NCBI GenBank assembly: GCA_016873435.1
Contig: VGXF01000004.1
Span: forward strand, 1-64,000
Length of the DNA: 64,000 nt
Origin: Nitrospira sp.
Lineage (GTDB): Bacteria; Nitrospirota; Nitrospiria; Nitrospirales; Nitrospiraceae
Direction of reading: 5' to 3'
Both the position numbers and the translations under genes were made by a program. The notes beneath the pieces are model-generated. The model was not told where the DNA came from and made no database searches. It was given only the letters and a program-made list of their open reading frames with translations. Each line of letters begins with the position of its first letter. Within the stretch, counting starts at the first letter, position 1. This document shows, one piece after another, positions 1-64,000 of the stretch.

Positions 1-33
1 ATGACTAAGCTGGTCAGCAAGCACCTGAAGTAA
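1..33 (+). CDS. C-terminal end of an upstream gene (partial)
   Basis: A frame is open from the first base and stops with TAA at 31-33, coding for ten residues (MTKLVSKHLK). A hairpin follows ten bases later, which suggests that a real plus-strand gene ends here. The window edge hides the rest, so no function can be given. The ATG at base 1 may be an internal methionine. Confidence 0.4.
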   Translation: MTKLVSKHLK

Positions 34-42
34 GATTCCTTG

Positions 43-78
43 CTATCCCGGCGCGCCGGACACGGCGCCCCGGGATAG
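43..78 (+). terminator. hairpin after the gene ending at 33
   Basis: The arms CTATCCCGG (43-51) and CCGGGATAG (70-78) pair perfectly over nine bases. The tail (TCCCCCTTT) is pyrimidine-rich but not a clean U tract, so this is a probable rather than certain intrinsic terminator. Bases 79-321 hold no supported gene. Confidence 0.5.
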
Positions 79-321
79 TCCCCCTTTCCGCTCAATCCAG
101 TCGTCCAACAGGCAGGACCGACGGTCCGTGACAATGTCTCCCCGCAGTAAGGTGGTGGTGCTGCCATGCTCCCTCCATCAGCCGACGGAGGATTCAGCAG
201 AAATCGGGGGGCGGCAGTTCCGTCACGGAACTCGGTCAAGCGAAACACACGCTGATCCGTCCTCTGTTGTTTGGTATAGTAAGCATTATGGGGGGAGCGT
301 CATTTATCAGGGAGGTCGCCC

Positions 322-540
322 ATGAACACACGACGCATTCACGACGGCATCGTCGGAGCCGTACTGACACTTGGCGTGGCGCTGAGCTACTACGCCAGTC
401 CGACCTGGCTGCTTCTGCCGGGCATTCTGGGTGTGACCCTCTTGCAAAGCGCGATAACAGGCTTCTGCCCCGTGTATTTCATCCTAGACCGCGCGTGCGG
501 GACTGACGGCTCCTGCGCGACTTCTACGCCAACACGCTGA
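322..540 (+). CDS. DUF2892 (YgaP-like) small membrane protein
   Basis: A 72-residue protein with a short basic N-terminus (MNTRRIHDGIVGAVLTLG) and two closely spaced hydrophobic stretches at about residues 9-26 and 29-48, followed by the CPVYFILD segment typical of the DUF2892 inner-membrane family. This family is often found alone or fused to rhodanese domains; its role is unknown. GGGAGG at about -10 supports the ATG. It lies 22 bases ahead of msrA on the same strand and may share its transcript. Confidence 0.75.
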   Translation: MNTRRIHDGIVGAVLTLGVALSYYASPTWLLLPGILGVTLLQSAITGFCPVYFILDRACGTDGSCATSTPTR

Positions 541-562
541 CGCCCAGCATTGCCCCCCACGC

Positions 563-1096
563 ATGATCGAGATTGCCACACTGGCTGGCGGCTGCTTCTG
601 GTGTTTAGAAGCCGTCTACGATCAAGTGCAGGGCGTGACCTCAGTTGAGTCCGGCTACATGGGCGGCAGGAATGCCTGCCCTACCTACGAGCAGGTCTGC
701 TCGGGGCGCACCGGCCACGCGGAAGTGGTGCGGGTGACGTTTGATCCGACGACGATCACCTTCCGAGAATTGCTGGAAATATTCTTCGTGATTCACGATC
801 CAACGACGCTGAACCGGCAAGGTAACGATGCGGGCACGCAATACCGTTCGGCAATCTTCTACCATTCCCCGGAACAACAGAGCGTGGCGGCTGATGTCAT
901 CGCGGCCTTTTCGCGCGATCAGATCTACGCTAATCCCATCGTCACGGAAGTTGTCCCGACCACGGATTTTTACATTGCGGAGGACTACCACCAAGACTAT
1001 TTCGTCCGCAATCCGATGCAGGGCTACTGCAGCTATGTGGTCGGCCCAAAGGTCACCAAATTTCGCAAACAGTTCGCTGCCAAGCTCAAGACTTGA
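563..1096 (+). CDS. msrA: peptide-methionine (S)-S-oxide reductase MsrA
   Basis: Repairs oxidised methionine by reducing methionine-S-sulfoxide in proteins and free amino acid. At 177 residues it has normal length. The catalytic motif GCFWC is at residues 8-12 with the nucleophilic Cys in GCFW, and the substrate-pocket segments GTQYRS and the AEDYHQDY region are intact. No partner msrB lies nearby. The ribosome-binding site is weak. Its TGA overlaps the ATG of the next tiny ORF (TGATG), which suggests translational coupling. Confidence 0.93.
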   Translation: MIEIATLAGGCFWCLEAVYDQVQGVTSVESGYMGGRNACPTYEQVCSGRTGHAEVVRVTFDPTTITFRELLEIFFVIHDPTTLNRQGNDAGTQYRSAIFYHSPEQQSVAADVIAAFSRDQIYANPIVTEVVPTTDFYIAEDYHQDYFVRNPMQGYCSYVVGPKVTKFRKQFAAKLKT

Positions 1097-1224
1097 TGCG
1101 CCTGGGTGCCATCCTCCTTATCGGGCTACTCGGGTGGCCCATCGCCGCGCAGGCCTTGAAGCTGTTGCGCGGCGAGCGGAAGAGCCTCTGGGCCGACACG
1201 GATCCAATCCCGCCCTGGAAATAG
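1096..1224 (+). CDS. 42-residue secreted or membrane-anchored peptide coupled to msrA
   Basis: Starts inside the msrA stop codon (TGATG) and codes for 42 residues: MRLGAILLIGLLGWPIAAQA, a typical signal peptide with an AQA cleavage site, then a short charged tail ending DPIPPWK. The signal-peptide-like composition and the one-base overlap argue for a real gene. No family is recognised. It could act in the envelope alongside periplasmic oxidative repair, but that is only inferred from position. Confidence 0.5.
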   Translation: MRLGAILLIGLLGWPIAAQALKLLRGERKSLWADTDPIPPWK

Positions 1225-1306
1225 GCTAAGGGTGTCCGCCCGGTCATGCCTAACTGAACGCCGATCTAGAACTCCAACAGCAGGATTGTGGTAGAGTGAC
1301 GGCTCG

Positions 1307-2467
1307 ATGCGAATCTTCATTCTGGGAACCGGCGCCACCGGCTCGTTACTCGCCCAGGTGCTAACACGCCACGGGCATCACGTCTGGTGTGGCGACAAGG
1401 ACCCCGCGCGGGCCCTTCGGTTTCTGGGTAAACACGCCACGGTTCCCGTCAAACCCGTCTCCGCCCGCAATGTCCTGAGTATTGCGAAGGCGGGCCGCGG
1501 GTGCCATCTGCTGGTCAATTGCGCGCCGGCTCAATTCAATCGCACCGCGTTGCGGGCAGCCCTGCGTCTCAACGCCCATTACCTCGATATGGCCTCGCAT
1601 CTCAGCGGCAACCCCTTTCAGGTTGAACAGCTTCAATTCGACCGTCGGCTCAGAAATAAACATCGCACGGCTGTGATCAACGCGGGGGTGGCACCCGGCC
1701 TCACGAATTTGCTCGTGGCCCGCAGTGCGGACGTGCTGGATCGGATCGAATCCGTACAGATCCGGCTCTACGAGCAGACGGAAAGCGACGAAGCGGTCTC
1801 CCAGTGGTCGCCGGACTCGTCGTACGACGAAGCCGTCTCGCGGCCGCGGATCTACCGCAACGGGCGCTTCAAGCTGGCCCCTCGTTTCAGCGAGCGAGAG
1901 GTATTCCGCTTTTCCCCGCCCATCGGACCGGTGGGGGTCGTGCTGGCAGCGCAGGACGAGGTTTGCACGCTGCCGCGCATCATTCCCATGCGATCGCTGG
2001 ATGTGAAAATCGGCGGCAACGACTTCGAGCGGCTACGCCGCTGGTATCGGCTAGGCAAATTGCGCAAATCGCGGCGTGTGCCCTCCAAGCATTTCCCCAA
2101 GACGGCAACGCCGCGCCAGATTGCTAAACTGATGCGCCACGGAGCGCTCTCGCACGCGCGGTTTTCCATGGCCGTGGTGATTGAGGGCGTCAAAGGCGAG
2201 CACCACGCGCGTCTCCGGTGGGACGTGCAGGTCCCCACTTTGCATCAGTTACGCCGGCGCGGCCGGTTCACTTCCCCGATTGCCTGGGCGACGGCACATC
2301 TCGCTGCGCTGTTCATTAAACATTTCCCGCGTGAACTGGGCGGCGTGCACCCCCCCGAAGGCCTGCCGCGCGAAGTCCAGCAGGCCGTGATCTCCGGTGC
2401 GCGGGCCTACGGTCTGCGCTTTGCCAAACGGTTCACGCTGCTCGAGCCAATCGAGCATGAAGACTAG
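1307..2467 (+). CDS. saccharopine dehydrogenase-family NAD(P)-dependent oxidoreductase
   Basis: A 386-residue protein with an N-terminal Rossmann fold (FILGTGATGSLLAQVL, residues 4-19) and an acidic residue after strand beta-2. The mid-protein signature NAGVAPGLTNLLV is typical of the saccharopine dehydrogenase / carboxynorspermidine dehydrogenase superfamily. Members reduce imines formed between an amino acid and a keto acid, or are opine-type dehydrogenases. The substrate cannot be read from the sequence. Its last 11 bases overlap the next gene, so the two are probably expressed and used together. Confidence 0.8.
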   Translation: MRIFILGTGATGSLLAQVLTRHGHHVWCGDKDPARALRFLGKHATVPVKPVSARNVLSIAKAGRGCHLLVNCAPAQFNRTALRAALRLNAHYLDMASHLSGNPFQVEQLQFDRRLRNKHRTAVINAGVAPGLTNLLVARSADVLDRIESVQIRLYEQTESDEAVSQWSPDSSYDEAVSRPRIYRNGRFKLAPRFSEREVFRFSPPIGPVGVVLAAQDEVCTLPRIIPMRSLDVKIGGNDFERLRRWYRLGKLRKSRRVPSKHFPKTATPRQIAKLMRHGALSHARFSMAVVIEGVKGEHHARLRWDVQVPTLHQLRRRGRFTSPIAWATAHLAALFIKHFPRELGGVHPPEGLPREVQQAVISGARAYGLRFAKRFTLLEPIEHED

Positions 2468-3185
2468 CATCAAGCGGGCGGCCGCCCTGCACCCAAACAC
2501 CCGGTCCGCGATCGCCGCCATCTTCAAACGGCTGGATTATCCCCTGCTCGGCCGTATCTATTGCGATGAGGGCGGCGACGCTTTCTGGAAAGCGAAGCAG
2601 GGCCTCTGTCAGCGACTCGGCATAAAATTTGCTGAAGTCCTGCGCACCCGGCTTGCGAAGGGTGGTCACAGCCTCTACGTCGGGGCCGGCGTGGCGGAGT
2701 TGCCGATGCTGGCCATGGAGACGATGGAGCTTGGCCGAACTGTGACGGCCTGCAATCTGCGCGAAGACGAGGTTCAGACGCTCAATCGTACTTGCGACAG
2801 CCTCCCCTTTCGTTTTCACTATCAGGATGCCGGCGCAATTGACGCAACCTTCGACCATGTCTGGATCGTCAGCGTGCTCAACGACCCGGAGCAGTTTCCC
2901 GCACTCTCGGCGCTCTCCTACGGCAGGGCAAACCCCGTACAGTTTGACACCGCCGCGTTTTCGACGGAACGCGCTGCAGTCGTGGCGCTCGCTGACCGCT
3001 GCCTGCGCAGGCTCCAATTGCCGAGCCTGGTCACCACCTCGACAGAGGAAATCAACTGGATTACCGACTGGTGTCGGAGGCGGAATATTGCCTGCGTGGT
3101 GGAACCGAAGTGCTACCCGACCGCCGTGGTGGAGGATCCGATCTGCCTGATCCGGGTGGGTGAATCGAGGACGTCCCGCGTTTAG
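2457..3185 (+). CDS. unknown protein with a methyltransferase-like Rossmann motif
   Basis: A 242-residue product. The ATG at 2457 was chosen because it sits within the end of the preceding gene (ATGAAGACTAG overlap). Around residues 72-95 the stretch SLYVGAGVAELPMLAM followed by VTACNLREDE looks like a SAM-binding strand-loop-helix, and the C-terminal half is less recognisable. It may be a class I methyltransferase or an aminobutyrate/aminopropyl-transferring enzyme that shares the fold. It forms a two-gene unit with the dehydrogenase, and its 3' end overlaps the opposite-strand gene by four bases. Confidence 0.6.
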   Translation: MKTSIKRAAALHPNTRSAIAAIFKRLDYPLLGRIYCDEGGDAFWKAKQGLCQRLGIKFAEVLRTRLAKGGHSLYVGAGVAELPMLAMETMELGRTVTACNLREDEVQTLNRTCDSLPFRFHYQDAGAIDATFDHVWIVSVLNDPEQFPALSALSYGRANPVQFDTAAFSTERAAVVALADRCLRRLQLPSLVTTSTEEINWITDWCRRRNIACVVEPKCYPTAVVEDPICLIRVGESRTSRV

Positions 3186-3721
3186 ATCCTAAATCCGGTC
3201 GTGGACTTGGCCGAATTGCTTACGTACTGGCCGGCGTACTTGATGTAATTCTGCGCCGACTCTCTGATCCAGCCCAGCTCTTTCGCGTTCACAGGCCGGA
3301 TCACTTTTGCAGGTGAGCCGAGAAGTAGACTCCTGGGTGGAACGATCTTGTTTTCCGTCACCAGTGCACCCGCTCCGACGACGCTATCCTCCCCGATCTC
3401 CGCCCCGTCCATGATGATGGCACCCATGCCGATCAGCACCCGGTCCTTGATTGTGCAGCCATGCAGCACGACGCTGTGACCGATCGTCACGTCGCTGCCG
3501 ATGACAAGCGGATGCGTCTCGTGCGTGACGTGGAGCATGCAAAGGTCCTGCACATTGGTCCGGTCCCCGATGCGGATATAGTGGACGTCACCGCGTATGA
3601 CTGCATTGAACCAGACGCTGCACTGCTCACCCAGGATCACATCGCCGATAACGACGGCGGTATCCTCAACGTAGGCGGACTTGGGAATCACGGGCTGACT
3701 GCCCTGAAAGGCGCGAATCAT
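3182..3721 (-). CDS. gamma carbonic anhydrase-family (YrdA/PaaY-like) protein
   Basis: A 179-residue left-handed beta-helix hexapeptide-repeat protein, with repeats such as VVIGDVILGEQCSVW and VIGSDVTIGHSVV. Putative zinc-binding histidines occur in MLHV and in TIGHSVVLHG, the spacing seen in gamma carbonic anhydrases. The family includes true carbonic anhydrases and proteins with other or unknown roles. Carbonic anhydrase would suit a CO2-fixing autotroph, but activity cannot be assumed. It is convergent with the gene at 2457 and divergent from rimO. Confidence 0.85.
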   Translation of the reverse strand: MIRAFQGSQPVIPKSAYVEDTAVVIGDVILGEQCSVWFNAVIRGDVHYIRIGDRTNVQDLCMLHVTHETHPLVIGSDVTIGHSVVLHGCTIKDRVLIGMGAIIMDGAEIGEDSVVGAGALVTENKIVPPRSLLLGSPAKVIRPVNAKELGWIRESAQNYIKYAGQYVSNSAKSTTGFRI

Positions 3722-3793
3722 GCGGCCATGCTAAAGGCATCGTGCGACCGAATCAAGTTGACCCGTTTGGAGACCGTCCCGTAGACTCACCGC

Positions 3794-5239
3794 ATGGCAC
3801 GCAAGACACTCCCCATGGCCCCGGCTAAACTGGCACGCCACGCCACGACAAAGCCGCATCGGCGCGCGGTAATTCAACCCACCCCAAGCCAGCCGGCAGC
3901 AAAGACGACACTCGGCTTCGTCAATCTGGGCTGCACGAAGAACCAGGTGGATGCGGAGATCATGCTGGGCTCGCTTGCTGCACATGGTTTTCAGCTGTCG
4001 TCCGACCCTGATCAGGCGGAAGTCATCATCATCAACACATGCGGCTTCATTGAAGAAGCGAAGCAGGAATCCATCAACGCCATCATCGAGCACGGCGAAC
4101 TCAAACAGGCGGGCTCCTGCAAGGTGCTCATCGCGGCCGGCTGCCTCGCGCAACGTTACCAGGGCGAGTTGCTTCAAGAACTGCCCGAGCTAGACGGCGT
4201 GGTCGGCACGGGCGAGATCGGCCGGATCGCTGAAATTTGCAAAAAACTCCTCACGCCAAAACGGAATCAGTCGCGCGTTTTCATCAGCCAACCGCCGTAT
4301 TTGTACGACGAGCTGGCGCCACGCGTGCGGCTGGGTTGGTCCCATTCCGCCTACGTGAAAATTGCCGAGGGCTGTAACCGCAACTGCGCTTTTTGCGCGA
4401 TCCCACTTATGCGGGGTAAGCAGCGCAGCCGCCCGATCGAATCCATCGTCGCCGAAGCAACGCAACTCGCCGCTGAGGGCGTCAAGGAATTGAATTTGAT
4501 CTCACAGGACACGGTGAATTATGGCGTCGATCTGGGGCTTCGTGATGGTCTGCCCGCATTGTTAAAGCAACTCGTCAAAGTTACGGGCCTGCGCTGGATT
4601 CGCCCTTTTTACCTCTACCCGCAGCAGGTCACGGACGAATTGATTGCTCTCTACGCTGGCGAGGAGACGCTGGCCAAGTACATCGACATGCCCTTCCAGC
4701 ACATCAACGACGCCCTGCTCAAGCGCATGCACCGGCTGGGCGGGAAGGCCGATCTCACGGCACTGGTTGAACGATTCCGCACGCGCGTCCCTGGCCTGAC
4801 CTTCCGTACGGCATTCATTGTGGGATTCCCGGGAGAAACCGATGCGGCGTTTGCTGAATTGAGGGACTTTGTCCGGGAGATGGACTTTGACCGCGTGTCG
4901 GCATTTCTCTATTCTCACGAGGACGGCGTACCCTCCGAGCTACTGGACGGCAAAGTGGACCGGGCGGTCATGAACGAGCGGCGCAACGAATTATTGGCTG
5001 TCCAGGAACCCATTGCGCTGGCCAAGAGCCGCGCCATGGTAGGCCGCACGGTGGAGGCGCTGGTGGACGGCGCCTCAGAGGAAACCGAGCATCTCCTGGA
5101 AGCCCGCCACGAAGGGCTCGCGCCCGAGATTGACGGCGTAATTTATATCAATGAGGGAATGGCCGTCCCAGGCGAGTTGGTGCGGGTCCGCATCACCGAC
5201 GCCACCACCTACGACCTGGTCGGGCATATCGTGAATTGA
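3794..5239 (+). CDS. rimO: ribosomal protein uS12 methylthiotransferase RimO
   Basis: Adds a methylthio group to the conserved aspartate of ribosomal protein S12, using two [4Fe-4S] clusters. The N-terminal MTTase domain carries Cys47, Cys83 and Cys117 (GCTKNQVD, NTCGF, AAGCLAQ). The radical SAM triad is Cys194, Cys198 and Cys201 (EGCNRNCAFCAIP), and a TRAM domain closes the C-terminus. At 481 residues it has a roughly 38-residue basic N-terminal extension before the MTTase domain; a start further in would shorten it. A strong hairpin follows. Confidence 0.93.
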   Translation: MARKTLPMAPAKLARHATTKPHRRAVIQPTPSQPAAKTTLGFVNLGCTKNQVDAEIMLGSLAAHGFQLSSDPDQAEVIIINTCGFIEEAKQESINAIIEHGELKQAGSCKVLIAAGCLAQRYQGELLQELPELDGVVGTGEIGRIAEICKKLLTPKRNQSRVFISQPPYLYDELAPRVRLGWSHSAYVKIAEGCNRNCAFCAIPLMRGKQRSRPIESIVAEATQLAAEGVKELNLISQDTVNYGVDLGLRDGLPALLKQLVKVTGLRWIRPFYLYPQQVTDELIALYAGEETLAKYIDMPFQHINDALLKRMHRLGGKADLTALVERFRTRVPGLTFRTAFIVGFPGETDAAFAELRDFVREMDFDRVSAFLYSHEDGVPSELLDGKVDRAVMNERRNELLAVQEPIALAKSRAMVGRTVEALVDGASEETEHLLEARHEGLAPEIDGVIYINEGMAVPGELVRVRITDATTYDLVGHIVN

Positions 5240-5268
5240 ACAGAAGTCGTCAATTTCAGTGAAAAACA

Positions 5269-5305
5269 ATCGGCCCGCTTCTCTTCTCACGAGAAGCGGG
5301 CCGAT
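5269..5305. terminator. bidirectional terminator between rimO and htrA
   Basis: A perfect 15-bp stem (5269-5283 with 5291-5305) around a 7-base loop. On the minus strand the stem is followed by GTTTTT, so it is strongest for the htrA-side operon. On the plus strand the tail is CCTCTTC, and it probably also stops rimO transcription. Confidence 0.85.
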
Positions 5306-5351
5306 CCTCTTCAGAACTACTTACTCCTCGCGGCGCACTGATTACTTGCTC

Positions 5352-6827
5352 CTATACCTTCACCGACAGAAACAGCGTTGCGCCGCGGCGGTTGATCAGC
5401 ACGAGGACACGCTCGCCCTTCTTCGCCCCTGAGGCCAGTTTCTCGAAATCCTTGACGGAGGCGACCGGCTTTCGGTTGATCTCCCGAATCACGTCCCCCG
5501 GCTGCAGGCCCGCCTGCTCGGCCCCGCTGTCGGGCTCCACGCCGGTGACGACGACGCCCTGCGTCTTTGCCGTCAGACCCAGTTCCTTCGCTGTCTGACG
5601 ATCTAGGTCCTGAACGGCCACCCCGGCCAATGCATGGTCACCTGATTCAGGGTCCCCCCTAGCCGTCCTGACTGGCTCCGACAATTCGCCAATCGTCACG
5701 TTCAGGGTTTTCTCATGCCCTTCGCGGATAACCGTTACGACAGCCCTTGTGCCGATCGGCGTCTTCGTCACCAGCCGCTGCAGCGCCACGCCATCAGCGA
5801 CAGGCTGCCCCTGATAAGCGAGCACCACATCGCCGGCCTTGAGCCCCCCCTGCTCGGCGGGGCTGTCCTCCTTCACCTCGCTAATGAGCGCGCCCGTTGC
5901 CTCCTTCAATGCGAAGGATGCGGACAGCTCCGACGTCACATCCTGGATGTTCACGCCCATATAGCCGCGCGTGACGTGCCCGGTCTTCACGAGACTCTCG
6001 AACACCGGCTTGCCCATGCTCGTCGGCACGGCAAACCCGACCCCCTGATAGCCGCCGGTCCGCGAGAAGATAGCCGTGTTGATCCCGACCAGTTCGCCTG
6101 CCGTGCTTACCAACGCCCCGCCGGAATTCCCCGGATTGATTGCTGCGTCCGTCTGGATGAAGTCCTCGTACTGCGTAATGCCCATCTTGCCACGGCCCAG
6201 CGCGCTCACGATGCCCAGCGTCACCGTGGAATTGAGCCCAAAGGGATTGCCCACGGCTAGCACATAGTCGCCCGCACGCAACTTCGAGGAATCCCCCCAG
6301 GCCACGTATGGCAGATTCTTCCCGTCAATTTTCACGACGGCCAGATCGGTCTTGGGATCGGTTCCGACAATCTTCCCCTTGAACTCCCGCTTGTCTGGCA
6401 GCGTGACGGTCAGTCCCCTTGCCCCGTCTACCACGTGATTATTTGTCAACACGTAGCCATCCGGCGTGACGAGCACGCCCGAGCCCTGCCCGCTGCCACG
6501 ATGCTCCGGCATGTCCGGTTCCCCGCGCGGGCTGCGCGGGGCGCGAAAATCCCTCGGCCCGTGCGGGCTAAAGGGAAAGGGGAAATTAAAGAACTCCTCC
6601 GGTTGCGCGTGCGAGTCTTTGCCCTGAGCGCGCGTCGTGACAATATTCACCACCGCCGGTGTGACTGCCTGTGCGATGTCGGCAAACCCCTGCGCTGGAA
6701 GCGCCTGAGTCGTGACCGCAGCCGTAGCAGCTGCCGGCGGTGGCGCCGGTCCAAGGGCCATGACCGTCAACCCGGCCAGCGCCAGGACGCCGCCCCCCCA
6801 TACGGCTGCTTTGAGGATGGTATTCAT
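5352..6827 (-). CDS. htrA: periplasmic serine protease HtrA/DegP (Do family)
   Basis: Envelope quality-control protease and chaperone. The start at 6827 was chosen over a longer upstream frame because AAGGGAGGGC lies just ahead and the protein then begins with an export signal (MNTILKAAVWGGGVLALAG). It has 491 residues. The catalytic triad is His131 (TNNHVVDG), Asp161 (KTDLAVVKI) and Ser235 (NPGNSGGAL), and two PDZ domains occupy the C-terminal half. The start overlaps the preceding small ORF (ATGA). It is the last gene of the sdhA/two-component operon. Confidence 0.93.
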   Translation of the reverse strand: MNTILKAAVWGGGVLALAGLTVMALGPAPPPAAATAAVTTQALPAQGFADIAQAVTPAVVNIVTTRAQGKDSHAQPEEFFNFPFPFSPHGPRDFRAPRSPRGEPDMPEHRGSGQGSGVLVTPDGYVLTNNHVVDGARGLTVTLPDKREFKGKIVGTDPKTDLAVVKIDGKNLPYVAWGDSSKLRAGDYVLAVGNPFGLNSTVTLGIVSALGRGKMGITQYEDFIQTDAAINPGNSGGALVSTAGELVGINTAIFSRTGGYQGVGFAVPTSMGKPVFESLVKTGHVTRGYMGVNIQDVTSELSASFALKEATGALISEVKEDSPAEQGGLKAGDVVLAYQGQPVADGVALQRLVTKTPIGTRAVVTVIREGHEKTLNVTIGELSEPVRTARGDPESGDHALAGVAVQDLDRQTAKELGLTAKTQGVVVTGVEPDSGAEQAGLQPGDVIREINRKPVASVKDFEKLASGAKKGERVLVLINRRGATLFLSVKV

Positions 6828-7009
6828 GAGGCCCTCCCTTCGTACAACGCCGGCCACCGATCCTGCGGCAGCCGCGCACCAGATAAAAACCTTGACGGAA
6901 CGAACACGTCTACACGCCAGCGGACACGCAGCAGCATCTGCTTCGCCCGCTTCACTTTCTTCTTTCCCCGAAGACGCGCCGTCTGGACCCGCTTGGTGAG
7001 CCAGCTCAT
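6824..7009 (-). CDS. 61-residue very basic small protein coupled to htrA
   Basis: The start at 7009 has a good ribosome-binding site (GGGAGGGCACC), and the stop overlaps the htrA start (ATGA). The product is rich in Arg and Lys (MSWLTKRVQTARLRGKKKVK at the N-terminus) with no clear domain. The coupling and the ribosome-binding site argue that it is translated. It might be a leader peptide setting htrA expression or a real small protein. No family was recognised. Confidence 0.5.
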   Translation of the reverse strand: MSWLTKRVQTARLRGKKKVKRAKQMLLRVRWRVDVFVPSRFLSGARLPQDRWPALYEGRAS

Positions 7010-7081
7010 GGTGCCCTCCCTGTATGACCGGGAAGGTACCAACCGAAGATGAAAGGAGGATTAACGGAAGATTAAAAGTCG

Positions 7082-8575
7082 TTAATTTTCGATGGCCAAC
7101 GGCAGGGTAACTGTAACCTGTGCACCTTCTCCGGGCCTGCTTTGCACGTCGATGCGGCCCTTGTGCGACTCGACGATCCATTTACAGATTGCCAAGCCGA
7201 GTCCCGTCCCCTGCTTGGCATGGGTGCGGGCGCCGGCGGACCGATAGAACCGGTCGAAGAGGTGCGGCAGTGCGTCCGGTTCGATGCCGATGCCCTGATC
7301 GGACACGGTCAGCCTGACCTGACTGCCGTCTGTAACAAGGCCGACATCCACGCGGCCACCCGGCTTGGAATATTTCACGGCATTGTCCACCAGATTGAGC
7401 AACAGTTCGCGTAGACGCAACTCGTCGCCAAGAATCGTCACCGGCATCAGCCAGCCGAGCACGATCTGAATGCCCCGCTCCTGTCCTAGCACCGCCGCCT
7501 GCTGCTGCACATCGCGCACGAGGTCGTCGAATCGAACGGGCAGCGTGGCCATTTTGACCTCGCCCAGATCAGCGCGGGAAAGAAACAGCAATTCATCCAC
7601 AATGCGGGTCAGGCGGTCAATCTCCTCCAGATTGCTTTCGAGAACCAGCTTGTAATCCTCCGCCGGCCGGGCTCGCCGCAGGGCCAGCTCCGTCTCACCT
7701 TTCATGACCGTGAGCGGTGTGCGCAATTCGTGCGAGGCGTCTGCGCTGAACCGCCGGATCTCTTGGAAGGAGGCGTCCAGTCGGGCGATCATCTCGTTGA
7801 ATGTGGCCGCCAGCGTGCCCAGCTCGTCGCGAACCGGGGGCACAGCCAGCCGCTGACCAAGATCCCCCTCCGCGATACGCCGGGCAGCCTGCGTAATCCC
7901 CCCCACCGGCGCGAGGGCCCAACCGGCCAGAAACCAGCCGGCGGCCAGCGAGACGACCAGCGCAACCGGCAGGAGAATGAGCAGTAGGAGCAGGAGCCGC
8001 TGGAGCATCGTTTCGACCGGCTGGAGCGTAGTGCCGACCTGGACGATATGAACGAGGTGCTCCGCCTCGTCGAAGACCGGTACGGCGAACAGCCGCATGG
8101 GCGATTCGTCTGAGAAACGGACGGACTGGTAGATGGTCTGGCCGGCCAGCGCGGCGTCGAGCGCAGCACGGCTGAGCAGCTCGTTGTGCGGCTTAAGGTG
8201 CGGCGACTGGATCGTGACTCCGCCAGTAGGGCTGAAAATCTGGAAGAATTTGTCCATCACCGCCAACTCAGGGAACTGCGCGGCCAGATCCTCGAATTGC
8301 GAGGAGGGAGTGGCGCGCGTCTGCTCGATCGAGCGGATGGCCGTCTCCGCGGCGGTCGCGAGGGACTGATCCACCTGCTCACGCAGCTCCCTGGCCATGA
8401 CGGAATAGAGCACGCCGGCAAAGGTGACCAGCACGAGCGCGAGCGCCATGCCGTACCAGAGCGTGAGGCGGACGCGAATCGATAGCCCGGAGCCTATAGC
8501 TGATGGCTGTTGGCTTCTAGCCATGGAAGACTTTCGCCCTTCTGAGTGCGGTTCACGGCTCTGGCTATATGCCAT
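7082..8575 (-). CDS. membrane sensor histidine kinase
   Basis: Two-component sensor, 497 residues from the ATG at 8575. Order: transmembrane segment (about 40-60), periplasmic sensor region (about 61-190), second transmembrane segment (about 192-215), HAMP, dimerisation domain with phospho-acceptor His282 (ADASHELRTPL) and an ATPase domain with DNAVKYS and DQGIGIEP boxes and a GTGLGLAI-type lid. The first 30 residues come from repeat-like DNA; an ATG at 8524 is a plausible alternative start. It follows its regulator by six bases. The domain order resembles heavy-metal or envelope-stress sensors, but the ligand is unknown. Confidence 0.9.
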   Translation of the reverse strand: MAYSQSREPHSEGRKSSMARSQQPSAIGSGLSIRVRLTLWYGMALALVLVTFAGVLYSVMARELREQVDQSLATAAETAIRSIEQTRATPSSQFEDLAAQFPELAVMDKFFQIFSPTGGVTIQSPHLKPHNELLSRAALDAALAGQTIYQSVRFSDESPMRLFAVPVFDEAEHLVHIVQVGTTLQPVETMLQRLLLLLLILLPVALVVSLAAGWFLAGWALAPVGGITQAARRIAEGDLGQRLAVPPVRDELGTLAATFNEMIARLDASFQEIRRFSADASHELRTPLTVMKGETELALRRARPAEDYKLVLESNLEEIDRLTRIVDELLFLSRADLGEVKMATLPVRFDDLVRDVQQQAAVLGQERGIQIVLGWLMPVTILGDELRLRELLLNLVDNAVKYSKPGGRVDVGLVTDGSQVRLTVSDQGIGIEPDALPHLFDRFYRSAGARTHAKQGTGLGLAICKWIVESHKGRIDVQSRPGEGAQVTVTLPLAIEN

Positions 8576-8581
8576 TCACCA

Positions 8582-9256
8582 TTAGCTCTCGGCTTTCAGC
8601 ACGTAGCCGCTGCCGCGCACCGTGTGGATCAGCTTGCGGGGCCGGCCCTTGTCAATCTTGGTGCGCAGATAGCTCATGTAGACATCGATGACGTTCGTGT
8701 AGGTGTCGAAGTCCTGGTTCCAGACCCGCTCGGCAATCAACGGACGGGTGAGCACGCGCCCGGCGTTGCGCATGAGATAGTCCAGCAGCGCATATTCTTT
8801 CGCCGTCAGCTCGATCCTCTGCCCCCCCCGTGTCACCTCGTGCGTAGCCGGATTGAGCATGAGGTCGTCAATCTGAAGCATGCCGGATGTTTCCCCACTG
8901 CTACGGCGCAGAAGCGCGCGCACGCGGGCGAGGAGTTCTTCAATGGCGAAGGGCTTGGTCAGATAGTCGTCAGCACCCGCGTCGAGCCCGGTGACTTTCT
9001 GCTCCGTACGCGCTTGCGCCGTGAGCAGCAACACCGGCGTGGTAATTTTCTGCTGACGCAACTCCTTGACCACCTCCACGCCGGAACGTGCCGGTAACAT
9101 GACGTCGAGCAGGATCAGATCATAGCTGCCGCCGCGGCTGCGTTCGAGCCCTTCGGCACCGTCGGCGCAACTATCCACGGCATAGCCCTCCTCTTCCAGC
9201 GCCCGCTTCACAAAGGAGGCGACCTTGGCTTCATCTTCGACGACAAGAATGCGCAT
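8582..9256 (-). CDS. OmpR/PhoB-family response regulator
   Basis: DNA-binding partner of the adjacent histidine kinase, 224 residues from the ATG at 9256. The receiver domain has the acidic pocket VEDE (residues 6-9), phospho-acceptor Asp51 (LILLDVMLP) and the conserved Lys in DDYLTKPF. A winged-helix output domain with the motif TAKEYALLDYLMR fills the C-terminal half. It begins two bases after the sdhA stop, so it is almost certainly co-transcribed with sdhA. A natural target would be the downstream htrA, but no operator could be identified. Confidence 0.93.
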   Translation of the reverse strand: MRILVVEDEAKVASFVKRALEEEGYAVDSCADGAEGLERSRGGSYDLILLDVMLPARSGVEVVKELRQQKITTPVLLLTAQARTEQKVTGLDAGADDYLTKPFAIEELLARVRALLRRSSGETSGMLQIDDLMLNPATHEVTRGGQRIELTAKEYALLDYLMRNAGRVLTRPLIAERVWNQDFDTYTNVIDVYMSYLRTKIDKGRPRKLIHTVRGSGYVLKAES

Positions 9257-9258
9257 GA

Positions 9259-10914
9259 CTAGTACGGACTGAAGTGCGTGATGGTCACCGGGACGTAGGC
9301 CAGGCGCGGGCCGTCCGGCGCGCGCACGGCCCGAGTGTGTGTCAGCCATTTTTGATCATCACGCTTGGGAAAGTCAGCGCGGTAGTGCGCCCCGCGGCTC
9401 TCCTCGCGCGCGAGCGCGCCGGCTACGATCGTTTCGGCAATCTCGACAAGACAGCTTACTTCCAAAGCCTGAATGAGATCAGAATTGAAAATCCGCCCCT
9501 TGTCCTGCACCCACATCCGATCCACCCGTTCGCATAGGCCCCGAACAACAGCCAGCGCTTCAGTCATCGATGCTTTCGTACGGAAGATGCCGAGATTCAG
9601 ACTCATGGTCTGACCCAGCACGTCCCGGACCTGCCAGGCTCGTTCGCTGCCATGATTAGCCAGCAGCCGCTGCACACGTGCTTCCTCTTCCTTCAATGTC
9701 ACATTTGCAAGTGCGCGTGGTCTGACGGTTGCAACATACTCGGAGGCCCTCAAGCCCGCCCGGCGCCCAAAGACAATCGTCTCCAGGAGCGAATTGCCTC
9801 CCAGTCGGTTGGCTCCGTGCACGCTCACACAGGCGCATTCTCCCGCCGCGTAGAGGCCGGGGACGCTCGTCTCACCCCAGATCGTCGTCTTCACACCGCC
9901 CATCTGATAGTGGGCACCGGGTCTGATCGGTATCGGCGATTCGACCGGGTCCATGCCGGCAAATTCGAGCGCGAGCTGCCGAATCTGTGGCAGCCGCTCG
10001 AGAATGCGCTGTCGCCCGAGATGCCGCAGATCCAACAATACGCACCCATCTATGCCGCGACCTTCTGAAATTTCCTGCCCGATCGCGAGGGACACGGTCG
10101 AGCGCGTGGCCAGCTCCATCTGCTCCGGCGCGTACTTGTTCATGAACCGCTCGCCCAGTGTGTTCAATAAATACCCGCCCTCGCCGCGTGCGCCTTCGGT
10201 GATCAGGATGCCCGTGTCCTTAAGCGTGGTGGGATGAAACTGCACGAACTCCATATCATCAAGCGGTGCGCCGGCCCGGTAGGCCAACGCCATGCCATCG
10301 CCGGTGTTGATGGCGGAGTTGGTGCTGGTCAGAAAGGTGCGGCCGCTGCCGCCCGTGGCCAGCACGACTGCCTTGGCGCCGATGGCGTGCAGCCCGCCCT
10401 TGAGAATGTCCCACGCGACAACGCCGCGGCAGACGCCCTCCTCCACGATTAGCGATGTCACGTACCATTCCTCGTAGACGCGGCAGCCGCGCCTCATAAG
10501 TTGTTCGTACATCGCGTGGAGGATCGCGTGGCCGGTGCGATCGGCCGCGTAACAGGTGCGAGGAAAGCCGGCCCCGCCGAAGGGCCGCTGGGCGATACGA
10601 CCGTCTTGGTCCCGGCTGAAGATCACGCCCATGCGTTCGAGGTCTTGAATACTTTCCGGCGCCTCCCGGCACATGGCCTCGATCGCATCCTGGTCGCCGA
10701 GGAAATGACCACCCTTGGCCGTGTCGAGCGCATGGGCCTCCCAGGAATCGTCGCGGCCAAGCGCGGCGTTGATGCCGCCCTGCGCGGCGACCGAGTGGCT
10801 ACGGACGGGGTGGACCTTGGAGACGAGGGCGACGTCAAGCTGCGGGGGCGCCGCGAGGGCCGCCCGCATGCCGGCCAGCCCGGCGCCGACGATGAGCAGA
10901 TCGTGCACTTTCAT
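9259..10914 (-). CDS. sdhA: succinate dehydrogenase/fumarate reductase flavoprotein subunit
   Basis: A 551-residue FAD-containing subunit that oxidises succinate or reduces fumarate in the (reductive) TCA cycle. It has the N-terminal FAD fold [15 protein letters not shown], the [14 protein letters not shown] segment that in SdhA/FrdA carries the covalent flavin histidine, HPTTL, the [10 protein letters not shown] active-site loop and the C-terminal RRAG / [10 protein letters not shown] region. It resembles SdhA/FrdA rather than NadB in its C-terminus (WLTHT, PVTIT). No Fe-S (sdhB) or membrane subunit is nearby; they must lie elsewhere. It is the first gene of the two-component/htrA operon. 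Confidence 0.88.
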
Positions 10915-11047
10915 GAGGCAAAAACAAACCCAGCAGCCATTATGGCTTTATCATGGCGTAAGAATCAAAACTGTTCAAGAGAGGTCTTGCTTCGGTCGTG
11001 TTCTCCCATGCAAAATAGGGGAGCGAATTACCCCCTTCTGGAGGACC

Positions 11048-13957
11048 ATGAGCCCGCAATCCTTCCTAAATCCGATCGATACATTTGTGCACCGCCACAT
11101 CGGACCCACTGATGCCGACATCCAGGAAATGTTGGCGACCCTGGGCTTGAAGTCCCTTGATACGCTCGTTGAGGGGGTCGTGCCGGAGGATATCCGGATG
11201 CGCCAGCCGCTCACGTTCGGTGCGATCCGCGGCGAGTTCGACGTGCTGGCCGAGCTGCGCGCCATGCACGACCGCAATCAAGTGTTCCGTTCGTTCATCG
11301 GCATGGGCTATCACGATTGCATCACGCCCCCGGTCATCCAGCGGAACATTCTCGAAAATCCCGGCTGGTACACACAGTACACGCCCTACCAGGCCGAGAT
11401 CGCGCAGGGACGGCTGGAGGCGCTGCTCAATTTCCAGACAATGATCGCGGACCTGACCGGCCTGCCCTGCGCGAACGCCTCCCTGTTGGATGACGCGACA
11501 GCGGCCGCCGAGGCTATGACCATGTGCCACCGCCTAGCCCACCGCACTGTCGCGGGCGGAGCGGAAAAAACCGGCTTCTTCGTGGCGAAGGACTGCGACC
11601 CGCAGACCATCGCCGTCATCCAAACCCGCGCGGAACCGCTAGGCATCACGTTGCATATCGGCGGCGTGGAGGACGTCGATTTTGCCAAACAGGACCTCTT
11701 TGGCTTGTTGCTGCAATATCCGACAACGGACGGGACTCTCCGGGACGACCACGAACTAATTGAGACCGCGCACACGAACGGCGCGCTGGTCGTGGTGAGC
11801 ACGGATTTACTGGCGCTGACGCTCCTGAAACCGCCGGGGGAATTCGGCGCAGATATTGCCGTAGGCTCTAGCCAACGCTTCGGCGTGCCAATGGGTTTCG
11901 GCGGGCCCCATGCAGCTTTTCTTTCCTGCAAGCAGGACTACGTGCGGCAGATGCCGGGACGGATCGTCGGTGTCTCGAGGGACAAGGCGGGGCGACCGGC
12001 CTATCGCCTGACGCTCCAGACTCGCGAGCAGCACATCCGCCGCGACAAGGCCAATAGCAATATCTGCACGGCGCAGGTACTGCTCGCGGTCATGGCCAGC
12101 ATGTACGCTGTCTATCACGGGCCGGAGGGCTTGAAGCGCATCGCCGAGCGCGTGCACGGTCTCACGGTTGTGTTGGCAGAAGGCTTGCGCCGCCTCGGCT
12201 ACGAAGTCGGACCGACGCCCAGCTTCGGTACGCTGAAAATCCGTCCGATGGGCCGCGCGCCGCATCAGTCGGTGCCGCGGATCGTCGCGCGCGCCATTGA
12301 ACGCCGCATAAACTTCCGGCGCCATGAGGAGAGCTACATTACGATTTCGCTCGACGAGGTGACGACGCCGGCGGAAGTGCAGACGCTATTCGAAATCTTT
12401 GCGGGCGGCCAACCGGTGCCATTCACTGTGCAGGAATTATCGGGCACGGTCGCCCTCGGCTACCCGAAGCATCTCGCGCGCACGAGCAAGTATCTAACGC
12501 ATGAGGTCTTCAACCGCTACCACTCGGAGCACGAGCTGACGCGCTACATCCAGCGGCTTCAGGATAAAGACCTCTCGCTCGTCTACTCGATGATTCCGCT
12601 CGGCTCCTGCACAATGAAACTTAACGGGTCCGTTGAAATGATTCCAATCACGTGGAAGGGCTTCGGTCGTCTCCACCCCTTTGCGCCGGTCGAGCAGACA
12701 CTGGGCTATCAGGAAATGTTCCGGCAACTGGAGGACCGGCTGGCCGAGATCACCGGCTTTGCCGCCACATCGTTGCAGCCTAACGCCGGCTCGCAGGGTG
12801 AATATGCGGGCCTTATGGTCATCCGCGCTTACCACAAGCACCGTGGCGAGGGGCATCGCCACGTCTGCCTGATTCCTGTCTCGGCGCATGGGACGAACCC
12901 CGCCAGCGCCGTGATCGCGGGCATGACCGTCCTGCCAGTGGCCTGCGACAGCAAAGGCAACGTAGACCTTGGCGATCTCGAGGCCAAAGCCAAGGAGCAC
13001 CGTGACAAACTCGCCGCGCTCATGGTGACCTATCCCTCCACGCACGGCGTTTTTGAGGAAGGCATCCGAAAAATCTGCCAGATCGTGCACGCGCACGGCG
13101 GACAGGTTTATCTGGATGGCGCTAACATGAACGCGCAGGTGGGGCTCTGCCGCCCTGGCGACTTCGGCGCGGACGTCTGCCACCTCAATTTGCATAAAAC
13201 CTTCTGCATCCCGCATGGGGGGGGCGGGCCAGGGGTCGGCCCGATCTGCGTCGCCGCACATCTGGTGCCGTTCCTCCCTGGCCATCCGATCACGCGGATG
13301 GGCGGCAAGGAATCCATTGGGCCGGTCTCGGCTGCGCCCTACGGTAGCGCCAGCATTCTGCCGATCTCCTGGGTCTACATCGCGCTGATGGCGGCGGAGG
13401 GACTGACAAAGGCGACGAAAGTCGCGGTTCTGAACGCCAACTACATGGCCAAGCGGCTGGAGAAGCATTATCCCGTCCTCTACACGGGCAAGCAGGGCTG
13501 CGTGGCGCACGAATTTATCCTCGATGTGCGGCCATTCAAGCAAAGCGCCGGCGTGGAGGCGATGGACGTGGCTAAGCGGCTGATGGACTATGGTTTTCAC
13601 GCCCCGACGGTCTCGTGGCCCGTGGTCGGCACCCTCATGATCGAGCCGACGGAGAGCGAGTCGAAGGCCGAATTAGACCGGTTCTGCGAGGCGATGATCA
13701 AGATTCGTGCAGAGATTCAGGAGATCGCGGACGGCCGCCTGCCGAAGGACGACAACCCACTCAAGAACGCGCCCCACACGATGCACGAGGTGACGACGAC
13801 AAATTGGACACATCCGTACTCGCGCGAGCAGGCGGTGTTTCCGACGTCATGGACGCGCGAGCACAAGTTCTGGCCCTCTGTCGCACGGATTGACGACGCC
13901 TACGGGGATCGGAATCTCGTGTGTACGTGTCCGCCGATCGACAGCTATCAATCCTAG
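11048..13957 (+). CDS. gcvP: glycine dehydrogenase (decarboxylating), P-protein
   Basis: PLP enzyme of the glycine cleavage system; it decarboxylates glycine and passes the aminomethyl group to the lipoyl arm of GcvH. The start at 11048 follows GGAGG and gives 969 residues, the full single-chain form with both homologous halves fused. The PLP lysine is Lys717 in [16 protein letters not shown]. It is divergent from sdhA. gcvT lies downstream on the opposite strand, and gcvH is not in the window. No glycine riboswitch motif was seen in the 133-base leader. Confidence 0.96.
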
Positions 13958-14123
13958 GTGCGGCAATCTGGTGCATCCCGTTGCTGGCCGAGGGCGCATG
14001 ACCGGGATGTGCTTGCCATAGGATCAGCGCGTATCTCGGCGCGGGCAGGGCGGGGACGGACAAGACCGCCCGCGCCGTGAGGGATGCCCCCCGCCGGCGC
14101 GTCAGCTGGTGCAAAACAAAAAA
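13958..14123. other. non-coding stretch between gcvP and the gcvT-side terminator
   Basis: No supported reading frame. With the hairpin and the remaining sequence up to 14342 this forms a 385-base gap between convergent genes. Short frames present on both strands have no ribosome-binding site or recognisable product. Confidence 0.6.
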
Positions 14124-14168
14124 GCGGGAACACGGACCGGCCGCCTTTAGACCGATCCGTGTTCCCGC
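14124..14168 (-). terminator. intrinsic terminator of the gcvT-NUDIX transcript
   Basis: A 13-bp perfect stem: GCGGGAACACGGA (14124-14136) with TCCGTGTTCCCGC (14156-14168). Read on the minus strand it is followed by TTTTTTGTTTT, a textbook U tract. It lies about 175 bases beyond the NUDIX stop codon. Confidence 0.85.
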
Positions 14169-14342
14169 GTCCGCTCCCCTAGTCCTTCCCCTAAGATCGT
14201 TCTACGCGGTCTGTCGCTTGGTCACCGTGTTCTTTGAGTCCGCCTCTCTTCGTCGTGACTCCGCGCACTCATCGCGCGATGCGGCTCCACACTTTTACGA
14301 CAGGCTATTCCGGATATTGCGGGCTGCTGGAACAGATAAAAC

Positions 14343-14861
14343 CTACTTAGCCAGACGCTGGCGGAGATAGACGGACTGGAGACCGACGATGGTTTTGGCG
14401 TCGCGAATGGTGCCATCTCTGATTTTTGCGATCGCCTCATCGAGCGACATCTCGACCACTTCTAGCACTTCATCATGATCGAGTTTTTGCTTTGTCTTGA
14501 CGAGATTCGTGGCGAGGAACAGGTGCATGACCTCGTCGGTAAAACCGGGGGCTGTAAAAAATGTTTCGAGCGGTTTGATCGTCCCTCCTCGATAGCCAAT
14601 CTCCTCTTCCAATTCGCGCTCGGCGCAGAGCTTCGGATCTTCACCGGGGTACAGTTTCCCAGCCGGAATTTCGTAGATAAATCCTCCCGCCGCGAGTCGG
14701 TATTGCCGGATCAGGACGACCGTCCGCGTATCCTTCATCGGCACGATGGCGGCCGCACCGGGGTGCCGGACGACCTCCAGCTCAACAGTCGCACCCGTGG
14801 GTAGCGTGACAGTCTCCAGATTGAGCGTGACGACCTTGCCTTTGAAAATGGTGTTGATCAC
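14343..14861 (-). CDS. NUDIX hydrolase, ADP-ribose pyrophosphatase type
   Basis: Hydrolyses nucleoside diphosphate linked to another group, most likely ADP-ribose. The 172-residue protein has a complete Nudix box at residues 68-90 (G-x5-E-x7-REL-x-EE-x-G), preceded by the ALIRQYR-like strand (VVLIRQYRLA) and followed by the TAPGF motif characteristic of the NudF/ADPRase group. The start is GTG, three bases after the gcvT stop, so translation is probably coupled. The pairing with gcvT is conserved in some bacteria but its reason is unclear. Confidence 0.88.
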   Translation of the reverse strand: MINTIFKGKVVTLNLETVTLPTGATVELEVVRHPGAAAIVPMKDTRTVVLIRQYRLAAGGFIYEIPAGKLYPGEDPKLCAERELEEEIGYRGGTIKPLETFFTAPGFTDEVMHLFLATNLVKTKQKLDHDEVLEVVEMSLDEAIAKIRDGTIRDAKTIVGLQSVYLRQRLAK

Positions 14862-14864
14862 GCG

Positions 14865-15947
14865 TTATTTCCGTTTGTAAAAAGGCGGCTTCACGATCGT
14901 GGCCTCCTGCATACGGCCCCGGATGTCAATCTGGATACGCGTGCCCGGCTCGGCGTACTTCGCCTGCACCGACGCGAGGCCAATCCCCTTCTGAAGCCGC
15001 GGAGACAAATTGCCACTGGTCACAACGCCGATGGGTGCCCCCTCCGCCCGGACATGCATGCCGTGCCGCGGGACGCCCTTTTCGATCAATTCGAATCCGA
15101 CGAGTTGCTTTGAGGGGCCGCTTTCTTTTTGCTTAACCAGCGCGGACCGCCCGATGAACTCGCCTTTAGTGAAATCCACAGCAAAGGATGCGCCCGCTTC
15201 AAGCGGCGTGATCTGCTCGTCCATGTCATTGCCATAGAGCAGATAGCCGACCTCCAGACGCAGCAGATCGCGGGCGCCCAGGCCGCAGGGCTTGATGCCA
15301 ACTGCCGCGCCGGCCTGCAATAGTGCGTCCCAGGTTTTCACTGCAGCGGAAGCAGGCAGGTAAAGTTCGAAGCCGACTTCACCCGTATAGCCGGTTCTGG
15401 ACACGACACCCTGCGTGCCAAGAATGGACATTTCCATGCACTGGCGCGGCTTGAGTGTGGCGGCGGCCGGACAGATGGCCTGCAGGGTCGCCGGCGACTG
15501 TGGCCCCTGCACCGCGATCTGGGCAACAAATGAACTCTCGTCTTCGAGGCGTATGTCGCCCTGCGGGGCCTTAGCGCAGAACCAGGAAAAAATCTGTTCG
15601 CGATTCGAGGCATTGACACAGACAAGAAACCGTGTGGGCGCAAGTCGGTAGAGGAAAATGTCGTCCTTGACGCCGCCGGAGGGATTGCACACCATCGAAT
15701 ATTGCGCTGCGCCCACGGCCAGCGGTTCCGGATTCGTCGTCGTGACCAGCCTGAGAAACGCCACCGCGTCGCTGCCTTCCACGGTGAGCCGGCCCATATG
15801 ACTGACGTCGAAAAGCCCGACGGCCGTACGGACGGTCTGGTATTCGTCCACCACACCGGAATACTGAATCGGCATCTCCCAGCCGGCGAAATTCACGAGC
15901 TTGGCATTGGCGGCTAGGTGGGCCTGGTACAACGGCGTACGTTTCAT
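14865..15947 (-). CDS. gcvT: aminomethyltransferase, glycine cleavage T-protein
   Basis: Transfers the methylene group from aminomethyl-lipoyl-GcvH to tetrahydrofolate and releases ammonia. At 360 residues it has standard length, with N-terminal MKRTPLYQAHLAANAKLVNFAGWEMP-type folate-binding entry (residues 1-26), the FDVSHMGR segment and the C-terminal barrel with ATIVKPPFYK. It faces gcvP across the locus, so the two are under separate promoters. An FKBP remnant lies just upstream. Confidence 0.95.
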   Translation of the reverse strand: MKRTPLYQAHLAANAKLVNFAGWEMPIQYSGVVDEYQTVRTAVGLFDVSHMGRLTVEGSDAVAFLRLVTTTNPEPLAVGAAQYSMVCNPSGGVKDDIFLYRLAPTRFLVCVNASNREQIFSWFCAKAPQGDIRLEDESSFVAQIAVQGPQSPATLQAICPAAATLKPRQCMEMSILGTQGVVSRTGYTGEVGFELYLPASAAVKTWDALLQAGAAVGIKPCGLGARDLLRLEVGYLLYGNDMDEQITPLEAGASFAVDFTKGEFIGRSALVKQKESGPSKQLVGFELIEKGVPRHGMHVRAEGAPIGVVTSGNLSPRLQKGIGLASVQAKYAEPGTRIQIDIRGRMQEATIVKPPFYKRK

Positions 15948-15950
15948 CGT

Positions 15951-16076
15951 TCAGCGCAGTTCCCGCAATTCCATCTCACCCCCTAGGGTGGCGGGGGGTG
16001 AAATCAAAATGCCCTCTTCCCGGTCCCCGTAGCCGAGATCCGGAGGCAGAATGAGCTGGCACCTGCCCCCTCGCAT
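15951..16076 (-). pseudogene. C-terminal remnant of an FKBP-type peptidyl-prolyl isomerase
   Basis: A 41-residue frame (MRGGRCQLILPPDLGYGD, then a loop and ISPPATLGGEMELREL) that matches only the last third of the FKBP fold: the IPP-LGYG and PPATL..E.EL segments. The first two thirds of the domain, including much of the active site, are missing. The frame is the same as that of the upstream FIST gene and begins two codons after its TGA. It is either a decayed gene or, if translated, a fragment unlikely to fold alone. Confidence 0.65.
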
Positions 16077-16082
16077 CCCTGT

Positions 16083-17285
16083 TCAGACGTCCGGCTCAGA
16101 AAACAGCACGACGCTGGCAGTATAGCCGTGCAGGAAGTTGCGCCCGCCCACGGGGCCGATCTCACCTTGGGCAAAAAAGCCCGCTATCGGAATCTCGCCG
16201 GCCCGCTCACGGACAATGGACACGTCGTGGTGCGGCAGTCCGAACAGCCCGCGCCCCCGGCCGCAACAACTGAAGAGGAGCGCACCCAGCGGCGGCTTGG
16301 GATGCCGCGCCCGCTCAGCGGCGAGCATGAGATGGAGATCCTCCGTGGCCGATTGTGCATCCCGCAAATGGAACTGGATGGTCTGGCCTTCCTTAACGAT
16401 GTCCCCGATGGCCACGCTGCCGGTCTGCTGATCGGCGCCAATCAGATTCCGCACGAGAAAATCGCCTCGCTCAAATCGGTTGCGCGTTTCGTCCATCACC
16501 ACACCAAGATGCAGCGCGCGCTGAGCCAACTGCTGTTCGTCGTTGCTCAGCGATGCAAAGAGCGCCTTAAGTCGCTCTAGCGTCGGCACGCCACCAAGCT
16601 CGTGAATGATGTTTTGTTCCGATCGGGTGACCATGTACCGCTCCCCGATCGGCCGGCAGCCCTGCGAGATGACGGTTCGGATCGATACCGGGCCTGAGAC
16701 AGCCACGCCGACAAGGCCGCTGCTATAAATGTTCCCGTTGAGCACCAGCCGGTTACCGCCCTCGTCGCGGCCCCCACCGGCCAGCCCGCCGATTGCCGGG
16801 GCGCCGTAGCACCGTTCCGCAAGGCTCTCGAACACTTCCTCCATGGGAGCAGAAAAAGGATCGGCCAGCAGCAGCAATGACGGGGGCGACGCGCCGTCAT
16901 GACGCCTTCCGGGCCACCCGTCCATGGAGGCGCCATGTTCGTCTCGCCCCGCCGGCAGATGGATCGGCGTCAGCGAGACGCCGGGCAGGCTGGCTGTCCA
17001 GAGCGTGACCGCCGGCGCACTTTCAATTTCCTCGCCTCCACCGATCACGCCCTCCCCGGAACAGCCGAGCAGCAAACCTGGATTCAGCTCACGCCGGACC
17101 GCCTCGACCAGTTCGTCTATTGAGTCGACATGATGCGGAGAAAAGAACAGGCAGGCCAAATCGGCCGATAGGCCGTCGAGGTCGCGCCGGGCAGCCTGAC
17201 CGAGCGAACGGCCAGCCTGCGCCGCGTCACGCTCGCGCGAGACGGCGGCTGAAAACCTCATCGCGGTCTGGACCCGGCTCGGCAT
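16083..17285 (-). CDS. FIST-domain sensory protein
   Basis: A 400-residue protein with FIST_N (about 20-210) and FIST_C (about 215-390) domains, found in bacterial and archaeal signal-transduction proteins and proposed to bind small ligands such as amino acids. Recognisable parts are LLGCSGEGVIGGGEE, APAIGGLAGGG and the C-terminal GALLFSCCGRGRGLFG ending with GEIGPVGG. The start at 17285 was chosen for the AAGGAG site seven bases before; a longer frame runs into the preceding gene. No kinase or cyclase is fused, so it may act as a stand-alone sensor. Confidence 0.85.
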   Translation of the reverse strand: MPSRVQTAMRFSAAVSRERDAAQAGRSLGQAARRDLDGLSADLACLFFSPHHVDSIDELVEAVRRELNPGLLLGCSGEGVIGGGEEIESAPAVTLWTASLPGVSLTPIHLPAGRDEHGASMDGWPGRRHDGASPPSLLLLADPFSAPMEEVFESLAERCYGAPAIGGLAGGGRDEGGNRLVLNGNIYSSGLVGVAVSGPVSIRTVISQGCRPIGERYMVTRSEQNIIHELGGVPTLERLKALFASLSNDEQQLAQRALHLGVVMDETRNRFERGDFLVRNLIGADQQTGSVAIGDIVKEGQTIQFHLRDAQSATEDLHLMLAAERARHPKPPLGALLFSCCGRGRGLFGLPHHDVSIVRERAGEIPIAGFFAQGEIGPVGGRNFLHGYTASVVLFSEPDV

Positions 17286-17314
17286 CGTGGCTCCTTGCGC
17301 CCGTGCGGCGCGCG

Positions 17315-17542
17315 TTATTCGGGGAGATTGGCTCGGTCGCCCCGCTCCGCCTGCAGTTTCTTGTGATAGCGCCACATGTAGGAATGGTAGTCGTCGAGCT
17401 GCGCGAGCAAATAGTGCAATTCCGTGGGGTCCTCCGCTTCCAACGCCCGGGTCATGAGGGTCTGCAAAAACTCCGCGAAGGTCTGGGTCTTCTCCAGCGC
17501 AGTCAGTAATTTCAATCCTCCACCTATTTGATACGTCGCCAT
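17315..17542 (-). CDS. 75-residue conserved-looking hypothetical protein
   Basis: The start at 17542 follows a GAGG site (GTGAGGTCGGCACC). The product is mainly helical and rich in Leu and Glu (LLTALEKTQTFAEFLQTLM, then LHYLLAQLDDYHSYMWRYHK) with no signal or membrane segment. No family is recognised. It precedes the FIST gene by 29 bases on the same strand and may be its partner. Confidence 0.55.
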   Translation of the reverse strand: MATYQIGGGLKLLTALEKTQTFAEFLQTLMTRALEAEDPTELHYLLAQLDDYHSYMWRYHKKLQAERGDRANLPE

Positions 17543-17623
17543 GGTGCCGACCTCACTGATGAATGGTGAATTTGCACCTGCGAGCGCAAGCATAGACAGC
17601 CCCTGCCAGGAAATGCAAGGCGC

Positions 17624-18787
17624 TTATTGGGTGACTGACAGGATTGCGCGCACGCGGGGCAGGGAAATGGCCTCCACGCGGTGCCCGTCGCGCCCCACGG
17701 TGGTCGTCGCCATGGTCAGGGCGTTAAGAATCGCCTCTTCCGTGGCCTCCACGGTCGCCGTGAAGAGTGGATTGATGTGCGCGTCGGAGAGATGAGTCAT
17801 GTCGAAGGTGCGCGCCTTCGGATAGTGCGGAATCGTGTTACCGGTCGAGAAGGCCAGGATGAAATCCCCGCTGCCGTGACGCACCGTCGAGCCGGTGCGC
17901 GCCAACCCTATCGCAGCGCGCTTCGCCAGCCGGCCAAGCTGACGACTGTCCAGCGGCGCGTCGGTGGCAATGATGATGATGATCGAGCCTTCGGCGCCAG
18001 ACGCCAGGCGCTCGTCCGTGTAGAGCTTGCCAACTGGCACCCCCCCGATAACCAGCTCTTCGCGACGGCCGTGGTTGGCATTGACGAGCACGCCGACGGT
18101 GTAGCTGCCCTCGTCTTTTAACAGGCGGCGCGAGGCGGTGCCGATGCCCCCCTTAAATCCGTAGGACACCATGCCGGTGCCGGCCCCGACCGAGCCTTCC
18201 GCCACCGGGCCCCCAGTCGCCCCATCCAGCGCCCTGAGTACGTCCTGCTCGGAGACGTGCCGCCCCTGTATGTCGTTCAAGCGACTGTCGTCGCATTCGG
18301 CCACGACCGGCGTCAACGTATCGTCGGTAATGCCGATCCCCGGATAGCGATGGATCATCCAGCTCATCACGCCGTTAGCCACTCGTGGCACATTCATCGT
18401 GTTGGTGAGCGCAATGGGATATTCGAGAAATCCGGACTCTGCGACCCAAGCCAGTCCGGTCATCTCTCCAGTACCGTTCAGCACGAAGGAGCTGGCCGGG
18501 ACTTTCTTGTGCCAGATATCGTCACGGGGGATCACGACGGTGACGCCGGTCCTGACGGGCCCTTCGCCCGGTTTGAGCGGCCCATCGCCTTTGCGCAGCG
18601 TGACCTGCCCGACCTTCACGCCGACCACATCGGTGATGGCATTGTGCGGCCCTGGGTCATACCGCCCGATGACGACACCCAGCTCGCGCACGCGCTGGCG
18701 GGGTTCGTCTGCGGCGCCGGCATGGACAGCGCCCGCGAGCAGGGCCAGTACCGCCAGGCTCGCTAGCAACAGCCGCTCAAATTTCAT
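17624..18787 (-). CDS. P1-family (DmpA/BapA-type) aminopeptidase, secreted
   Basis: N-terminal-nucleophile peptidase that cleaves N-terminal D- or beta-amino acids from peptides; it self-processes between Gly and Ser. The 387-residue protein begins with a signal peptide (MKFERLLLASLAVLALLAG... ending AHA/GAA). The self-cleavage point is Gly198-Ser199 in PVAEGSVGAGTGM, giving a catalytic Ser on the beta chain. The start at 18787 overlaps the upstream metallo-hydrolase by 11 bases and has a GGGGAG site. A role in envelope peptide recycling is likely but inferred. Confidence 0.88.
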   Translation of the reverse strand: MKFERLLLASLAVLALLAGAVHAGAADEPRQRVRELGVVIGRYDPGPHNAITDVVGVKVGQVTLRKGDGPLKPGEGPVRTGVTVVIPRDDIWHKKVPASSFVLNGTGEMTGLAWVAESGFLEYPIALTNTMNVPRVANGVMSWMIHRYPGIGITDDTLTPVVAECDDSRLNDIQGRHVSEQDVLRALDGATGGPVAEGSVGAGTGMVSYGFKGGIGTASRRLLKDEGSYTVGVLVNANHGRREELVIGGVPVGKLYTDERLASGAEGSIIIIIATDAPLDSRQLGRLAKRAAIGLARTGSTVRHGSGDFILAFSTGNTIPHYPKARTFDMTHLSDAHINPLFTATVEATEEAILNALTMATTTVGRDGHRVEAISLPRVRAILSVTQ

Positions 18788-20174
18788 AGGTGCTCCCCTG
18801 GTACGGGACGATGACGCGGATGGACGGATGCTCGGCTTGAATGGCCGCTGCAAGCGACACCGCCTGTTTCTCTTCGCCGTGTACGACGAAAACCTTGCCC
18901 GGCTTGGGCGTGATCGCCCGCACATAGGCCAGCAGATCGTTCCGGTCGGCGTGGGCCGACAGACCGTTAAACCGCTCGACCGGCGCGCGGCGAGGTATGG
19001 GAATCCCAAAAATAGGTACCACATCCCAGTTCTCGACCAGCTTGCGCCCCAACGTATGCTCGGCCTGGAATCCGACGATGACGATCACGTTGCTCGGATC
19101 CTGGATCGCGTGTTTGAGGTGATGCAACACCCGCCCGCCTTCGCACATGCCGGAGGCGGCAATGATCATGCAGGGGCCTTTCATCTCGTTGAGTTTTTTG
19201 CTGTCGGCCACTGAGGACACATAGCGGATGTAGCGCGCGCCGAAGGGATCGCCCTCCGCTGTGAGCGTCCGGTACGTCTCCTCGTCGTAATATTCCGGGT
19301 GCTTGCGAAAAATTTCCGTGGCCCGGGTGGCGAGCGGTGAGTCGATGAAAATTGGAAAGGGCTCAATCCGACCTTCGCGCACCAGTTGCTTGATCCGCAT
19401 GACGATGTCCTGCGTGCGCCCCACGGCAAAGGCTGGTACGATGATCTTGCTCTTGTGTGCCCGGGCATGAGCCACCAGCTCCACTATCTTGTCGGCCTGG
19501 ACCCGACTTGCCTGCTCGTGCAGCCGATCGCCATAGGTGGATTCGATAATGAGCACGTCGCAGGGCGGGGGGCTGGCCGGATCACGGAGGATAGGCATGT
19601 CCGGGCGCCCCAGATCCCCTGTGAACAGAAACGTGCTCGTGCTGCCCTTCTCCGTCACTGCGACGCGGATGGCGGCGGAGCCGAGAATATGGCCCGCATC
19701 ATGGAAGGAGGCTTTGATGCGTGGATGGACAGCGACCGCCTCGTTGTACCGGACGCTGGAAAACCGCCTGACAATGTCGTGCACGTCGTTCGTGTCGTAA
19801 AAAGGCGCGCGGCACTGCCGGCCGCGTCTCCGCTCCTCCTTGTTAATATAGCGACAATCTGTTTCATGGATGCGGGCGGAATCCTCAAGAAGAATTTTTG
19901 TCAGATCCGCTGTGCCACTCGTCAAATGCACCTTGCCCCGAAACCGGTGCTTGGTTAGCACCGGCAGGGCGCCGCTGTGATCGATGTGAGCGTGGGAGAT
20001 CAACACAGCACTGACGGCGTCGGGGTCGAACCCGAGCTGGCGGTTGCGCCGCTCCGCCTCCTGGCGCTGTCCCTGAAACAGCCCGCAGTCCAGCAGCACC
20101 TGCGCACTGCTCGTCTGTAGCAGATGCCGGCTACCGGTAACTGAGCGGGCTGCACCGTGGAAGGTGAGTCTCAT
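18777..20174 (-). CDS. MBL-fold beta-CASP ribonuclease-like hydrolase
   Basis: A 465-residue protein with the metallo-beta-lactamase signature His61, His63, Asp65 and His66 (ISHAHIDHSG), a later GHILGSA histidine, the beta-CASP region (STYGDRLH, PAFAVGRTQ) and the C-terminal zinc/RNA-metabolism motif SAHADRNDLL. Homologues include CPSF-73-like and other RNA-processing nucleases as well as bacterial YSH1-type proteins. It likely cleaves RNA, but the target is unknown. The start overlaps the LOG gene stop (ATGA) and it heads the P1 peptidase. Confidence 0.9.
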   Translation of the reverse strand: MRLTFHGAARSVTGSRHLLQTSSAQVLLDCGLFQGQRQEAERRNRQLGFDPDAVSAVLISHAHIDHSGALPVLTKHRFRGKVHLTSGTADLTKILLEDSARIHETDCRYINKEERRRGRQCRAPFYDTNDVHDIVRRFSSVRYNEAVAVHPRIKASFHDAGHILGSAAIRVAVTEKGSTSTFLFTGDLGRPDMPILRDPASPPPCDVLIIESTYGDRLHEQASRVQADKIVELVAHARAHKSKIIVPAFAVGRTQDIVMRIKQLVREGRIEPFPIFIDSPLATRATEIFRKHPEYYDEETYRTLTAEGDPFGARYIRYVSSVADSKKLNEMKGPCMIIAASGMCEGGRVLHHLKHAIQDPSNVIVIVGFQAEHTLGRKLVENWDVVPIFGIPIPRRAPVERFNGLSAHADRNDLLAYVRAITPKPGKVFVVHGEEKQAVSLAAAIQAEHPSIRVIVPYQGSTYEI

Positions 20175-21028
20175 TTTTCCGGCGCGACTCCGTGGCGATT
20201 CGCGATGAGCGCCCAGGCCTCCCGGGCGGTTTCCGCATAATGAAAGAGGCGCAAATCCTTTTTATGAATTAGGCCCGCCTCGACCAGCGCGGACCAGTTG
20301 ATCACCCGGTCCCAGAACGCTCGGCCCATCAGCACGACCGTCACCCCCTCGACCTTGCCGGTTTGGATCAGCGTCAGCGTTTCGAAGAGCTCGTCCATGG
20401 TGCCGAATCCGCCGGGGAAGGCCACCAACGCCTTCGCGCGTAGCAGAAAGTGCATCTTGCGCAGGGCAAAGTATTTGAACTGGAAACACAGGGCGGGCGT
20501 GATGTAGGGATTGGGCTTCTGCTCGTACGGCAGCGTGATGTTCAGCCCGACGGACTTGGCGCCAACATCGGCCGCGCCGCGATTGGCCGCCTCCATGATG
20601 CCCGGTCCACCACCCGTGACGATGACGTACTCGCACAGCCCGTTGAGCTGGCAGGTGGAGGATACCAGCCGGCTGAACTCGCGCGCTTCATCGTAAAACG
20701 GGGCCAGTTTGAGCTGTTTGCTCGCGATGGAGACGGCTTGCCTGAGCACCGCGCTATGCGGTTTTTTGGCCGCCGCCGCCCGCGCCCGCTTAAGCTTGGC
20801 CTGGGCGGTCTTTGGCTCGACCAGGCGGGCGCTGCCGAACACGACAATAGTGGATCGGATGCTTTCCTGCTGCTGAATCAACTCTGGCTTGAGTAGTTCG
20901 AGTTGGAGCCGAACTGGCCGCAATTCGTCCCGGTTTAGAAAGTCGATGTCTTGATCGGCCCGACGATAGGAGCGGGAACGGAGGAGCCTGTTCGCAAGAT
21001 GCCGAGGGTCGCGGGGCGCTTTTCCCAT
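20171..21028 (-). CDS. LOG-family (lysine decarboxylase-like) nucleotide phosphoribohydrolase
   Basis: A 285-residue protein with the two LOG motifs GGGPGIMEAAN (139-149) and PGGFGTMDE (205-213), which form the nucleotide-binding site. Family members cleave AMP or N6-modified AMP (cytokinin riboside monophosphate activation) or are nucleotide 5'-monophosphate nucleosidases. The N-terminal ~55 residues are an extra charged region seen in the longer TIGR00730-like members. It is the first gene of the overlapping LOG, beta-CASP and P1 peptidase series. Confidence 0.85.
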   Translation of the reverse strand: MGKAPRDPRHLANRLLRSRSYRRADQDIDFLNRDELRPVRLQLELLKPELIQQQESIRSTIVVFGSARLVEPKTAQAKLKRARAAAAKKPHSAVLRQAVSIASKQLKLAPFYDEAREFSRLVSSTCQLNGLCEYVIVTGGGPGIMEAANRGAADVGAKSVGLNITLPYEQKPNPYITPALCFQFKYFALRKMHFLLRAKALVAFPGGFGTMDELFETLTLIQTGKVEGVTVVLMGRAFWDRVINWSALVEAGLIHKKDLRLFHYAETAREAWALIANRHGVAPEK

Positions 21029-21308
21029 GGACCCTGATTATAGCGATCTCGCAGAAGACCGGCAATACGCAGCGGTCCCTTCACGACCCCCCTGCTTCTT
21101 CTGCGCCTCTCGGAACGGCACGAGCCTGAACCGATCGGTCCTTTTTTTGAGGGCAACGCCTGCCAGACACTCGGCATCACGGAACAAGCGTATTCCTGCT
21201 GGAGAGAAGAGTCCTAGGGGGGCCGCGACGATCAAAGCCACTCGCGTGAAGAGTTAGGGGCAGGCGAACATGCGGCTGAAGCGGCTCGTGGCCCGGTTAA
21301 CGCGGCGT

Positions 21309-21848
21309 TCACGTCCCGGATGTATTTCGTGCTCGGGGCGTGCGTCCCGCCTTGCGAAGCATAAAATCGCTTTCAAACACATGGTAGGACGAGGCGCTCA
21401 GCCCGACCTTCTTGTACACCGCCTTGGCGACAGCATTGTCACCTTCAACGTAGAGTCGGACGCCACAGATATCCCCGCCTTGCCGAGCCTCCTCGAGAAT
21501 GATTTCGTGCATGGTCCGATATACCCCCTTGCGCCGCCAGGCCGGATCGACATAGACGCTTTGAATCCACCAGAAGGTGGCGTTCCGCCAATCACTCCAT
21601 TCAAAAGTGACCAGAAGTTGTCCCACAACGGCACGGGATGTCCTGGTTGTCAGCTCGGCAACTTTGTAAAAACCGCGTGCCGGTGCGTTGAGTACGCCCT
21701 CGATGCCTTTTCGAAGCCGGTTCTGGTCGAGTCGGCGGCCTTCCGTTTCGAGCGCCATGGCGGCGCTGAACCGAACCAGGGTCTTCACGTCGGCCGCGGT
21801 GGCTGCCCGGATGATGATTGGAGGGCGGACTGCGGTTTGCTTCTTCAT
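21309..21848 (-). CDS. GNAT-family N-acetyltransferase
   Basis: A 179-residue single GNAT domain. The acetyl-CoA-binding motif A is VDPAWRRKGVYRTMHEIIL (about residues 101-119), with a preceding IQSVYV strand and the following GVRLYVEGDNAVAKAVYKKVGL motif B. The substrate cannot be predicted. Its start overlaps the DUF502 gene stop (ATGA), so the two are co-translated. The C-terminal tail (RKAGRTPRARNTSGT) is basic and unstructured. Confidence 0.85.
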   Translation of the reverse strand: MKKQTAVRPPIIIRAATAADVKTLVRFSAAMALETEGRRLDQNRLRKGIEGVLNAPARGFYKVAELTTRTSRAVVGQLLVTFEWSDWRNATFWWIQSVYVDPAWRRKGVYRTMHEIILEEARQGGDICGVRLYVEGDNAVAKAVYKKVGLSASSYHVFESDFMLRKAGRTPRARNTSGT

Positions 21849-22495
21849 AACTTGCGTTGCGCTTCAGGTGCGTCCAGCCAGCCGGGTTTGGGCCGGTAGA
21901 GTCCGGCCGAGAACTCCATCTTCATGGCCTCCGCGGGGGGCAGTGCAATCGGGGTCAGCCGGTTCGGCGGAATGAACGCCAAGAAGCCGGTAAAAGGATG
22001 GATCGCCGTGGGCACAAACACCATCGAGAGGGGCGCCGAAGGGACTGCTTGGATTGCGGCCGGGGCAATCCCCATGACAAATCCAATGGCCCAGAGCCCC
22101 TCGCGGGGAAAGGGAAAGACGACGACGATGCTGCGATCAAACTGCGCATGAAACTGAAAGACATCGGTCATGCTCTTGAGGGTCAGGTACACGCTGCGGA
22201 CGAGGGGAATGCGGTCTAGCCAGGCCTCCCCCGCTTCCAGTAAGCGCCGCCCCAGATGGAGATGGGTGACCAGCATGCCGGCGGACAGGAGCAGGGCCAG
22301 TAACGAGAGCAAGCCGATACCGGGGATGGTGCTCATGATCGATTCGCCCAGCAGATTGACCAGCAGCCGGTCGAGCGTGGAAAACAGCGCGCGGAGAATG
22401 AGGATGGTGACCCATCCCGGAACCAGCACAAGCACCCCGGTCACAAACTGACGCTGGATGTACTGCCACCACGATGGCATGGCTCCTCGCTGCAT
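21845..22495 (-). CDS. DUF502 membrane protein
   Basis: A 216-residue protein with two long hydrophobic segments near residues 17-36 and 55-78, followed by a soluble C-terminal part containing VFVPTAIHPFTGF, the hallmark of the DUF502 family (PTxPNPTSG-like motif). The function is unknown; homologues are inner-membrane proteins of bacteria and plant plastids. A GAGGAG site lies just ahead of an internal ATG at 22480, which may be the true start. Confidence 0.8.
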   Translation of the reverse strand: MQRGAMPSWWQYIQRQFVTGVLVLVPGWVTILILRALFSTLDRLLVNLLGESIMSTIPGIGLLSLLALLLSAGMLVTHLHLGRRLLEAGEAWLDRIPLVRSVYLTLKSMTDVFQFHAQFDRSIVVVFPFPREGLWAIGFVMGIAPAAIQAVPSAPLSMVFVPTAIHPFTGFLAFIPPNRLTPIALPPAEAMKMEFSAGLYRPKPGWLDAPEAQRKL

Positions 22496-22613
22496 CCCAG
22501 TGTATCAAATACGGGCCCGCAGACCCAGCGCCACCTCCTCAGCGCGACGCTTGATCTTCGTGCATGATTCCACTATTCTGTTGCCCGTGAAGACGGACCC
22601 CCGCTAGGCCGTT

Positions 22614-22883
22614 ATGCCCAAAGTTACCCTCGATCAGGAACTGCTGTCCATCCTGTGCTGCCCCGAGACTAAACAGGCGGTCGGACTGGCTAGCGATGCT
22701 GTGATCAACACATGTAATTTGCGCATTCAGCAGGGCACGTTAAAAAACAAGGCGGGGCAGCCGGTGACAGAGCCTTTGGACGGCGGACTGCTGCGGACCG
22801 ACAAGAAAATTCTCTACCCGATTCGAGAAGATATTCCCGTCATGCTGATCGAGGAAGGCATTCCCGTTGACGAGATTGCCTGA
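22614..22883 (+). CDS. Trm112-like small protein
   Basis: An 89-residue protein of the Trm112p-like/UPF0434 fold: LLSILCCPETKQAV near the N-terminus and LLRTDKKILYPIREDIPVML near the C-terminus. In eukaryotes and archaea Trm112 activates methyltransferases; in bacteria the role is mostly unknown. This copy keeps the N-terminal CC pair but has no second cysteine pair, so it probably does not bind zinc tightly. An insertion separates the two halves. The ribosome-binding site is weak. Convergent with the next gene. Confidence 0.75.
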   Translation: MPKVTLDQELLSILCCPETKQAVGLASDAVINTCNLRIQQGTLKNKAGQPVTEPLDGGLLRTDKKILYPIREDIPVMLIEEGIPVDEIA

Positions 22884-22923
22884 GCGCGTCCCTGCCTTCG
22901 AACTGTTCCTTCAGATTGTTCCG

Positions 22924-23175
22924 CTACGCATTCTTGGTCTTGGACCCCGTCGAGGTGCCGCACCGGGCACAGCGGTATTCGTAGAGGTCTCCGCTGGGCA
23001 ACACGAGCAACAGCCGCTCCCGAGTCGGAGTTGCCTGCTTACAGGTGGGACAGTAGAGTAACGAGGCTTGCAGGTCCTGATACTGGTCGGGAGGCCCCGG
23101 GCGAGTCGACGGACTCCGGCGCATGGTCGATCCGAACGGATTGAGCGGAAACCCTGGTTTGCGTGGAAGAGACAT
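22924..23175 (-). CDS. 83-residue zinc-ribbon protein
   Basis: A small protein with two CxxC pairs (LLYCPTCKQATP and YRCARCGTSTG) spaced 25 residues apart, fitting a zinc ribbon. The N-terminal 30 residues are Pro/Arg-rich. No specific family was recognised. It starts six bases after the stop of the upstream membrane protein on the same strand and closes a run of small genes that follows the radical SAM gene. Confidence 0.6.
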   Translation of the reverse strand: MSLPRKPGFPLNPFGSTMRRSPSTRPGPPDQYQDLQASLLYCPTCKQATPTRERLLLVLPSGDLYEYRCARCGTSTGSKTKNA

Positions 23176-23181
23176 GCTCGA

Positions 23182-23460
23182 TCAGGCCTCGATGGAATGG
23201 TCTTTGGCCCGTCCGCGGCACACCCACCAGCACAGACGCAGGACCTGTACGACAACATAGGCGGCCACACCGAGCAACAGGCCGTAGAGGCCGGCTTGGC
23301 TCCATGGCCAGCGTTCGGGCGCATGCAGGAGGGCCGCCAAGGCCAGATGCCCTCCTACGCCGAGGCAGAGGGCAAAGACGATCCATTCGCGGATCAGGCG
23401 GTTTCTGGATGAGGCACTCCCGCCATTCAGGCTCAGTGGATGGGTGTCGGCTGGCCGCAT
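23182..23460 (-). CDS. 92-residue two-helix membrane protein
   Basis: Two predicted membrane segments (WIVFALCLGVGGHLALAAL and AGLYGLLLGVAAYVVVQVL) with a short polar N-terminus and an Arg/Lys-rich C-terminus. No family was recognised. The ribosome-binding site is weak, but the frame is tightly packed between same-strand neighbours and has membrane-protein composition, which supports a real gene. Confidence 0.5.
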   Translation of the reverse strand: MRPADTHPLSLNGGSASSRNRLIREWIVFALCLGVGGHLALAALLHAPERWPWSQAGLYGLLLGVAAYVVVQVLRLCWWVCRGRAKDHSIEA

Positions 23461-23479
23461 GGGAACGGGCGGGGGAGCC

Positions 23480-23866
23480 TCAGGCCGGCGTATTCGTACT
23501 CACCGCACTCTTGGTGGATTCAATTTCCGAGACGGCAATGAGGCTGGCTAGATAGTCGGAGACAAAATTTAGCGCCTCTTCCCGTCCATCCGCCCGGCGC
23601 CCCTTTTCACGACGCTGGACGGAGAGCTCGTGATCCAGGTCCGATTTCACGTCTCCCAAGACGCGCTGAAGCGATGACGGTGTGAGGTTGGAGTCCATGT
23701 CCTCCAGCGCCTGACAGCGATCGAGCACCCAATTGAGTCCTTCGATCCGACCCGCGTAATGTTCCTGTTCGGCTGCATCGAGGCGAGCCATAGAGGTGGC
23801 AAAGGCCTGCGCTTCGTAGACCAAATTATAGAAGCTGGTGACGGCCTTTTGTAACGTTGAATTCAT
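23480..23866 (-). CDS. 128-residue helical hypothetical protein
   Basis: Preceded by AAGGAG eight bases before the ATG and by a sigma70-like promoter. The protein is soluble, acidic and largely helical (MNSTLQKAVTSFYNLVYEAQ, then long Glu/Arg/Leu-rich helices) and looks like a coiled-coil or four-helix protein. No family was recognised. Its location two genes downstream of the radical SAM gene makes it a weak candidate partner. Confidence 0.65.
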   Translation of the reverse strand: MNSTLQKAVTSFYNLVYEAQAFATSMARLDAAEQEHYAGRIEGLNWVLDRCQALEDMDSNLTPSSLQRVLGDVKSDLDHELSVQRREKGRRADGREEALNFVSDYLASLIAVSEIESTKSAVSTNTPA

Positions 23867-23898
23867 GCGTGAATCTCCTTGTAATTCGGCACACCCAT

Positions 23899-23926
23899 TC
23901 TATACGCCAGCGGGGGGTGGCGACAA
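23899..23926 (-). promoter_or_regulatory. sigma70-like promoter of the 23480-23866 gene
   Basis: On the minus strand TTGTCG (23921-23926) and TATAGA (23899-23904) are 16 bases apart; shifting the -10 to TAGAAT gives 18. It sits about 35 bases before the start codon. Confidence 0.5.
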
Positions 23927-23944
23927 GGCTTTTCCGACTTATTT

Positions 23945-24274
23945 TTACGTAAAAAGCAGGGAGTGAAACTCGTTCATGAACCCGTAATAGAGGGGGGCAA
24001 AATCCTTGAGGCTGTCGGGGCTGGTTTCCTTGAGCCGCTTGAAGAAAAACACCTGATAGCGGGGGTCCAACTGCTCCAAGAGATGGCTCAGCTGCGCCAT
24101 GGTGTAGCTGCCTGCCGGCACGCTCAGGGCGTAGTGCACCAGACGTTCTACGAACTGCTCCCCAACATAATCGCTGGTTATGAGGCCTTCCGGAATCTTC
24201 CCGCTGGCTAGGTACTCATCAAAGGGAACCGCCTGGGCAGCAAAGGGAACCGGCGCACGTGGCGGTGTTGCCAT
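23945..24274 (-). CDS. 109-residue hypothetical protein downstream of the radical SAM gene
   Basis: A soluble protein with a Pro-rich N-terminus, a helical middle (YVGEQFVERLVHYALSVP, MAQLSHLLEQLDPRYQ) and an aromatic-rich C-terminus (FAPLYYGFMNEFHSLLFT). GAGGACA precedes the ATG and a promoter-like sequence lies 45-75 bases upstream. No family was recognised. Its size, position and conserved-looking C-terminal tail make it the nearest candidate partner for the radical SAM enzyme, though it lacks a known leader-peptide domain. Confidence 0.65.
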   Translation of the reverse strand: MATPPRAPVPFAAQAVPFDEYLASGKIPEGLITSDYVGEQFVERLVHYALSVPAGSYTMAQLSHLLEQLDPRYQVFFFKRLKETSPDSLKDFAPLYYGFMNEFHSLLFT

Positions 24275-24317
24275 GACTTGTCCTCAAGCCTAGGTCCTAT
24301 TCACAACGAGGGGAATC

Positions 24318-24347
24318 ACTCTACCCAAGCCCGTCCCCAAGCGTCAA
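24318..24347 (-). promoter_or_regulatory. sigma70-like promoter of the 23945-24274 gene
   Basis: On the minus strand TTGACG (24342-24347) and TAGAGT (24318-24323) are separated by 18 bases. It lies between the radical SAM gene and the next gene, so that gene can be transcribed independently. Confidence 0.5.
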
Positions 24348-24405
24348 GGCTTTCCCGGCACGATCTGGAAACTTCCTAAGAGGGGCTGAGAAATGCCGGC
24401 GTCTA

Positions 24406-26274
24406 TCAATGATGCAGATTGGCCGGTAGTGCCAGCGTGAAATACTTGCCTTTTTCCTCATAGAGAATAGCATCAGCGGCAAGCCCCGCGAGCACCCCCT
24501 CTACAACTTCCTGGGAGCAGGCGGCAAATTCTTGGGTGTTGGTGAGTTCTTGGCGGATTAGTTCGACCGATCTCGGAGCATCGTTGCATAGCTCGATAAT
24601 ACGCGCGGCCAGTCCTTCGTACTGTGCTCTAACCGGCGCGCCTTCCCGCCGGCCGTCATAGACCGTGATAAAGCCCAGCCCCTTCACGTAATAGAGAAAG
24701 GGTTTGTCCGGAGCGGCATGGCGCCGCTTCCACTGATCTGTGAGATCTGTCAACTCTTGCACTACGGCAGGATCGACAGACTGCTCCGTTTCATATTCAA
24801 AGTCATAGGCCGTCTTGGTCAAATCAACCCTGGACGGGTCATAGACATATTCGTAGGCAATCCCGGGGCCCGTGATTTTCATGCCGTAGCGTCCCGGATT
24901 TGTATGGTAGGGGCTGAACCGCTCGAGCCACAGCTTCCCCACGCTTTCAGGAGGTGGAAGATGGAACAGCTTTGGGATCAGGTCGATTTGTCGGCGGTAG
25001 TCAGCTTCGTTTTCTTTGGGGAATCCCAGCAGGATGTTCCAGGAGATGTGGACATTGTAGTAGCTGCTCCATTTGAGACAGACGATATTCTGGAGGGGGC
25101 TGACGCCCTTGTCCATCTCCTTGAGTGTGGCTGCGCTGAGGCTTTCGATGCCCGGCTGCATCACCTTTGCCCCGCCTCTGGCGAGAGCTTGGATCTGTCG
25201 CTTGTTCAGATTACTCTTCGTTTCGATGAAGAACTCTAGATCCGCTCGCTCTTCTGCGAGCTTTCCAAACACCCCGTCAATATACGACATGTCAATGATG
25301 TTATCGACGAACCGAAACCGTGTAGCCCCGTAACGGGACGAGAGATGCCGGAGCTCCTCCAGAACTTGAGCGAACTTTTTAGCCCTGAATTTCATGCTTT
25401 GGGCATTTAATCCACAAAACGTGCAGTGGTGCTTTTCCCCCCACCAGCAGCCTCGGGCTGATTCGTAGAGCAGAATGCGACTGAAGTCTCCGCCTGCTCT
25501 GGGATTGACTGCGCGGAGCTGTTCGAAATAGTCGTCATAGTTCGGCGGCCCCATCTGTTCAAATTCCGTAAACAGCAAAGGATTGGGCGTGTACTGGATC
25601 TGGCCTCTCGATCGTCCGGCCACACCTGGTGGCAGCGTTCCGCCTTCGCCCCCGCGAATGTGCTCGAGGAGAGCGGGAAATGGTCCCTCCCCTTCTCCGA
25701 TCACCACATAGTCGATCCATGGAAAGGCCCGGAAGTATTCTAAGCCCATGACATTGTCGTAGTTGGCCCCCCCAAATACGATTTTGATCTGAGGGTACAA
25801 GTCCTTGATCAGCTTGGCTAAAGTCAGACTAGCTACATTCTGATGGAACATGGACGTGAAGCCAACTACCGCGTACTGTCCCCAGTCGATGGCGGTTGAA
25901 GCCCAGGTTAGGAAGCGTGGGGCAATTCGTTCCTCGATCTCCTGCAGGTAGGAAACCGGGGTGCCTGTTGATTGGGCGATCCGATCGCAGAGGGGCTTGA
26001 ACGTAGTGAGGTACTTTGCATGTTTGGGGTTGTCGTGGAAGAGGAGGCGCGAGAAGAGCCATTCTCCGATGAGTAGCTGTTGCTCGCAGAGAGTGTCATA
26101 GAGCGGAAATCCGACTTGTGATGCGAAGACAAGGTTCAAATAGTGGGCTCGTGAGGAAATTCCTTTCTGCTTCAGTGCCTCTGTGAGGGTCCCCAGTTGA
26201 ATGGAGGGGTACTTAGCATGCCCGAATGGCATCGAGACAAGACCGACTTCAGCTTGCTGAGTCTTGCTGCTCAT
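24406..26274 (-). CDS. RiPP-maturation-type B12-binding radical SAM protein
   Basis: A 622-residue protein with an N-terminal B12-binding-like domain (AVVGFTSMFHQNVASL, VFGGANYDNVMG) and a radical SAM domain whose cluster motif is C276-x7-C284-x2-C287 (ARGCWWGEKHHCTFCGLN). This unusual spacing and the GCWWGEKHHC signature are typical of ribosomal-peptide maturation radical SAM protein 1, whose members modify precursor peptides or are presumed C-methyltransferases. The ~110-residue C-terminal part is separate. AGGATACG precedes the ATG. It lies directly downstream of nxrAB but behind a terminator, so it is probably expressed on its own. Confidence 0.85.
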   Translation of the reverse strand: MSSKTQQAEVGLVSMPFGHAKYPSIQLGTLTEALKQKGISSRAHYLNLVFASQVGFPLYDTLCEQQLLIGEWLFSRLLFHDNPKHAKYLTTFKPLCDRIAQSTGTPVSYLQEIEERIAPRFLTWASTAIDWGQYAVVGFTSMFHQNVASLTLAKLIKDLYPQIKIVFGGANYDNVMGLEYFRAFPWIDYVVIGEGEGPFPALLEHIRGGEGGTLPPGVAGRSRGQIQYTPNPLLFTEFEQMGPPNYDDYFEQLRAVNPRAGGDFSRILLYESARGCWWGEKHHCTFCGLNAQSMKFRAKKFAQVLEELRHLSSRYGATRFRFVDNIIDMSYIDGVFGKLAEERADLEFFIETKSNLNKRQIQALARGGAKVMQPGIESLSAATLKEMDKGVSPLQNIVCLKWSSYYNVHISWNILLGFPKENEADYRRQIDLIPKLFHLPPPESVGKLWLERFSPYHTNPGRYGMKITGPGIAYEYVYDPSRVDLTKTAYDFEYETEQSVDPAVVQELTDLTDQWKRRHAAPDKPFLYYVKGLGFITVYDGRREGAPVRAQYEGLAARIIELCNDAPRSVELIRQELTNTQEFAACSQEVVEGVLAGLAADAILYEEKGKYFTLALPANLHH

Positions 26275-26347
26275 GCTCGTATCCTACCGTACTTTTCCGT
26301 GCACTGCATATAGAACGCGTTTGCGTGCAGGATTTATCAAAAGCAAA

Positions 26348-26377
26348 GGGCGGGGCACCCTTTCGGATACCCCGCCC
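26348..26377 (-). terminator. terminator of the nxrAB operon
   Basis: On the minus strand a 13-bp stem, with G-U pairs, closes a GAAA tetraloop: GGGCGGGGTATCC, then GGGTGCCCCGCCC, followed by TTTGCTTTT. It is a strong intrinsic terminator 29 bases beyond nxrB and insulates the radical SAM gene. Confidence 0.88.
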
Positions 26378-26405
26378 TCATGCTTGCCTGACGACTAACT
26401 GTTAC

Positions 26406-27695
26406 TTACAGCCAGTTCACGCGCTCGGCCGGCCGGATGTAGATCGGCTCTTCGACCTGGATGCGCGCAACTTCCTTGCCAGACTTGTTGAAGCCTAGCA
26501 CAGTGTCGTTGTACATCTCGAACCGCTTGCCGTGGATCTGGGTCTCGAACACCTTCGGACCCGGGATCACGTCATAGCGGAAGATGATCTGCTGGCTGGC
26601 GCGCCAGAGCTGCAGAACCGCGAGCAGCTCACGGCTGGGCACCAGGTACTTCTCGATCGCGTTGTCCACACCCGGGCCGAACATCTGGCGGGCATAGCCA
26701 CGCGGGCTGTGCCGCGGTGGGATGTAGTAGCCGTTGGGCTCCGTGCCCCACTGTGGATAGAGCGGCAGGGCCACCTGTTCCACGCGGATCGTGTAGTACA
26801 TCGGATGCCAGCGATCCTCCGCCCAGAGGCCGTCCTCCCCGATGCGGACCAGCGACTGCATGCGGATCTTGCCCACGCAGGCCGCCATGCAGCGGGTTTC
26901 CATCGGCTCGCCACCCGTCAAGGGATCTTTACCCTCGATGCGGGGATAGCAGGCGATGCACTTCTCCGAGACCCTCGTGGTCCCCCGGTACATCGGCTTC
27001 TTGTAGGGGCACTGCTCTACGCACTTCTTGTACCCGCGGCAGCGGTTCTGGTCGATGAGCACGATGCCATCCTCCGGCCGCTTGTAGATGGCCTTGCGGG
27101 GGCAGGCAGCCAGACAGCCGGGGTAGGTGCAGTGGTTGCAGATGCGCTGCAGGTAGAAGAAGAAGGTTTCGTGCTCGGGGAGCGAGCTACCCTGCATCTT
27201 CCACGGTTCATCGCGCGAGAAACCGGTCTTGTCGATGCCTTCCACCAAGGCGCGCATCGAAGTGGCCGTATCCTCGTAGATGTTCACAAACCGCCATTCC
27301 TGGTCGGTTGGGATGTAGCCGATCGCCGCCTGGCCCACCTTGGCGCCGCCGTCGAAGATCGTCATCCCTTCGAACACCCCGTAGGGGGCGTGATGCTTGC
27401 GGCCCACGCGGACGTTCCACACCTGGCCGCCCGGATTGACCTGCTCGATGAGCTGGGTGATCTTCACGTCGTAGAACTGCGGATACCCGCCGTAGGGCTT
27501 GGTCTCCACATTGTTCCACCACATGTACTCTTGGCCCTTGGAGAACAGCCACGTGGACTTGTCTGCCATGGAGCACGTCTGGCAGGCCAGACACCGGTTG
27601 ATGTTGAAGACGAAGGCAAACTGCCACTTCGGATGCCGTTCCTCGTAGGGATACAGCATCTTCCGTCCCAGTTGCCAGTTATATACTTCAGGCAT
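26406..27695 (-). CDS. nxrB: nitrite oxidoreductase beta subunit NxrB
   Basis: Electron-transfer subunit of nitrite oxidoreductase, carrying Fe-S clusters from the Mo site towards the membrane. Its 429 residues are the length known from Nitrospira. The cysteine groups are CLACQTC (35-41), CNHCTYPGCLAACP, CRGYKKCVEQCP and CIACYP / RCMAAC, the pattern of four Fe-S centres in NarH-like proteins. It has no own export signal, so it should travel to the periplasm bound to NxrA through the Tat pathway. AGGAGG lies eight bases before the ATG. It follows nxrA by 70 bases. Confidence 0.97.
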   Translation of the reverse strand: MPEVYNWQLGRKMLYPYEERHPKWQFAFVFNINRCLACQTCSMADKSTWLFSKGQEYMWWNNVETKPYGGYPQFYDVKITQLIEQVNPGGQVWNVRVGRKHHAPYGVFEGMTIFDGGAKVGQAAIGYIPTDQEWRFVNIYEDTATSMRALVEGIDKTGFSRDEPWKMQGSSLPEHETFFFYLQRICNHCTYPGCLAACPRKAIYKRPEDGIVLIDQNRCRGYKKCVEQCPYKKPMYRGTTRVSEKCIACYPRIEGKDPLTGGEPMETRCMAACVGKIRMQSLVRIGEDGLWAEDRWHPMYYTIRVEQVALPLYPQWGTEPNGYYIPPRHSPRGYARQMFGPGVDNAIEKYLVPSRELLAVLQLWRASQQIIFRYDVIPGPKVFETQIHGKRFEMYNDTVLGFNKSGKEVARIQVEEPIYIRPAERVNWL

Positions 27696-27765
27696 TGTGA
27701 TTCCTCCTCGGTAATCGTTATCCGTTATTCGTTAAGCGACCACGATTGGCGTTTAACGAGTACCC
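27696..27765 (-). repeat. repeat-like spacer between nxrA and nxrB
   Basis: The 70-base spacer has imperfect short repeats on the minus strand (TTAACGAATAACGGATAACG: the unit AACGRATAACG in tandem) between the nxrA stop and the nxrB ribosome-binding site. It shows no hairpin strong enough to be a terminator. It may set the relative translation of the two subunits or simply be repeat-derived filler. Confidence 0.45.
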
Positions 27766-30700
27766 TTACACCTTGATCTTGATGTGCTCACCCTTCAGCC
27801 ACTTGATCATGAACTCGTTCTCCTGGCCCGGGGTGAAGCCCGTCCGCACCGGCTCCCACGGTCCGCGGGCGCCAATACCACCGTCTTCAGCCTTGGTGAT
27901 CCGGATCAAGCATTCCTTCGGGACCGTGTTGATCGCGTGGTGGTCGACCTGATAGCCCCACTTGAACTTCCAGGCTACTGCATGCTTGCCCGGCAGTGAG
28001 TCGGTCTGGTGCATCGGCATCAACCAGTTCCGGGTAAAGGACTGTTGGGCCCCGTACCGGAAGTTCGACTGATAGCCCGTGTCCACCGCGATGGCGCGCC
28101 CATCGGGCCGCGTCTCGTGGCCCTTCACCGACTTGGCCGTCGCGACATAGGGTGCGTGCTTGGCCATCGTCACGTGATACGGATAGGCCGGGTTGTACTT
28201 GGCCCGGATCATCAGCCGCGCGACCTTGTAGTAGGGGTCGCTGGGCTTCCATCCGCGGTAGGGCCGGTCCACCGGGTTGCCGTCGACGTAGACGTAGTCG
28301 CCGTCGTTGATGCCCCGGTCCTTGGCCGCCTGCGGGTTGATGTGCAACTGGTGCTCGCCGACCCCCGGGGTCCGCTTGTCCATCCGGTACGGATCGCCAA
28401 AGTTCGACTCGTAGATCTGCACCCAGTCGTTCACCGACCACTGGCTGTGCACCCGGTGCCGGGTCTTGGGGGTCACGCAGTAGAACTGGTAGCCCTTCTC
28501 CCACAACGGGTTGCTGTGCCGCTTGATTTCCGCCCACGGCAGCTTGATGTTCCGCACCGTCTTGTCGTCATGGTGCTGCGCCGTGATCGGGATGCCGTAG
28601 TCGTCCGGCCGGACGTACGGGTTGGTTGTCAGGATCGCATTCGGCAGGTACGGCGTGGCCTCCGGGCCTTCGCGATGCGCCACGAAGTTCTCGCCGTACT
28701 CGATGGCTTCCGGCTCGATCCGGTAGTTCTCGTACCGGCCCGACCGGGTCCACATCGGCTTGCTCTCGTTCGTCTCCTCCCAGAAGGGATGCCGCGGATA
28801 GGTCCGCACCATCACCATCCAACCCTTCTCGCTCTTCAACATCGTGTCCGCGTTATAGCCATACATGGTTGAGCTGGCATCCAGCATGCGCTGCACATAG
28901 ACGTCCACACGGTTGATGTACACCATGTGAAAGTAGTCCTTCATGCGCTGATCACCAGTGATCTCAGCCAGCTTGGCGGCCACGCCCGCGCCGGTGTCTA
29001 GGTCGTTCCGGGTGTCGTAGAGGGGCCGGATGCCGCCCTTCCAGACCTGTACCCATGGATTCGACACTGTCACCGTCATTTCTGGATAGGTGAACTCCAT
29101 CCAGGAGTTGCAGGCAAAGGCGACGTCGTTGTGGTTCACGTCCGACGTCATCTCAATGTCCTGCGTGACCAGCATCTCAATGTTTGGATCCACGTTGCGC
29201 ACCATATCGTAGTGGTGCTTAGCATTATTGAGTACGTTCACGTTGGCCACCCAGCGCGTCTTGCTCGGGGTTGGCATGTGGGTTTTGCCGGTGAACACCT
29301 TACGTCCGTACTTCGGGGTGTTGACGATCAGCGCCGTGTCACCATGGTTCCAGTACCCGACTTCCTCACCATAATAGTAGGACTTGGTCTTAATTTCCTT
29401 GCCGTGCGCGTTTGGATCCTTGGTGATGTTGAACGGATCCTCACCGGTATGCACACCGAGACCACCGCCCGACCAGGGGGTCGCCGTCCAGACACCCGCT
29501 TTGTAGTTGCCGGCCCAGGTATGCTGGCCGGTGCCAAACTTGCCCACGTTGCCGGTGATGATCAATACCATCGCCGCCGCCCGGGCAAAAATCGTCTGAT
29601 GGAAGTAGTGGCAGGTGCCTTCCCCGTTGTGAATGGCGGCCGGCTTGATCGTGCCGCTATCCCGCGCCCACCGGACGATGAGGTCCTTCGGGCAGCGGTT
29701 TACTTGATGCACCGTATCCAGATCGTAATCCTGGAAGTGCACGAGGTACATCTGCCAAACCGGCATGACGTCCACCTCGCGGCCGTTGAGTAGCTTGACG
29801 CGGTAGCTACCCGTGAGGGCTGCATCGATGCCGCTATTGGTATAGTGCCATCCTACTTGCTCGCGGTGCAGCGGCACCGCCTGATTCTTCGCCTGGTCCC
29901 AGACCATCATCCCACCCAAGCGCTCGATCTGTTCGGGCTTCAGCGTCTGCACCCGCCCCGAGTAGCTCTTGGAGAAATCCGGAAGTTGATAGCCCTGAAT
30001 AACATCCCTTGGATCCAGGTATTGCAGTGTGTCCGTGCGCACCAGAATCGGGCTATCCGTGTAGCCCTTCAGGAAATCGGTATCGTGCATGTTCTCGTCG
30101 ATGATGATCTTCATCGCCCCGCAGAACAGCGCGCCGTCGGATTCCGGCCGCACCGGCATCCAGTAGTCCGCGCGATAGGCCGTCGGGTTGTACTCCGGCG
30201 TGATGACGACCACGCGAGCACCGCGCTCGATGCACTCCAGTTTCCAGTGCGCTTCCGGCATCTTGTTCTCGACAAAGTTTTTGCCCCAGCTCGTGTTGAG
30301 CTTGGAGAAGCGCATGTCGGAGAGATCGATATCGGAGCCCTGGGCGCCCGACCACCATGGATGCGCCGGGTTCTGGTCGCCGTGCCAGGTGTAGTTCGAC
30401 CAATACCGACCACCCTGCGCTTGATTTTGGTCTACTTTGCGGATCCACGTGTCCAGCAGCGCGCCAACACCACCGTTAAACCGGGTGATACCCATCTTTC
30501 CGATGATGCCGAGCACAGGCATGCCGGCACGGAATTTCATTGTCCGGGTCCCTGCACCTTTCATCATTTCAATCATCTCTGGCGCATAACCCTGCTCGCG
30601 CAGCCTCCGCGCACCCGCCTCACCGCTGTACCGCTGCCCGATGACTACAAACGCCTTGGCGATATAGGTGAAGGCCGTATCCCAGGACACGCGCATCATG

Positions 30701-31203
30701 TCGTCCAGGAAGCGCGCGTTGAACTTATACTTGTTCTTGACCTCCGGGGTCAGCTCCGGCGAGCCGGCATCCATCCACTCCTTCCAGCCTTTGCGCATCA
30801 ACGGGCCCTTCAAGCGATAGGGGCCATACACGCGCCGGTGGAAGGTGAACCCCTTCAAGCACATGCGCGGGTTATGGGCAAACGTCCCGCGGTTGCCGTA
30901 GAGATCTTCATAGGTCTGGTGGTCGTAGTTCTGTTCAACCCGCATAACCACGCCGTTGCGGACAAATGCACGAATGCGACAGGCATGCGTGTCATTCGGC
31001 GAGCAGCACCACGTGAAGGATGAGTCATAGCGATACTGGTCATGATAGACCCGCTCCCATGACCGGTCTGGATAATCGCCGAGGGGGTTGCCCACCTCGA
31101 TCACCGGCTGCAGTGCGGTCAGGGCCAGTGCCTTGTCGGCAATCGCGGCTGCGGCGACCGTTCCTGCGGAGACCTTCAAAAATTGACGCCGTGACAGAAA
31201 CAT
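27766..31203 (-). CDS. nxrA: nitrite oxidoreductase alpha subunit NxrA
   Basis: Catalytic subunit that oxidises nitrite to nitrate at a bis-molybdopterin-guanine-dinucleotide Mo centre. The 1145 residues match Nitrospira NxrA. The N-terminus has a Tat signal (SRRQFLK at residues 4-10, hydrophobic core to about 27), so the enzyme faces the periplasm. Cys67-x3-Asp71-x3-Cys75-x39-Cys115 probably holds the proximal [4Fe-4S] cluster. The DMSO-reductase fold continues through VVVITPEYNPTAYRADYWM and PGVGEHQLHINPQAAKDRGI near the C-terminus. AGGAGG precedes the ATG. nxrC and a chaperone are not nearby. Confidence 0.97.
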   Translation of the reverse strand: MFLSRRQFLKVSAGTVAAAAIADKALALTALQPVIEVGNPLGDYPDRSWERVYHDQYRYDSSFTWCCSPNDTHACRIRAFVRNGVVMRVEQNYDHQTYEDLYGNRGTFAHNPRMCLKGFTFHRRVYGPYRLKGPLMRKGWKEWMDAGSPELTPEVKNKYKFNARFLDDMMRVSWDTAFTYIAKAFVVIGQRYSGEAGARRLREQGYAPEMIEMMKGAGTRTMKFRAGMPVLGIIGKMGITRFNGGVGALLDTWIRKVDQNQAQGGRYWSNYTWHGDQNPAHPWWSGAQGSDIDLSDMRFSKLNTSWGKNFVENKMPEAHWKLECIERGARVVVITPEYNPTAYRADYWMPVRPESDGALFCGAMKIIIDENMHDTDFLKGYTDSPILVRTDTLQYLDPRDVIQGYQLPDFSKSYSGRVQTLKPEQIERLGGMMVWDQAKNQAVPLHREQVGWHYTNSGIDAALTGSYRVKLLNGREVDVMPVWQMYLVHFQDYDLDTVHQVNRCPKDLIVRWARDSGTIKPAAIHNGEGTCHYFHQTIFARAAAMVLIITGNVGKFGTGQHTWAGNYKAGVWTATPWSGGGLGVHTGEDPFNITKDPNAHGKEIKTKSYYYGEEVGYWNHGDTALIVNTPKYGRKVFTGKTHMPTPSKTRWVANVNVLNNAKHHYDMVRNVDPNIEMLVTQDIEMTSDVNHNDVAFACNSWMEFTYPEMTVTVSNPWVQVWKGGIRPLYDTRNDLDTGAGVAAKLAEITGDQRMKDYFHMVYINRVDVYVQRMLDASSTMYGYNADTMLKSEKGWMVMVRTYPRHPFWEETNESKPMWTRSGRYENYRIEPEAIEYGENFVAHREGPEATPYLPNAILTTNPYVRPDDYGIPITAQHHDDKTVRNIKLPWAEIKRHSNPLWEKGYQFYCVTPKTRHRVHSQWSVNDWVQIYESNFGDPYRMDKRTPGVGEHQLHINPQAAKDRGINDGDYVYVDGNPVDRPYRGWKPSDPYYKVARLMIRAKYNPAYPYHVTMAKHAPYVATAKSVKGHETRPDGRAIAVDTGYQSNFRYGAQQSFTRNWLMPMHQTDSLPGKHAVAWKFKWGYQVDHHAINTVPKECLIRITKAEDGGIGARGPWEPVRTGFTPGQENEFMIKWLKGEHIKIKV

Positions 31204-31666
31204 TGTGCCTACCTCCTACGTTAAAAAACTACCTAACCGTGGCTCTTCGAATTGACTTGTTTGCATTACGCAATAACATAATGGCACACGGTAATAAGCA
31301 ATATCTGAACCAAGGTTTCATTTGAATTTCAGCTTTCGAATATTCTCATTTAAGTCATTGAATATTAAAATAAATTAGATGATTTAGCATTCTTTTTTTG
31401 CTGCGCCTTGAGTTTGCCGTTTGATCCGATTTGGTGTCTTTATTTATACTGAGAATCGTCGTAGTATTTAAAATCATCAATAAATCAACTTTTTACACGC
31501 TTTATGACGATTGCTACGAAATAGTAACATACTTCCCATGTGTAACTTTGGATCACTGCGTATTTCGAGAATCTTGGCGTTCGGTACATATTTCATGTAA
31601 TTGTTTTTGTGATTTTGGGTTTGCTTTGGCTCGTATGAGTACTGCGTTTGCACCAAGCGCCTTGTC
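31204..31666. promoter_or_regulatory. AT-rich upstream region of nxrA
   Basis: About 460 bases of clearly lower GC than all surrounding DNA, with no supported gene. It contains AATATTC/GAATATT inverted arms (31339-31345 and 31360-31366), the palindrome GAATATTC (31338-31345) and a near-palindrome TTGCATTACGCAA (31261-31273) about 58 bases ahead of nxrA. On the minus strand TTGCTT followed after 17 bases by TGTTAT is a weak promoter candidate. The region most likely holds the nxr promoter and binding sites for regulators or nucleoid proteins. Confidence 0.6.
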
Positions 31667-31695
31667 TTGACAGTGGGATACTGTCCCAGTACAAT
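31667..31695 (+). promoter_or_regulatory. sigma70 promoter of tRNA-Gly
   Basis: TTGACA (31667-31672) and TACAAT (31690-31695) are 17 bases apart, near consensus, 28 bases upstream of the tRNA. The spacer contains the inverted repeat TGGGATACTGTCCCA (31674-31688), which could be an operator or only a chance dyad. Confidence 0.75.
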
Positions 31696-31722
31696 CCGCC
31701 ACCTTCAGGGTTTCTGAGAAGG

Positions 31723-31797
31723 GCGGGAATAGCTCAGTGGTAGAGCATCGCCTTGCCAAGGCGAGGGTCGCGGGTTCAAATCCCGTTTCCCGCTCCA
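31723..31797 (+). tRNA. tRNA-Gly(GCC)
   Basis: A complete cloverleaf of 75 bases: the acceptor GCGGGAA pairs with TTCCCGC, the D arm is GCTC-AGTGGTA-GAGC, the anticodon arm TCGCC-TTGCCAA-GGCGA displays GCC, and the T arm GCGGG-TTCAAAT-CCCGT is standard. The 3' CCA is encoded. It is transcribed from its own promoter. Confidence 0.97.
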
Positions 31798-31857
31798 TTT
31801 TTAGGCCGTATGGCCCCTCCAAATCAACCGACAGTTGTGCATAAGTCTGCCTAGAGT

Positions 31858-32532
31858 ATGAGCAGCGCTGAGCCCCTTGCAAAAACCATTATCTACTGGG
31901 AACGGGAGTATTCAACCGCCTTTCCGCCTGAACGCCTGAAGCTCGATTTCGCCCCTCATCGCCCGCTCATGTCTCAGATGAGCCTCGACGAACAACGTTC
32001 GTTGGCAGGCGGCGGCTACAAAGTCATCCCGGACGACTGCGGACCCGTTCGAACGGTGGGGCAATACGGATGGTTGATCCGCTCACCCGCTGATTGCAAA
32101 ATTCGCCGGACCGCTGATGGGGTGAAGTGGCAGGCCCCGCCCATTCTACCTGAGGAGCGAATACTTGGTTTCAAATCCTTTTCTGGAACTTACATTGATT
32201 TAATTCTAAACAGCGGTTTTCCCAAGTTGTGTTGCGGCATCCGTTTTTATTACCCCAAACATGTTGGCATGATGATGAAAGACATACCCAACCATTTTTA
32301 TCATCTGCCGGAGCGAACGTTTTTCGTCTGGGAGGGAGTCAAAACGCAGGAGTATAAAACTACGCCCAACCCCTACGACTTTCTGTCTGACTACGACGCC
32401 TTCACTACGAACTTTCTTCTGCAATTGACCAAACCTACTACGATCAAACGGGGCGACCCGATCGGCATCGTCGTGCCCATCATGCTGCCGAAACAGTTCG
32501 CGCTAGAAGAGCTCACGCATCCGTCACGCTGA
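31858..32532 (+). CDS. hypothetical protein, possibly DUF6065-like
   Basis: A 224-residue soluble protein that starts 61 bases after the tRNA. Segments such as VGQYGWLIRSPADCKI, the middle NSGFPKLCCGIRFYYP and the late KRGDPIGIVVPIML recall the general organisation of DUF6065 proteins, which are found with oxygenases or in biosynthetic clusters. This likeness is from memory and not certain. No catalytic motif is evident and the ribosome-binding site is weak. Confidence 0.6.
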   Translation: MSSAEPLAKTIIYWEREYSTAFPPERLKLDFAPHRPLMSQMSLDEQRSLAGGGYKVIPDDCGPVRTVGQYGWLIRSPADCKIRRTADGVKWQAPPILPEERILGFKSFSGTYIDLILNSGFPKLCCGIRFYYPKHVGMMMKDIPNHFYHLPERTFFVWEGVKTQEYKTTPNPYDFLSDYDAFTTNFLLQLTKPTTIKRGDPIGIVVPIMLPKQFALEELTHPSR

Positions 32533-32766
32533 ATGGCAGGGCTGAAAATTGATCAGTATCGTTTGGGGACTGCACAAACCCGGGCCGGCCGATGTTGGGC
32601 GCAGGGAAGCGTTTCTGGAAGAGTGATTCTGCGGGACGGCCCTACTGCCCCTCATCCCTCAAAATGGAAACCCGGCCGCTGGCGAGGCCGGCAGGAAAGC
32701 GAAAAAAGTCTACCGGCTGCCCCCGGGACCGTCAATTTCACTTCGCCCTGCGCGAGGGTTGGCTGT
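32533..32766. other. gap between convergent genes with a minus-strand promoter-like sequence
   Basis: No supported protein gene. On the minus strand TTGACG (32730-32735) and TAGACT (32707-32712) lie 17 bases apart, a good sigma70 match, pointing left into a GC-rich, hairpin-forming stretch (CCGGCC/GGCCGG near 32670-32690). It could drive a small RNA or an antisense transcript of the gene at 31858. No known RNA family is recognised. Confidence 0.35.
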
Positions 32767-33717
32767 CTACCCTTCGGGCACCAGAATCAAGCACCAGGGC
32801 GGCGTCTCCTCGACCATGTTCTTGAACCGGCGGGCGGTGGAACTGGCTGGCATCTCAGGAAAGACGGCGCCGCGGCGGATTTCCACGGAACGGAAGCGAT
32901 AGGTTCCTGCTGGGCCCAGCACGCGGGGCAGAGCGGATCGCAAGGCCATGATGTTGGCCAACTGTACGGATTCGCCCTCAGGCAACGCCATCAGCTGGGA
33001 ATGAATGGGGCCAAACGTTTTCGCGAGCACGGCTGGAGCAAAGACCGTGTCAGCCGGCCGCATGGCCGGGTTATCTACCAGTTGCGAGAGCACTTCCCAA
33101 AAGACTTCACTGTCCACAGCAGCTAGCACGCAGAGTTCGCCGCGCTGCGCCATGACTTCCAGCAAGGCCAGCGGGCCGCGAATCTCAAATTTCCACGGTG
33201 GAAACAACAGGGCCCGTCCGCGATGTAGCACTTCGAGTGCGTCTTCATTGCCTTCACGCACGAGCTTGAACCCCCCCTTGGTCTGTCGTAAGTAGCAATC
33301 GATCACCGGCTTAGACAATCGTGTCGGTTCCAGCGCAAACGTCGGCGTGGCTGGCGCATGACAGGTGACAACGGTGTAGCGGGGGAGCAATTCAGGCAAT
33401 GGGGCAAGCATGTCCATGCCGCCCCAAAATTGAAATTCAAGCCCCTTGGCCTGTTGCCACCGTCCGAGTCGACCCGGGTCCGCGTGCAACGGCCCACCAA
33501 ACATTGAACCGGGTTTGAGCCGGTCCACTCCATGCAAAATAAGGGAAGCGTTGCGCGCCTGTAGGCGCGGCAAATACTGCACGGCCAGCTCATCGAGAAA
33601 CGACAGATCGCCCGCACCCAGATCTAGCAGCGACGGGGCAGCGTTCTGCAACAACAGGTCATACGGATTGCGGTGTTGCCGTAGAAATTCCTCAATGGCT
33701 TGCGGAGAGTGCGTCAT
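32767..33717 (-). CDS. hypothetical protein with SAM-methyltransferase-like motif I
   Basis: A 316-residue protein from the ATG at 33717; a GTG at 33747 would lengthen it by ten residues. Near the N-terminus LLDLGAGDLSFLDELA looks like motif I of class I methyltransferases, followed by LILHGVDRLKPG as a possible acidic-loop strand. The rest is unfamiliar and lacks the usual motif IV-VI pattern. It is transcribed divergently from the CDGSH protein. A methyltransferase role is possible but not established. Confidence 0.6.
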   Translation of the reverse strand: MTHSPQAIEEFLRQHRNPYDLLLQNAAPSLLDLGAGDLSFLDELAVQYLPRLQARNASLILHGVDRLKPGSMFGGPLHADPGRLGRWQQAKGLEFQFWGGMDMLAPLPELLPRYTVVTCHAPATPTFALEPTRLSKPVIDCYLRQTKGGFKLVREGNEDALEVLHRGRALLFPPWKFEIRGPLALLEVMAQRGELCVLAAVDSEVFWEVLSQLVDNPAMRPADTVFAPAVLAKTFGPIHSQLMALPEGESVQLANIMALRSALPRVLGPAGTYRFRSVEIRRGAVFPEMPASSTARRFKNMVEETPPWCLILVPEG

Positions 33718-33830
33718 CGCGGCGCAGCCTAACGTCCGCTTCGGCACGCGTCAAGCCATCCCAAGTTGCCTGTTTCCTTCCAGAGAATCGTCAGGTACAA
33801 TGGGCAGCGTGTTTCATGCAGGAGGATCGC

Positions 33831-34070
33831 ATGGCCGACGAACCCGTCATTGCGCAACGCACGCCGTATATCTTGGAGATCGGTCCTGGCAAGTTTTATT
33901 GGTGCCGTTGCGGCAAATCGAAGAACCAGCCCTTCTGCGACGGCTCGCACACCGGCACATCATTCTCACCCATGGAAGTGGAATTGACCGAAAAGAAGCG
34001 GGTCGCCTTCTGCGGGTGCAAGCACACGAAGAAGCCGCCATACTGCGACGGCTACCACTCCAGGCTGTAG
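33831..34070 (+). CDS. CDGSH-type iron-sulfur protein with two motifs
   Basis: A 79-residue protein with two CDGSH [2Fe-2S] motifs: CRCGKSKNQPFCDGSH and CGCKHTKKPPYCDGYH. Each gives three Cys and one His ligands. Such double-motif small proteins occur in many bacteria and are thought to act in redox or Fe-S handling. The start at 33831 was chosen because AGGAGG lies just upstream; an ATG 15 bases earlier lacks such a site. It is a monocistronic unit convergent with the oxygenase gene. Confidence 0.88.
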   Translation: MADEPVIAQRTPYILEIGPGKFYWCRCGKSKNQPFCDGSHTGTSFSPMEVELTEKKRVAFCGCKHTKKPPYCDGYHSRL

Positions 34071-34150
34071 TAGCCTGAAAGGGTTGTGTATAAAAGTTAC
34101 GGCCGAGGCCCTTCTTCTGCCTGCTTTCCCTGAACTTCAGCCTAATTTTT

Positions 34151-34894
34151 TTAGTGCTCCGTCATGAACCACCCGGCGATGGAGAGTCGTCGGTTCTCAC
34201 CGGCTAATTGATCCACCCGCGCCACGCGGTGAAACCGCGGCACCGTGAAGAATACGACGCTACCGGGCGTGGGCATGATGCAGTGCGACGCCGTGAGCAC
34301 CGAACGGTTGCCAGTGCCTTGAGCTTGATTATAGACAATGAGTTCACCACCCCAATCAGGCTCCCACGTCGCGTGAAAATAGGCCACCATTGCGATGCGG
34401 CGCGTCGGCTTCACTGTGCCGGTCAGTGCATAGGCGTCATCCGTATCGTCGTGGGTAGGTAAACAGTCCCCGGCCGCGTAGGAATAGTAACTGAACGACA
34501 GCTGTCGCCCCTTAATGCTCGGAAACGACTCCATATACGAAGCCAGGCAGGGCAGGGAGAGGCGGTCCAAGAGTTTCGCGCCCTCCGGACCGGCGATCGG
34601 TGCCTTGGCCCAGTTACCCGCGTTGGGAAACGCCCGCGCCACAGCGGGCATCTCGCTGAGCGAAGTCCACGACTGGCGGTTCATCGCCGCCCGCCATTCA
34701 GTCAGCTCCGTCTGCGACCAGACGTCTTCCAGAATCAGCACCGGATCCTTGTGGAAGGAAAACGATTGCGGGTGGAAGTCGCGAAACCGTGCGCGCAAGT
34801 GCGATGGGGTCCAAATGACTCGAGTTGATTGAACAGTCTCGTAAATAATTGTATGGAGGCCCTGCTGGAAAGTCAACCGAGGTGCGGCTTCCAT
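34151..34894 (-). CDS. 2-oxoglutarate/Fe(II)-dependent oxygenase
   Basis: A 247-residue protein of the prolyl-4-hydroxylase-like 2OG-Fe(II) oxygenase group. The iron ligands are His and Asp in LPTHDDTDDAY and the distal His in PRFHRVARV, with a likely 2OG-binding Arg in ENRRLSIAGWF. The preceding strand RRIAMVAYFHATW and WGGELIVYN fit the double-stranded beta-helix. The start was set to ATG at 34894 after AAGGA. The substrate is unknown. Its 5' region abuts the broken glycosylase gene. Confidence 0.85.
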   Translation of the reverse strand: MEAAPRLTFQQGLHTIIYETVQSTRVIWTPSHLRARFRDFHPQSFSFHKDPVLILEDVWSQTELTEWRAAMNRQSWTSLSEMPAVARAFPNAGNWAKAPIAGPEGAKLLDRLSLPCLASYMESFPSIKGRQLSFSYYSYAAGDCLPTHDDTDDAYALTGTVKPTRRIAMVAYFHATWEPDWGGELIVYNQAQGTGNRSVLTASHCIMPTPGSVVFFTVPRFHRVARVDQLAGENRRLSIAGWFMTEH

Positions 34895-34908
34895 CAATTC
34901 CTTGTCTC

Positions 34909-35211
34909 CCTGACTCTGCGCAGCACTGGCGCGCTGTCCGTCATTTGAAAGCAGCCGACCCCGTCATGCGAAGAAGTCATTGAGACGCTGACGACTATCC
35001 GGGGCATCGGCCGCTGGACGGCGAAATGTTTTTGATGTTTTCGTTAAATCGACGGGATGTCCTGCCTGTGGAGGGTCTCGGTATCAACAAGGCGATCCAG
35101 AAGGCCTACGGATTCCGCGTGCTGCCGAAGCCGGCGACGATGAAACGCATTGGTCGCCCCTGGCATTCCCACGAAACGATCGCCTACGGGTATCTCTGGA
35201 GAAGTTTGTGA
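34909..35211 (+). pseudogene. broken DNA-3-methyladenine glycosylase (AlkA/HhH-GPD)
   Basis: Three fragments of one gene lie in different frames. Bases 34924-34968 read HWRAVRHLKAADPVM, the start region of AlkA-type glycosylases. From 34971 another frame reads EEVIETLTTIRGIGRWTAK, the helix-hairpin-helix end. A one-base loss near 35024 shifts to the frame MFLMFSLNRRDVLPVE... ending WYLWRSL-like (GYLWRSL). Roughly 100 residues between the first two pieces, including part of the catalytic core, are deleted. The gene is inactive. Confidence 0.85.
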
Positions 35212-35222
35212 TGACGGTGCGC

Positions 35223-35855
35223 TCAGGAGGGTTCCGGCTTTGCGGTAAGCTTCATCACCAATACATAGAGCGCACTGAGCATCAGTGCGAATCCGCCGAT
35301 GAGCCAGGATCGTTGCCGCAGGATCTGCACTAATAAGGATGGGTCATTGATCAGCTCCGGCTGGTCGCCCAGAAGATTTCCGCCGAACCAGGCCAGGACC
35401 CAGCACCAGAGACTCGCTCCTATAATAGTCATGGCACTGTAGAGGCCGAAGGGCATGCGGACGAGGCCGGCCGGAATGCCGATCAGATGCCGCACGACCG
35501 GCATGAGTCGCGCAAAAAAGACGCTGCCGGCCTCGTAGCGCGCCAGCCAGCGTTCTGCGCGCAGCACCTTGTCTTCCGGACAGAAGACCAGATAGCCGTA
35601 TGTCACGAGTAGGGGCCGGCCCAGCCACCGCGCCGCCCAGTAGGTGGCCGCCGCGCCGAGATAACTGCCCAGCGTGCCGGCTAGGACAACTCCCCAAAAA
35701 TCATAGCGGCCCTGCGCTGCCCAATAGGCGGCGGGCGGGATCACAATTTCACTGGGAATTGGCACGATGGAGCTTTCCAGGGCCATCAAGATAATGATGC
35801 CTGGGTAGCCCCAGTCATGCACCCACTGAAACCAAATCCCGACCCACTGCGCCAT
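35223..35855 (-). CDS. DedA-family membrane protein
   Basis: A 210-residue polytopic protein of the DedA (SNARE-associated/VTT) family, implicated in undecaprenyl-phosphate or phospholipid transport and membrane homeostasis. Typical parts: LESSIVPIPSEIVIPPAAY near residues 25-43, LGSYLGAAATYWAARWLG, and FARLMPVVRHLIGIPAG with the family Arg in R-x3-P and R-x3-G positions. The start at 35855 was chosen over a longer frame because the N-terminus then fits the family. It ends next to the glycosylase remnant. Confidence 0.88.
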   Translation of the reverse strand: MAQWVGIWFQWVHDWGYPGIIILMALESSIVPIPSEIVIPPAAYWAAQGRYDFWGVVLAGTLGSYLGAAATYWAARWLGRPLLVTYGYLVFCPEDKVLRAERWLARYEAGSVFFARLMPVVRHLIGIPAGLVRMPFGLYSAMTIIGASLWCWVLAWFGGNLLGDQPELINDPSLLVQILRQRSWLIGGFALMLSALYVLVMKLTAKPEPS

Positions 35856-36016
35856 GCCGTTTTTCCGTATCTCCAAGGAGGTGTGTGGATTGTACTCGCT
35901 GAATAACCCGCCCGCTACAAAAAGTTCTTGCTTGATCCGACGGGAGTTCAGTAGAATCCGACCCATCGGTATGGCTGGTTTCCCGAGCCAGAACTTTTAA
36001 GGGGAGGGGTGGTTCA

Positions 36017-36190
36017 ATGAGCAGAATTCTCGCAGCGATGGCAGTGGTGCTGCTGAGCGTATCCCAGGCTCTGGCCAATGAGCCCAAGGGCGGCGCGCCG
36101 GACTACAGTGGCGTTACGGGTCTCTACTATACGATTATTGCGCTGATCCTCGGCTACGGCGTCTACGATACGTTCTTCAAGAAGAGCTGA
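36017..36190 (+). CDS. 57-residue exported single-span membrane peptide
   Basis: A strong GGGGAGGGG site precedes the ATG. The product has a signal peptide (MSRILAAMAVVLLSVSQALA, cleavage after ALA), a short polar link and a second hydrophobic segment (GLYYTIIALILGYGVYDTFF) ending in a Lys-rich tail KKS. A matching terminator follows, so this is a complete monocistronic gene. No family is recognised. The topology resembles small subunits of membrane complexes. Confidence 0.7.
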   Translation: MSRILAAMAVVLLSVSQALANEPKGGAPDYSGVTGLYYTIIALILGYGVYDTFFKKS

Positions 36191-36222
36191 TCCTCTTGCT
36201 TCGCTAGCACCTTCACGTGTCT

Positions 36223-36247
36223 CCTGTCCGGATTCACCCCGGACAGG
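36223..36247 (+). terminator. hairpin after the 57-residue membrane peptide gene
   Basis: CCTGTCCGG (36223-36231) pairs with CCGGACAGG (36239-36247) around a 7-base loop. The tail GGTTCGG lacks a U tract, so termination is likely only partial. It lies in the gap before the convergent esterase gene and could serve both. Confidence 0.55.
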
Positions 36248-36286
36248 GGTTCGGACGTCGTCCCGCTTCGCTCATCAGCCCAGTTT

Positions 36287-37027
36287 CTACAGCAGGGGCT
36301 TCAGCGCGTCGAAGATGTGGTCCGCAATAATGCGGTACCCCGCGTTGGTTGGATGGATGCCGTCGGCCTGGTTCAGTGCTTCTTGGGCGGCAACCCCGTC
36401 CAGAAAAAACGGCATGAGTGGGATGCGATATTTCTTTGCCACAACGGGAAATACCGCAGCAAAACGCTCCGTATACTCCTTCCCAAAATTCGGCGGCAGT
36501 TTCATGCCCGCCAGCACGACCGTCACGCCGGCCGACTGCAACCGGTGCACAATAGTTTCAAGATTAGCTTGTGTCTGCGCTGGATCGATCCCCCGCAGAC
36601 CGTCGTTGGCGCCCAGTTCCACAATCACAATGGCCGGCTTACTGTTCAACGCCCACTCGACCCGCCGGACGCCACCTGCCGTTGTATCCCCGCTGACGCC
36701 AGCATTGATCACGCGATAGCGATAGCCGGCTGCCTCCAGGCGCCGCTGAAGTTGCGCCGGATAGGTCTCCTCGGGCGACACCCCCAGACCGGCGGTAAGA
36801 CTGTCCCCGAACGCGACAATCTTCGGACGATCTTCGCGCACGGCGGCGGTGCTGCGCCCCGGCTGGCTCGTCACGTCGGTGCCCATCCGCTGCCCAAACC
36901 CGTCGCGGGGCGGGCCAGACGACGAGGATGCCGACTCGGACGCCGGCTCACATCCGAGGAGCCCCGCCAGCAGAATCAGCCTGGCGACAAAGCCAGAATA
37001 TGAAAGAAAGGGAACGGCACCGATCAT
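36287..37027 (-). CDS. SGNH-hydrolase lipoprotein (TesA-like arylesterase)
   Basis: Hydrolyses acyl esters or thioesters. The 246-residue protein starts at 37027 with a lipoprotein signal (LILLAGLLGC lipobox). SGNH blocks are FGDSLTAGLG (Ser nucleophile), NAGVSGDTT (Gly), ELGANDGLRG (Asn) and DGIHPTNAGY (Asp/His). It is divergent from a YbbA-like ATPase and YbbP-like permease, the same arrangement as tesA-ybbA-ybbP in E. coli, so the three may work together on envelope lipids. Confidence 0.9.
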   Translation of the reverse strand: MIGAVPFLSYSGFVARLILLAGLLGCEPASESASSSSGPPRDGFGQRMGTDVTSQPGRSTAAVREDRPKIVAFGDSLTAGLGVSPEETYPAQLQRRLEAAGYRYRVINAGVSGDTTAGGVRRVEWALNSKPAIVIVELGANDGLRGIDPAQTQANLETIVHRLQSAGVTVVLAGMKLPPNFGKEYTERFAAVFPVVAKKYRIPLMPFFLDGVAAQEALNQADGIHPTNAGYRIIADHIFDALKPLL

Positions 37028-37075
37028 GCTAATATAATACTGGTCTGCCTCCATGACGTCCAATGTGAGCGTACG

Positions 37076-37756
37076 ATGATCGCGGTTCGCAACCTGACCA
37101 TGCGCCTACGCGGCGGGGGCCGGGCCGTCACGATTTTGGATAACCTCTCACTGGACATTCCAGCCAAGCAGATGGTCGCCATCGTTGGCCCGTCTGGGAG
37201 CGGCAAGTCTACGCTGCTGGGCTTGATCGCCGGCCTTGATAAACCGACCTCCGGCTCGATCATGCTGGACGGTGTGGACCTCACCGGCCTGTCCGAACGC
37301 GCTCTGGCCCGTGTCCGCCGGCAGACAATCGGCTACATTTTCCAGTCGTTTCATCTGATTCCTACGCTGACCGCCGCGGAGAACGTCGCCGTCCCACTGG
37401 AATTGAACGGTGATCCCACTGCAGAGGAGCGCGCCCATGAACTGCTGGCCGCGGTGGGGCTCCGCGACCGATGCCACCACTATCCGGTGCAACTCTCCGG
37501 CGGGGAGCAACAACGCGTGGCCGTGGCGCGCGCCTTCGCCTGCCGGCCGCCCATCTTATTGGCCGATGAGCCGACCGGCAATCTGGATTCCGCCACCGGC
37601 CGCCAGGTCATCGACCTGCTGCTCGGGCTCAATCGAGACTACGGCAGTACCCTGCTCCTCGTCACACACGATAGGGCATTGGCTGCCCACGCCGAACGGA
37701 TTGTGTCACTCCGCGATGGTCACATCGAGTCGGACCGGCCTTCGACGCGGACGTAA
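37076..37756 (+). CDS. ABC transporter ATP-binding protein (YbbA-like)
   Basis: A 226-residue ATPase of the LolD/MacB-like class. Walker [10 protein letters not shown] (residues 39-47), Q-loop FQSFHLIP, signature [15 protein letters not shown], Walker [14 protein letters not shown] and switch histidine VTHD are all intact. It pairs with the FtsX-like permease encoded two frames later. Such transporters work mechanically on the periplasmic side rather than as classic pumps. Confidence 0.93.
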
Positions 37757-37763
37757 CCGCCGT

Positions 37764-38015
37764 ATGTCCATGACACGTACCACGCGTATCGTCCTGCTGC
37801 TCTCCGCCGCTGACCTTCTGTCGGTTTTGCCGACACAGGCCGCGATGACACCGGGCAGGGATTTCTGCGCCAATCCGCTACTGGCCGAACCGCGGGCAAA
37901 ACTGCCCACCTGCAAGCATTACCAGAAGTGGCGCCCGATCGCGCGCGGCGATCTACCGACACTGCCTCAGCGGATCTGGCGACGACGCCTCGTCCTTGCC
38001 GAAGGGCCGCGATGA
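37764..38015 (+). CDS. 83-residue secreted protein inside the ABC operon
   Basis: Lies between the ATPase and permease genes. It starts with a signal-like segment (TTRIVLLLSAADLLSVL, cleavage near TQA) and continues with a short Cys-containing mature part (GRDFCANPLLAEP, KLPTCKHYQKW). Its stop overlaps the permease start (ATGA), which argues for coupled translation. No Shine-Dalgarno site is clear. No family is recognised; it may be a periplasmic accessory of the transporter. Confidence 0.55.
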   Translation: MSMTRTTRIVLLLSAADLLSVLPTQAAMTPGRDFCANPLLAEPRAKLPTCKHYQKWRPIARGDLPTLPQRIWRRRLVLAEGPR

Positions 38016-40669
38016 CCGGCTTTCCCTTAAAGATGGCTTGGAGGGAATCGCGGTCCTCCTGGCGGCACTTTCTTCATTTCTTCGTCTGTATCGCACTAGG
38101 TGTCGGTGCGCTGGTCGGCGTGGCCCTGTTCTCGGCCAACGTCGAACGGGCGGTGACGCGCGAGGCGCGCGGCCTCATGGGCGGCGATCTGGAAATTCGT
38201 TTGTCGCGCCCTCTGAGCGAGAACGGGGAGGCGGTGCTGCGATCGCTCGCTGACCGCGGCACGGCCGTCGTGCACGTGAGCGAACTGGCTGGCATGGCCG
38301 CCGTGCCCGGCAGCAGCACATCGCGGCGGTCGCAACTGGTCGAGTTGAAGGCGGTCGAGACCGGCTATCCACTCTACGGACATCTTGTCGTTGAACCCGC
38401 TCATCCGCTCAGCGAATTACTCGTGCGCTCTGACTGCCCTTCACTTCACGTTTCTCGTTTCACATCACGCGGCCTTTGCTACGGCGCTGTCGTGCAGGAA
38501 TCGCTGCTCATCCAATTGGGTCTACATCTCGGCGACCGTTTCACGGTCGGCGACGCCTCGTTCGTCATCACTGGTGTTCTGCGCAAGGAACCGGATCGTC
38601 TGGCCGGTCCCTTCAGCCTGGGCCCGCGCGTCATGATCTCGCACGAAGGGCTGGCAGCGGCCGAGCTCATCAAACCCGGCAGCCGCGTGCGCGAACGCCA
38701 TCTCCTTAAGCTGCCACCTGAGCGGCCGCTGCCGCCGCTTGTCGGCGAATTGCGCGGGCGGCTGTCGAAAGACTCCGTCCGCGTAGCGTCCTATCGGGAT
38801 GCCCAGCCGCAACTCAAGCAGTTCCTCGACCAGCTCACACGGTACCTCGGCCTGATCGGTCTGACCGCACTCTTCATCGGCGGCATCGGCGTGGCCACCA
38901 CGATCCGGGCGTTTCTGCGCGAGAAACTCCAGGTCATTGCCATCTTGAAAACCGTCGGTGCCGATTCGAACACGATCATCGGTACCTATTTGGTACAAGC
39001 GGGCATGCTTGGATTCCTTGGCAGTCTGGCCGGCGTGGCGCTGGGGGCCGGCGTGCAGGAGGTGCTGCCGCTGCTGATCGGCGGCTTGTTCGGGGCCGAC
39101 CTCATGGCGCAACTGGATTTTTCGACGTCATTGTCGTGGTCCTCAATATGGCCCATGCTGAAGGGGCTTTTGATGGGCCTGCTGACGACTTCGCTGTTCA
39201 CGTTCTGGCCCCTGCTGGGAATCCGCGATGTCCGGCCTGCGCGCATCTTCCGTGCAGACGTTCTTGCCTTCGAGCTTGAACGGACCTGGCATGAGCGGCT
39301 CGCGTCCGCTGACCGCGTACGCCTCCTGACCGCACTCGGGCTGGCCACCGGGCTGGCGGCAGTGGCCATCTGGCAGGCTGGCAATTGGCGGATCGGTCTA
39401 CTCTTCATCGGTGCACTGATGGTCGCGGTGACTTTGTTGGCACTGACTGCCTGCGCGCTGGTCCGACTAATGGTGACGCTACCGCGAACTCGTTCACTCG
39501 CTGTCCGGCACGCCCTTGGCAATCTGCATCGGCCCGGCAGCCAGGCCATCGGCGTGATGGTGTCCATCGGTATCGGCGTCATGGTCATCGTCGCGGTCTC
39601 CCTGCTGGAGGGTGCGCTTGTGGTGCAGGTCGGGGAGAGCCGCCCCGTGAAATCCCCGTCCTTCTTTTTCATCGACATCCAGCCAGATCAACGCGACGGC
39701 CTCGTGAAACTGCTGCGCGACCGTACGCACGAGTCGTCGCTCACCACAACGCCGCTCTGCCGCTCGCGCCTGCATGCGATCAACGGTCAGCCGGTTGCTG
39801 CCCCTGAGGAAAGTGAGCACCGAGGGGACAAAGAGGACCGCCGCAAACACTGGTATCTGACCCGCGAATACGTCCTGACATTTCTCTCTGAGCTGCCGAC
39901 GGACAATGTCGTCGTCAAAGGCGAGTGGTGGAAGCCCGACCAGCGGTTTTTGAAACCGCTAGTGTCGATTGAAGAAGATGCGGCGAAGAATCTTGGTCTC
40001 GATATCGGTTCGACTGTGTCGTTTGAAATTCAGGGTACGATGGTTGAAGCTGAGGTTAGTAGTATCCGCAAAGTGGCATGGGGAAACTTTACGACGAATT
40101 TCTACATGATCTTCTCACCTGGTGCATTGGACGGCGCGCCCTTGACCTACGTGGCCACGGTCAAGGTACCGCCGGAGCAGGAGGTGCCGCTGCAGCAGGC
40201 CGTCGTGGCAGCATTTCCGAACGTGACGGCGATCAATATCGGCGACGTGCTGGAGAACTTTGCAAAGATTCTGGATCGGCTGGCACTGGCGATCCGTGCG
40301 ATTGCAGTCTTCTGCGTCCTGGCCGGCGCCATCGTCATGGCCGCCGCGCTCGCCGCCACGCGCTACCAACGGCTCTACGAATCTCTCGTGTTGAAGGCGT
40401 TGGGTGCGACACGCGGCCTCATCGCGCAGTCGTTCGCCATTGAATTCGTGTTGTTGGGCGCGGCAGCGGGATTGATCGGTACGGCGCTGGCAAGTTTGCT
40501 CTCGTGGACAGTGCTGAAATTTATTCTGGAAGATGCCTCGTGGACGCTTCAGCCGGGCGTGCTGGTTGGTGGCTTTCTTTTGACCGTGCTGCTCGCACTC
40601 GGCGTCGGCTTTCTCAGCACCTTCCGCTTTCTTGGCCAGAAACCACTGGCTGTGCTACGGCACGAATAG
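38012..40669 (+). CDS. FtsX-like ABC permease (YbbP type)
   Basis: An 885-residue inner-membrane permease with an N-terminal membrane helix, large periplasmic domains and two FtsX modules (about 300-450 and 760-880), ten or so membrane spans overall. It ends with LGQKPLAVLRHE. It pairs with the upstream ATPase. The start at 38012 overlaps the small ORF. Residues around 138-155 (DCPSLHVSRFTSRG) come from a TTCAC/CGTTTC-rich stretch and look like an in-frame insertion relative to the family. Confidence 0.9.
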   Translation: MTGFPLKMAWRESRSSWRHFLHFFVCIALGVGALVGVALFSANVERAVTREARGLMGGDLEIRLSRPLSENGEAVLRSLADRGTAVVHVSELAGMAAVPGSSTSRRSQLVELKAVETGYPLYGHLVVEPAHPLSELLVRSDCPSLHVSRFTSRGLCYGAVVQESLLIQLGLHLGDRFTVGDASFVITGVLRKEPDRLAGPFSLGPRVMISHEGLAAAELIKPGSRVRERHLLKLPPERPLPPLVGELRGRLSKDSVRVASYRDAQPQLKQFLDQLTRYLGLIGLTALFIGGIGVATTIRAFLREKLQVIAILKTVGADSNTIIGTYLVQAGMLGFLGSLAGVALGAGVQEVLPLLIGGLFGADLMAQLDFSTSLSWSSIWPMLKGLLMGLLTTSLFTFWPLLGIRDVRPARIFRADVLAFELERTWHERLASADRVRLLTALGLATGLAAVAIWQAGNWRIGLLFIGALMVAVTLLALTACALVRLMVTLPRTRSLAVRHALGNLHRPGSQAIGVMVSIGIGVMVIVAVSLLEGALVVQVGESRPVKSPSFFFIDIQPDQRDGLVKLLRDRTHESSLTTTPLCRSRLHAINGQPVAAPEESEHRGDKEDRRKHWYLTREYVLTFLSELPTDNVVVKGEWWKPDQRFLKPLVSIEEDAAKNLGLDIGSTVSFEIQGTMVEAEVSSIRKVAWGNFTTNFYMIFSPGALDGAPLTYVATVKVPPEQEVPLQQAVVAAFPNVTAINIGDVLENFAKILDRLALAIRAIAVFCVLAGAIVMAAALAATRYQRLYESLVLKALGATRGLIAQSFAIEFVLLGAAAGLIGTALASLLSWTVLKFILEDASWTLQPGVLVGGFLLTVLLALGVGFLSTFRFLGQKPLAVLRHE

Positions 40670-40968
40670 GCGATAACACCGGGCACATGGCGAGATTGAA
40701 ACACGGACCCATGCCGGCGACATCCGTGACCGTAGGCACGACGATGCTGGCCGTTGGCGCTGGAACACCGTCCATCTTCTTGAGCGTGATCGGCGCCAGC
40801 GCTAAAGATACCGCGGATGATGCAACTACCGATCCTGGCCAGCGGCACCACCAGAGCCAGCAGTCAGCCCGGCGAGCTTAACTTTCTCGCGGGCTGGTTT
40901 TGAGGGGGAGGTGGGCGCTCCGTGCATCAACCTCCCTGTGAACAGTGGATTACGTTAGAGGCGTGGCA
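40670..40968. other. gap between the ABC operon and pepN
   Basis: About 300 bases with a terminator in the middle. A 64-codon plus-strand frame starting at 40687 and overlapping minus-strand frames have no recognisable product or good ribosome-binding site. The arms GGGAGGT and ACCTCCC near 40910-40945 could form a second hairpin ending pepN transcripts. Confidence 0.5.
40865..40901 (+). terminator. terminator of the ABC operon
   Basis: CAGCCCGGCGAG (40865-40876) pairs with CTCGCGGGCTG (40886-40896) with one bulged base, followed by GTTTT. It is about 200 bases after the permease stop. Confidence 0.75.
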
Positions 40969-43518
40969 TCAAACCTCTAGGGATTTTGTTAATTGTGTCC
41001 GCAGAGCAACTGCGATGCGCAATTCCTCTAAATATTGCTCCAAAATCCTGCCGCCCAGATCGACCTTACGTTTGCGGAAGAAGGCTCGGACATCACGCTC
41101 CAGCTCGGGCGTTGCCAGTCCGATAATCCCCTCACACATCCGCCGAAGTCCCTGTTTGGGATAGCGTCGGTCCATCGCGTCCCAGTTGTCTTGCACAAAC
41201 GCCCAGGCCGTTTCGCGCCCGGCCGTGTTCATCAGCACCATCCGAACCATGAAGGGGGCGTCCTGCGTCCGGAATTCCCCGTTGATCGTTTTGTCCAGCG
41301 TGCGTCGGAGCAGTTCCGGCTGTTGGAAGGCTGCCAGCGCGTGGAGGTACCGGCGCTCCTCCTGCGGCGTGGCCGCCGAGCGGAACTGTCCGAAAAATTC
41401 GTCATAGCGCGCGGCGTCGCCTGTGTGTGCAAGAATCTCAACGAGCGCCGGCAGGACATTGGGGTCCACGGCGGCGGGCCGCTTTGTGTAGGCGGCATAG
41501 AGTTTCGCCGCTTGCGTCTGTATCCCATGATCGTTACCCGTCGTGCCAAGGGCGCGCAGCAGCTCGCTGCGTAACTGTTTGACGAGATCGTCTTCGCCCG
41601 CGCGCGGCGCCCAGCCCAGTTCGGCCACGGCCGGGCCGATCCGAGTACGCACAAAGGTTTCGAACCGGGCGTGCCTGGCCAGATCGAGCAGTCGCCGAAT
41701 AGTCGAGAAGGACTCGATCAACACGGCCCAGACGTTCTTGTCCCGGTCGCGCGTGAAGGCGCCTGTCATGTTCAAGTAGTTCGACGGCAACATGAGCCCC
41801 GCCATAACCGCCGCCCAGGCATCATTAACCAGATTAAACCGCTCGATCGGGGCCAGTCTGTCTGGTACGAGCTGCAGCAGTCGTTCGAGTAACTGCGGCT
41901 CGTAGCGGACCCGGTAGAACCCGTGCCCCCCTTCATTGACCACGACGGAGGTGACATCTCTGGGCAGCGTGATCTGTGCAGAAGCCCTGGTCATCAGCAG
42001 CCGTTTTGTCTCGATCGTCGTTGGCGTGACCACTCGCAGTTGGACGGGGATTTGCCAGCGCTGGCCCCCATAGGCCCCAGCTCGTGCGAATTTTCGGAGA
42101 TACGTGAACCGCTGCTGCTTGAGTTGCAACCTTCCGTGTTTACTGAGGGAGACCGTCACAAGTGGATAGCCCGGTTTAAAAATCCACCCGTTCATGACGG
42201 GCAGGATCGGCTGCTTTGCTGCACGACCCAATGCCACCCACAGGTCTTTTGTGTCAGCATTTCCGTAGGCGTGGCGCTTCAGATAGAGTCGAATGCCGTT
42301 GCGGAAGACGGTGTGACCGAGATACTGCTCGAGCATGCGAAGGACGGAGGCGCCCTTCTCGTAGGTGAGCGTGTCGAACATCGCATCGGCGTCCTTCGGT
42401 GCGCGGACCGGATATTCGATGGGCCGCGAGCTGTGCAGACCGTCCACGACCATGGCCACTGCACGCGAGACGCCAAACGTATTCCACCGCTGCCAGTCGG
42501 GCCTCCACGCATCCACCGCCAGCATCTCCGCGAAGGTGGCGAAGGCCTCGTTGAGCCAGAGTCCGTTCCACCAGGACATGGTGACAAGGTCGCCGAACCA
42601 CATGTGCGCATTTTCGTGTGCGACCACATCGGCAATCCGCTCCAGTTCGGCGTGAGTGGCGGATTTCTCATCGACGAGCAGGGCCGTCTCGCGAAAGGTG
42701 ATCGCGCCCAGATTTTCCATCGCCCCAGAGGCGAAGTCGGGAATCGCCAGCAGATCGAGCTTGTCGCCTGGATAGGGCAGGCCGTAGTAGCGCTTGAAAA
42801 AGTTGAGCGAGAAGGTGGCGATGGCTTGCCCGAACGAGGCGAGTCGCTTCTTGCCCGGCACGCACCAGAGTCGCACCGGAGCTTTCCCCACCATCGTCGG
42901 AGCTGTGGATTCCAATTCGCCAACGATGAACGCCACCAGATAGGTGGACATTTTGATCGTGTCGGCGAACCGCAGCGCTTTTTTGCTGCCTTCCTGTTTT
43001 TCTGAAACGATGCGCGTATTGGAGACAGCCGTCAACGCCGGATCGATGATTAGCGTGGTAGCGAAGACCGCTTTGAAGTCCGGCTCATCCCAGCAGGGGA
43101 ACGCGCGGCGCGCGTCAGTGGCCTCGAATTGTGTCGCCGCCATGACGTGTGTGATGCCGGCGGCATTTTTAAAGGTACTGCGATAGAACCCCCGCAGTTT
43201 GTCGTTGAGATTGCCCTGAAAGGCGAGCGTGAGCTTCCAGGCGCCGGGTGAAAGCATAGCCGGGAAGGTCAATCGACAGCGCTCGCCTGGCTCGTCCAAT
43301 ACGATGGCCGCGCGCTGAGATTGCCCCCTGGCGTTTTCAATGGTGGCTGAATGGATGTTGAGCTCGGCGGCGTTTAATAAAATTTCTTTGACGGATCGGG
43401 TTACGGAGAGTGTGATCCTTTCCGTTCCGGTGAAGGTCGCGGCTCGGAGATCTGGCTCGAGCCGGAGTTCGTATCGAGTGGGGAGGACGGTGCGCGGGAG
43501 GCGGTAGGGATCACCCAC
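40969..43518 (-). CDS. M1-family zinc aminopeptidase
   Basis: Removes N-terminal residues from peptides. Its 849 residues carry the exopeptidase motif GAMEN, the zinc site HENAH at 301-305 with the third ligand Glu in LNEAFATFAE about 19 residues on, and the C-terminal ERAP1-like helical domain. It is closer to tricorn-interacting/ERAP-type M1 enzymes than to E. coli PepN in length. The start is GTG, overlapping the rpiA end by eight bases. It is the last gene of the sugar-phosphate operon. Confidence 0.93.
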   Translation of the reverse strand: MGDPYRLPRTVLPTRYELRLEPDLRAATFTGTERITLSVTRSVKEILLNAAELNIHSATIENARGQSQRAAIVLDEPGERCRLTFPAMLSPGAWKLTLAFQGNLNDKLRGFYRSTFKNAAGITHVMAATQFEATDARRAFPCWDEPDFKAVFATTLIIDPALTAVSNTRIVSEKQEGSKKALRFADTIKMSTYLVAFIVGELESTAPTMVGKAPVRLWCVPGKKRLASFGQAIATFSLNFFKRYYGLPYPGDKLDLLAIPDFASGAMENLGAITFRETALLVDEKSATHAELERIADVVAHENAHMWFGDLVTMSWWNGLWLNEAFATFAEMLAVDAWRPDWQRWNTFGVSRAVAMVVDGLHSSRPIEYPVRAPKDADAMFDTLTYEKGASVLRMLEQYLGHTVFRNGIRLYLKRHAYGNADTKDLWVALGRAAKQPILPVMNGWIFKPGYPLVTVSLSKHGRLQLKQQRFTYLRKFARAGAYGGQRWQIPVQLRVVTPTTIETKRLLMTRASAQITLPRDVTSVVVNEGGHGFYRVRYEPQLLERLLQLVPDRLAPIERFNLVNDAWAAVMAGLMLPSNYLNMTGAFTRDRDKNVWAVLIESFSTIRRLLDLARHARFETFVRTRIGPAVAELGWAPRAGEDDLVKQLRSELLRALGTTGNDHGIQTQAAKLYAAYTKRPAAVDPNVLPALVEILAHTGDAARYDEFFGQFRSAATPQEERRYLHALAAFQQPELLRRTLDKTINGEFRTQDAPFMVRMVLMNTAGRETAWAFVQDNWDAMDRRYPKQGLRRMCEGIIGLATPELERDVRAFFRKRKVDLGGRILEQYLEELRIAVALRTQLTKSLEV

Positions 43519-44212
43519 GGCGCGGCTCCGCGCGCGTGATCTCGACCCCTGCGGGTGTACTGACGATCAGCACGTCCGTCCGACCCACGAAGAGCCCCGT
43601 TTCGACCACGCCGGGCAGGGCATTGAGTTGCAGTTCCAGCTCCTCGGGCCGGTCGATACGCGGGATTTGCATATCGAGAATGTAGTGGCCCGCCTCGGTC
43701 CGAAAGATCTCGCCGTTCCGTTCCCTCAGGACGGCCTTGAATCCTAGTGCCTCGATCTGCCGGGCCGTGTTGCCCCAGCCGAAGGGGACGACCTCGACGG
43801 GTAGCGGAAAGCTGCCCCCGAGAACCGGTACGCACTTGGTATGGTCCACGATGATGACGAGCTGGCGCGCGGCCGTGGCAACGATTTTTTCCTTCAACAG
43901 CGCCCCGCCGCCGCCCTTGATCAGGTTTAGTTGGGGGTCGGCCTGATCAGCTCCGTCGATCGTGACATCGATAACCCATCGGTCTTCCGTTTCGATCAGC
44001 TCAATACTGTGTGCGCGCGCCAGTTCGGCCGTTTCCCTTGATGTGGGGACACCTTTGATTGTTAGCCCTTGCTTGATGCGCTCACCCAGCGCAATGATCA
44101 TGTGCGTGGCCGTCGACCCGGTGCCCAGGCCAACAACCATCCCGTCGCGGACAAACTCCATGGATTTGATGGCCGCCTGCCGCTTGAGCTCGTCGAGCTT
44201 GGTCCCGCTCAC
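43511..44212 (-). CDS. rpiA: ribose-5-phosphate isomerase A
   Basis: Interconverts ribose-5-phosphate and ribulose-5-phosphate in the pentose phosphate and Calvin-like routes. The 233-residue protein has the N-terminal GLGTGSTATHMI phosphate-binding loop, DGADQADPQLNLIKGGGGALLKEKIV with catalytic Asp/Lys residues, and the C-terminal GVVETGLFVGRTD. It starts with GTG, overlapping the glk stop (GTGA) after a GGAGGGC site. Confidence 0.95.
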   Translation of the reverse strand: MSGTKLDELKRQAAIKSMEFVRDGMVVGLGTGSTATHMIIALGERIKQGLTIKGVPTSRETAELARAHSIELIETEDRWVIDVTIDGADQADPQLNLIKGGGGALLKEKIVATAARQLVIIVDHTKCVPVLGGSFPLPVEVVPFGWGNTARQIEALGFKAVLRERNGEIFRTEAGHYILDMQIPRIDRPEELELQLNALPGVVETGLFVGRTDVLIVSTPAGVEITRAEPRRG

Positions 44213-45246
44213 GCGCCCTCCCTCTGCAACTGCGCCGCCACCGACGCCGCGCCCAGCAGCGCCGCCTTCGGGTTCAGGATCACGCGCACGGGAATTGCGC
44301 CCAGGAGTTTTTTGAACGGTCCCTTGTCCGCGAAGGCCTTCATGAACACGCCCTCTTTTAATTTTGCCAGAATTTTTGGAGCAATCCCGCCACCGATATA
44401 GAGGCCATCCAGCGCCAGCACCTTAAGCGCCAGATTACCAGCTTCCGCGCCGTAGATTGTCGTAAACAGGTCGAGCGCCTGCACGGCAATTTCAGCCTGT
44501 TTCTTGAGTCCCGCCTCCGCGATAATCGCCGGCGGATCGCCGACGTTGATTTTTTCCGCCAGCCAGGTTGGCTCGTTTCGCTTCGTGTCGCGCAGAAATT
44601 CGTAGATGGCGTGCAGCCCCCTGCCAGAGAGGACGTGCTGGTAGCTCACATGCATGTACTGCGCGCGCAGATAGCGTAGCAACTCCATCTCCTCGCTGCT
44701 GGTAGGCGCGAAGCTGCAATGGCCGCCTTCTGAGGGCATGGGCTTGTAGGTTGTGTCATCCCAAAACAGAATCGCCTCGCCGAGCCCGGTGCCGGCGGCG
44801 ATCAGGGCCAGTGCGCCTTTGGTTTTCGGTGGGGTGCCGGCGTTGAGCGATTCGGTTTCGTCTGACCGGAGCACAAGCATCCCATAGGCCGTCGCTTCGA
44901 GATCGTTCAAAAGACGGACGCGCGAAATCGAAAACTTTTCGCCCAAGCCGGGACCATCCACTACCCAGGGCAGATTCGTCAACCTGGAGCGGTTCTCGAT
45001 GACCGGCCCAGCCACGCCGAAGCAGGCGGCCTCAATTTTCGGTGGCCTCTCCGGCTCGGGCGCTTTTTCTCCAGCCTCGTGTTTTGGTGGGGGCGGTGGC
45101 GCCAGAAACTCCTCAACAATCTCGTCCAGCGACTTGTAGTCAGCGCTGACGAAGGTCTGTTCGCGTGTTGGCTCCACCCGCTCCGTCAGCCAATCATAGA
45201 GCGCAAGAGTGGTTTTCGTCCCTCCAATGTCGCCGGCCAGAATCAT
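44209..45246 (-). CDS. glk: glucokinase
   Basis: Phosphorylates glucose with ATP. The 345-residue protein has the ATP-binding start LAGDIGGTKTTLAL, the glucose-binding segments and LIAAGTGLGEA, and GLYIGGGIAPKIL near the C-terminus, as in bacterial Glk (Pfam glucokinase). A Pro/Lys/Glu-rich insertion (PPPPPKHEAGEKAPEPERPP, about 51-70) is unusual and probably a surface loop. Its ATG follows the pgl stop with no gap (TAAATG). Confidence 0.92.
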   Translation of the reverse strand: MILAGDIGGTKTTLALYDWLTERVEPTREQTFVSADYKSLDEIVEEFLAPPPPPKHEAGEKAPEPERPPKIEAACFGVAGPVIENRSRLTNLPWVVDGPGLGEKFSISRVRLLNDLEATAYGMLVLRSDETESLNAGTPPKTKGALALIAAGTGLGEAILFWDDTTYKPMPSEGGHCSFAPTSSEEMELLRYLRAQYMHVSYQHVLSGRGLHAIYEFLRDTKRNEPTWLAEKINVGDPPAIIAEAGLKKQAEIAVQALDLFTTIYGAEAGNLALKVLALDGLYIGGGIAPKILAKLKEGVFMKAFADKGPFKKLLGAIPVRVILNPKAALLGAASVAAQLQREGA

Positions 45247-46020
45247 TTATTCCTCATTTGAGACGACCCGCTGTTGTTCCATCGTTAGTCCCGCCGCCGC
45301 CGCCCGGTCCATGAACCAGACTAGCCGGCCCGAAGCCGGCGTGATCAGTTTCGCGGGAATTGTTTTCGGGTTGGCAGCGCGATCTTCCAGCACGGTTCGG
45401 ACCGCCGACGCCTTATCTGCCCCGCTGACCAGAAACGCAACCGTGTGTGCCTGGTTGATCAACGGCGCCGTGAACGTGAGCCGCTGCTTCGGCCCCTGTG
45501 GTGCCTGGGTGGGAACTACGAGACGCTGCTGTTGATGCAACGCCGGCGTGCCGGCAAACAAGGATGCCGTGTGGCCATCGTCGCCAAGGCCCAGGAGTAT
45601 CAGATCAAACCGTGGCCATGCCGGTGCGGCGGTTGCGAATTCCGCTCTGATTGTCTCTTCGTACTGGCGGGCGGCCTGGGCCGGATCCTCTTCGCCGTGC
45701 AGGCGGAAGATCTTCGATGTGGCGATCTTCAACGGTACGAGGAGTGTTTCGTTGGCCATGCGAAAATTGCTGTCGGTATGATCCGGTGCCACGCACCGCT
45801 CGTCGCTAAAGAAGAAGCATACCTGCGACCAATCCAGCCGCGTTGCATGGTTCGCGGCCAGTTGCGCATGCAGTGCCTTAGGCGTGGATCCGCCGGACAG
45901 CGCAATCCTGAATGCGCCGCGACTTGTGATCGCCTGTTCGCCGATCCACGCGACGAACTCCGCCGCCTCGCGCGCCAGTTCCTCGCCATGCTCCAAAATG
46001 CGGAGTTCCGCTGCCGCCAT
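45247..46020 (-). CDS. pgl: 6-phosphogluconolactonase
   Basis: Hydrolyses 6-phosphogluconolactone in the oxidative pentose phosphate pathway. The 257-residue DevB/SOL-type protein has ALSGGSTPKALH near residues 38-49, FFSDERCVAPDHTDSNF and LLGLGDDGHTASLF, the three family signatures. Its ATG begins directly after the pgi stop codon. Zwf and Gnd are not in the window. Confidence 0.94.
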   Translation of the reverse strand: MAAAELRILEHGEELAREAAEFVAWIGEQAITSRGAFRIALSGGSTPKALHAQLAANHATRLDWSQVCFFFSDERCVAPDHTDSNFRMANETLLVPLKIATSKIFRLHGEEDPAQAARQYEETIRAEFATAAPAWPRFDLILLGLGDDGHTASLFAGTPALHQQQRLVVPTQAPQGPKQRLTFTAPLINQAHTVAFLVSGADKASAVRTVLEDRAANPKTIPAKLITPASGRLVWFMDRAAAAGLTMEQQRVVSNEE

Positions 46021-47748
46021 CTACCGCCGTTTCTTGCCCTTCTTGCCACCGTGCCTCTTCGCCTGGCGCGAAGCCGATGCCATCCGCGTACGGGAGAGTG
46101 TCAGCACCCCCTTAATAGACTGCGTGACCCGACGACCCAACTTCACGCGGGCCACGACCCGGTGTCGGGCCTGCAGCGACTGATAATCGCCCACCGCCTG
46201 TGCCTGCGCGAGCGTGCCGAGCGTATAGGGCTGTCCCGGGATCGGCACGTCCGGCTTCATGTCTTCGATCAATTGCAGGAACAGACCGGAGTTCGGCCCG
46301 CCCTTGTGTAACTGGCCGGTCGAGTGCAGATAGCGCGGTCCGTAACCGGCCGTCGTCGCCAGATGGTATTTCACGAGCAGGGCTTTCCGAAGCGTCTTGA
46401 TCGTCGCATCGACCTGTGTCGACGGCGTGACATAAGCGAGGATCGCCAGATAGCGCCCGGGCCCCGCCTGGGCCAGCAGTGTGCTGACGCTGTCAGCCAG
46501 CGTTTGGGCCGGTAGCTGTCCGGTCGTTTTCACATACTCCAACACGCGGCGCGTATTTTCCTTACTCTCCTGCACGTTTGGCTGGTCGAAAGGATGAATG
46601 TTCAGATAATGGCCTGCGATCGCCGTGGCGAATTCCCAGCAGAAAAACTCCCCCGCCAGATCGTAGGCATCCCGCAGCGTACGACGGATCACTGGCTGGC
46701 CCGCCGCCTCCAGTGCCTTCACGTGCGTATCGGTGGCGGCGTTTGCATCGCCTTCAAGTCGCAGATAGACAAACACCCGGTCGTTGCCGTAGGCCTCCGG
46801 CGAAGCCACCGGCTCTTGCACGACGGGAATCAGTCCCTTGCCTTCCTTGCCCGTGCTCTCCGCTAGCAACTGCTCAGCCCACAGGCCGAACGAACTGGTT
46901 TTGGGCGAGGCAATGAGCGTGACCTTGTCGCGGCCCGACCGGCCGAGCAGGCCCATCACTGTCCCGAGGTAGGCGCCGGGGTTCTGGTCGGGGGGGATGC
47001 CGGGCCGGCAGGCCTGGGCCATTTCGATGCCGCGATCTACCAGCGTCTGCACATTGATTCCCATGAGTGCCGCCGGCACGAGGCCAAAGTAGGACAGCAC
47101 CGAATAGCGTCCCCCGATGTCGGGCGGATTCGTGAATGTGGTGCGAAAACCCTTGTCGTGCGCCAGCGCGCCCAAGCCAGTACCCGGATCGGTAATCGCG
47201 ATGAACTGCGCCCCGCCAGGCGTTGCCGCAGGCGCACCGCCCGTGCTTTTTTTCGCCTTGGCGACAAGGCCGGCGAAATGCGCGTAGAGGGACATGACCT
47301 CGATCGTGCCACCGGATTTACTGGCCAGGATAAAGAGGGTCTTCGCGGGATTAATGGCTTTTGTCACCTGGCGGACGAAGCCGGGCATGGTCGAATCCAG
47401 CACCCATAGGCGCGGAAACCCGCGCGCGGAACCAAATGTACGGCGGAATACTTCCGGTCCGAGGCTGCTGCCGCCCATACCGATCAGGACGACGTCACGG
47501 AAACCGGCGGCGCGGATGCCCTGCGCGAAGGACTGCAGTGGGCCGACCTTCTCGCGCAGCTGCTCAGCCACGGTCAACCAGCCTAGTCGGTTGGCGATCT
47601 CAGTCGGATCCTGCTTCCAGAGCGTGTGGTCTTTGGCCCAGAGACGGGCGACGATCCGCGTCAGCGCCATTTCGTGCAGCGCCGCCTCCACGGTGCCGTG
47701 CAGCGCTCCCAGATGGACCTGCATGCGTGTCATCGGTTCCCTGGACAT
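46021..47748 (-). CDS. pgi: glucose-6-phosphate isomerase
   Basis: Interconverts glucose-6-phosphate and fructose-6-phosphate. The 575-residue protein has two SIS domains: GMGGSSLGPEVFRR near 90, FILASKSGGTIEV near 135, and the C-terminal HSTGQLHKGGPNSG with the catalytic His region. It belongs to the longer Pgi-like form. The last residues are very basic (RQAKRHGGKKGKKRR). It is the first gene of the operon pgi-pgl-glk-rpiA-pepN, with GGAG at about -11. Confidence 0.93.
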   Translation of the reverse strand: MSREPMTRMQVHLGALHGTVEAALHEMALTRIVARLWAKDHTLWKQDPTEIANRLGWLTVAEQLREKVGPLQSFAQGIRAAGFRDVVLIGMGGSSLGPEVFRRTFGSARGFPRLWVLDSTMPGFVRQVTKAINPAKTLFILASKSGGTIEVMSLYAHFAGLVAKAKKSTGGAPAATPGGAQFIAITDPGTGLGALAHDKGFRTTFTNPPDIGGRYSVLSYFGLVPAALMGINVQTLVDRGIEMAQACRPGIPPDQNPGAYLGTVMGLLGRSGRDKVTLIASPKTSSFGLWAEQLLAESTGKEGKGLIPVVQEPVASPEAYGNDRVFVYLRLEGDANAATDTHVKALEAAGQPVIRRTLRDAYDLAGEFFCWEFATAIAGHYLNIHPFDQPNVQESKENTRRVLEYVKTTGQLPAQTLADSVSTLLAQAGPGRYLAILAYVTPSTQVDATIKTLRKALLVKYHLATTAGYGPRYLHSTGQLHKGGPNSGLFLQLIEDMKPDVPIPGQPYTLGTLAQAQAVGDYQSLQARHRVVARVKLGRRVTQSIKGVLTLSRTRMASASRQAKRHGGKKGKKRR

Positions 47749-47851
47749 CGTCGGTCTCCGCCGATGTGCGGCGCGAATGCGGGGCGTATCTTAGGCTGGC
47801 AGGAGGCAAAAGGCAAACGAGGTCCGGAGGGAAAACCCCGGGTGATTCCAC

Positions 47852-48481
47852 CTAGGGAGGGGTACTCTGGCCGATGAGAATTGTCATGTTATCGGTCACG
47901 GACCAGGCCAGGGACCGGGCTTGGTCGACCGACAGCGACAGCCGGAGCCAGCGAGGCGACGATTTAGATTCAACCCCGGTGGATCCGGTCACGCGGACCC
48001 ACCACTCCCGCAACAAACTCCGCACGCGAAGCCACGGATGTTCTTGAATCGGAGGCGCGACAAAGAGGGTTGCAGCCGGTGTCAGAGACAAGGCGTACTC
48101 TGCCGGCATGTCGCTTAATTCAATGGGATGTTCGGTGGCATCTTCGCCGGGTTTTGTTTTGGGACGGTCCACCGGCGGACGAGCCGTGAGCTTGAAGAGG
48201 CCGACGAGTGGTCGATCATCGGAGGCTTGCCACGACAGAATCGTCAGCCGGTGCACTTCGACGCCGCGCGCCTTCAATACGGTCATGCCCTGCGCAACAT
48301 CAATGAGAAGGTAGATCTGTGGTTTGGCGGCAAGTTTGATTTCCTCCTGCAGCGTCCGGTTGACGTCCTGCAGGACCTGTCGCTCGACGGTTGGATCGGG
48401 GGACTGCGCCCCTCCGTCGGCCGGATAGCCGACCACGAAGGAAAACATGACGAGCAGTGCGGAGAGGCATCCGGATGGCAT
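47852..48481 (-). CDS. exported protein of unknown function
   Basis: A 209-residue protein with a signal peptide (MPSGCLSALLVMFSFVVGYP..GGAQS). The mature part begins with a helical segment (VERQVLQDVNRTLQEEIKLA) and resembles no family known to me. It contains a YLLIDVAQGMTVLKARG stretch similar in style to the N-terminal strands of L,D-transpeptidase domains, but the catalytic HGxxxHGC is absent. It closes the envelope gene group and could be a degenerate transpeptidase-like partner. A start at 48502 is also possible. Confidence 0.6.
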   Translation of the reverse strand: MPSGCLSALLVMFSFVVGYPADGGAQSPDPTVERQVLQDVNRTLQEEIKLAAKPQIYLLIDVAQGMTVLKARGVEVHRLTILSWQASDDRPLVGLFKLTARPPVDRPKTKPGEDATEHPIELSDMPAEYALSLTPAATLFVAPPIQEHPWLRVRSLLREWWVRVTGSTGVESKSSPRWLRLSLSVDQARSLAWSVTDNMTILIGQSTPP

Positions 48482-48513
48482 CGGTCGTCCGGCGCACTCC
48501 ATTAGGACAGGGC

Positions 48514-49152
48514 TTAGAAGATGAGAAGTGGCGTGCCGATGTCGGCGAGCTGGTTCACTGTGCGCAGGTCCTCGTCGTTGAGACGGATGCAGCCATGCGT
48601 CACGTTTTTGCCCAGCAGACGCGTGTAGAGCGTGCCGTGGATGAAGTAGCCGTTGCCGAATCCGAGCGCGTGCTCGCCGAGGATGCCGGACTCTGCCCGC
48701 TCCGCGGCCGTCGCCGGAATAGCGGTACCTTCTTCAAGAAACGCCCAGTCTGGCTTCACCCACACGGGATTGTCGATCTTCGATTGCACGGCAAACGCGC
48801 CGCGCGGTGTCTCGAACACCCAGCGGCGGTCGCGTTGCCCTGGGTCATCCAGCATCGTCCCGCTGCCGGTCGAGGCGACGGCATCGAGCAGCACCGTGTC
48901 CCGGCGCTTGATGAAGAGCCGGTTGCGGGCTGTGTCCACGACGATGTAGGGACGGGCGGGGGCGTACTCAGCTAGTTGCCGCTTGAGCGCCGTATGCTGG
49001 GCACGCAGGCGGGCAAGGCTGGGCACTTCGCGTGAGTCGGATGGCGCAACCGGACTCTGCGCCGTACGGGTTTCGCTGAACTGGCAGGAGAGCGTACCCG
49101 CCACCAGCACGACGAGGCTTCCGCATACGAGGCTCCAGCGTAGCATCCTCAT
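48514..49152 (-). CDS. L,D-transpeptidase (YkuD domain), exported
   Basis: Cross-links peptidoglycan or anchors proteins to it through a catalytic cysteine. The 212-residue protein starts at 49152 with a signal and a Cys that may be lipidated (VAGTLSC, an imperfect lipobox). The YkuD domain has YIVVDTARNRLFI at its start and the active site YFIHGTLYTRLLGKNVTHGC followed by IRL. It follows a second L,D-transpeptidase gene by seven bases. Confidence 0.9.
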   Translation of the reverse strand: MRMLRWSLVCGSLVVLVAGTLSCQFSETRTAQSPVAPSDSREVPSLARLRAQHTALKRQLAEYAPARPYIVVDTARNRLFIKRRDTVLLDAVASTGSGTMLDDPGQRDRRWVFETPRGAFAVQSKIDNPVWVKPDWAFLEEGTAIPATAAERAESGILGEHALGFGNGYFIHGTLYTRLLGKNVTHGCIRLNDEDLRTVNQLADIGTPLLIF

Positions 49153-49159
49153 GCGCGGC

Positions 49160-50350
49160 TCAGCTCTGCTTGGCCATCTCATTGTCCGCCACAGCCTGGG
49201 TCTCGTCGAGATTGCGGGCTTCGTCCTCTGCATCGTCGTCGGCCTTGTCTAACTGGGCTAATACTACGGCAACGGCGTTGCGCAAATCTACAGCCCCCAC
49301 AATCGTGACCGGCGTGCCGGCCTCGACATCGCGGAACAGCGCATCCATGTCGCGGTTGCCGAGCATGACGCAGCCGAGCGTCTCTTGCAGACGGCGGGTG
49401 GCCTCGCCGTGGATTTCGATGTTCCCACCGATCCGTGCCTTGGCCGGAATGGCACCTGCACGGCGCGCCTGGTGAAACCGGCGCTGATCCTCGGCGTTCG
49501 GATAGTCGAGCAGGAAGGCCCGGTAAAAATCCGTTTGCCCGCGGTCCCGCTTCCGCGTGACGACGTAGACGCCTTCCGGCGTGGCGCCGTCGTCCTGATA
49601 GCGCTTTTCCTGCATGCCGTTGTAGCCCAGCCGGACCGGGTAGGAGGCGGCCGCCCGGCCATTTTTATAGAGGATCAGCTGGCGGTCCGCCTTTACCACC
49701 GCGATGGCCGCCGCGCGATGCTGTTTTGACCACTCCACTGTCCGCTGCACCTGGGTGCGCCAGCGCGATACTTGCTGTGCATCCGCATAGCGGCTCAGTT
49801 CGACGTTGAGCTTCGCCATCTGGCTGGTCATCCGCTCGTCGGCCTGTTGCGAGGTCCGCACAGCCTGCGCGACATGTCCCTGGTCCAGAAAGGACCGGGC
49901 CTGCTTAAGCAACAGGTCCGTTTCGACGCTCCGCTCGCCGAGCGTGAGGCGGCTGCTGAGCTCGTCTACGCGGTTGGTAAACCGGTGCAGCTTCCGCTCC
50001 AACCGTGCGATCCGGGTCGTCGCATCCCGACGCGTGTCATCCTGCCGCTTGGTCGCCAGGGCCAGCACACGCATCCCTTCTTCGTGCAAGGCCTGCAAGT
50101 CTGTCTGGAAGGGATTGTCCTCCCAGGGCCAGCCGACCACATCGTCATCGGCGCGCAGGCGCTCGCGCAGTGCCACCCACTGCCGCACGAACCGCGTGTA
50201 TTCCTCCGGCGCGTATTCCGCGCTACGGGCGGCGATCAGCTGCCGGTCTACGTCCTCCACCAACTGAACGAGGTCCGGCGGCGCCTGCTGCAGGCAGGCA
50301 GCACCAAGCATCATCGTAAGACCCCCGATGAATATGGTGGCTGCCCGCAT
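49160..50350 (-). CDS. larger L,D-transpeptidase lipoprotein
   Basis: A 396-residue protein; the ATG at 50350 was preferred over an upstream GTG because of AGGGGGATC. It has a lipoprotein-like signal (GGLTMMLGAAC), about 190 residues of helical, charged coiled-coil region, and a C-terminal YkuD domain with IEIHGEATRRLQETLGCVML carrying the catalytic Cys. The long helical region may span the periplasm or bind the wall. The C-terminal tail is acidic (DKADDDAEDEARNLDE). Confidence 0.88.
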   Translation of the reverse strand: MRAATIFIGGLTMMLGAACLQQAPPDLVQLVEDVDRQLIAARSAEYAPEEYTRFVRQWVALRERLRADDDVVGWPWEDNPFQTDLQALHEEGMRVLALATKRQDDTRRDATTRIARLERKLHRFTNRVDELSSRLTLGERSVETDLLLKQARSFLDQGHVAQAVRTSQQADERMTSQMAKLNVELSRYADAQQVSRWRTQVQRTVEWSKQHRAAAIAVVKADRQLILYKNGRAAASYPVRLGYNGMQEKRYQDDGATPEGVYVVTRKRDRGQTDFYRAFLLDYPNAEDQRRFHQARRAGAIPAKARIGGNIEIHGEATRRLQETLGCVMLGNRDMDALFRDVEAGTPVTIVGAVDLRNAVAVVLAQLDKADDDAEDEARNLDETQAVADNEMAKQS

Positions 50351-50376
50351 GATCCCCCTGTTGATCGCCACAAACG

Positions 50377-51012
50377 TTACTTTTTCTTTGTCGCTTTTAC
50401 TGATTTGGTCGCGGCAGGCGCCGTGGCGCGGCCGATCTTTGCCAGTGCGCTCTTGACCTCGGTCGAGAGCGAGTTGCTTTTGTCCAGCACTGCCTTGGCC
50501 TTGGCTTGCGCTGTGAGATAATCCTCTGCGTCCAAGGCTGCCTGCACGTCGCTGAGCGATCCTGTGAGCGCCTTAGCGTCGCTCTTGATCGCTTCCACGG
50601 CTACCCGGTCCTTGCCGACCGGCGCCTTGGCCACGAGCCCCTGCGTTTCTTTGACCGCGTCCTTAGCCGCATTGAAGACCATGATGGCCGCTTCCTTGGC
50701 TTCGGCTTTCTTTTTGGCTGTCGTCTCGATCAGCGCAGGCGTTTCTGCCTTGACCGACGCCAGTGCCTGCTCCGCCTGGCCGTAATTGCGGAAGAGGGCA
50801 AACTTGGCGTTCTGCTCGTCCACTTCCTTCTTCGCGTTATTGATCAGGCCTTCCAGCTTGGCAAAATCTTCCGGCGCATAGGCTTGGGCACCGGCGAGCT
50901 TGGCGTCCGCCACGATCTTCTCTGCCTCACTCATCTTGTCGGTCGGCGCCTGGCTGCACCCAACGGCAAGCAGCATCAGCGGCGCCATCAGCAATGTCCA
51001 ACGACGTGCCAT
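50377..51012 (-). CDS. helical lipoprotein (DUF4398-like)
   Basis: A 211-residue lipoprotein (lipobox LLAVGC, residues 14-19) made of long Ala/Lys/Glu-rich helices, similar in style to DUF4398 proteins and to the helical region of the adjacent transpeptidase (both have YAPEDF/YAPEEY motifs). AGGAGG precedes the ATG. It probably forms an elongated periplasmic structure tied to the peptidoglycan enzymes. The Lys-rich tail ends KATKKK. Confidence 0.8.
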   Translation of the reverse strand: MARRWTLLMAPLMLLAVGCSQAPTDKMSEAEKIVADAKLAGAQAYAPEDFAKLEGLINNAKKEVDEQNAKFALFRNYGQAEQALASVKAETPALIETTAKKKAEAKEAAIMVFNAAKDAVKETQGLVAKAPVGKDRVAVEAIKSDAKALTGSLSDVQAALDAEDYLTAQAKAKAVLDKSNSLSTEVKSALAKIGRATAPAATKSVKATKKK

Positions 51013-51108
51013 GGTCTCATTCCTCCTGTTTAAAGATTTTTACCCGGTCCAACCGTCATTTATTTTGGCTATAGGCTCTACGTGCGCAGCATCACCGTAA
51101 ACGCACTG

Positions 51109-51151
51109 CCGATCCCCCTTCGGGGCCCTTGCGAGCCCAAAGGGGGATCGG
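51109..51151 (-). terminator. hairpin after the Lys-rich small protein gene
   Basis: CCGATCCCCCTT (51109-51120) pairs perfectly with AAGGGGGATCGG (51140-51151) over 12 bp with a 19-base loop. It lies 20 bases beyond the 51171 stop, between the small gene and the lipoprotein operon. No U tract follows on the minus strand, so the hairpin may act as a weak terminator or RNA stabiliser. Confidence 0.5.
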
Positions 51152-51170
51152 TGACACTCGAAAGAGAAGC

Positions 51171-51332
51171 TTACTTCTTCTTCTCCTCCTTCTTGTCGGC
51201 CTTCTTCTCCGCCTTCGTCTCCGCCTTCTTTTCAGCAGCAGGAGCGTGCTTGTCGTCGGCTTGCACGAAGGTTGTGGCACCGAACGTCAGTCCAAGGACC
51301 AACGCCAGCATCGCAAACATGGTCTTCATCAT
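51171..51332 (-). CDS. 53-residue exported Lys/Glu-rich protein
   Basis: Preceded by AAGGGGGGTGA. A signal peptide (MMKTMFAMLALVLGLTFGAT, cleavage near VQA) is followed by a mature peptide consisting almost only of Ala, Lys, Glu and Asp (AEKKAETKAEKKADKKEE). The frame uses synonymous Lys codons and is clearly a coding region despite low complexity. No family is known. It could bind metals, nucleic acid or the cell wall by charge; this is inference. Confidence 0.72.
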   Translation of the reverse strand: MMKTMFAMLALVLGLTFGATTFVQADDKHAPAAEKKAETKAEKKADKKEEKKK

Positions 51333-51569
51333 TGTGAGTCACCCCCCTTCCATAGTCAATTCACCGAAATCCGGCAAATATGTTATGTCTTTGTACTTAA
51401 GCAAGCTCTGTGCCATGCGTGGAACTTGCGGGCCTTAAATAGCCCCTTTTCTTTCAATAGGTTGTCGATATGTTGGTCTCTGGCCTCAGAAAAGCCCTGG
51501 GGCAGATTCGTCATCGCATGCAAAACCGCCCCAGTGTTTCGCGGGGCACGCCGTCAGTTACCATTCGCG
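51333..51569. other. intergenic region upstream of rpmH
   Basis: About 240 bases between divergent genes, with moderately AT-rich pieces (ATATGTTATGTC). In many bacteria dnaA and oriC lie here next to rpmH, but I found no TTATCCACA-type DnaA box cluster, so an origin is not supported. Confidence 0.5.
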
Positions 51570-51599
51570 TTGACACTCCGAACAGGCGCTTCTTATAAT
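51570..51599 (+). promoter_or_regulatory. sigma70 promoter of rpmH-rnpA
   Basis: A perfect TTGACA (51570-51575) and a perfect TATAAT (51594-51599) are 18 bases apart, 38 bases before the rpmH start codon. This fits strong constitutive expression of the ribosomal and RNase P genes. Confidence 0.9.
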
Positions 51600-51637
51600 G
51601 CGCCTCCCGTTATGTCTGTTTGAGAAGGAGCACGCGC

Positions 51638-51775
51638 ATGTCATTCACGTACCAGCAGCCCTCGAAGTTGAAACGGAAACGCGATCATGGTTTCCGGAAA
51701 CGGATGAAGACGAAAGACGGGCGCAAAGTCCTAGCCCGCCGCCGCAAGAAGGGGCGCAAACGCCTAACGGTCTAG
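51638..51775 (+). CDS. rpmH: 50S ribosomal protein bL34
   Basis: A 45-residue, highly basic protein, [20 protein letters not shown] followed by [20 protein letters not shown], matching the complete bL34 pattern. A GAGAAGGAG site precedes the ATG. It is the first gene of the conserved rpmH-rnpA-yidD-yidC-mnmE run and lies next to the strongest promoter in the window. Confidence 0.96.
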
Positions 51776-51977
51776 TCCGCCTTATTCATGACCACTTCTG
51801 CTGCAACCGCGGAGTCGCTGCTGCGAAATGCCTGTGTACAGGCTGCGGAGCACGCGGGCGGGCGGGGGGGCCACTCAGCCCCTGGCCGTGCTGTTTCAAG
51901 TCCGCCCCGGATCTTCTCGGCTCCTCGCGCCCGGCTCGCGACGAACCGCCAAGACTAGGGCGGACGAGGAGCGGAGC

Positions 51978-52343
51978 GTGGCACGTGCGTCAAAGGACCT
52001 CTTGTTTTTTCTCAAGAACAGCGGCGACATCGAGCGCGTCAAAAAGGCCGGCTGCCGTCTCCAAACCTCCCTTTTCAATCTGGTCTCCTGTCGCTCTGAA
52101 AAGCCCTATGCTCGAGTGGGTGTCATTGTCGGCAAGCGCCTGGGCGGGGCCGTCATCCGTAATAGGGCAAAACGTATTTTTCGCGAACTGGCGAGGCAGT
52201 CGCGCAGCCAGCTGGTGCCGGGCCGTGATATGCTCGTCTTTCCAAAACACAGCGTCCTGGCAACAGCGCATCGGGTTCTGCGTGACATGTGGTTGACGGC
52301 ACTGCGCCAACAGGCACTCATACGCACTGGGGACAAGCCATGA
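51978..52343 (+). CDS. rnpA: ribonuclease P protein component
   Basis: Protein subunit of RNase P, which helps the catalytic RNA mature tRNA 5' ends. The GTG at 51978 was chosen for its AGGAG site and because the protein then begins in the family region ([20 protein letters not shown]); it has 121 residues. The RNR motif is [20 protein letters not shown]. The stop overlaps yidD (ATGA). About 200 bases separate it from rpmH, longer than usual. Confidence 0.93.
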
Positions 52344-52552
52344 TACAGACAGGGGGACTAGCAGTGATTGCGTTCTATCAGCGGTGGATCTCGCCGCTGC
52401 TCGGCCCCGCCTGCCGGTTCGATCCCACCTGCTCGCAGTATGCTGCGGATGCGATCCGGAGGTACGGCTTTATCAAAGGAAGCGCGCTAGCTTGCTGGCG
52501 ACTGCTGAAATGCCATCCCTTCCATCCAGGCGGACACGATCCCGTTCGGTAG
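52340..52552 (+). CDS. yidD: membrane protein insertion efficiency factor YidD
   Basis: A 70-residue protein that aids YidC-mediated insertion at the inner membrane. The family motif [19 protein letters not shown], followed by [19 protein letters not shown], is intact. The ATG overlaps the rnpA stop (ATGA), and yidC follows nine bases later. Confidence 0.95.
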
Positions 52553-52561
52553 CCGCGCGCC

Positions 52562-54214
52562 ATGGAAAAACGCGTCATCATTTTCCTTATTCTCTCCCTG
52601 GGCATTCTGCTCGGGTACGAATATCTCCTGAAGGAGATGGGGTTGGCTCCGCACCCGTCCCAGGAGATGGATCAGCGGGCGCAGCCTGCCTCTGAATCGC
52701 ACACCCCGGTGCCGGTCGCGGAGACAACACAGGATACGCCGAAAGCCCCGGGGGGACAGGCGACCGGCTCGCAGGCGCCAGCGCCGGAACACGAGCAAAC
52801 GGTCGAAATCGTGTCCGACTTGTACCGGGTGAAACTTTCCAATCACGGGGGAGTCGTCACAAGCTGGGAACTGCTGAAGTACCGCCTGGCGCCGGACGCC
52901 AGTTCGCCGCCCGTGCAATTGATTTACAAGGAGGGCCAATTCGCCAAGCCGCTGGCGCTGCACCTGGAGGATGCGGCGCTCGCGAAGCAGATGAATGGCG
53001 GGTTCTACGACATCGCGCGCGACTTCGATCGGCTGGATGCCGCCCACCCGACCGGCCGCGTGACCCTGACATACCGGACGCCGGATTCGCCGGTGCGCGT
53101 GCAGAAACAACTGATCTTTCATCACAACAGTTATCTGGTGGAGGTGACAGTGGCAGCCGAGGGGGTCACCATTCCGGTCGGTCTTGCCCTCGGGACCAAT
53201 TTCGGCATCGTGGAGTGGACTGAGGGGCTGATCGGTTTGGTCGGTCCCGCCACGCGCATCGCCGACAAGGTCGAGAAGGATCTCCCGGACGCTGAGCAGG
53301 ACTCAAAAGGCGATATTAAATGGGTCGCGCTTCAGGACAAGTACTTCCTGAGCGTGATGATCCCGACCGGCGCCACCTCCGCCTGGATCAAAAAGGAGGC
53401 AGATCGGGTGGCCACGGCCCAGGTGCGATTCCCCGCGCCGGGCAACCCGCTGTCCGTAAAGCTCTATGCGGGGCCGAAAGAATACGAGACGCTCAAATCG
53501 TTCGGGGCCGGCCTGGAGGAGACGATCGATTTCGGCTGGTTTATCTTCGGCAGCTGGGATATCGTCAAGGCGGTCGCGAAGCCACTCTTCGTTGTGCTGC
53601 GCTTTCTGCACGAGTATACGCAAAACTACGGAGTGGCGATCGTCCTGCTGACCATTGGTATCAAGCTGCTCTTCGCACCGCTGCAATTCAAGAGCTACAA
53701 GTCCATGAAGGAGATGCAGGTCCTCCAGCCGAAAGTGCTGGGCCTGCAGACCAAGTTCAAGGACGACCGGGACCGGCTCAATCGTGAGCTCATCAAGCTC
53801 TACCGTGACCACAAGGTCAATCCGGTCGGCGGCTGCCTTCCGATGCTCCTGCAAATGCCGGTGTTCGTCGCGCTCTTCAACGTCCTCTATATGACAATCG
53901 AGTTGCGGCAGGCGCCGCTGGGACTCTGGATTCACGATCTTTCGTCCCCCGATCCCTATTACGTGCTGCCGATTCTCATGGGCGTAACGATGGTCATCCA
54001 GCAGAAGATCACGCCAACGACGATGGATCCGACTCAGGCCAAGATGATGCTGATTCTCCCGGCCTTCATGACCCTACTATTTTTAAATTTTGCTTCCGGC
54101 CTTGTGCTCTATTGGTTCACCAACAATCTGCTGACTATCGGGCAGCAAGTCGTCACGGACCGCTACATCTATAAGCAGCCGACCTTCGCCACCTCCGCGC
54201 AATCGGAGTCCTGA
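52562..54214 (+). CDS. yidC: membrane protein insertase YidC
   Basis: Inserts and folds inner-membrane proteins, alone or with SecYEG. The 550-residue Gram-negative type has an N-terminal transmembrane anchor (IIFLILSLGILLGYEYLL), a large periplasmic beta domain (about 80-330) and the five-helix insertase core, with YKSMKEMQVLQPK on the cytoplasmic coiled-coil loop and GGCLPMLLQMPVFVALFNVL. Downstream, mnmE follows directly; the RNA-binding jag gene often found between them is absent. Confidence 0.96.
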   Translation: MEKRVIIFLILSLGILLGYEYLLKEMGLAPHPSQEMDQRAQPASESHTPVPVAETTQDTPKAPGGQATGSQAPAPEHEQTVEIVSDLYRVKLSNHGGVVTSWELLKYRLAPDASSPPVQLIYKEGQFAKPLALHLEDAALAKQMNGGFYDIARDFDRLDAAHPTGRVTLTYRTPDSPVRVQKQLIFHHNSYLVEVTVAAEGVTIPVGLALGTNFGIVEWTEGLIGLVGPATRIADKVEKDLPDAEQDSKGDIKWVALQDKYFLSVMIPTGATSAWIKKEADRVATAQVRFPAPGNPLSVKLYAGPKEYETLKSFGAGLEETIDFGWFIFGSWDIVKAVAKPLFVVLRFLHEYTQNYGVAIVLLTIGIKLLFAPLQFKSYKSMKEMQVLQPKVLGLQTKFKDDRDRLNRELIKLYRDHKVNPVGGCLPMLLQMPVFVALFNVLYMTIELRQAPLGLWIHDLSSPDPYYVLPILMGVTMVIQQKITPTTMDPTQAKMMLILPAFMTLLFLNFASGLVLYWFTNNLLTIGQQVVTDRYIYKQPTFATSAQSES

Positions 54215-54215
54215 C

Positions 54216-54293
54216 GTGGGCTCACCGCTGAACGATACGCTTTGCGCTCTCGCCGATCCGACTGGCAGTGTGCAAATGGCCTTCGCTGCGTAA
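54216..54293 (+). pseudogene. decayed duplicate of the mnmE 5' end
   Basis: Right after yidC, a GTG-started frame reads GSPLNDTLCALADPTG before it stops at TAA. The true mnmE start 110 bases downstream reads SSPLNDTICAVATPPG. The two DNA stretches agree at most positions over about 50 bases. This is best explained by an old partial tandem duplication of the gene start, now decayed. It could still be translated as a short peptide. Confidence 0.65.
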
Positions 54294-54324
54294 TTCGATT
54301 TCAGATAGAATCCCGCGGTGACGC

Positions 54325-55731
54325 ATGAGCTCCCCGTTGAACGACACAATTTGTGCAGTGGCCACCCCGCCCGGCGAGGGAGGGGTCGGAATCATCCGCA
54401 TCAGTGGCGAGAAGGCCGTGGATGTTGCCGCCAGCCTTGTGGCATTGAAGTCCGGAGTCTTTCTCGCATCCGCTGCCAGCCATACGCTCCACCAGGCTGA
54501 TCTCTTTGACCGTACTGATGCGCGGTCGCGGACACCGGTCGACGAGGCGCTCGTCGTCGTGATGCGCGGCCCGAGATCTTACACCGGCGAGGATGTCGTC
54601 GAGCTCCAGTGCCACGGCAGTTCGCTGATTCTTCAGACCGTCTGTGCGGCACTCATCCGGGCCGGGGCCCGCCTAGCCGATCCGGGTGAATTTACCAAAC
54701 GCGCTTTTCTCAACGGCCGGCTCGATCTGGCCCAGGCCGAGGCGGTCCTTGATACGATCCGGGCCAAAACGGCCGGCAGTCTTCGCATCGCGCAGGAGCA
54801 GTTGCGCGGCGCCCTTTCGAAGGACATCGCATCGGTCCGCGAGCCACTCATCCGCTTGCTCGCTCATGTGGAAGCCGGGATTGATTTCGTTGAGGAAGAT
54901 ATTTCGTTCATTCCGATTACTGAGCTGGCCGCTGGCCTCCACCAGGCACATGATATGGTGTTGCGTTTGTTGGCGCACAGCCGCGAAGGCCGCATCCTGC
55001 GCGAAGGCGTGACCGCCGCCATCGTCGGACGACCGAACGTTGGCAAGTCTAGCCTGCTCAATGCGTTGCTGCGAATGGACCGGGCAATTGTCACGCCGAT
55101 CCCCGGCACAACTCGTGACGTTCTCGAAGAAGTGCTCAACGTCCGCGGTGTGCCTGTCCGGCTGCGGGACACCGCTGGCCTGCGGGACTCCATCGATCCT
55201 GTGGAGCAAGAGGGCGTGCGTCGGAGTCAGGCGGCGATCGAGCAGGCCGATCTGCTTCTGATCGTCGTCGATGCGTCGGCCCCTTTGTGCTCTGACGACC
55301 GTCGCCTGCTCGACGAATTTCTGGGCAAGACGGACAAGAAGCGGCTGGTGATTCTGAACAAGACGGATCTGCCCTGCCGGCTGGACGATCCGATCGCCGC
55401 TCCGGATGAACGCTCAGCAGTGGTACGCCTCTCCGCCAAAACCGGCGAGGGGCTCGATGAACTGCGGGACCAGATCCGAGCTCTTTTTATTCATCCGGAT
55501 TTCGAAGTGCGGGAAACCGCGCTCATCACGCATTTGCGGCATCAGGCAGCCTTACAGCGGACGCTGGATGCGCTGACCGCGGGGCTCGCCTCGGTCGCAG
55601 TCTCGGCAGCTGGTGAGTTGATCGCGATGGATCTCCGTATGGCGATCGATGGGCTGGGTGAAATCACGGGCGTCATTAGCACGGACGATATTCTGGACCG
55701 TATCTTCAAGGACTTTTGTATTGGGAAGTAA
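54325..55731 (+). CDS. mnmE: tRNA modification GTPase MnmE
   Basis: With MnmG it forms the carboxymethylaminomethyl group on the wobble uridine of some tRNAs. The 468-residue protein has the N-terminal folate-binding domain (NDTICAVATPPGEGGVGIIR), the central helical domain and an inserted G domain with the G1 motif GRPNVGKSS, G3 DTAG and G4 NKTD, ending in the conserved C-terminal CIGK. mnmG follows 63 bases later. Confidence 0.96.
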   Translation: MSSPLNDTICAVATPPGEGGVGIIRISGEKAVDVAASLVALKSGVFLASAASHTLHQADLFDRTDARSRTPVDEALVVVMRGPRSYTGEDVVELQCHGSSLILQTVCAALIRAGARLADPGEFTKRAFLNGRLDLAQAEAVLDTIRAKTAGSLRIAQEQLRGALSKDIASVREPLIRLLAHVEAGIDFVEEDISFIPITELAAGLHQAHDMVLRLLAHSREGRILREGVTAAIVGRPNVGKSSLLNALLRMDRAIVTPIPGTTRDVLEEVLNVRGVPVRLRDTAGLRDSIDPVEQEGVRRSQAAIEQADLLLIVVDASAPLCSDDRRLLDEFLGKTDKKRLVILNKTDLPCRLDDPIAAPDERSAVVRLSAKTGEGLDELRDQIRALFIHPDFEVRETALITHLRHQAALQRTLDALTAGLASVAVSAAGELIAMDLRMAIDGLGEITGVISTDDILDRIFKDFCIGK

Positions 55732-55794
55732 CTTTCAGCGCGCAGCGTATCTCGCAAGCAACTAGCGACGAGATACACCGGACGTGGGTGAGCA

Positions 55795-57690
55795 ATGGCA
55801 AGCGACTTTGACATCGTCGTCGTCGGGGGCGGTCATGCCGGCTGCGAAGCCGCGCTGGCGGCCGCTCGTATGGGCGCCCGGACACTCCTGTTGACAATGG
55901 AGATCGATAAGATTGCGCAGATGTCCTGCAATCCCGCCATCGGCGGCATCGCAAAGGGTCACCTTGTGAAAGAAATCGACGCGCTTGGTGGAGAGATGGG
56001 CCGCAACACCGATCGCGCTGGCATCCAATTCCGCATGCTCAACACAAGCAAGGGGCCGGCGGTGCGAGCGCTGCGCGTGCAATGCGACAAGAAACTCTAC
56101 CGGCAGACGATGCAGCAGACCCTGCGCGAGCAGCCCGGATTGACTGTGACGTCGGGCACCGTGGATCGCCTCTTCACGGCTGGCGGACGGGTGACGGGCC
56201 TCGTAACGGGCAACGGCATCCGGATCGACGCGCGGGCTGTGATCCTCACCTCGGGCACCTTTCTCAAGGGGCTGATCCACATCGGGCTGAATCATTTTCC
56301 GGCTGGGCGCGGCGGGGAGGCTTCGGCGGAACATCTCTCCGATTGCATGCGGGATCTGGGATTCGAAGCGGGTCGCCTCAAGACCGGCACGCCGCCGCGC
56401 GTACACAAAGACACGATCGATTTCGCCGCGATGGTGCTGCAGCCGGGCGATACCCCTCCACAGTTCTTCTCCTCGCGCACGGAGCGGATCACGACGCCGC
56501 AACTGCCTTGTCATCTCACCTACACGAGCCGGGAGACGCACGACATCATCCGCGCAAACCTCGACCGCTCGCCGATGTACTCGGGTGTAATCGAGTCAGT
56601 TGGCCCGCGCTACTGTCCTTCGATCGAAGACAAGGTCGTGCGTTTCGCTGACAAGGACCGGCACCAGATTTTCGTCGAGCCCGAGGGCGTGGACGTCCCG
56701 GAGTTTTATCCGAACGGTATTTCGACGAGCCTGCCCGTGGACGTGCAGGCAGCCGTGCTCAAAACGATCCCGGGGCTCGCGCGGGCCACGATGCTCCGGC
56801 CCGGCTACGCGATCGAGTACGATTATTTCCCGCCGCGACAGCTGCACCCAACGCTGGAAACGAAACTCGTGGCCGGTCTTTTCCACGCGGGACAGATTAA
56901 TGGCACCTCTGGCTATGAAGAAGCTGGCGCGCAGGGCCTCATCGCGGGCATCAATGCGACCCTTGCCGTGCAGAACGAACCACTCCTTGTCCTGGACCGC
57001 TCGCAAGCCTACATCGGCGTGTTGATCGACGATCTCATCACGAAGGACGCGCGCGAGCCCTACCGCATGTTCACGTCGCGCGCTGAGTACCGCCTGCTGC
57101 TGCGCCACGACAACGCCGATTTTCGTCTGACGGATATCGGTCGCAGACTCGGGCTCGTCCCGGATGCGGTGTATGCCCGTTTCGATGAAAAACGCATCCT
57201 CGTTGAGCGGGAGATCCGGCGCTTCAATGGATCGAGGGTTTCGGCATTTGACAGACTTCGCGAAAGAATCTTTTCCATTTCCCCAGAACCCCTGGCTCCG
57301 GACGCTACGCTGGCCCACGTGCTGCGCCGTCCCGGCATGAGCTACGATGCACTCCTCCATCTCCTTGGAGAGAAACCTACTAGCAAAGAATCATCGCAAG
57401 CTGTTGAAATATCTATAAAATATGACGGATATGTAAGACGACAACTGGAACAGATTTCTCGATTTGAAAAATTGGAAGGGAGAAAAATTCCCCTCGAGTT
57501 CAACTATGCAGGCGTATTAGGCCTCTCGCATGAAGTCCTTGAAAAACTCACGAAAATCAAACCCGCCTCTGTTGGCCAAGCGTCCCGGATTTCCGGCGTT
57601 ACGCCTGCAGCCGTCTCACTACTCCTCATCGCGCTCGAACGTGATCGCCGTCGCTCACAGGGATCATCCTCGACTGTCCTGGCCAGCTAA
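55795..57690 (+). CDS. mnmG: tRNA uridine-5-carboxymethylaminomethyl synthesis enzyme MnmG
   Basis: FAD protein, partner of MnmE. The 631-residue protein begins with the Rossmann motif [20 protein letters not shown], and contains the MnmG signatures [24 protein letters not shown] and [12 protein letters not shown](G)AQGL. The C-terminal MnmE-binding helices (residues about 530 on) are coded by distinctly AT-richer DNA from about 57380. The tail extends to AT-poor DNA again only after rsmG and parA begin. Confidence 0.95.
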
Positions 57691-57765
57691 CCGCCTTGTC
57701 TACTCTTTCAGGCTAAGATCCTTTTTATCTAATTCCGCTTGACCTCTCCCATCAGTTTGGCGTAG

Positions 57766-58422
57766 ATGTTCCACGTGGAACAGACACAATTTGTAGTGGA
57801 ACTTATTGAAGGTTTATCTACATTTGGTATATCGTTATGCCAGGAACAGATTGACGCCTGCTCAACTTACTACGATGAACTAATCCGGTGGAATGCCCGG
57901 GTCAGTTTGACGTCGATCAAGGACAGAAAGGAAATTGCCATTAAGCACTTCGTCGATTCATTCGCCTGCATACAGGCCGTTGGAAAAGAGACAACCTCTC
58001 TGCTCGATATTGGCAGTGGAGCAGGATTCCCAGGGCTCCCCTTAAAGATTCTCAGACCTGATCTCTTGGTAACGCTCCTGGAGCCGAATGAAAAAAAGAC
58101 GGCATTCTTGCGCTATCTCATTGGCACATTAAACCTAAAAAACATTTCAGTTGTTTCTAAGACGCTGAGAGAATTCGCCAAACCCGAGAGTGTGCGGATG
58201 GGATTTTCCTCCCTCATCACGCGCGCTTTGGCAGCGCAGGAGATTCTTCCGCTTGCTGTATCACTACTGACGTCAAGGGGCCACGTGATCCTATGCCGTG
58301 CCAAACCGTTCGATATGAGCCCAGAACAACATGGGCTGACTCTATTATCTGAGTTTTCCTATGAGCTGCCTTCCGGCTATGGTCACCGCGTTCTGACCAA
58401 ACTACAGCTGAAAACGGCCTGA
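57766..58422 (+). CDS. rsmG: 16S rRNA (guanine-527-N7) methyltransferase RsmG
   Basis: Methylates G527 of 16S rRNA. The 218-residue SAM-dependent enzyme has LLDIGSGAGFPGLPLKILRP as motif I, followed by LLEPNEKKTAFLRYL and the FSSLITRALAA region. Its first codons (MFHVEQ) are formed by a parS palindrome that includes the ATG itself. The whole gene is AT-richer than the window average. Confidence 0.95.
   Translation: MFHVEQTQFVVELIEGLSTFGISLCQEQIDACSTYYDELIRWNARVSLTSIKDRKEIAIKHFVDSFACIQAVGKETTSLLDIGSGAGFPGLPLKILRPDLLVTLLEPNEKKTAFLRYLIGTLNLKNISVVSKTLREFAKPESVRMGFSSLITRALAAQEILPLAVSLLTSRGHVILCRAKPFDMSPEQHGLTLLSEFSYELPSGYGHRVLTKLQLKTA
57767..57782. promoter_or_regulatory. parS partition site overlapping the rsmG start
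   Basis: TGTTCCACGTGGAACA is a perfect 16-bp palindrome and matches the parS consensus core (GTTCCACGTGGAAC). ParB, encoded 1.4 kb downstream, should load here to segregate the chromosome. The palindrome provides part of the rsmG start codon. Confidence 0.92.
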
Positions 58423-58438
58423 TGTTCCACGTGGAACA
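58423..58438. promoter_or_regulatory. second parS partition site between rsmG and parA
   Basis: An identical perfect palindrome TGTTCCACGTGGAACA starts one base after the rsmG stop and ends 17 bases before the parA start, so it may also influence parA expression. Confidence 0.92.
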
Positions 58439-58455
58439 ATGGAGATTGCACTAAT

Positions 58456-59229
58456 ATGGCTCGTATTATTGCAGTAGCGAATCAAAAGGGAGGCGTTGGA
58501 AAAACAACGACTTCCGTTAACTTTGCTACATCCTTGGCGGTCTCGGAGCAGTCTGTTCTGCTGGTTGACCTTGACCCACAGGCTAATGCCACAAGCGGCT
58601 TGGGCGTGGCTACTAACAGCGCCTCCAAGACTGTCTATAACTGCCTCGTGCACGGGGAGAAGATTGAGAATGTCTCTGTCCCAACTTCGATCACGCACCT
58701 GTCCGTTGCACCAGCGACCACTGATCTTGTTGGCGCTGAAGTCGAGCTGGTCTCCATACCGGGGCGTGAGTCGCTGCTCAAGCAGGCACTCCAGAGCAGT
58801 CATGATCGCTTCGACTACATCATCCTGGACTGTCCGCCGGCGTTGGGCCTGATCACAATCAACGCGTTCACGGCCGCCTCGTCCGTCCTTGTACCCTTGC
58901 AGTGCGAGTACTATGCGATGGAGGGGCTGAGCCGGCTCATGGCCAATGTCGAGCGTATACGGCAGTCGCTTAACCCATCGCTAGAATTGGAAGGCATCGT
59001 GCTGACAATGTTCGATGCGCGCAATAGCCTCTCAAAACAGGTGGCTGATGAAATCCGCAAGCATTTCAAGGACAAGGTCTATCGTACGGTGATCCCCCGC
59101 AATGTCGCACTCGCCGAAGCACCCAGCTTCGGACGGCCGGCATTGCTCTACAACGTTGCGTCGACCGGCGCGCAGGCCTATCTGCAACTTACAAAGGAGA
59201 TACTCGATGGAAAAAAAGGCTCTCGGTAA
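58456..59229 (+). CDS. parA: chromosome partition ATPase ParA (Soj)
   Basis: ATPase that moves ParB-parS complexes along the nucleoid. The 257-residue protein has the deviant Walker A KGGVGKTTT (residues 11-19), Walker A' VLLVDLDPQANAT and Walker B YIILDCPPAL. It lacks the N-terminal HTH of plasmid P1-type ParA, as in chromosomal Soj proteins. Its end overlaps parB by 23 bases. Confidence 0.96.
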   Translation: MARIIAVANQKGGVGKTTTSVNFATSLAVSEQSVLLVDLDPQANATSGLGVATNSASKTVYNCLVHGEKIENVSVPTSITHLSVAPATTDLVGAEVELVSIPGRESLLKQALQSSHDRFDYIILDCPPALGLITINAFTAASSVLVPLQCEYYAMEGLSRLMANVERIRQSLNPSLELEGIVLTMFDARNSLSKQVADEIRKHFKDKVYRTVIPRNVALAEAPSFGRPALLYNVASTGAQAYLQLTKEILDGKKGSR

Positions 59230-60058
59230 GGGACTGGGTGCGCTGCTGCCGGAAACGCTTCCGAAGATTTTTCCCATCGAGCGGGAGGCAACGCAGGAGA
59301 TCTCGGTCGACCGGATCGTGCCAAACCGCTACCAGCCCCGCCAGACCTTTGAGCCGGGGGAACTGGCGCAGCTGGCCGAGTCAGTGAAACGCAATGGCGT
59401 CCTGCAACCGGTGCTGGTCCGGCGCATGGCTGACGGGCTCTTCGAATTGATTGCGGGCGAACGGCGCTTTCGCGCGGCCAAGCTGGCCGGCCTCAACCAG
59501 ATTCCAGCAGTTGTGCGGAACAGCAACGACGAACAGTCCATGGAGTTTGCGCTAATCGAAAACCTGCAGCGTGCAAATCTAAATCCGATGGAGGAAGCGC
59601 GAGCCTATCAACGTCTCGTGGCCGAATTCGGCCTGACTCAGGAAGCACTCGCGCAGCGGTTTGGTAAAGATCGCTCGTCTATTGCCAACTCGCTGCGATT
59701 AATTAGTTTACCTAATGAAATAAAAGAGTTGGTCGAATCGCTCAAACTTTCCATGGGCCATGCCAAGGTGCTACTTGGCCTGACAAAACTGGATCTGCAA
59801 CTCAAGCTGGCCCAGCGCATTGTTGCGGAGCAGCTCTCCGTGCGCCAAGTGGAACAATTGATTGCCGCGGAAGGGCACGAAGGAAAAGTCAGAGTGGCGG
59901 CCCGGAAGCCAGCGGCGTTTCCTGATCTCGAGGCTGCGCTCAGAAAACGCCTGGGCACCAAAGTGCTGATTCACAAAAAAGGCACGGGCGGGCGCATCGA
60001 AATTCATTACTATCAACCCAGCGAGCTGAACCGGCTGGTCGAGGCAATGCTAGCTTAG
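59207..60058 (+). CDS. parB: chromosome partition protein ParB (Spo0J)
   Basis: CTP-dependent DNA clamp that binds parS. The 283-residue protein starts at 59207 after AAAGGAG. It has the CTP-binding N-domain with GERRFRAAKLAG and ENLQRANLNPMEEARAY, the HTH (LTQEALAQRFGKDRSSIANSLRL) for parS recognition, and a C-terminal dimerisation domain. Both parS sites lie upstream within 1.5 kb. Confidence 0.95.
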   Translation: MEKKALGKGLGALLPETLPKIFPIEREATQEISVDRIVPNRYQPRQTFEPGELAQLAESVKRNGVLQPVLVRRMADGLFELIAGERRFRAAKLAGLNQIPAVVRNSNDEQSMEFALIENLQRANLNPMEEARAYQRLVAEFGLTQEALAQRFGKDRSSIANSLRLISLPNEIKELVESLKLSMGHAKVLLGLTKLDLQLKLAQRIVAEQLSVRQVEQLIAAEGHEGKVRVAARKPAAFPDLEAALRKRLGTKVLIHKKGTGGRIEIHYYQPSELNRLVEAMLA

Positions 60059-60550
60059 GCTGCTCCCGGCACAAATAGGAATTTTCTTGCCTTAGGCCCC
60101 ACCTCGTTCTAAGCTCGCCTCCGAAGCGTCGGTCCCTGAGATTAGGGACTGCGGCCTCGCCTCATTAGCTACTCAGCGTAGGAAAAACAAGCGGTTCTCT
60201 GGCTCTAGCCGAGCAGGACAACCCTGGTTCCTCAAATTGAGGCCGTTGACGACCACCTCATACGCTATCAGCCATTGAGAATCGCTCAACGCAAGAGGCG
60301 GGCCTAAGGAATAATCCGGCTGCTCCCCCTGGCAACCGTGACTGGCTGGGGCAACGCGCCGACGCTCGCAATGGAAGAGGGCGTGCTGCTTAACGGCAAC
60401 CTCGAGATGCTGCACGCGGACGTACGCGAGCGCGCGCGAGGCGATACGCGCCGTAAATCCGCAGACGTCTAACGTCGAGCGCGTCACGGGCTAAGCCGGA
60501 GCGGTGGATGAACCCGCTGATCGTGCCGGCGACAGCCTCAAGAGGTACAC
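60059..60550. other. non-coding region between parB and the bactofilin gene
   Basis: About 490 bases. Overlapping frames of 50-104 codons occur on both strands, but none has a recognisable product, signal or ribosome-binding site. A small hairpin GTCCCT-GAGATT-AGGGAC lies at about 60132-60149, possibly the end of the parAB transcript. Confidence 0.5.
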
Positions 60551-61000
60551 ATGTGGGAAAAAAGTAAAAACAAGCGCCCCAAGGACGAAGAAGAGAATTT
60601 CACCTTCCTAGGCCGGGGGGTAGACTTCAAGGGCATCGTCAACTTAGAAGGGACGGTGCGCATCGACGGCCGCCTGGACGGGGAAATCTATACCAAGGGC
60701 ACGCTCATCGTCGGCGAGCACGCCGTCATCAAGGGCGTTGTCATTACCGGCACCCTCATCAGCCACGGCAAGATCAGGGCCACTGTGACCGCCTCAGAAA
60801 AAATTCAGGTGCTCAAACCCGGCATTTTAATAGGCGACATTCGCACCCCCTCCTTCATGATGGAGGAAGGAGCGCACTTCCACGGCCTCTGTGACATGGG
60901 CCCCGCTGCCTGGGATGCGGAGGAGCGCCAGGACTTCGAAAAGGTCGACGACCTCGCGGCCCATCGCGGGAAAGTCCGCCTGCAAGATCTGCCCTCGTGA
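60551..61000 (+). CDS. bactofilin
   Basis: A 149-residue polymer-forming cytoskeletal protein. The bactofilin domain (about 18-115) consists of short beta-helix repeats (FLGRGVDFKGIVNLEGTVRI, then HGKIRATVTASEKIQVLKPG) flanked by a charged N-terminus (MWEKSKNKRPKDEEEN) and an acidic tail. Bactofilins scaffold cell-wall or pole-related processes, and in some bacteria they position ParABS. Its place next to parAB therefore fits a pole or chromosome-anchoring role. Confidence 0.9.
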   Translation: MWEKSKNKRPKDEEENFTFLGRGVDFKGIVNLEGTVRIDGRLDGEIYTKGTLIVGEHAVIKGVVITGTLISHGKIRATVTASEKIQVLKPGILIGDIRTPSFMMEEGAHFHGLCDMGPAAWDAEERQDFEKVDDLAAHRGKVRLQDLPS

Positions 61001-61098
61001 CAGTACATACCCTCTTCCTGTAGCATGACGCGGGTGTCCGGAACGATCCGGACGCTGATATCGCTCACCATTCCTTCGCAACGATTAGGATTCGGATC

Positions 61099-62175
61099 AT
61101 GTCACGGCCTCGCGTCATCGTCGGAATGAGTGGCGGCGTCGACAGCTCTGTTGCCGCCGCGCTCCTTGTGCAACAGGGCTACCAGGTGCAGGGCGTCACG
61201 CTCCAGGTCTGGGAGCCGGAGGATGAGTCTGCCGCCGTCTCCAAACGCTGGCAGGAGCGTAGTTGCTGCAAGATCGGCATCGCGAAGCATGTCGCCAAGC
61301 GCCTGGCAATCCCCTACGAAATCATCGATACCCGGCAGACGTTCCGCACCAGCGTCATCGACGATTTTCTCTCCGGCTACCTTGCTGGCACCACGCCCAA
61401 TCCCTGCGTCCGCTGCAACGAGCGGGTGAAGCTGCGTTCGCTAATCGCGCTGGCGGAGGAGCGCGGCGCGGACTTCGTCGCCACCGGCCATTACGTACAG
61501 ATAGGACGAGACGACACCGGACTGAGCCTGCAGCGCGCAGCCGATCTGCGCAAGGATCAGAGTTATTTTCTGTATCGCCTTCGTCCCGAATGGCTCCCAC
61601 GCCTGTTGTTTCCTGTGGGAGGCCTGCAGAAGGCAGACGTGTGGCGGCTCTCGGAATCGCTTGACCTGCCACCGGACGAAATCAAGGAAAGCCAGGAAAT
61701 CTGTTTCGTGACGCAGGGCGACTACCGCGCGTTTATCGAGTCGGAGGCCCCGCAGGCAAAGATGCCCGGCCGATTTGTCGGCACGGACGGCAGAGATCTT
61801 GGCGCACACGACGGCATCGCCTTCTACACCCCCGGACAGCGCCGCGGCCTAGGCGTATCGGCAGGACAGCGCCTCTACGTGCAGCGCGTGGAACCGGCCA
61901 CCAACACCGTCAGGCTCGGCGCTGACGAGGATTTGCTGCGTTCCGACTGCACCGTCGCCGATCTCAATGTATTCGACCGCTCGCTGCTAGAACAATCACG
62001 CGCGGCCGAGGTCAAGGTCCGCTATGCCACGCCCGCGGCAGCGGCTATGCTGACGCCCAATCCAGACGGCACACTCACCGTGCAATTTTCCGTTTCGCAG
62101 CGGGCCTTGAGCCCGGGCCAGTCCGCCGTGTTTTACGAGGGCGATCGCGTCCTCGGCGGTGGAATTATTCGTTAA
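61099..62175 (+). CDS. mnmA: tRNA-specific 2-thiouridylase MnmA
   Basis: Thiolates U34 of tRNAs for Lys, Glu and Gln. The 358-residue protein has the PP-loop GMSGGVDSSVAAALL (residues 8-22), catalytic Cys in NPCVRCN and ESQEICFV, and the C-terminal beta-barrel domain. It acts on the same wobble uridine as MnmE/MnmG encoded 5 kb upstream. A hairpin follows its stop by 60 bases. Confidence 0.95.
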   Translation: MSRPRVIVGMSGGVDSSVAAALLVQQGYQVQGVTLQVWEPEDESAAVSKRWQERSCCKIGIAKHVAKRLAIPYEIIDTRQTFRTSVIDDFLSGYLAGTTPNPCVRCNERVKLRSLIALAEERGADFVATGHYVQIGRDDTGLSLQRAADLRKDQSYFLYRLRPEWLPRLLFPVGGLQKADVWRLSESLDLPPDEIKESQEICFVTQGDYRAFIESEAPQAKMPGRFVGTDGRDLGAHDGIAFYTPGQRRGLGVSAGQRLYVQRVEPATNTVRLGADEDLLRSDCTVADLNVFDRSLLEQSRAAEVKVRYATPAAAAMLTPNPDGTLTVQFSVSQRALSPGQSAVFYEGDRVLGGGIIR

Positions 62176-62196
62176 GATTTCCCCCCGTTTCCCTTC

Positions 62197-62226
62197 TTGA
62201 CAGGTCCCTTTTCGCAATGCTACTGT
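62197..62226 (+). promoter_or_regulatory. possible promoter ahead of atpH
   Basis: TTGACA (62197-62202) and TACTGT (62221-62226) are 18 bases apart. A transcript from here would begin almost exactly at the next hairpin, so either the site is not used or the hairpin acts on the atp leader. Confidence 0.4.
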
Positions 62227-62235
62227 GGCCCGTTT

Positions 62236-62260
62236 TTCGTGCCCCACCGCACGAATTTTT
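62236..62260 (+). terminator. hairpin with U tract between mnmA and atpH
   Basis: TTCGTGC (62236-62242) pairs with GCACGAA (62249-62255) around CCCACC, followed by TTTTT (62256-62260). It ends mnmA transcription, or acts as a leader attenuator if the promoter at 62197 is real. Confidence 0.75.
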
Positions 62261-62304
62261 CCTTGTTCATCGCGGAGTTTCGAGATTTTTAACAAGAGCC
62301 CACT

Positions 62305-62844
62305 ATGATCAAATCCTCCATCGCGCGCCGGTACGCCAAAGCCTTTTTCGAACTGCTGGACACCAAGAGTATTGAAGCGGCGCGCACTGGGCTGACCGCT
62401 CTCGGACAGGCCGTCGAGCAATCCGCCGAACTCAGACACGTTCTGGCGTCACCGGCCTTCACCGCCGACGAAAAACTCGCGGTGTTGAACGCGCTGGTGC
62501 AGAAGCTCCCTTGTCCGCCTGTCACCGCCAGTTTACTGGGCCAGCTCGTGCACAAGAACCGCCTCGAATTTCTCACGGACATCGCGGACGCCTTCGCTGA
62601 ACTTGCCGATCAATCCAGGGGCACCAGGCAGGCGTCCGTGACGTCGGCCGCCGCGCTCAATGCGCTCGAGCAGGACCGCGTGCGCACGCGCCTGCGTGAC
62701 CTGCTTAAGGGCGACGTGGATGTCACCTTCCAGACTGAGCCAAAGCTGATCGGGGGCTTACAGATCCGGATCGGGAGCACGCTCTACGATAGCAGCGTGC
62801 GCAGCCGATTGAACGCCATGCAGACGACTTTGACCAAGGAGTAG
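62305..62844 (+). CDS. atpH: ATP synthase F1 delta subunit
   Basis: Links F1 to the peripheral stalk of the F-type ATP synthase. The 179-residue protein has the typical N-terminus (SSIARRYAKAFFELLD), a six-helix N-domain and the C-terminal segment DVTFQTEPKLIGGLQIRIGS with the family signature. atpA starts three bases after its stop. Subunits a, b and c are not upstream here, so the operon is split or they lie elsewhere. Confidence 0.93.
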   Translation: MIKSSIARRYAKAFFELLDTKSIEAARTGLTALGQAVEQSAELRHVLASPAFTADEKLAVLNALVQKLPCPPVTASLLGQLVHKNRLEFLTDIADAFAELADQSRGTRQASVTSAAALNALEQDRVRTRLRDLLKGDVDVTFQTEPKLIGGLQIRIGSTLYDSSVRSRLNAMQTTLTKE

Positions 62845-62847
62845 CTG

Positions 62848-64000
<1,153 letters not shown>

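Follow-up and report, generated by a model that had tools for sequence, protein, structure and literature searches.

Why should an enzyme of the type that matures ribosomal peptides lie directly beyond the genes for nitrite oxidoreductase (NXR)? This question is raised by a 64,000-nucleotide stretch of a Nitrospira sp. contig (VGXF01000004.1, assembly GCA_016873435.1; hereafter the window), where an open reading frame of 622 codons with an ATG start follows nxrAB on the same strand (Table 1). The initial annotation had placed its product among the ribosomal peptide maturation radical SAM proteins, a call that is borne out by profile search: hmmscan matched the protein to TIGR03975 over positions 2-606 of the 606-position profile (595 bits, where the curated cut-off is 281.85 bits; E = 1.6e-178), and its scores with lipid, hopanoid, and cofactor radical SAM families were far under cut-off. 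Orthologues from Nitrospinota also exceed the TIGR03975 cut-off (570.6 and 585.5 bits). The B12-binding and radical SAM domains are both recognized by Pfam, and the cluster motif C276-x7-C284-x2-C287 is shared by 35 of 35 aligned orthologues. The same Cx7Cx2C motif has been described in PoyB, PoyC, and the bottromycin methyltransferases, PoyC being a demonstrated valine C-methyltransferase that has a RiPP precursor as substrate (PMC5682303). The window enzyme can still be called a PoyC-type C-methyltransferase of proteins or peptides, and its characterized relatives, family, motif, and fold suggest that the reaction is a C-methylation.

Table 1. Features of the radical SAM gene, its product, and the adjoining nxr region (window positions)
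Feature	Position	Strand	Evidence
B12-dependent radical SAM C-methyltransferase (TIGR03975), 622 aa	24406..26274	-	profile match and orthologues in relatives
B12-binding domain, residues 129-203	25666..25890	-	Pfam PF02310, 32.5 bits (gathering score 32.1)
Radical SAM core, residues 273-428	24991..25458	-	Pfam PF04055, 43.8 bits (gathering score 29.5)
Cx7Cx2C cluster motif, C276/C284/C287, GCWWGEKHHCTFCG	25414..25449	-	sequence; invariant in alignment
C-terminal winged-helix domain, residues 533-622	24409..24678	-	AlphaFold, mean pLDDT 82.4
Intrinsic terminator between nxrB and the radical SAM gene	26346..26379	-	15-pair stem; z = -5.1
nxrB, nitrite oxidoreductase beta subunit, directly upstream	26406..27695	-	profile matches; ~70% identical to Nitrospinota NxrB
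nxrA, nitrite oxidoreductase alpha subunit	27766..31203	-	mostly 84-94% identity in Nitrospira, ~55% in Nitrospinota
109-aa gene, nxrAB-linked in Nitrospirales	23945..24274	-	homologues in relatives
128-aa gene, second of the nxrAB-linked cassette	23480..23866	-	homologues in relatives
92-aa gene, nxrAB-linked cassette	23182..23460	-	family f5, 21 loci
83-aa zinc-ribbon-like gene, nxrAB-linked cassette	22924..23175	-	profile searches; homologues in relatives

The enzyme is a core single-copy gene of the nitrite oxidizers with periplasmic NXR in two unrelated phyla. Single-copy orthologues were recovered from 49 of the 61 Nitrospirales genomes and, at 49-55% identity, from 53 of 77 genomes of Nitrospinota, the other phylum with a periplasmic NXR. 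A scan of contigs likewise retrieved full-length orthologues from Nitrospina and further members of Nitrospinota (51-55% identity), the best 80 matches listed coming from Nitrospirota and Nitrospinota only. Presence of the enzyme tracks that of NxrA in both phyla, a pattern confounded with phylogeny, as these are clade-wide traits, and with the fragmentation of MAGs. With NxrA counted at >=70% identity, 46 of 198 Nitrospirota genomes had both, 5 had the enzyme without NxrA, 2 had NxrA without the enzyme, and 145 lacked both; with NxrA counted as a piece, the corresponding numbers for the 77 Nitrospinota were 28, 25, 3, and 21, neither table being corrected for kinship. Poor binning of nxr genes is a known problem in Nitrospinota, and NxrA of the Nitrospina type has been placed in the class Nitrospinia (PMC10839748); both points fit the pattern in this phylum. 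The four genomes of the Nitrospirales family f4 lack the enzyme and also gave no detectable NxrA. Conversely, two nxr-positive Nitrospirales have no enzyme, including one genome, G057, that is 99% complete in 7 contigs. A literature search found no paper naming Nitrospira, Nitrospina, and radical SAM together. One Nitrospiraceae genome (G159; single contig, 99% complete) has the enzyme and no NxrA at E<=1e-60, and represents either a non-nitrite-oxidizing relative or an assembly gap.

In a tree inferred from 624 columns under a PMSF model, the 49 nitrite-oxidizer sequences form one clade with full support (100/100) and a long stem, made up of a Nitrospirales (98/94) and a Nitrospinota (100/99) part, with the precursor-linked relatives from Sinorhizobium meliloti and Streptomyces globosus outside it. 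The outgroup branches are long, and our claim is limited to the unity of the nitrite-oxidizer clade. The Nitrospirales enzyme shares 52% identity with its Nitrospinota counterpart and less (37%) with the other Nitrospirota homologues sampled. This identity pattern is compatible with a transfer between nitrite oxidizers of the type described for nxr, in phyla that have exchanged many genes (PMC3578206). What is new here is the existence of single-copy orthologues in Nitrospinota that belong to one clade with the Nitrospirales enzymes and are repeatedly linked to nxr. Two MAG records titled Nitrospirae or Nitrospirota (L184, ERR599099_bin.62, and L192, CSMAG_575) are Nitrospinota according to both genome grouping and the enzyme tree, and their titles look wrong.

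The family TIGR03975 is a known one, but the precursor feature behind its name is missing in the window enzyme. Neither NHLP (TIGR03793) nor Nif11 (PF07862) leaders were found in the window's genome, they are absent from nearly all searched relatives with the enzyme, and the two 131-bp gaps flanking the gene contain only open reading frames of chance length (<=53 aa, or antisense). The earlier impression that no precursor was recognizable at this locus now extends, for these two leader types, to the whole genome. No RiPP cluster set of precursor, protease, and exporter was found around the gene, whose neighbors are nxrAB and a cassette of 109-, 128-, 92-, and 83-aa genes. Clustering of open reading frames of at least 30 aa across 38 loci revealed no precursor-like conserved small gene at the enzyme gene, the only families being a carbinolamine dehydratase, an AhpD-like protein, and an 89-aa gene, all housekeeping-like. 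In other Nitrospirales, the enzyme gene most often follows the gene for pterin carbinolamine dehydratase (gap mostly -23 to 45 bp), and at many of these loci the next gene begins 9 to 42 bp past it, so that there is no room for a precursor gene.

These results lower the reading of the window protein as a RiPP enzyme. It might nevertheless work in trans on an unrecognized precursor encoded elsewhere, yielding a modified peptide of nitrite oxidizers, much as PoyC, characterized with the same motif, modifies a RiPP precursor; the winged-helix C-terminal domain could bind a leader, and distant family members adjoin Nif11 proteins (S. meliloti, 33% identity, on a plasmid) or a pheganomycin-family precursor (S. 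globosus, 40%, also on a plasmid). NHLP-type leaders do occur within the order, in G038, G041, and G052 (L090-L093), all three from genus g24. However, those of G052 (contig C28) are at 18.8 and 48.9 kb with the enzyme gene at 175 kb, and that of G041 is at 2.20 Mb with the enzyme gene at 1.96 Mb, distances of more than 100 kb that point to separate RiPP loci in these genomes. RiPP clusters are, moreover, usually patchy in distribution, whereas this gene is nearly universal, and we consider an in-trans peptide substrate unlikely.

The AlphaFold model of the protein (pLDDT 85.6) is closest in fold to the cobalamin radical SAM enzymes OxsB, TokK, and TsrM, with MgmA also matched. The structural neighbors TokK, OxsB, and CysS have small molecules or carrier-bound intermediates as substrates, and this proximity, together with the dehydratase coupling in Nitrospirales, would accord with methylation of a small molecule, a lipid, or a cofactor (a pterin-linked one, for example) in place of a protein. 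Yet the RiPP-linked members of TIGR03975 modify peptides, the lipid, hopanoid, and cofactor families are those that scored so poorly against the window protein, and the coupling of dehydratase and enzyme genes was not seen in Nitrospinota, all of which makes a non-protein substrate unlikely. No dehydratase gene was found within the 64-kb window either. NXR itself is a Mo enzyme. With the role in Mo-cofactor metabolism annotated for the dehydratase family (PMC3223725), the coupling is also weakly compatible with a Mo-enzyme substrate. Where the dehydratase gene is directly upstream (L055, L056, L060, L066, and others), its product has a CxPCRGGxPP N-terminus. As for the C-terminal 90 residues of the radical SAM protein, the Foldseek matches listed were generic winged helices, all of them short of E < 0.001 and none of them a PqqD protein. 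Such matches are too unspecific to assign the segment as a PqqD-like RRE; the modeled domain is a possible candidate for substrate recognition.

Linkage of the enzyme gene to nxr occurs in some lineages only, namely in the window and g5, in six Nitrospinota genomes, and, differently arranged, in G287 of the same phylum. In the window lineage the gene comes directly after nxrB, 131 bp downstream, and the terminator noted between them in the initial annotation is a strong one, which makes it unlikely that the radical SAM gene is simply part of the nxrAB transcript. The six Nitrospinota genomes (G235, G291, G265, G267, G268, and G294) share the order f4, radical SAM gene, TPR protein gene, f7, nxrA, nxrB, with nxrA truncated at the contig end in some of them; since they belong to two separate clades of the enzyme tree, this order is probably ancestral. 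In G287, an nxrA-nxrB-nxrC cluster and the radical SAM gene meet tail to tail at nxrC. In most Nitrospira (N. defluvii and N. moscoviensis, for instance) it is far from nxr. That observation, the presence of the enzyme in some genomes without detected nxrA, and the documented exchange of many genes between the phyla (PMC3578206) could all be accommodated by a lineage-specific housekeeping enzyme with no tie to NXR, shared through ancestral exchange between Nitrospira and Nitrospina and placed beside nxr by chance. Chance would then have to account for the enzyme gene and nxr being neighbors in three separate cases across two phyla, and for the 7 of 28 Nitrospinota genomes with both in which the enzyme lies within ~8 kb of nxr, against ~1% expected per genome by a rough estimate uncorrected for relatedness; an equally rough p of ~0.002 applies to 2 of ~6 distinct arrangements, counted by eye, being nxr-linked. 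A housekeeping role of this kind appears quite unlikely. Nitrospinota nxr neighborhoods also contain, near the enzyme gene, a second B12-binding radical SAM gene (L218:15-1700 and L219:1339-3144) whose best match is a sub-threshold one to the PhpK family TIGR04479, and between the two genes a 660-aa protein with no Pfam match is encoded.

A core gene with no peptide partner and with repeated adjacency to nxr suggests a target protein within the nitrite-oxidizing machinery. Our preferred explanation, which we hold tentatively and rate a little short of an even chance, is an orphan PoyC-type B12 radical SAM methyltransferase that is now dedicated to a protein of this machinery in nitrite oxidizers with periplasmic NXR. 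An enzyme without a precursor would in this way have become a dedicated maturation enzyme of these organisms. As in PoyC, reductive cleavage of SAM would be followed by hydrogen abstraction, and the methyl group would pass from methylcobalamin to an unactivated carbon (PMC5682303). The hypothetical acceptor would be a protein of the nitrite-oxidation machinery instead of a RiPP precursor, the simplest candidates being a subunit of NXR or a protein associated with it, methylated in the cytoplasm ahead of export. The idea in the initial annotation that a nitrite oxidizer might carry a protein modified in an unusual way is plausible. A bolder version, possible but doubtful, is that periplasmic NXR carries an unrecognized carbon-methylated residue introduced by this enzyme, nitrite oxidation in Nitrospira and Nitrospina being directly B12-dependent as a result. 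The paper on the Kuenenia NXR structure reported no methylated residue, although methylation was not among the modifications allowed in its mass-spectrometry search.

Periplasmic nitrite oxidoreductase is the source of much of the world's nitrate. If the proposal is true, evolution has recruited an enzyme of RiPP type to the maturation of an enzyme central to the nitrogen cycle, B12 supply would directly limit nitrite oxidation, and the presence of a supposed antibiotic-pathway enzyme among the core genes of nitrite oxidizers would be explained; genome-mining annotation would miscall such a core gene as a biosynthetic cluster. The window enzyme resembles the PoyB/PoyC-type members of TIGR03975 (rSAM_ocin_1) in its full-length profile match, domain composition, and cluster motif, but differs from them in having no linked precursor, leader, or export genes, in its near-universal single-copy occurrence, and in forming a separate, long-stemmed clade restricted, among the sampled genomes, to two phyla of nitrite oxidizers. 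A parallel in biological setting is offered by MgmA and Mmp10, the methylases of methyl-coenzyme M reductase, which are also B12 radical SAM enzymes that co-occur with the genes of an energy-metabolism metalloenzyme and cluster with them in some lineages; the reasoning behind our hypothesis is also that which tied MgmA to its target, from its phylogenetic distribution and the clustering of its gene with mcr (PMC11796369). The window enzyme, by contrast, belongs to a different radical SAM family, its linkage to nxr is confined to some lineages, and its substrate is hypothetical. As a candidate NXR maturation factor in Nitrospira and Nitrospina, it would join the TorD-like chaperone and the other NXR-associated genes compared among Nitrospira, Nitrospina, and Kuenenia, although it is not mentioned in that comparison (PMC3578206).

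The four small genes following the radical SAM gene, which the initial annotation had listed as unassigned, all prove to be conserved families in relatives. Their cassette stands behind nxrB in many Nitrospirales, with further genes after it that include a Trm112-like and a DUF502 gene. Across the order, the 109-residue protein shares 60-91% and the 128-residue protein 72-90% identity with its counterpart in the window. Insertion of the radical SAM gene at the cassette is confined to the window genome and its nearest sister group. Only in the window genome and G023 does the radical SAM gene sit between nxrB and the cassette (in G004, at a contig end, it precedes the cassette), which suggests that it moved into this site or is a visitor there. 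The proposal that the 109- or 128-residue product is the substrate or partner, prompted by same-strand adjacency that holds in the window and two sister genomes, is largely refuted and highly improbable: both genes follow nxrAB where the radical SAM gene is elsewhere, homologues of the enzyme occurring without either gene linked to them, G057 retains nxr and the cassette with no radical SAM orthologue, and the 109-residue protein has no match in the 77 Nitrospinota genomes, 53 of which have the enzyme, so that neither is a conserved substrate. Homologues of the 109-128 cassette were also not found near nxr in the Nitrospinota loci examined. The two proteins, which have no Pfam or NCBIfam match at the thresholds used and were not detected in f4, the family of the order without nxr, are highly conserved, and the products of the whole 109/128/92/83-aa cassette (22924-24274) are themselves candidates for proteins associated with NXR.
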